Shown here: one piece after another, positions 1-21,303 of the stretch | Layout of the letters: each line of letters opens with the position of its first letter | Position numbering within the stretch: the stretch's first letter is position 1 | DNA from: Ectocarpus siliculosus | Lineage: Eukaryota > Sar > Phaeophyceae > Ectocarpales > Ectocarpaceae | Length of the DNA stretch: 21,303 nucleotides | NCBI GenBank assembly: GCA_000310025.1 | Contig: FN648911.1 | Location: forward strand, 8,918-30,220 | Direction of reading: 5' to 3' | Position numbers and translations under genes: made by a program | The notes under the pieces: generated by a model | Databases searched by the model: none | Told to the model about the DNA's origin: nothing | What the model saw: only the letters and a program-made list of their open reading frames with translations

Positions 1-171
1 TGCCCAGCCGCTGCCCTGCCGCTCCGCGTGGAGGCCCGTGTCGGCATCTGGTCGCGGTTGGAGTCGTATAAGCAGCGGACCGGCGGCAGGCGGCGGGCGA
101 GCGTCAGGGCGGCGTTGCGGGAACACTTCTTTTCCTCTTCATCGTGGGCGTAGTCGATCGCGCGCCTGGAT
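1..171 (-). CDS. Partial exon of an unrecognised minus-strand gene, running off the left edge
   Basis: Reading the minus strand, a CTAAC branch-point-like sequence and CTGCAG (AG at 173-172) precede a frame that stays open from 171 to the window edge. After one leading base (A) the codons read SRRAIDYAHDEEEKK, then a Cys/Arg/Ala-rich stretch ending near STRSGRAAAG. Third positions are almost all G or C (GAC TAC GCC CAC), unlike the flanking sequence, and the acidic DEEE run is protein-like. The phase fits the exon at 2251-2378, which ends with two bases (AG), so the split codon would be AGA (Arg). I recognise no domain. The frame also stays open upstream to about 213, so the acceptor choice rests on the splice signal. 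Confidence 0.5.
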
Positions 172-450
172 CTGCAGTTAGAATGGTCTACAAATCCTAT
201 CTTCGGGCGAAACTATCTGACGTGGGTTTTCGTCGGGCCCAGAACGACGCGTTGTTATATCGCGAGCTCGCGTTAGTTCGTTCTCGACGCCTGTGGATTG
301 AATGGAGTGATTATTGCTGCTGACGCTACGGTCACCGGACGTCGACCAATCCCGAATATTTCTCTCTTTGGAACACTAGCGATGGTTTCTCTTTTTTTTT
401 TTTTTATATATATATTTTCTTGGATTCGGTGAACCCCGGTTCGCCATCGG

Positions 451-1383
451 CACGGGTGCTTCCACTCATTGGCGCGTCCCGTGCTGATACGTGTTTTTTT
501 TTTTTTTTGTCGATGCGTTGGATACGGTGAACTCCACTTGCCAACAGCGCGGGTGCTTCCACTCATTGGCGCGTCCCTCGCTGAAACTGACAACACATAT
601 GCAGCACGGGTGCTTCCACTCATTGACGCGACCCGTACTGATACTTGTACGCAGCGCGGGTGCTTCCACTCATTGGCGCGTCCCTTGCTGAAACTGACAA
701 CACATATGAGCACGGGTGCTTCCACTCATTGGCGCGTCCCGTACTGATACGTGTATGACTTCGTTTTCGATGCGTGGAGATCGGTTAATTCTACTCGCCA
801 ACAGCACGGGTGCGTCCACTCATTGGCGCGTCCCGTACTGATACGTGTACGGCGTTGTTGTTCTTTCTTTTTGAGATCGGTTAACTCTACTCGCCAACAG
901 CACTCATTGGCGCGTCCCTTGCTGAAACTGACAACACATATGCAGCACGGGTGCTTCCACTCATTGGCGCGTCCCGTACTGATACGTGTACGACTTCGTT
1001 TTCGATGCGTTGAATTCGGTTAACTCTACTCGCCAACAGCACGGGTGCGTCCACTCATTGGCGCGTCCCGTGCTGATACGTGTACGGCGTTTTGTTCTTT
1101 CTTTTTGAGATCGGTTAACTCTACTCGCCAACAGCACGAGTGCTTCCACTCGTTGGCGCGTCCCGTGCTGAGGCTGACAACACATATGCAGCACGGGTGC
1201 TTCCACTCATTGGCGCGTCCCGTACTGATGCATGATTTGTGGTATTTCCTACCGCTGCGTTGAATTCGGTTAACTCTACTCGCCAACAGCGCGGGTGCTT
1301 CCACTCATTGGCGCGTCCCGTGCTGATACGTGTACGGCGTTTTGTTCTTTCTTTTTTGAGATCGGTTAACTCCACTCGCCAAA
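451..1383. repeat. Minisatellite with 12 hairpin-forming cores and two spacer types
   Basis: A core of about 35 bp (CACGGGTGCTTCCACTCATT followed by GGCGCGTCCCGTGC) recurs near 451, 548, 604, 654, 711, 805, 899 (truncated), 946, 1040, 1134, 1192 and 1289. Spacings fall into two classes: about 47-58 bp, usually with a GAAACTGACAACACATATG spacer, and about 94-97 bp, with a GATCGGTTAACTCTACTCGC or related spacer. GCACGGG at the start and CCCGTGC at the end of many cores are reverse complements, giving a 7-bp stem around a loop of about 21 nt. The antisense frames translate to repeated peptides such as GRANEWKHP, which I read as a by-product of the repeat. The array lies inside the intron proposed between exons 2251-2378 and 1-171. 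Confidence 0.9.
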
Positions 1384-1744
1384 AAAGCTGTCCTTCCGTT
1401 GCTTCACGCGCTCTGTAGCTGTCACACGTTACCCGACTTTGCTACAGCCCCTGCGTGGACTCGATCACGGAATGACACCCCCAACTATAGACTAATAATT
1501 CCAAACACCGTGACCCTGGGTTTCCGGTAGAAAATGAAGCCAAATTCTAATTCGACTGTTACAAAATAAACACCAGTTTATTCTATCTGCTTCGACGAAC
1601 AAACCTTCCTTTTTCTACCACACAAAAAACAAGACAGTGAAAAACAACAGAACTGTGTTCGTTTGTCGGGGGAGCGAAGGGACTCTTTCTGCCGTATCTA
1701 CTGACTTGCCCGCCTAAACAAAAGAGTGGTCCCTGTAGTACAAG

Positions 1745-1800
1745 GCCTCATATTGCCGGGGGATTTGGCCCGGCTCCCGGCACTATTCAGAGTATGAGGC
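1745..1800. repeat. Short imperfect inverted repeat (cruciform/hairpin)
   Basis: GCCTCATA at 1745-1752 pairs with TATGAGGC at 1793-1800. Inside it GCCGGG (1755-1760) pairs with CCCGGC (1776-1781). The loop is G/C-rich. No target duplication or gene is evident. It may be a tiny foldback repeat or a chance palindrome in intronic DNA. Confidence 0.5.
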
Positions 1801-1916
1801 AACATGAGTATTCCATCTGTGTCACACGACTTCACCAGGGCGACCGGCCTTGCGTGTTTTTCGGCTTTACGCACGGGTCACCGCTGTCACATCATAGTGA
1901 GTGAAACCACGACGAT

Positions 1917-1917
<1 letters not shown>

Positions 1918-1974
<57 letters not shown>
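1918..1974. repeat. CAG/CTG trinucleotide microsatellite, 19 units
   Basis: There are nineteen uninterrupted CAG triplets. A plus-strand 98-codon frame would read them as polyglutamine, but that frame has no coding bias outside the tract. The tract lies in the proposed 172-2250 intron of a minus-strand gene, where the transcript would carry CUG repeats. An uninterrupted run of this length is likely to vary in length between individuals. Confidence 0.95.
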
Positions 1975-1975
<1 letters not shown>

Positions 1976-2250
1976 CTAAAAGTGCAGTCAGAGAAGCTGA
2001 AAAGAGACGTGGAACGATCGCCTGCTTTCTATGGTACCATCTCGGCCTAGACATTGACATAAAACACCAACGAATCGGGCGGAACACTTCGTACTTTTGA
2101 AGAGGATTGGAACCGACAGAACGACGACCTTATTCGAGCAAACATCAAAATGAGAATACCAGATAGGTGCGTATGCGAGGTAAACGAACGTACTGCAGCG
2201 TGAGAAAACACGGCAGGAATTGTAACCGCGAATCCATCCTCCACCTGTAC

Positions 2251-2378
2251 CTGTTCGCCATGCCGTAGACGACTTGGTCGGTGAAGATAGTGTCGACGCT
2301 CTCGTCCGCCAGCTCCTCACAGCGGGTCTGAAACTGCACCAGGTCGTCCATCGCCACCGCCTCCTTAACCTGGTTCAC
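2251..2378 (-). CDS. Candidate internal exon of the unrecognised left-hand gene
   Basis: On the minus strand TTCTCAG (AG at 2380-2379) precedes an open frame with strong G/C third positions: VNQVKEAVAMDDLVQF, then QTRCEELADESVDTIFTD and QVVYGMAN. It ends at AACAG followed by the donor GTACAG (2250-2245). It is 128 bp, starts in phase 0 and ends with two extra bases. This matches the one-base lead of the exon at 1-171, giving MAN-R-SRRAIDYAHDEE across the junction. The composition is acidic and helix-like. I recognise no family. The upstream partner exon was not found. Confidence 0.45.
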
Positions 2379-3092
2379 CTGAGAACCAGTGTATGCAATA
2401 CCCATCCTCTCATGAGAAACCAGACATCATCGGGTTCAGCCCCGACTTTGACGCCCAGGTCAGAAATATTTTTTTTACACAAACAAGATCATCGCCTCAC
2501 CACACCAACGACACCAGCAACAACAACCCCGAGCATCATCTGCTACGTGGTGCTCAGTTTGGCACTCGACACCGAGCCTTGACGGGAATGTTCCCCAGAT
2601 GTTGAACAATCGCAGCCCGACTGTCTGTCGAACCCACTTTGTTATCGTCATTGACTAATAGAGGGCTGCCCTGCTGCGTTTGGCGCATAGCTCCCCGAAA
2701 CGCGCATGGTTGCGCCGCATTTGTTCGGGCCTTCCATCGATACATCTTGCCCGTTTCCTTCCTCTCGCCTCAGACTCAAACCCGCCTTGCTGCTCGTGTG
2801 GCTAAGAAGTGATTTCGATTTCATGGCAGGTTTCTGTAGGTATCCTCTGTACTTGCCTGCACTCTTCCCATGGCCTTGAAGGGGTGTGACTTGGTGTACT
2901 TTTGGACCACGTAGTCCTCCGACGTTACTAGGGGCCGGACAATGTCCATCAGTCGAGCCTGTCATCACACGAGACAGGCGTAGAGGCACAGAGAAGAGAC
3001 GGAGTAAGGCAAGTCAGACAGACAGATCAGACAGAGACAGAGAGAACGCGCACACAAACAACGCGAAATAGTCGTAACATTAGTATTTCTAG
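2379..3092. other. Non-repetitive stretch with no supportable gene
   Basis: The stretch has ORFs of up to 113 codons but no coding bias across any of them. At about 2402-2452 both strands read plausibly for some 15-18 codons (plus KPDIIGFSPDFDAQ before GTCAG; minus DLGVKVGAEPDDVWFLMR), so an additional short exon is possible but undecided. From about 3010 to 3060 the sequence becomes a GACA/GAGA-rich simple repeat. It may contain 5' exons or the promoter of the left-hand gene. Confidence 0.4.
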
Positions 3093-3296
3093 AACGTCCA
3101 TGAAATGTTTCATAGATTTCTATGAAGAATTATTTCATGGACTTCCACGGACTTCCATCGACATGGTGTCATGGAGTTCCATGGATTTCCATGAAACTTT
3201 CATTTTTTCCATGGACTTCCATGGTTTCATCCATGGACGTCCATGGACTGGTTCCATGGAAGTCCATGGAACTCCATGGACTTCCATGAAATATTT
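3093..3296. repeat. CCATGG-rich self-complementary short-period array
   Basis: About 200 bp is built from variants of TTCCATGGAC, GTCCATGGA and TTTCATGGA. Because the monomer is itself palindromic (CCATGG), the array can pair with itself in many registers. The left part (ATTTCATGGACTTCCA near 3134) and the right end (TGGACTTCCATGAAATATTT near 3276) also form opposed arms. It directly flanks the decayed module at 3299-3770. No coding function is supported, although several chance ORFs cross it. Confidence 0.85.
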
Positions 3297-3298
3297 CG

Positions 3299-3770
3299 CT
3301 AAAGTATACTATAATGTAGATGACTGTTGTTCTGGTGTCCCCCGATCTTGCCCTTGTGTTGTTTGATAATGCACGGGGCTTTGGCACCACGGTTGGAACG
3401 CCGGCCCTGCCTTTCAACGATCCTGGTGACGCAGCAGTCCTCCCCGCTCAATCCGTGGGGTGGATTTTTTCTGCATACAATGCCACCGCACTCTCCGCAT
3501 CCCAACAGTCGGTGGAGGAGATCACACGCAGCAAGCGAGGTTTGGCGAGGGTTACCGGTCGGTGTGGGAAAAAAATAAAACACTATGATTATGTTGGCTA
3601 CTGCTGCTGTACATCCAACGTATCCAAAACGTGAAGCACGCCATCAGTGAGAGACGGATTTCGAGGTGTAGACGGCCGTCATTGATCAAGCAATTTGACT
3701 TGGCAATCCTCACCGGGCCACAGACCGTGCCGTTGTCGTTGTGGCCGACGCGTCCTTTCATGCCCAGAGA
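3299..3770 (-). pseudogene. Decayed seventh module (G) of the Cys-rich modular gene
   Basis: Homologues of both module exons are present in the right order and orientation. The first (ending 3714) keeps GRVGHNDNGTVC and its GTGAGG donor, but CC has become CG, and the Cys and first His of the motif before GMKG are gone. The second (3505-3299) keeps GCGECGG, GLSGEDCCVT and GAKAPCII, but one Cys is replaced by Arg (GRRSNRG). The acceptor CAACAG of intact modules reads GACTG here, without AG. It ends in KIGGHQ and runs to a stop at 3301-3299. Module A ends in RRTGGHKK, so these two share a terminal-type end without a GTAAGT donor. It lies beyond the stop of the intact gene and is probably an old terminal module that decayed. 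Confidence 0.7.
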
Positions 3771-5390
3771 GACCGATCGATGTGTTTTGCACTGGGTTGG
3801 GGGAGCTACAGCAATGCGAAAGTGTTCTTATGCAAGGCTGGGTAGAGATGAGAGCTCGCCTCACAACAGATGCACACCAGGAGTATGAAACCATTGTCGT
3901 ACTCGAGTACGGTAGTCAATGTATACCTTTGCGGGATCTTCACCAGACCACCGGAGTGAGGGAGATTCGGGACTTGGGTAGAATGAATGGAAATCTCAAC
4001 GACATTCCTGCCGTTCGTACTACTTACTGTATCTCGGATAAATTGGCAAGTAGGGAAATACGAACAAGCCTGTAGACAGAGGAGTCTGTCAAGAAACACA
4101 ATGACCAGTCAGCGCTGACTAGTAGTCTAGTGGTCATCGTGCTTTTCATAGTGTTCAGACTAGGCATGATATTATCTTTGTGCGAGCGAACGATGTCGAT
4201 ACTCTGTTCTTCGAGCCGGAGATAGTGACTGTCGGATGAAGTAGGGCGGAGGAGTGTACGAGCCTGAGGCCCAACCATAGGGAAAAGAACATTTTCAGTT
4301 GTTGTTTGCCAAAGCCGCACTGCTGTGCATGTGGTACCTGCACTCTGTGACCGGCTGGTGAAAGGGTAAGGAGGTAAGACCGTTGCACCTCGCGGCTATT
4401 AACGGCGAGGAGACACTTTAGGGCACGGCCGAGGCTTGTACATCGTGACTAGTACGGGTCTGGTGAATACCTCCTTCAGAGAATAAGAGTGGAGATGAGA
4501 ATTTTTCGTGTCTTAGGCTAGGACCGCGGAGACTTGGACCAGGGCTTCCTCATCGCGACGCCCGGAAAGAAGAACGTTTTGTCTACAGGGAATCCTTGAA
4601 TGTGAGAAGGGAAGTAAGTGTGTCTCTACCTCCAATGCCGAATTCACCCCGGGCAGAGTATTGACTGAGACTGGGGCAAATGTCGCACACGTGTTGCCAT
4701 CACGAGTTTCACTCGCAACCAAGGTCAAGCCCTACTTGGTTTCGCACCATTGGGTACGCATATTCTTCACTGTGTCGTACGGGCACTCTTGTCCCCTTTG
4801 TCCACTGACATCACACCATGGTTCCTGTTGTGAACTCATTCCCCACAGTCCACGTCGAATATTGACATTCCAAAGACACATATCCTGTTGTTCAATACTT
4901 CTCGGGTTTGGTTTCACCCTGCCTTGGGCACGAGGTTCTGCCAGCCATTTGAGTGTAACATGTGACTATTCGTACTGCAGCCGACATGGCGGGGCTGTGC
5001 TGCACGTGGTATGGAAAGAGTTTCCGCTGATGGTCACGCCCCCACCCTCCCACCCTTCCTACCAAAACATTCAAACAATACTATTCGCGCTCTCGTGAGT
5101 CTTCAAAGCATCTACGGCACACCTCTTCTCGCTCGAATACCCTAACATGAAGGGGGCACGTTACGTCACCGTGCCACAGGATGTAAACGGTACCCATTTC
5201 GCTACGATCTTGGTGCCTCCAAAGACTTTCACCATGCGGAGGACACCGCCGCAACCGCCGACACCGCCGACACCGCCGCAACCACCGCCACCGCCCCCAC
5301 AGCCGATGTCTCGACCGCATGAGCATTTCAGGATAAACATCATTGGTCCGGCCAACTAAAATCGACTATGTAGCTAGTGCTTCGATCCTT
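3771..5390. other. Diverged copy of the module-to-module spacer, downstream of the stop of the modular gene
   Basis: The right-hand part is recognisably homologous to the introns of the array. GTGAGTCTTCAA (about 5095) and ACCCATTTCGCTACGATCTT (about 5191) match the array's GTGAGTCTTCAACGTACCC and ACCCGATTCGCTACGCTCGT, and weaker similarity appears around 4820-5040. This makes 3.3-5.4 kb an old, complete repeat unit. A small minus-strand open stretch at about 4585-4515 (VLLSGRRDEEALVQVSAVLA, then stop) after CTGTAG could be an exon, but the evidence is weak. Confidence 0.5.
5236..5306. repeat. CCG/ACCGCC-rich simple repeat
   Basis: About 70 bp of degenerate CCGCCGACA and CCGCAACCG units. One plus-strand frame would read it as a Pro/Thr-rich run, and a minus frame as Gly/Cys-rich. 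It lies just downstream of the stop codon of the modular gene, within the diverged spacer copy, so I treat it as non-coding. Confidence 0.8.
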
Positions 5391-6035
5391 TTACTTTTTG
5401 TGTCCCCCGGTCCTGCGTTGGGGTCCTTTGATGATGCACGGGGCTTTAGCACCACGGTCGGAGCAACGACCCTGGCTCTGGAGGACACCGGTGACGCAGC
5501 AGTCTTCACCGCTCAATCCGCGGGGTAGGTTCTTTCTGCATCCAATGCCACCGCACTCTCCGCATCCCAGCTGTTGGTAGAGGGAGCGCGGGAGGAGGGG
5601 AAAAGGGGTTTCACCAGCGTTACACAACGTTAGAGGGGATTTTGAGCCACGGAGCTCTTCAGCAGGTCTGAGCGATCATTCAGCACCAACGAGCAATGCG
5701 ATTGCTGTTGAAGTCGGCATGTACACTTGTCCTCAAATCGGGACTATTCCTCACCGGGCAGCAGACCGTGCCCTCGTCGTTGTGGCCGACGCGTCCTTCC
5801 ATGCCCGGGTGGTAGACGTCGCAACTCTTCTGAGGTGGGCTGGGCCTGTTCTTGGGCGGGCTCGGCTTCTTCTTGGGGGCGCTCGGCTTCTTCTTGGGCG
5901 GGCTCGGCTTCTTCTTGGGGGGGCTGGGCTTCTTCTTGGGCGGGCTGGGCTTCTTTTTGGGCGGGCTCGGCTTCTTCTTGGGCGGGCTGGGCTTCTTCTT
6001 GGGCAGGCTCGGTTTCGTCGCCCGAGAAGGCTTCC
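5391..6035 (-). CDS. Module A (C-terminal), exons 6035-5755 and 5570-5391
   Basis: It has the longest linker: eight heptad units (5837-6004), including KKKPSAP and KNRPSPP, then QKSCDVYHPGMEG and GHNDEGTVCCP. The last exon lacks the GTAAGT donor of inner modules. After APCIIKGP it continues QRRTGGHKK to TAA (5393-5391), so the protein ends here. The terminal end resembles that of the decayed module G (KIGGHQ), suggesting both descend from an ancestral last module. Confidence 0.7.
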
Positions 6036-9000
6036 CTAGAGAATGGGGTGGTGATGGAATGTGCTCAAGGTGTGTGATGATAGTTAGCTGTGGAATACCT
6101 TTGAAGGCCACACGCGCTGGACACACGTTCGCTCGTTGGTACGTATCGACGTGCACGTGTACACCACGGTGCTACTTTCGAATTTCAAAACATAGTTGTA
6201 GCGCGTGACGTTTTGACACTCGACACGTTACCAACGGAAGTTGGTGGGTCTCATCAGTAGAGCATCAGACGGGAGAGCATGTCTCGGGGAGATACATCGG
6301 CCGGAACAATGACATGGGGCAAACTGACGCCTGTGTAGGAAGAGGAGCCGATGGAAAACAATGAGCTCACAACGACAAATATTCGCTCTATAACTGTACG
6401 CTGTGTGAAGTCTTGTGAAACTCTGATGCCCCTTTAGGACATACGCACGATCAGAGGGTCGCTCAGGACACAGTGCGGGTTGATGGGTTTGTAGGCAAAG
6501 TCAAGCGACAGTGCGGCTAGCGGCCACGCGTGGTGCCACCAGAGCGACCCAAGCTTGGTCGATAGCTCTGGTAAATCGAGACGAGAATCACGGCGTCTGG
6601 CCGACTCGCTAACCAACGCGATGCTTACCCACATACACGCATGTGATTTTTCCCCACGAGCTCGTCCTGTGTTGTGGTTTCCTACACAGTACACTGTACG
6701 TATGCATCGTCCGGTTCCTCTCTCTTGGACACGAGAGTTCATACCAAGACGACACGCCACGTGACATATCGTAAGGCTGCGCCATGTACACCGACAGAGT
6801 TCCCACTCCCGAACCATGTCGCGAAATACTGGTTGCCTACTGTGTGTTGGACAGGCCGATATATCCCTGAGCCCATCCAACCACAACGGCCATTCTACAT
6901 ACGTCCGTGAGTCTTCAACGTACCCAAGGCATAACTTCGTTTTCTGATACCCTTAGGACGCACTTCTGTAGTGCAAACCATACCCGATTCGCTACGCTCG
7001 TGCTGCCTCCGACTTGGACGTCTGGACGTGCCGACGACACGGCCGTTGGTTTCTCGGGCGCATCTACATGGACGGACAACGAAATATCACGGTTCCGACC
7101 GACGAAGCTCCAAGCCTTTCCCCTTGTGCTCCCTGTACTTACCGGGTCCTCGCTTGATGATGCACGGGGCTTTAGCACCACGGTCGGAGCACCGGCCCTG
7201 GCTCTGGAGGACACCGGTGACGCAGCAGTCCTCCCCACTCAATCCGCGGGGTAGGTTCTTTCTGCATCCAATGCCACCGCACTCTCCGCATCCCAGCTGT
7301 TGGTAGAGGGGGCACGGGAGGAGGCGAAAAGGGGTTTCACCAGCGTTACACAGCGTTAGAGGAGATTTTGAGCCACGGGGCTCTTCAGCAGGTCCGAGCG
7401 ATCATTCAGCACCAACGAGCAATGCGATTGCTATTGAAGTCGGCATGTACACTTGTCCTCAAATCGGGACTGTTCCTCACCGGGCAGCAGACCGTGCCCT
7501 CGTCGTTGTGGCCGACGCGTCCTTTCATGCCCGGGTGGTAGGCGTGGCAACTCTTCTGAGGTGGGCTCGGCTTCTTCTTCGGCGGGCTGGGCTTCTTCTT
7601 GGGGGCGCTCGGCTTCTTCTTGGGCGGGCTCGGTTTCTTTTTGGGCGGGCTCGGCTTCTTCTTGGGCGGGCTGGGCTTCTTCTTGGGCAGGCTCGGTTTC
7701 GTCGCCCGAGAAGGCTTCCCTAGAGAATGGGGTGGTGATGGAATGTGCTCAAGGTGTGTGATGATAGTTAGCGGTGGAATACCTTTGAAGGCCGCACGCG
7801 CTGGGTACACGTTCGCTCGTTGGTACGTATCGACGTGCACGTGTACACCACGGTGCTACTTTCGAATTTCAAAACATCGTTGTAGCGCGTGACGTTTTGA
7901 CACTCGACGCGGTACCAACGGAAGTTGGTGGGTCTCATCAGTAGAGCATCAGACGGGAGAGCATGTCTCGGGGAGATACATCGGTCGGAACAATGACATG
8001 GGGCAAACTGACGCCTGTGTAGGAAGAGGAGCCGATGGAAAACAATGAGCTCACAACGACAAATATTCGCTCTATAACTGCAACTGCAGTGTACGCTGTG
8101 TGAAGTCTTGTGAAACTGTGATGCCCTTTTAGGACATACGCACGATCAGGGTCGCTCAGGACACAGTGCGGGCTGATGCGTGTGCAGTCGGAGTCAAGCG
8201 ACAGTGCGGGCGCTAGCGGCCACGCGTGGTGCCACCAGAGCGACCCAAGCTTAGTCGATAGCTCTGGTGAATCGAGACGAGAATCACGGCGTCTGGCCGA
8301 CTCGCTAACCAACGCGATGCTTACCCACATACACGCATGTGATTTTTCCCCATGAGCGCGTCCGGTGTTGTGCTTCACGAGTATGTATGCATCGTCCGGT
8401 TCCTCTCTCTTGGACACGAGAGTTCATACCAAGACGACACGCCACGTGATATATTGTAAGGCTGCGCCATGTACACCGACAGAGTTCCCACCCCCGAACC
8501 ATGTCGCGAAATACTGGTTGCCTGTTGTGTGTTGGACAGGTCGATATATCCCTGAGCCCATCCAACCACAACGGCCATTCTACATACGTCCGTGAGTCTT
8601 CAACGTACCCAAGGCATAACTTCGTTTTCTGATACCCTCAGGACGCACTTCTGTAGTGCAAACCATACCCGTATCACTACGTTCGTGCTGCCTCCGACTT
8701 GGACATCTGGACGTGCCGACGACACGGCCGTTGGTTTCTCGGGCGCATCTACATGGACGGACAACGAAATATCACGGTTCCGACCGACCAAGCTTCGAGC
8801 CTTTCTCCTTGTGCTCCCTGGACTTACCGGGTCCTCGCTTGATGATGCACGGGGCTTTAGCACCACGGTCGGAGCACCGGCCCTGGCTCTGGAGGACACC
8901 GGTGACGCAGCAGTCCTCCCCACTCAATCCGCGGGGTAGGTTCTTCCTGCATCCAATGCCACCGCACTCTCCGCATCCCAGCTGTTGGTAGAGGGGGCAC

Positions 9001-12000
9001 GGGAGGAGGGGAAAAGGGGTTTCACCAGCGTTACACAGCGTTAGAGGGGATGTGAGCCACGGGGCTCTTCAGCAGGTCTGAGCGATCATTCAGCACCAAC
9101 GAGCAATGCGATTGCTATTGAAGTCGGCATGTACACTTGTCCTCAAATCGGGACTATTCCTCACCGGGCAGCAGACCGTGCCCTCGTCGTTGTGGCCGAC
9201 GCGTCCTTTCATACCCGGGTGGTAGGCGTGGCAACTCTTCTGAGGTGGGCTCGGCTTCTTCTTGGGCGGGCTCGGCTTCTTCTTGGGGGGGCTGGGCTTC
9301 TTCTTGGGCGGGCTCGGCTTCTTCTTGGGCGGGCTGGGCTTCTTCTTGGGCGGGCCCGGTTTCGTCGCCCGAGAAGGCTTCCCTAGAGAATGGGGTGGTG
9401 ATGGAATGTGCTCAAGGTGTGTGATGATAGTTAGCTGTGGAATACCTTTGAAGGCCGCACGCGCTGGGCACACGTTCGCTCGTTGGTACGTATCGACGTG
9501 CACGTGTACACCACGGTGCTACTTTCGAATTTCAAAACATCGTTGTAGCGCGTGACGTTTTGACACTCGACACGTTACCAACGGAAGTTGGTGGGTCTCA
9601 TCAGTAGAGCATCAGACGGGAGAGCATGTCTCGGGGAGATACATCGGCCGGAACAATGACATGGGGCAAACTGACGCCTGTGTAGGAAGAGGAGCCGATG
9701 GAAAACAATGAGCTCACAACGACAAATATTCGCTCTATAACTGCAACTGCAGTGTACGCTGTGTGAAGTCTTGTGAAACTGTGATGCCCTTTTAGGACAT
9801 ACGCACGATCAGGGTCGCTCAGGACACAGTGCGGGCTGATGCGTGTGCAGTCGGAGTCAAGCGACAGTGCGGGCGCTAGCGGCCACGCGTGTTGCCACCA
9901 GAGCGACCCAAGCTTAGTCGATAGCTCTGGTGAATCGAGACGAGAATCACGGCGTCTGGCCGACTCGCTAACCAACGCGATGCTTACCCACATACACGCA
10001 TGTGATTTTTCCCCATGAGCGCGTCCGGTGTTGTGCTTCACGAGTATGTATGCATCGTCCGGTTCCTCTCTCTTGGACACGAGAGTTCATACCAAGACGA
10101 CACGCCACGTGATATATTGTAAGGCTGCGCCATGTACACCGACAGAGTTCCCACCCCCGAACCATGTCGCGAAATACTGGTTGCCTGTTGTGTGTTGGAC
10201 AGGTCGATATATCCCTGAGCCCATCCAACCACAACGGCCATTCTACATACGTCCGTGAGTCTTCAACGTACCCAAGGCATAACTTCGTTTTCTGATACCC
10301 TCAGGACGCACTTCTGTAGTGCAAACCATACCCGTATCACTACGTTCGTGCTGCCTCCGACTTGGACATCTGGACGTGCCGACGACACGGCCGTTGGTTT
10401 CTCGGGCGCATCTACATGGACGGACAACGAAATATCACGGTTCCGACCGACCAAGCTTCGAGCCTTTCTCCTTGTGCTCCCTGGACTTACCGGGTCCTCG
10501 CTTGATGATGCACGGGGCTTTAGCACCACGGTCGGAGCACCGGCCCTGGCTCTGGAGGACACCGGTGACGCAGCAGTCCTCCCCACTCAATCCGCGGGGT
10601 AGGTTCTTCCTGCATCCAATGCCACCGCACTCTCCGCATCCCAGCTGTTGGTAGAGGGGGCACGGGAGGAGGGGAAAAGGGGTTTCACCAGCGTTACACA
10701 GCGTTAGAGGGGATGTGAGCCACGGGGCTCTTCAGCAGGTCTGAGCGATCATTCAGCACCAACGAGCAATGCGATTGCTATTGAAGTCGGCATGTACACT
10801 TGTCCTCAAATCGGGACTAGTCCTCACCGGGCAGCAGACCGTGCCCTCGTCGTTGTGGCCGACGCGTCCTTTCATGCCCGGGTGGTAGGCGTGGCAACTC
10901 CTCTGAGGTGGGCTCGGCTTCTTCTTGCGCGGGCTCGGCTTCTTCTTGGGGGGGCTGGGCTTCTTCTTGGGCGGGCTCGGCTTCTTCTTGGGCGGGCTGG
11001 GCTTCTTCTTGGGCGGGCCCGGTTTCGTCGCCCGAGAAGGCTTCCCTAGAGAATGGGGTGGTGATGGAATGTGCTCAAGGTGTGTGATGATAGTTAGCTG
11101 TGGAATACCTTTGAAGGCCGCACGCGCTGGGCACACGTTCGCTCGTTGGTACGTATCGACGTGCACGTGTACACCACGGTGCTACTTTCGAATTTCAAAA
11201 CATCGTTGTAGCGCGTGACGTTTTGACACTCGACACGGTACCAACGGAAGTTCGTGGGTCTCAGCAGTAGAGCATCAGACGAAGGAGTATAACGAGAGCA
11301 TGTCTCGGGGAGATACATCGGTCGGAACAACGATATGGCGCAAACTGACGCCTGTGTGGGAAGAGGAGCCGATGGAAAACAATGAGCTCACAACGACAAA
11401 TATTCGCCCTATAACTGCAACTGCAGTGTACGCTGTGTGAAGTCTTGTGAAACTCTGATGCCCCTTTAGGACATACGCACGATCAGAGGGTCGCTCAGGA
11501 CACAGTGCGGGTTGATGCGTGTGCAGGCAAAGTCAAGCGACAGTGCGGGCGCTAGCGGCCACGCGTGTTGCCACCAGAGCGACCCAAGCTTAGTCGATAG
11601 CTCTGGTAAATCGAGACGAGAATCACGGCGTCTGGCCGACTCGCTAACCAACGCGATGCTTACCATACACGCATGTGATTTGTCCCCACGAGCTCGTCCT
11701 GTGTTGTGGTTCCCTACACAGTACACTGTACGTATGCATCGTCCGGTTCCTCTCTCTTGGACACGAGAGTTCATACCAAGACGACACGCCACGTGACATA
11801 TCGTAGGGCTGCGCCATGTACACCGACAGAGTTCCCACTCCCGAACCATGTCGCGAAATACTGGTTGCGTACTGTGTGTTGGACAGGCCGATATATCCCT
11901 GAGCCCATCCAACCAACGGCCATTCTACATACGTCCGTGAGTCTTCAACGTACCCAAGGCATAACTTCGTTTTCTGATACCCTCGGGACCCGCTATCCTG

Positions 12001-14990
12001 TAGTGTAAGCCATACCCGTATCGCTACGTTCGTGCTGCCTCCGACTTGGACGTCTGGACGTGCCGACGACACGGCCGTTGGTTTCTCGGGCGCATCTACA
12101 TAGACGGACAACGAAATATCACGGTTCCGACCGACGAAGCTCCAAGCCTTTCCCCTCTTGCTCCCTGTACTTACCGGGTCCTCGCTTGATGATGCACGGG
12201 GCTTTAGCACCACGGTCGGAGCACCGGCCCTGGCTCTGGAGGACACCGGTGACGCAGCAGTCCTCCCCACTCAATCCGCGGGGTAGGTTCTTTCTGCATC
12301 CAATGCCACCGCACTCTCCGCATCCCAGCTGTTGGTAGAGGGGGCACGGGAGGAGGGGAAAAGGGGTTTCACCAGCGTTACACAGCGTTAGAGGAGATTT
12401 TGAGCCACGGGGCTCTTCAGCAGGTCTGAGCGTTCATTCAGCACCAACGAGCAATGCGATTGCTATTGAAGTCGGCATGTACACTTGTCCTCAAATCGGG
12501 ACTGTTCCTCACCGGGCAGCAGACCGTGCCCTCGTCGTTGTGGCCGACGCGTCCTTTCATGCCCGGGTGGTAGGCGTGGCAACTCCTCTGAGGTGGGCTC
12601 GGCTTCTTCTTGGGCGGGCTCGGCTTCTTCTTGGGCGGGCTCGGCGTCTTCTTGGGCGGGCTCGGCTTCTTCTTGGGCGGGCTGGGCTTCTTCTTGGGCG
12701 GGCCCGGTTTCGTCGCCCGGGAAGGCTTCCCTAGAGAATGGGGTGGTGATGGAATGTGCTCAAGGTGTGTGTGATGATAGTTAGCGGTGGAATACCTTTG
12801 AAGGCCACACGCGCTGGGCACACGTTCGCTCGTTGGTACGTATCGACGTGCACGTGTACACCACGGTGCTACTTTCGAATTTCAAAACATCGTTGTAGCG
12901 CGTGACGTTTTGACACTCGACACGGTACCAACGGAAGTTGGTGGGTCTCATCAGTAGAGCATCAGACGGAAGAGTATAACGAGAGAGCGTCTCGGGGAGA
13001 TACATCGGTCAGAACAATGACATGGGGCAAACTGACGCTTGTGTGTAGGAAGAGGAGCCGATGGAAAACAATGAGCTCACAACGACAAATATTCGCTCTA
13101 TAACTGCAACTGCAGTGTACGCTGTGTGAAGTCTTGTGAAACTCTGATGCCCCATTAGGACATACGCACGATCAGAGGGTCGCTCAGGACACAGTGCGGG
13201 CTGATGGGTGTGCAGGCAACGTCAAAAGCGACAGTGCGGGCGCTAGCGGCCACGCGTGGTGCCACCATTGCGACCCAAGCTTGGTCGATAGCTCTGGAAA
13301 ATAGAGACGAGAATCACGGCTTCTGGTCAACTCGCTAACCAACGCGATGCTTACCATACACGCACGTGATTTTTCCCCACGAGCGCGTCCTGTGTTGTGC
13401 TTCACAAGTATGTATGCATCGTCCGGTTCCTCTCTCTTGGACATGAGAGTTCATACCAAGACGACACGCCACGTGATATATCGTAGGGCTGCGCCATGTA
13501 CACCGACAGAGTTCCCACCCCCGAACCATGTCGCGAAATACTGGTTGCGTACTGTGTGTTGGACAGGCCGATATATCCCTGAGCCCATCCAACCACAACG
13601 ACCATTCTACATACGTCCGTGAGTCTTCAACGTACCCAAGGCATAACTTCGTTTTCTGATACCCTCGGGACCCGCTATCCTGTAGTGTAAGCCATACCCG
13701 TATCGCTACGTTCGTGCTGCCTCCGACTTGGACGTCTGGACGTGCCGACGACACGGCCGTTGGGTTTCTCGGGCGTACACAGGTGGAGGTCGACCCCCCT
13801 TCCCCAAAATGTCGGATGCCCTCGCCCCGTTGTGGGGACCTTGACAAGGTCGAACACCTTGGAGAAGACAACCAAGGCCTCAGAAATGCCTCGATTTCTC
13901 CCCTTTTCGAGTGCCTCGGTTGTCTTCTCCAAGGTGTTCGACCTTCTCAAGGTCTCCACAAGGGGGGGAAGGCATCCGGACATTTTGGGGAAGGGGGATG
14001 GACGTCCACCTGTGTATCTACATAGACGGGCAACGAAATATCATGGTTCCGACCGACCAAGCTTCGAGCCTTTCCCCTTGTGCTCCCTGGACTTACCGGG
14101 TCCTCGCTTGATGATGCACGGGGCTTTAGCACCACGGTCGGAGCACCGGCCCTGGCTCTGGAGGACACCGGTGACGCAGCAGTCCTCCCCGCTCAAGCCG
14201 CGGGGTAGGTTCTTCCTGCATTCAATGCCACCGCACTCCCCGCATCCCAGCTGTCGGCATAGAGGAGCAATTACGGCAGTAGATGTTTGGCGAGAGGGTG
14301 GTTGGTGTCGAAGCGACGGAGCTCTTTAACAGGTCCGAACGTGCAGCATGTGCAAGTGACGGACGGGTTTCGGGTGTACACGGCCGTCACGGGGCACCAC
14401 CGTCATCCAACTTGATCTGGCACAATCCTCGTAGAGTCAACAGCAATCCTCACCGGGCAACAGACCGTGCCGTTGTCGTTGTGGCCGACGCGTCCTTCCA
14501 TGCCCGGGTGGAAGACTGCGCAGCTCTGCTGGCGCGGTGGCGGCTTGGTCGGCGAGGAAGGTCTACCTGGAGATATGGTCGTCACGGAATGAAGTGTGCT
14601 TATGGGTGCATATGCTGTGCGGTCACATGAACGGCAAGGACAGCGACCCCAATCATTGGTATGGGAAGCGTCCGTGATTCGACACGGGAAGAACCACAAA
14701 GGGCCTTCCACATCTGTGAAATTGGCGGGCTCCGTGAGAGGTGGCGTGAAGATCATGGGTTACTGGGGCACCTGTCCCAAGTGAAATCGCGGTGAGTCAT
14801 TGCCGCGTTACGTCACGGCCCAGTGTCTGCATCTCTTCGTCCTTCAGGGCGTGGGCGTGGTTTCCGCGTAATGCTACCATGTGGAAGTGGAAGTCTTCCT
14901 CAACCACTTTCACTCACCACCGGCCACGGACATGACGAGCATGGCCATCACCAGAAGCTTTCCCCGTGATGACGAGCCGACACGTGCCAT
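5391..14990 (-). CDS. Secreted modular Cys-rich/Pro-Lys-rich protein, 13-exon model, six tandem modules
   Basis: Proposed exons, 5' to 3': 14990-14918, 14566-14454, 14250-14097, 12730-12513, 12328-12175, 11045-10828, 10644-10491, 9382-9165, 8981-8828, 7719-7481, 7296-7143, 6035-5755, 5570-5391. They sum to 2310 bases, or 769 residues plus TAA. All introns have GT/AG ends, and donors are GTGAGT, GTGAGG or GTAAGT. Phases agree at every junction: phase 1 into each module, phase 0 within it, phase 1 out. The protein is a signal peptide followed by six copies of linker plus Cys-rich domain. Between Pro/Lys linkers each domain follows C-x3-H-x8-H-x6-CC-P-x-G-C-x2-C-x4-C-x12-CC-x10-C-x8-C. Secretion, disulfides and KPSPP-rich linkers suggest a cell-wall or extracellular-matrix protein; this is inference. 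A cluster of separate two-exon genes is the alternative, but inner modules lack a start codon exon, a signal peptide or a stop. Confidence 0.75.
7143..7719 (-). CDS. Module B, exons 7719-7481 and 7296-7143
   Basis: The phase-1 acceptor leads into KPSRATKPSLP and six linker units (7563-7688), one with Ala (KKKPSAP). QKSCHAYHPGMKG and GHNDEGTVCCP follow. The first exon is 239 bp, exactly one 21-bp unit longer than in modules C to E. The second exon is the standard 154 bp and ends at GTAAGTAC. Confidence 0.7.
8828..9382 (-). CDS. Module C, exons 9382-9165 and 8981-8828
   Basis: The phase-1 acceptor CTCTAG leads into KPSRATKPGPP, five perfect KKKPSPP units (9247-9351), QKSCHAYHPGMKG and GHNDEGTVCCP. 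After a 183-bp intron the seven-Cys exon ends at GTAAGT. The exon-3 peptide is identical to that of module D, and the flanking introns differ at only a few bases, marking C and D as the youngest pair. Confidence 0.7.
10491..11045 (-). CDS. Module D, exons 11045-10828 and 10644-10491
   Basis: It has the same structure and phases as module E, with five linker units (10910-11014), one of them KKKPSPR. The 183-bp internal intron and the seven-Cys exon are almost identical to those of module C. The long intron downstream of it is 1108 bp, the same length as that of module C. Confidence 0.7.
12175..12730 (-). CDS. Module E, exons 12730-12513 and 12328-12175
   Basis: The acceptor CATTCTCTAG is followed by GG, completing a Gly codon, then KPSRATKPGPP and five seven-residue linker units (12595-12699), one of them KKTPSPP. 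QRSCHAYHPGMKG and GHNDEGTVCCP end at the GTGAGG donor. A 184-bp intron leads to the seven-Cys exon (LGCGECGGIGCRKN to KRGP), which ends at GTAAGT. The frame is intact throughout. Confidence 0.7.
13776..14016. mobile_element. Foldback MITE, 237 bp plus TA duplication, in the module F-E intron
   Basis: Two long arms are near-perfect reverse complements. The left arm runs CACAGGTGGA, CCCCAAAATGTC, GAACACCTTGGAGAAGACAA; the right arm ends TTGTCTTCTCCAAGGTGTTC, GACATTTTGGGG, TCCACCTGTG. The element (13778-14014) is flanked by TA on both sides. The paralogous sites in other units read CTCGGGCGCATCTACAT with no insert, so they act as empty alleles differing by one transition at the TA. The intron is exactly 237 bp longer than that of module E (1366 against 1129). 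TA duplication and terminal repeats suggest mobilisation by a Tc1/mariner-type transposase. No transposase is encoded. Confidence 0.85.
14097..14566 (-). CDS. Module F (first), exons 14566-14454 and 14250-14097
   Basis: The first exon follows ATATCTCCAG, starts with GT (completing a Gly codon) and encodes a short linker (RPSSPTKPPPRQQ) without Lys heptads. SCAVFHPGMEG and GHNDNGTVCCP follow, up to the donor GTGAGG. After a 203-bp phase-0 intron the second exon encodes LGCGECGGIECRKN, GLSGEDCCVTG and GAKAPCIIKRGP, ending one base into a codon before GTAAGT. It is the most diverged intact module: Asn for Glu in GHNDNG, Glu for Gly in GGIEC, no heptads. It is probably closest to the founding module. 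Confidence 0.7.
14918..14990 (-). CDS. Exon 1: signal peptide of the modular gene
   Basis: ATG at 14990-14988 sits in a good start context (AAAGCCATGG) and is the first Met after an in-frame TAG five codons upstream. The 24 codons give a basic n-region (MARVGSSSRGK), a hydrophobic core (LLVMAMLVMSVA) and a Ser-x-Ala cleavage site before Gly. The exon ends with one base (G) before the donor GTGAGTG (14917-14911). That phase matches the acceptor at 14567, giving a Gly codon at the junction and then RPSSPTKPPP. Confidence 0.75.
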
Positions 14991-17712
14991 GGCTTTTCGA
15001 TTCTAGCAGTTCAACGTTCGAGGGAAACGCGGAGGGCGGGCGGTTTTTTTTTCGAGTTGCCTGGTGGTAGGCGGCCTCCGTCACCCTGCAAATGTCGGGG
15101 CTTCCATGCACAAGCAGAGGCGGTGCGTGAATGCAAGCCCGTACATCCACAATAGCTTGGTTTGGTTGTGTCGAACTGCGGGGAACGTATTGAGGATGAC
15201 GCACACTTCCTCCCGAACGTTCGCGACGCACAACTGTGCTTCGGTGGAATCCGTCTAAAACCAACGATCCTCCACCTCAGCAGCGAGTGGGCAACGATGT
15301 ACGGACGACCGCGCACGTCTTTCCACTATTTTCCCTAACAGCTCTTGAACGCGGAGCATCAACAGAGGGTGCCGCGATTTGCTTGGACGTCTACATCAAA
15401 ATGTTCTCGTTTAATCACCGCTTTAACAGCCGTTCCGCAAGAACGTCACTGTTGTCCGGTATTGAAAAATCTCTCGGGCTTTGCCGTCCCCCTCGTTTAC
15501 GTCCACCGTCCAAACGTTGTGGCGGACCCGATTTCGATCAGCTGCTACAGTATGGTATACGCTCTCCGTATGTGTACATGTCCTCTCTCACCATTTGGTT
15601 TCTTGCAGTCGCCCGTGTGCCGTTTGCAGTACGTCGATTGCGTGGGGTAGGACTGATGGTTGTGTGTGAGTGGGCCAGGGGATGCTCGAAGGAGGTGGAG
15701 AGCGCCGATGGATCTTTGTTCGTGGCACGGGGAGTTGAACCGACGATTGTTCCGTTGATTAGATGGCCGCTTGAACCGAACTATGGGACTGTCAGTTGCG
15801 CGGTTGAAGCAAGCAACGGCTTGAGCCACGGCACCACTTCACAGGGTACCATCGCCGAATGAAGTGTAGTGAATGCTTCTTCCGAACTGTTCCAGAAACA
15901 AGCCTGTGTCCTGCGCTGAAGCAACGCATGTTATCCGTATTGTTCATCTTTGGGGGCCAACCTTGCTAATGTAGGTTGTTGTCGTTGGTGTTGTCCCCCT
16001 CTCCCCTTGGGCATTCTTGAGAGTTCGCCGATCGGGCCACTGCGTGTACCGCGTCGTCATGTAGGGGCACATTGTTCAGCACGTGGGTCAAGATGAAATG
16101 CACAGGACACGGCTTTTTTGCACTGGTACCATATAGACGCGTTCAGAACAGTTCATTCCGAGGGTAGAACAAGCTTGCTATTTTTTCGTGTCCTAGAATG
16201 TATGAATCCTTTCTACCTTGGCAAGACGACAAACGTATGACCATGTCATCAAGAGTTTGACGACCGCGCCTCAAATTCCGTGAAGCGATTTATTTCCCCA
16301 ATTTTGTTATGGTTCACGGCCGCTATGGAGGCTGCACACGATCCCGCTTAGCCAGATTTTGCGAGATAGAGGCCACATATCGTCGTGACAGTACAGGAGT
16401 CGCTCAACCGCCCCCCACTGCAGTGGAAAGCGGTTATGTACATGTAGCCCTGACGTTGGCGAGCACGCGACCCGACCAGCTTCCGTGGACGTCGATGTCG
16501 TACCTACTACTCCGTGTCGGAACCAACCTCACCGTTGGTGCCAGCAACCATCGTTCGTTGCGGAAAGCAGTTTTTGATGGCCGAAAACGCGCGAAGCTTC
16601 TCGATTCCGTCGGATTCGAGAAGGGACTGCGCTACCAAACGATCATGGTACAACCGTCAAACAACTTGGATGGTGTCACTCCTCCAACGTGAGGACACAC
16701 ACAAAACAAATTCAGGCTCGAAGACATGATACTCGCAGAGACCAGCCAATGTGATAATATTTGAGGAACCGGCCGCAGGGGCCAAGAGGCGTCACATATA
16801 CCTCCATCAGGACAGAGAGGTTTTAGAACACCCCACGGCGCTCCGTATATCCTTCGTTCAAACGGCAAACGCGCAGGTCGACACCAACGTAGGCAGGGCC
16901 ACCTCGTCTTCAATTTGCAGCAGCTTCTTCGAGGTATCTCTTGTGCCCATCCGCCCACAGCCGACGCTGCTAGTTGCGCGGTGTCAACAGAACGCACCCC
17001 TCGAGACAAGAGCTTGGAAGTATTGTCGTAGCCGTCCTCGACGCCGACACAACAACATCTCCGAGACCTGAGCAGGGTCCTCGTCTGATCAGGGACGTGG
17101 TCACCGTTGACAACAATGCCGTTGCTATGGATACGAACCCGTGTTCCTACAGTACACCTCATGGGATCGGATTCCCCCGGTAACGTTCAGTAGCAGCGAT
17201 TTGCTGGCCACCGCGCAGACAATGGATGCCGCGCTGCAGGTCTGCAGGTCCGCACGTCAGGAGAGGGAAGGACCGCTAAATCGTTTAGTCACAAAAAAAA
17301 CTTCCAACCTAAAGCATCACAAGAGGAAAGGCCGACAACACACAAAAAAAGCAGGTCCTTGTGCGTAAAACATATACCGAAAGGTGATGACCGGCGCCCA
17401 CAAAAAATGCCCTTTGACAGGGTAAGAATACTTATACTAAGATTCAGCTAGACAATGCAAGGAGAAAACACGCTTGGTTTCACCCGCGTGCACAATCTCT
17501 CTCGAGACGGATGATCTGTATCCGGGCCCGCCCTATCCACTCAGAAGCCTGTCGTGCAAACCCCGACGCACATACACCGCGATCAACACCACGGTGGAGA
17601 CCCCGCGACCCTAGAACCCCCTTCGGTCTTGCGGTTAAGTACCCCCTATTTTCCCGGCTCCGCGGGATGCCTGGAACATATTCGTTCTGCCCGGCTAGTG
17701 TTACGCGCGTGC
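14991..17712. other. Intergenic region with presumed promoter of the modular gene; no supportable gene
   Basis: It lies between the modular gene's start codon and the stop of the next minus-strand gene. Just upstream of the start codon are a T run (15045-15052, an A run on the sense strand) and GC-rich sequence. No TATA box is evident. The longest frames (plus 15236-15862, 208 codons; minus 17162-16632, 176 codons) show no consistent third-position bias, signal peptide or known motif, and I treat them as chance. No tandem repeat or terminal repeats were seen. Confidence 0.45.
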
Positions 17713-18039
17713 TTACGACGTGAGCGTTTGCAGCAACGACAGCGCGTCCGGCGAGCGCACGACACGTCGAAGCCGGCCGTACGCCCTGCCGCGCCGTACC
17801 CCATGCTGCGTGTCGGGAGTCGCTTCCTCCTCCCAGCCTGCAGCGGCCGCACCCTCCTTGCCCTTGCGAATCTTTCTACTGAACCCTTCGAAGCCTCCTC
17901 CCCGAGAACCGGCAGTTTCCCTGAGGGCGCTCTCCACGTGGAGCTTGCAGCGGGCGAACCCGCGGTCCTTCATCGGGAAGGCGCCGAACACCTCCCTGAA
18001 GGCGGGGAGGCCAACCCAGGTCACCTGGAAACGGTGATT
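17713..18039 (-). CDS. Terminal exon of an unrecognised minus-strand gene
   Basis: The acceptor TTGCTTTTTCCAG is excellent and is followed in phase 0 by NHRFQVTWVGLPAFREVF, then GAFPMKDRGFARCKLHVES and ALRETAGSRGGGFEGFSRKI. A basic, low-complexity tail (RKGKEGAAAAGWEEE onward) follows, to TAA at 17715-17713. Third positions are strongly G/C over the first 60 codons. The exon is 109 codons including stop. A globular start followed by a Gly/Arg-rich tail is typical of a C terminus. I do not recognise the family. A C18 tract (G18 on the plus strand) lies about 22 bases upstream of the acceptor. Confidence 0.6.
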   Translation of the reverse strand, partial: NHRFQVTWVGLPAFREVFGAFPMKDRGFARCKLHVESALRETAGSRGGGFEGFSRKIRKGKEGAAAAGWEEEATPDTQHGVRRGRAYGRLRRVVRSPDALSLLQTLTS

Positions 18040-18061
18040 CTGGAAAAAGCAACCACGCAAA

Positions 18062-18180
18062 GGGGGGGGGGGGGGGGGGTGTACTCATAGTCGTGCATGC
18101 CGTAGTCGTTCGACCAATGACCTCGCATCCCTACAACGCCGGGACGGAGCACGCCGGGTTCTCACCGGACCAGGCTCTCA
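18062..18180. repeat. Dispersed repeat, copy 1: G18 tract plus ~100-bp body
   Basis: Eighteen Gs (18062-18079) are followed by TGTACTCATAGTCGTGCATG and a body reading through GCCGGGACGGAGCACGCCGG. The body matches 18672-18771 over about 100 bp with scattered differences. On the gene's sense strand the tract is C18, next to the 3' splice site of the exon at 17713-18039. Confidence 0.8.
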
Positions 18181-18540
18181 CATCACCGGGCGCGAAGCGC
18201 CGTGAGGTACTCGGCGAGTCGCATGAAGGGTGAGCTGCATCCTGCTAAGAGTGTTCGGCATCTTGTGCTTACTTCCTTGCGTACGGATGACAGCTACGTA
18301 TGACTTAATTTATTTTCTGGTGCTTTCACTTGCAGAGACAGTTATAAGCACTGTGTAACTGCCTCGAGGATGCTTGACCATTTTAACACAACGTGGTGCG
18401 ATCATCCCCCGTTGCGCGGAGTGAGGGTTCTCCTCCCCGCACAACATGATCTACTCGACCACCATTATGGTTACCGCAAAAACAAAAACCGAGGACAAAA
18501 AAAAACGGTAACCTAGTTGCCGAGTTCACGAAGTGAATTG

Positions 18541-18771
18541 GCTTGTTCTACAATGTCGCTGCCAAGCGACAAAAACCCAATCCCGATGGCAAACACCGAG
18601 GGGGGGGCATGTTTTACAACGTCGTTGCCAAGCGACGAAAACCCAACCCCGATGACAAACACCGGGGGGGGTTACTCATTCTCGTGCATGCTGTAGTCGT
18701 TAGGCCATTGACGTCGCATCCTTACAAAGCCGGGACGAATCACACCGGGTTTTCACCCGGACCAGGGTATT
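18541..18771. repeat. Dispersed repeat, copy 2: two 60-bp units ending in G8, plus ~100-bp body
   Basis: Two tandem units of about 63 bp share GTTCTACAATGTCGCTGCC or TTTTACAACGTCGTTGCC, AAGCGAC and AAACACCG, and each ends in a run of eight G (18600-18607 and 18664-18671). The second run is followed by TTACTCATTCTCGTGCATGC and a body homologous to copy 1. The family therefore seems to be built as unit, G-run, body. Confidence 0.8.
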
Positions 18772-19466
18772 TATCCCAACCTCGGGATGCGATCAGTTTC
18801 CCTTCCCAAGACTGTTGCATCTTTGGGGACCGAAATGGAGGACCACCGCGGCTCCTGTGAGCCACAGTACTTCCAGATTTCCGAGTGATCGTCAGGTTTC
18901 ACCGTCCATTTGCCTATCATAGAAGGCGGGAGTGGGTGCTCATGAGTGTTCATCCTGTAGGTTGTTGACCACAGCCACGGACTTGGGATGCATGCAAAGC
19001 TGAGCAGGAGAACATCGAAATATCGGGGGTGAGGGAGGGGGGAAGTAGTCAGCGCTTCGGCGCTGCACCAAAAAGCACAAAAACGTTTCTTGGGCATCGC
19101 CTTAAGCCCACGGGAAGCCGCCGACGCAGAATGTGCCTGCCGCCGACAATAACAACCAATCGCGCCGTTCGTTTTCGGTGCATCCTACGGGGCCCCCACA
19201 AAAACATCCACCAACACCCCTACCACATCCAGTCTGCTTTGGTCTGCTGGCCTACATGCACGTTGTCTCCGTCTGCTCCATAGGTCAAAAATGTCCCAAG
19301 TACAACGTAGAACCTACATCAACTGGTTGGACAACTTCCGGAACCTTGGGACGCCCGGTCCTCCTACTACTGCTGGGGATGGCACTCGCAATAGGTTCCG
19401 AAGGATTCGGTTCTTCGTGTTGCAATCCGGTGTACAAAGAAAAGTTCCCGGGGTTTTACATCTCTC

Positions 19467-19602
19467 CATCCCTCGTTCTCTGTCTGTCTGTGCCTCTGCC
19501 TCTGCCTCTGCCTCTGCCTCTGTATCTCTGTATCTCTGTATCTATCTCTCGCTCCCTCCCTTCCTCTCTCTTCCCTCCCTCTTCCCTCCATCTCCCCTTC
19601 TC
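19467..19602. repeat. Long polypyrimidine tract with CCTCTG and TATCTCTG units
   Basis: The plus strand is almost pure C/T for over 100 bases, beginning with repeated CCTCTG, moving to TATCTCTG and then CCCTCCCTTCCTCTCT-like sequence. The sense strand of the host intron is therefore purine-rich. It is a simple-sequence tract that could adopt triplex structure. Predicted RDTEIQRQRQ peptides in antisense frames are artefacts of the repeat. Confidence 0.9.
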
Positions 19603-19645
19603 ATGACTGCTATGTCGGCACGCGCTAAGTCAACGTTGCTCGCAC

Positions 19646-19844
19646 CTTGCAGACGCACCGCACTCCTCTGGAGGTGCCAAAACTCCCGTTGCGCCTGTTG
19701 GAGCGGTTCTGGATCAGGCTGTAGGCGTAGGCCGTCGTCTCGAGAGCACCGTTCGACAGCAAGGAGGCGTTGCCAGCGGGACCACGAGGCAAACGGAGAG
19801 CGGAAGTGGCCGTTTTGGCCGCACACACCAACAGCATCTCGTAC
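19646..19844 (-). CDS. Internal exon of the right-hand unrecognised gene
   Basis: The acceptor TTTTTGTTTCAG is followed by one base and then 66 codons: YEMLLVCAAKTATSALRL, PRGPAGNASLLSNGALETT, AYAYSLIQNRSNRRNGSFG and TSRGVRCVCK. The donor is GTGCGAG. The leading G completes the GT left by the exon at 20715-20882 (Val), and the exon ends on a codon boundary, matching the phase-0 start of the terminal exon at 18039. This double phase match supports the model. The frame is also open upstream of the acceptor to a Met (19894), but the Cys-rich extension lacks coding bias. Confidence 0.55.
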
Positions 19845-20714
19845 CTGAAACAAAAACAAAGTGGACCGTCACACCGCAAATTGGAGGAACCCAACGATGG
19901 TTCATAGCTCCCACGTAAAGAGTGGACCGGAACCTTCGTAGAATGATATCAACAAGCGGTAGTCGAAGAATCATGACAAAAGCACATCGCCAGTTCGCGG
20001 AGCATGGACTGCCTGCCTAACGACCCCGTGACCACTCCGAGAAAGCTTGAACACAGTGGTGTTCCTGTTTCACACGTAGGTAGACCTTGGCCAAATCGCA
20101 TTATCAACCGACTTTACATCGCTTTCTGACGCCAAGGTGGGGTGCCCTGAAGGGGTAATCTGTTCATTACAAACGCTGAAAGTGAACCTTGAAGGAAGCA
20201 TAAGTTCGGCGCGTACATGGAGGTACATAAGTCCGTCTGCCAAAAACCGTGCACGTACGTTTCGTTTGCGAACCTTTCGTCTCAAGCGTGAAATCACAGC
20301 TGCCGCCTCAGAAATTGAGAGGGCGCGGTGTTTTTCAGGGGTTAGGGTTGGCTTGTCAACGCCTTGTGGGCAGAACAAAATGTTCATCTCAAGGCACGGT
20401 GGGATGCGGTGTGTTCAATGGCCGGGCGAGACGAGAAATCCACCGCTACAGCAATGTAGCGCAAGTGTAGGATGTTGCACCCAAGACCCACAAGCTGACC
20501 CTCCCTCCAAAAGCACGCAATCACGTAGCACGATCCACTTCGAAAGTAAACATTGGTGTCCTCGACTACGACAAGAGGCGTAGCTCAGCAGCAGCGGCGG
20601 CCAAAACACGCATGCGAACAAGTAGAATTGTGCTCCAACGCACAAAAATAACACGGCGCGTGTGTTTTCCAGAAAAAGGCGAAATGTGGTCTGGCGAGCG
20701 GGAACAAAACTCAC

Positions 20715-20882
20715 ACGTTGAGCAGCACGGTGTTCCTGGAGTTGATCCCGAGGTGCTCCCCCTCGTCGAGCATGAGGGCGTGGCACTTGGGCGACAGGAA
20801 CCGCTTCATCTTGCCCACCAGGCACGCGCCGGCGCGCCTCGAGTCCACCGTCAACGACTCCGCCACCCCGGCCTTCGAGTAC
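20715..20882 (-). CDS. Internal exon of the right-hand unrecognised gene (most 5' exon seen)
   Basis: After CGTCGTCCAG one base is followed by YSKAGVAESLTVDSRRAG, ACLVGKMKRFLSPKCHALML and DEGEHLGINSRNTVLLN. It ends with GT before a perfect donor, GTGAGTTTTG. Third positions are G or C almost throughout (GCC GGG GTG GCG GAG TCG), the strongest coding bias in the window. The frame stays open a little upstream of the acceptor (TSPPAPSSR), so the exon may begin earlier. Earlier exons were not found and may lie beyond the right edge. No family was recognised. Confidence 0.6.
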
Positions 20883-21303
20883 CTGGACGACGGGGCGGGT
20901 GGCGATGTCAACGGTCGCGGTGGGCGATGGCGGGAGAGCGGGTGATACCAGCATTCGTAGTACCAACATCAGCGCAACACCCAGAACAAATCAGCGACGG
21001 CTTGTATGTCTTTCACCGCTTCAACAGTGGCTTCGAGGCTGTGTTTAGCTCTGTCCCATGAAAATTTTGTGCGCGATGGGCCTATCACATCACAAGGGAG
21101 AGGTGGATGAAACCCTACTTCTCCTTCGAGTGTGCCGGCGAACCTTCCACAAGGCGGTAACCCTCCCTTTGAATGAGAGGCTTGCTCTTTCGCGGTTACA
21201 ACGCCGCAAATGCGCCTGCAGTTAGGGTCCCTGTTTACTGTGCCGGTACACATGTGTCCAGAAGATTTACCCGCACTATACCGGACCGGCACTGTTCCAA
21301 AGT
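20883..21303. other. Probable intron; no supportable feature
   Basis: A minus-strand frame (21292-20969) contains WDRAKHSLEATVEAVKDIQ, which looks protein-like. I found no convincing splice sites joining it to the exon at 20882, so it is not called. Confidence 0.3.

Follow-up and report, generated by a model that had tools for sequence, protein, structure and literature searches.

Kringles are disulphide-rich domains. The kringle IV type 2 array of LPA, termed an exonic VNTR in the excerpted text of PMC12776774, consists of tandem units of about 5.6 kb within one gene, of which an allele can carry as many as 40 (PMC11201333, excerpt). Class 1-1 shuffling of extracellular modules has been treated as a trait of animals that goes with their multicellularity; PMC8001218 (excerpt) raises the questions of why Metazoa alone should have it and why class 1-1 should be the favoured type. 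Exon shuffling as such has already been reported in brown algae, in which the LRR exons measure 72 bp, lie in phase 2 and encode one repeat each (PMC11378527, excerpt), and NB-ARC-TPR exon arrays are also on record (PMC12879055, excerpt). WSC and AGP are named as brown algal wall proteins in the accessible portion of PMC8307928.

We analysed a window of 21,303 nt from Ectocarpus siliculosus (contig FN648911.1, positions 8,918 to 30,220; here C345), whose 1.68-kb tandem array had been proposed in the original prediction to be one gene. Thirteen minus-strand exons from 14990 to 5391 were spliced into a single open frame of 769 aa (2310 nt) containing no internal stops, and all the proposed borders (14918/14566, 14454/14250, 14097/12730 and their equivalents to 5570, with the stop at 5391) were present; splice sites throughout this work were predicted from genomic sequence. 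The G+C content of the spliced frame at codon positions 1, 2 and 3 was 0.565, 0.601 and 0.799, respectively. The layout was that of a signal-peptide-like exon 1 followed by six two-exon modules, each contributing 10 of the 60 cysteines. Exon 1 (14918..14990), which holds the start codon and closes in phase 1 at G/gtgagt, was found once in the window (E 1e-12; second-best match 0.2 or worse) and has homologues on contigs C240, C2 and C9; its signal peptide was assessed from hydropathy and conservation only, the most hydrophobic 11-mer averaging 2.3-3.0 in the four copies. Downstream of residue 25, the predicted protein carries a net charge of +131, and most of the six domains are preceded by strongly basic Lys/Pro/Ser linkers.

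All modules lie on the minus strand, with exons A of 113-281 nt and exons B of 154-180 nt. Module 1 comprises exon A at 14454..14566 (113 nt), encoding a short linker without PKKKPSP repeats, and exon B at 14097..14250 (154 nt, seven Cys). In module 2, exon A (12513..12730, 218 nt) encodes a Lys/Pro linker and three Cys, and is followed by exon B at 12175..12328 in the spliced-frame model, which likewise placed exon B of module 3 at 10491..10644 and that of module 5 at 7143..7296. The remaining exons were exon A of module 3 (10828..11045, 218 nt), exons A and B of module 4 (9165..9382, 218 nt, and 8828..8981), exon A of module 5 (7481..7719, 239 nt), and, in module 6, an exon A having the longest linker of all (5755..6035, 281 nt) and an exon B continuing into a terminal tail with the stop (5391..5570). 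All 12 introns showed GT..AG borders. Those between modules measured 1107-1129 bp except the first, which reaches 1366 bp because it contains a 239-bp foldback (MITE-like) element (13776..14016) that is missing from the same site of C240; the unit size was 1.66-1.73 kb, or 1.92 kb with this element.

As had been claimed, the first acceptor of every module was in phase 1 and completed a Gly codon (G/GT once, G/GG five times), the split between exons A and B was in phase 0 at CCG/CTG (CCP/L) in six of six, and modules 1-5, but not the terminal module, were closed by a phase-1 GTAAGT donor. Phase-1 introns were thus predicted on both sides of modules 1-5 and in front of module 6. Like the LPA kringle IV type 2 array, the locus has a two-exon domain repeated in near-identical multi-kb units within one frame of one gene; unlike it, the domain has no Pfam match, the host is a brown alga, and a 21-nt exonic repeat is nested in exon A. 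The gene, known here from one genome, resembles at the sequence level the LPA array placed within a wider class 1-1 module family. With the metazoan class 1-1 modules (Patthy), it shares phase-1 flanks, the Gly junction, repeated use, and a first phase-1 intron directly behind a signal-peptide-like exon (PMC8001218, excerpt), differing in its brown algal host and in a domain that Pfam does not model. The brown algal LRR-ROCO and NB-ARC-TPR arrays likewise place symmetrical exons in tandem within one gene, but the modules described here are Cys-rich, predicted to be secreted and made of two exons each, of 113-281 and 154-180 nt and in phases 1 and 0, instead of 72-bp phase-2 LRR or TPR exons.

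We favour the reading that the array is one gene for a secreted protein of six 10-Cys domains borne by two-exon class 1-1 modules, and give this explanation as a whole, including the proposed expansion and function, a probability of roughly 0.8. What could be shown, at the level of predicted exons, is its exon structure, phases and frame, the fact that a second copy and the paralogues conserve them, and signs that units have been exchanged. A progenitor that already had two or more modules would have undergone unequal exchange between copies of exon B, yielding the 1.68-kb period of long intron, exon A, short intron and exon B, which would then have expanded and been homogenised through unequal crossing-over or gene conversion, the 21-nt repeat in exon A varying in parallel. 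The product may be an extracellular-matrix protein whose polycationic linkers space the folded domains and bind anionic wall polysaccharides, in which case valency would rise with module count. Predicted secretion and Pro/Ser-containing linkers are shared with the WSC and AGP-like wall proteins, although the linkers are mainly PKKKPSP.

It is possible, if doubtful, that the modules of this same gene serve as alternative cassettes, with exon skipping and intron retention giving isoforms of one to six domains, valency then being set by splicing as well as by DNA copy number. Every module is in frame, and alternative splicing does occur in the tandem LRR exons of ROCO genes in brown algae (PMC11378527, excerpt). 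Moreover, read-through after B1-B5 leads into a short, mostly basic tail that stops after 17 codons in all five cases, so that truncated forms could arise by intron retention; this tail, however, may owe its conservation solely to homogenisation of the units, and the five internal GTAAGT donors are identical to each other, which suggests no weak cassette. Less probable still is that the 1-1 phase is incidental, the introns of this genome being mostly in phase 1 near Gly codons. A GG proto-splice site does predict the Gly junction codon found in all six modules, but the same modules contain a phase-0 intron, and the brown algal LRR exons are in phase 2 (PMC11378527, excerpt).

The single-gene reading was further examined against a diverged second copy, split across contigs C62 and C240, in which start, splice sites, stop and frame were all kept. 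C240 carries modules 1-2 and an exon 1 in which 3 nt are inserted in frame, and C62 carries two modules and a stop at the equivalent place; if both belong to one gene, this copy would have at least four modules, the count being a minimum since both contigs break within the array. Exon-A indels were divisible by 3 in 49 of 49 pairwise cases, all being multiples of the 21-nt repeat, and exon B had no indels; in four intron segments the corresponding fractions were 32/98, 0/60, 22/60 and 6/68, pairwise cases sharing events and hence not being independent. Frame safety as such requires only that the exonic length per period be divisible by 3 (372 nt + 21n), phase symmetry being a restatement of this.

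Over four module pairs, the window and the second copy differed by 13 synonymous changes at about 196 sites and 10 nonsynonymous changes at about 656, while exon A was not slower than the introns (6.6% vs 5.4-8.2%, unit 5 vs C62). The view that C62/C240 is simply the other allele of C345 was not supported. On its left flank, C345 was a mosaic of C62 and C240 segments; C345 and C240 were 89-96% identical in aligned pieces, and the other half of C240 was 97-99% identical to C23:709047-727444, a region containing N stretches near which no module match was listed on C23. We consider it very unlikely that we are dealing with a pseudogene in decay, or with a satellite that expands passively and retains old exons by chance. 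A decayed seventh module does adjoin the gene on the minus strand (about 3332..3810; tail closest to that of the terminal module; the acceptor AG is gone, as are two Cys), and C345, C62 and C240 are rearranged relative to one another, but frame, Cys and splice sites are intact in six modules and in four of the second copy, exon length changes preserve the frame, and nonsynonymous changes are depleted between copies.

Exchange among the units of the proposed gene had been predicted to occur inside the long intron. Homogenisation and recent duplication of units are visible in the alignments: units 3 and 4 differed at 10 of about 1663 aligned sites, none of them at unit positions 226-1154, and look like a recent duplication, and in the long intron one C240 module and one C62 module were 0-1.2% apart, as against 5.5-9.6% between C345 and C62/C240. 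Informative sites formed a mosaic, for the most part within this intron (shuffle fractions 0.009 and 0.014). The repeat register, however, starts and ends at exon B (array homology from about 14265 to 5421), which would place the founding exchange, or else the boundary of homogenisation, at this exon and not in the long intron.

Related arrays were located on C2, C9 and C4. One exon-1 homologue per array was found on C2 and on C9, and none in a search of the C4 array. The CCP/L split was present in all 14 modules with both halves located, one of its donors being GC and two weak GT; all 10 donors scoring at least 5 were in phase 1, as was the best-ranked first acceptor in 12 of 14, with four ties. 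Ka/Ks between the window family and C2 or C9 modules was high (0.56, 0.72, 0.94). Although tandem arrays of genes are widespread and the long introns do contain open stretches of 152 to 203 codons between stops, it is extremely unlikely that every 1.68-kb unit forms a small gene of its own, with a promoter and a first exon concealed in the long intron, as no unit has an exon-1 homologue, the open stretch into A2-A6 lacks a Met codon (5/5), no stop follows B1-B5 unless the intron is retained, and the long introns gave no blastn match to the C2, C9 and C4 arrays at E<=1e-3 whereas the exons match. The claim of one gene with one exon 1 and one stop was supported by the predicted open frame and its conservation in the second copy and paralogues, and that of symmetrical modules gained or lost without harm to the frame by these copies, the exon-A indels and the wider family.

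In this wider family, of which 59 of the 69 domains found were analysed with score thresholds set by us, the Cys-rich domain is commonly a single exon between phase-1 introns: all 35 scored donors (from 32 distinct domain sequences) were in phase 1, as were 28 of 33 scored acceptors (30 distinct), the others being four in phase 0 and one in phase 2. We see an even chance that brown algae, independently of animals, evolved their own class 1-1 exon modules for use in extracellular proteins. On this view, a Cys-rich domain that lacks a Pfam model and sits at about 100 genome places would have spread and multiplied via phase-1 introns and been combined with WSC, and in this gene it would still be expanding as two-exon units. 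An independent complex-multicellular lineage with the same phase, Gly junction and post-signal-peptide intron would constitute a natural replicate, and the gene lets module number, which may differ between individuals, be measured directly in natural strains. Titles and abstract openings of the open-licence literature held no description of this domain or of brown algal class 1-1 modules.

A search of one module with a typed, composite linker returned no Pfam family at E<=1, kringle included; NCBIfam gave no match at E<=10. Two weak matches to PDE6 gamma among solved structures (E 0.24, 0.32) were rejected, covering query residues 8-53, i.e. linker and domain start, and exon B folded alone gave an unusable model (pLDDT 44.6). 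Among 13 pattern stretches considered as viral relatives, the one confirmed in viral_contigs (L036) was rejected because its match comprised query residues 1-40 in a 479-aa frame without the full Cys pattern. A bacterial promoter/terminator scan of the 5' region, uninformative for a eukaryote, returned nothing. By inspection, none of six genome matches to Laminin_G_3 lay near a domain place, and the genome-wide WSC search listed no match on C345, C62 or C240 among the 150 of 244 candidates scored.

Elsewhere, the Cys-rich domain lies beside another extracellular domain, as metazoan class 1-1 modules do. WSC matches within 5 kb on the same strand formed 13 pairs, which involved 10 of 95 domain places in five regions; the number of pairs expected at random was 0.26, and the opposite strand had none. 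This expectation assumes uniform placement, although both families are clustered. In L054, L057 and L065, the C-terminal half of WSC and the Cys-rich domain were found within one open frame (WSC Pfam E of 3.4e-7, 1.2e-5 and 1.5e-5, the curated cut-off being passed by the first only). Judged from these predicted frames, the domain occurs in differing architectures and is sometimes fused to WSC, a wall-protein domain.

The window is the final 21.3 kb of its 30.2-kb contig, C345, in a genome of 189 Mb on 492 contigs. The exon coordinates of the original prediction on the minus strand proved exact on re-examination, and the observation was borne out in full. Exon 1 (14990-14918, minus strand) encodes MARVGSSSRGKLLVMAMLVMSVAGG and ends in phase 1; downstream of it lie six modules, the first acceptor of each being phase 1 with Gly as the junction codon. 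A phase-0 intron of 183-203 bp cuts every module between CCP and L into exons A and B. Each of modules 1-5 ends in phase 1 at CCCG/GTAAGT and is followed by an intron of 1107-1129 bp, except the first (1366 bp), and a stop at 5391 closes the last exon. The predicted product comprises 769 residues, including 60 Cys, 123 Lys, and 137 Pro, and beyond residue 25 its charge (Lys+Arg minus Asp+Glu) is 131. Exon A lengths differ by multiples of 21 nt, and PKKKP-like patterns number 0, 5, 4, 5, 6, and 8 in exon A of modules 1-6. A TA-flanked foldback element with arms of 85 nt occupies 13776-14016 and is not present at the equivalent site of C240, a contig carrying part of a second copy of the locus; it has at least 87 matches genome-wide (both strands counted, 40 of 76 candidates scored), with a further copy at C62:244375-244610.

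It is very likely that the array constitutes one transcription unit, as originally predicted, and this claim is right as far as sequence tells. The window contains a single exon 1, no Met codon is present in the open stretch entering any of exons A2-A6 (5/5), and the long introns gave no blastn match at E ≤ 1e-3 to the paralogous arrays on C2, C9, and C4, while matches to them do extend over the exons and as far as about 40 nt alongside. Exons B1-B5 reach a stop only with the intron retained, in all five cases after 17 codons, as exemplified by the read-through from 14097 downwards (KSREHKGKGSKLGRSEP, then stop); intron-retention isoforms of these exons are possible. In the last module, GTAAGT is replaced and the frame continues into a tail that, by eye, looks homologous to the intron start of the other units. 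Outside the gene, a decayed seventh module (3332-3810, minus strand) has its acceptor AG replaced, two Cys gone, and a terminal-module-like tail. Its end coincides with the break of collinearity with C62 (window 3775), as though another copy of the gene terminated here.

Four lines of evidence bear on whether the array is a gene or a chance succession of open stretches. The second copy, whose flanks are about 90-95% identical, is split at the array: C62 ends with two modules and a stop in the same position as in the window gene, and C240 starts with exon 1 followed by modules 1-2. Both contigs give open frames when spliced at the window-equivalent sites, and a 3-nt insertion in exon 1 of C240 is in frame. 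Pairwise indels in exon A were multiples of 3 in 49 of 49 cases (21-nt repeats; events shared between pairs) and exon B had none, the corresponding counts in four intron segments being 32/98, 0/60, 22/60, and 6/68, again with events shared between pairs. Summed over four module pairs, the copies differ by 13 synonymous changes at ~196 sites and 10 nonsynonymous changes at ~656 sites. In the paralogous arrays, the CCP/L split recurs in all 14 modules on C2, C9, and C4 with both halves found (its donors including one GC and two weak GT); one clear exon-1 homologue was found in each of the C2 and C9 arrays, and none was found in the C4 array. The open second copy, the in-frame exon-A indels, the substitution counts, and the agreement of the paralogous arrays thus argue for a gene rather than chance. 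Counting against strong constraint, Ka/Ks between the window family and C2 or C9 was 0.56-0.94, and exon A diverges between copies at about the intron rate.

Self-comparison placed the start of the repeat at about 14265, 15 nt ahead of exon B1, and its end at about 5421, inside exon B6. Exons A1 and A2 differ by 25% and the phase-0 introns of modules 1 and 2 by 46%, whereas exon B1 and the next intron differ from their module 2 counterparts by 3-6%; the array therefore consists of B1 and then a period, in the order long intron, exon A, short intron, exon B, that occurs five times. The simplest reading would be an ancestral gene of two or more modules that underwent unequal exchange between B exons; alternatively, the array edges may just have escaped homogenisation. 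In the long intron, one C240 module and one C62 module diverge by 0-1.2%, in contrast to 5.5-9.6% between C345 and either contig, and each copy thus seems to have been homogenised by itself. Between units 3 and 4 there are 10 differing sites, all of them outside unit positions 226-1154. Informative sites among units 1, 2, 4, and 5 were clustered, with 12 changes versus 18.3 in shuffles (fraction 0.009; 0.014 in a three-unit version), consistent with exchange tracts within the long intron. Unequal crossing-over in the long intron, as previously proposed, is accordingly supported for later exchanges but not for the founding boundary, the repeat edges lying at exon B. The predicted frame neutrality agrees with the sequence, since an in-register exchange would add 372 + 21n exonic nt, a multiple of 3.

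Within the unit, C62 breaks off at the equivalent of window position 7850 and C240 begins at that of 7889, almost the same point. If both contigs are parts of one locus, this would agree with a second copy of four modules, 39 bp being missing between the contigs, or of more than four. Linker length differs, the last exon A measuring 281 nt in C345 versus 260 nt in C62. C345 and C62/C240 may be either alleles or paralogues. The other half of C240 is 97-99% identical to C23:709047-727444, a region with N stretches near which no module match was among those listed. The left flank of the window (1-3079) is a mosaic of C62 and C240 segments lying far apart on those contigs: 1-1382 corresponds to C62:231656-233040 (97.7%), 1387-1614 to C62:234278-234505 (99.6%), and 2143-3079 to C240:21237-22170 (96.3%). 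Long N stretches border or interrupt the three related regions at C345:1-8917, C240:12479-21236, and C23:727778-731500. The window also contains a tandem repeat at 439-1382 (~40-nt core CAGCACGGGTGCTTCCACTCATTGGCGCGTCCCGTACTG, nested periods of 56, 95, 155, and 235 bp), 19.3 perfect copies of GCA in a run at 1917-1974, and dense CATGGACTTC-type repeats at 3170-3288.

The larger point beyond this single gene is a genome-wide family of class 1-1 modules. A module query gave 123 genomic matches at E ≤ 1 (exon halves separate, some on near-duplicate contigs), and we estimate about 100 domain places in the genome, exclusion of the window family, together with six exon halves, leaving 95. In 54 further loci with 69 domain copies, 10 copies without the anchoring Cys motif were dropped and 59 analysed. 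With splice-score thresholds of our own choice, donors scoring at least 5 were found in 35 of the 59 and were phase 1 in 35/35 (32 distinct domain sequences, the copies being related and not independent); acceptors above threshold, in 33 of these related copies (30 distinct), were phase 1 in 28, phase 0 in four, and phase 2 in one. In the C2, C9, and C4 arrays (14 modules), donors scoring at least 5 were phase 1 in 10/10, and the top-ranked first acceptor was phase 1 in 12/14, four being ties. The domain is a single open stretch in the wider-family copies examined, the phase-0 split being a mark of the window family together with its C2, C9, and C4 relatives. Tandem repeats of the domain as separate open stretches occur at C4:5413000-5422900 and on C11, C12, C26, and C207. 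At C11:2182000-2191900, a ~3.1-kb segment is duplicated with two domain-bearing open stretches in each copy, which suggests similar expansion at another locus.

A 2012 paper reportedly described exon shuffling in brown algal receptors. Among known systems, LPA kringle IV-2 is nearest in architecture, having a domain on two exons in 5.6-kb units with up to 40 repeats (PMC11201333). Brown algal LRR-ROCO genes likewise have symmetrical tandem exons, yet of 72 bp and phase 2 (PMC11378527). A further study regards class 1-1 exon shuffling as confined to Metazoa and predicts phase-1 introns after signal peptides and at junctions rich in Gly (PMC8001218); the six-module gene shows this pattern in a probable brown alga. 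In open-licence papers, no description of the Cys-rich domain or of brown algal class 1-1 modules was found.

Pfam and NCBIfam contain no model for the domain. Pfam EsV_1_7_cys (PF19114), a family expanded in brown algae, had at least 150 matches in the genome (150/150 scored, of 880 first-look candidates) and none in 14 control genomes, the controls named in another search being prokaryotes; the source is taken to be probably a brown alga, although such controls do not set it apart from other eukaryotes. The brown algal wall is rich in anionic polysaccharide, and the predicted secretion, Cys content, multivalency, and polycationic spacers of the product thus suggest a putative matrix-binding or cross-linking protein. 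Brown algal wall proteins include WSC and AGP-like proteins (PMC8307928). WSC had at least 102 genomic matches (150 of 244 candidates scored), none of those listed being on C345, C62, or C240. Ten of the 95 domain places had a same-strand WSC match no more than 5 kb away, giving 13 pairs in five regions versus 0.26 expected under uniform placement, and 0 on the opposite strand. In three open frames, a WSC C-terminal half lies directly ahead of the domain, one of the three scoring above the curated cut-off.
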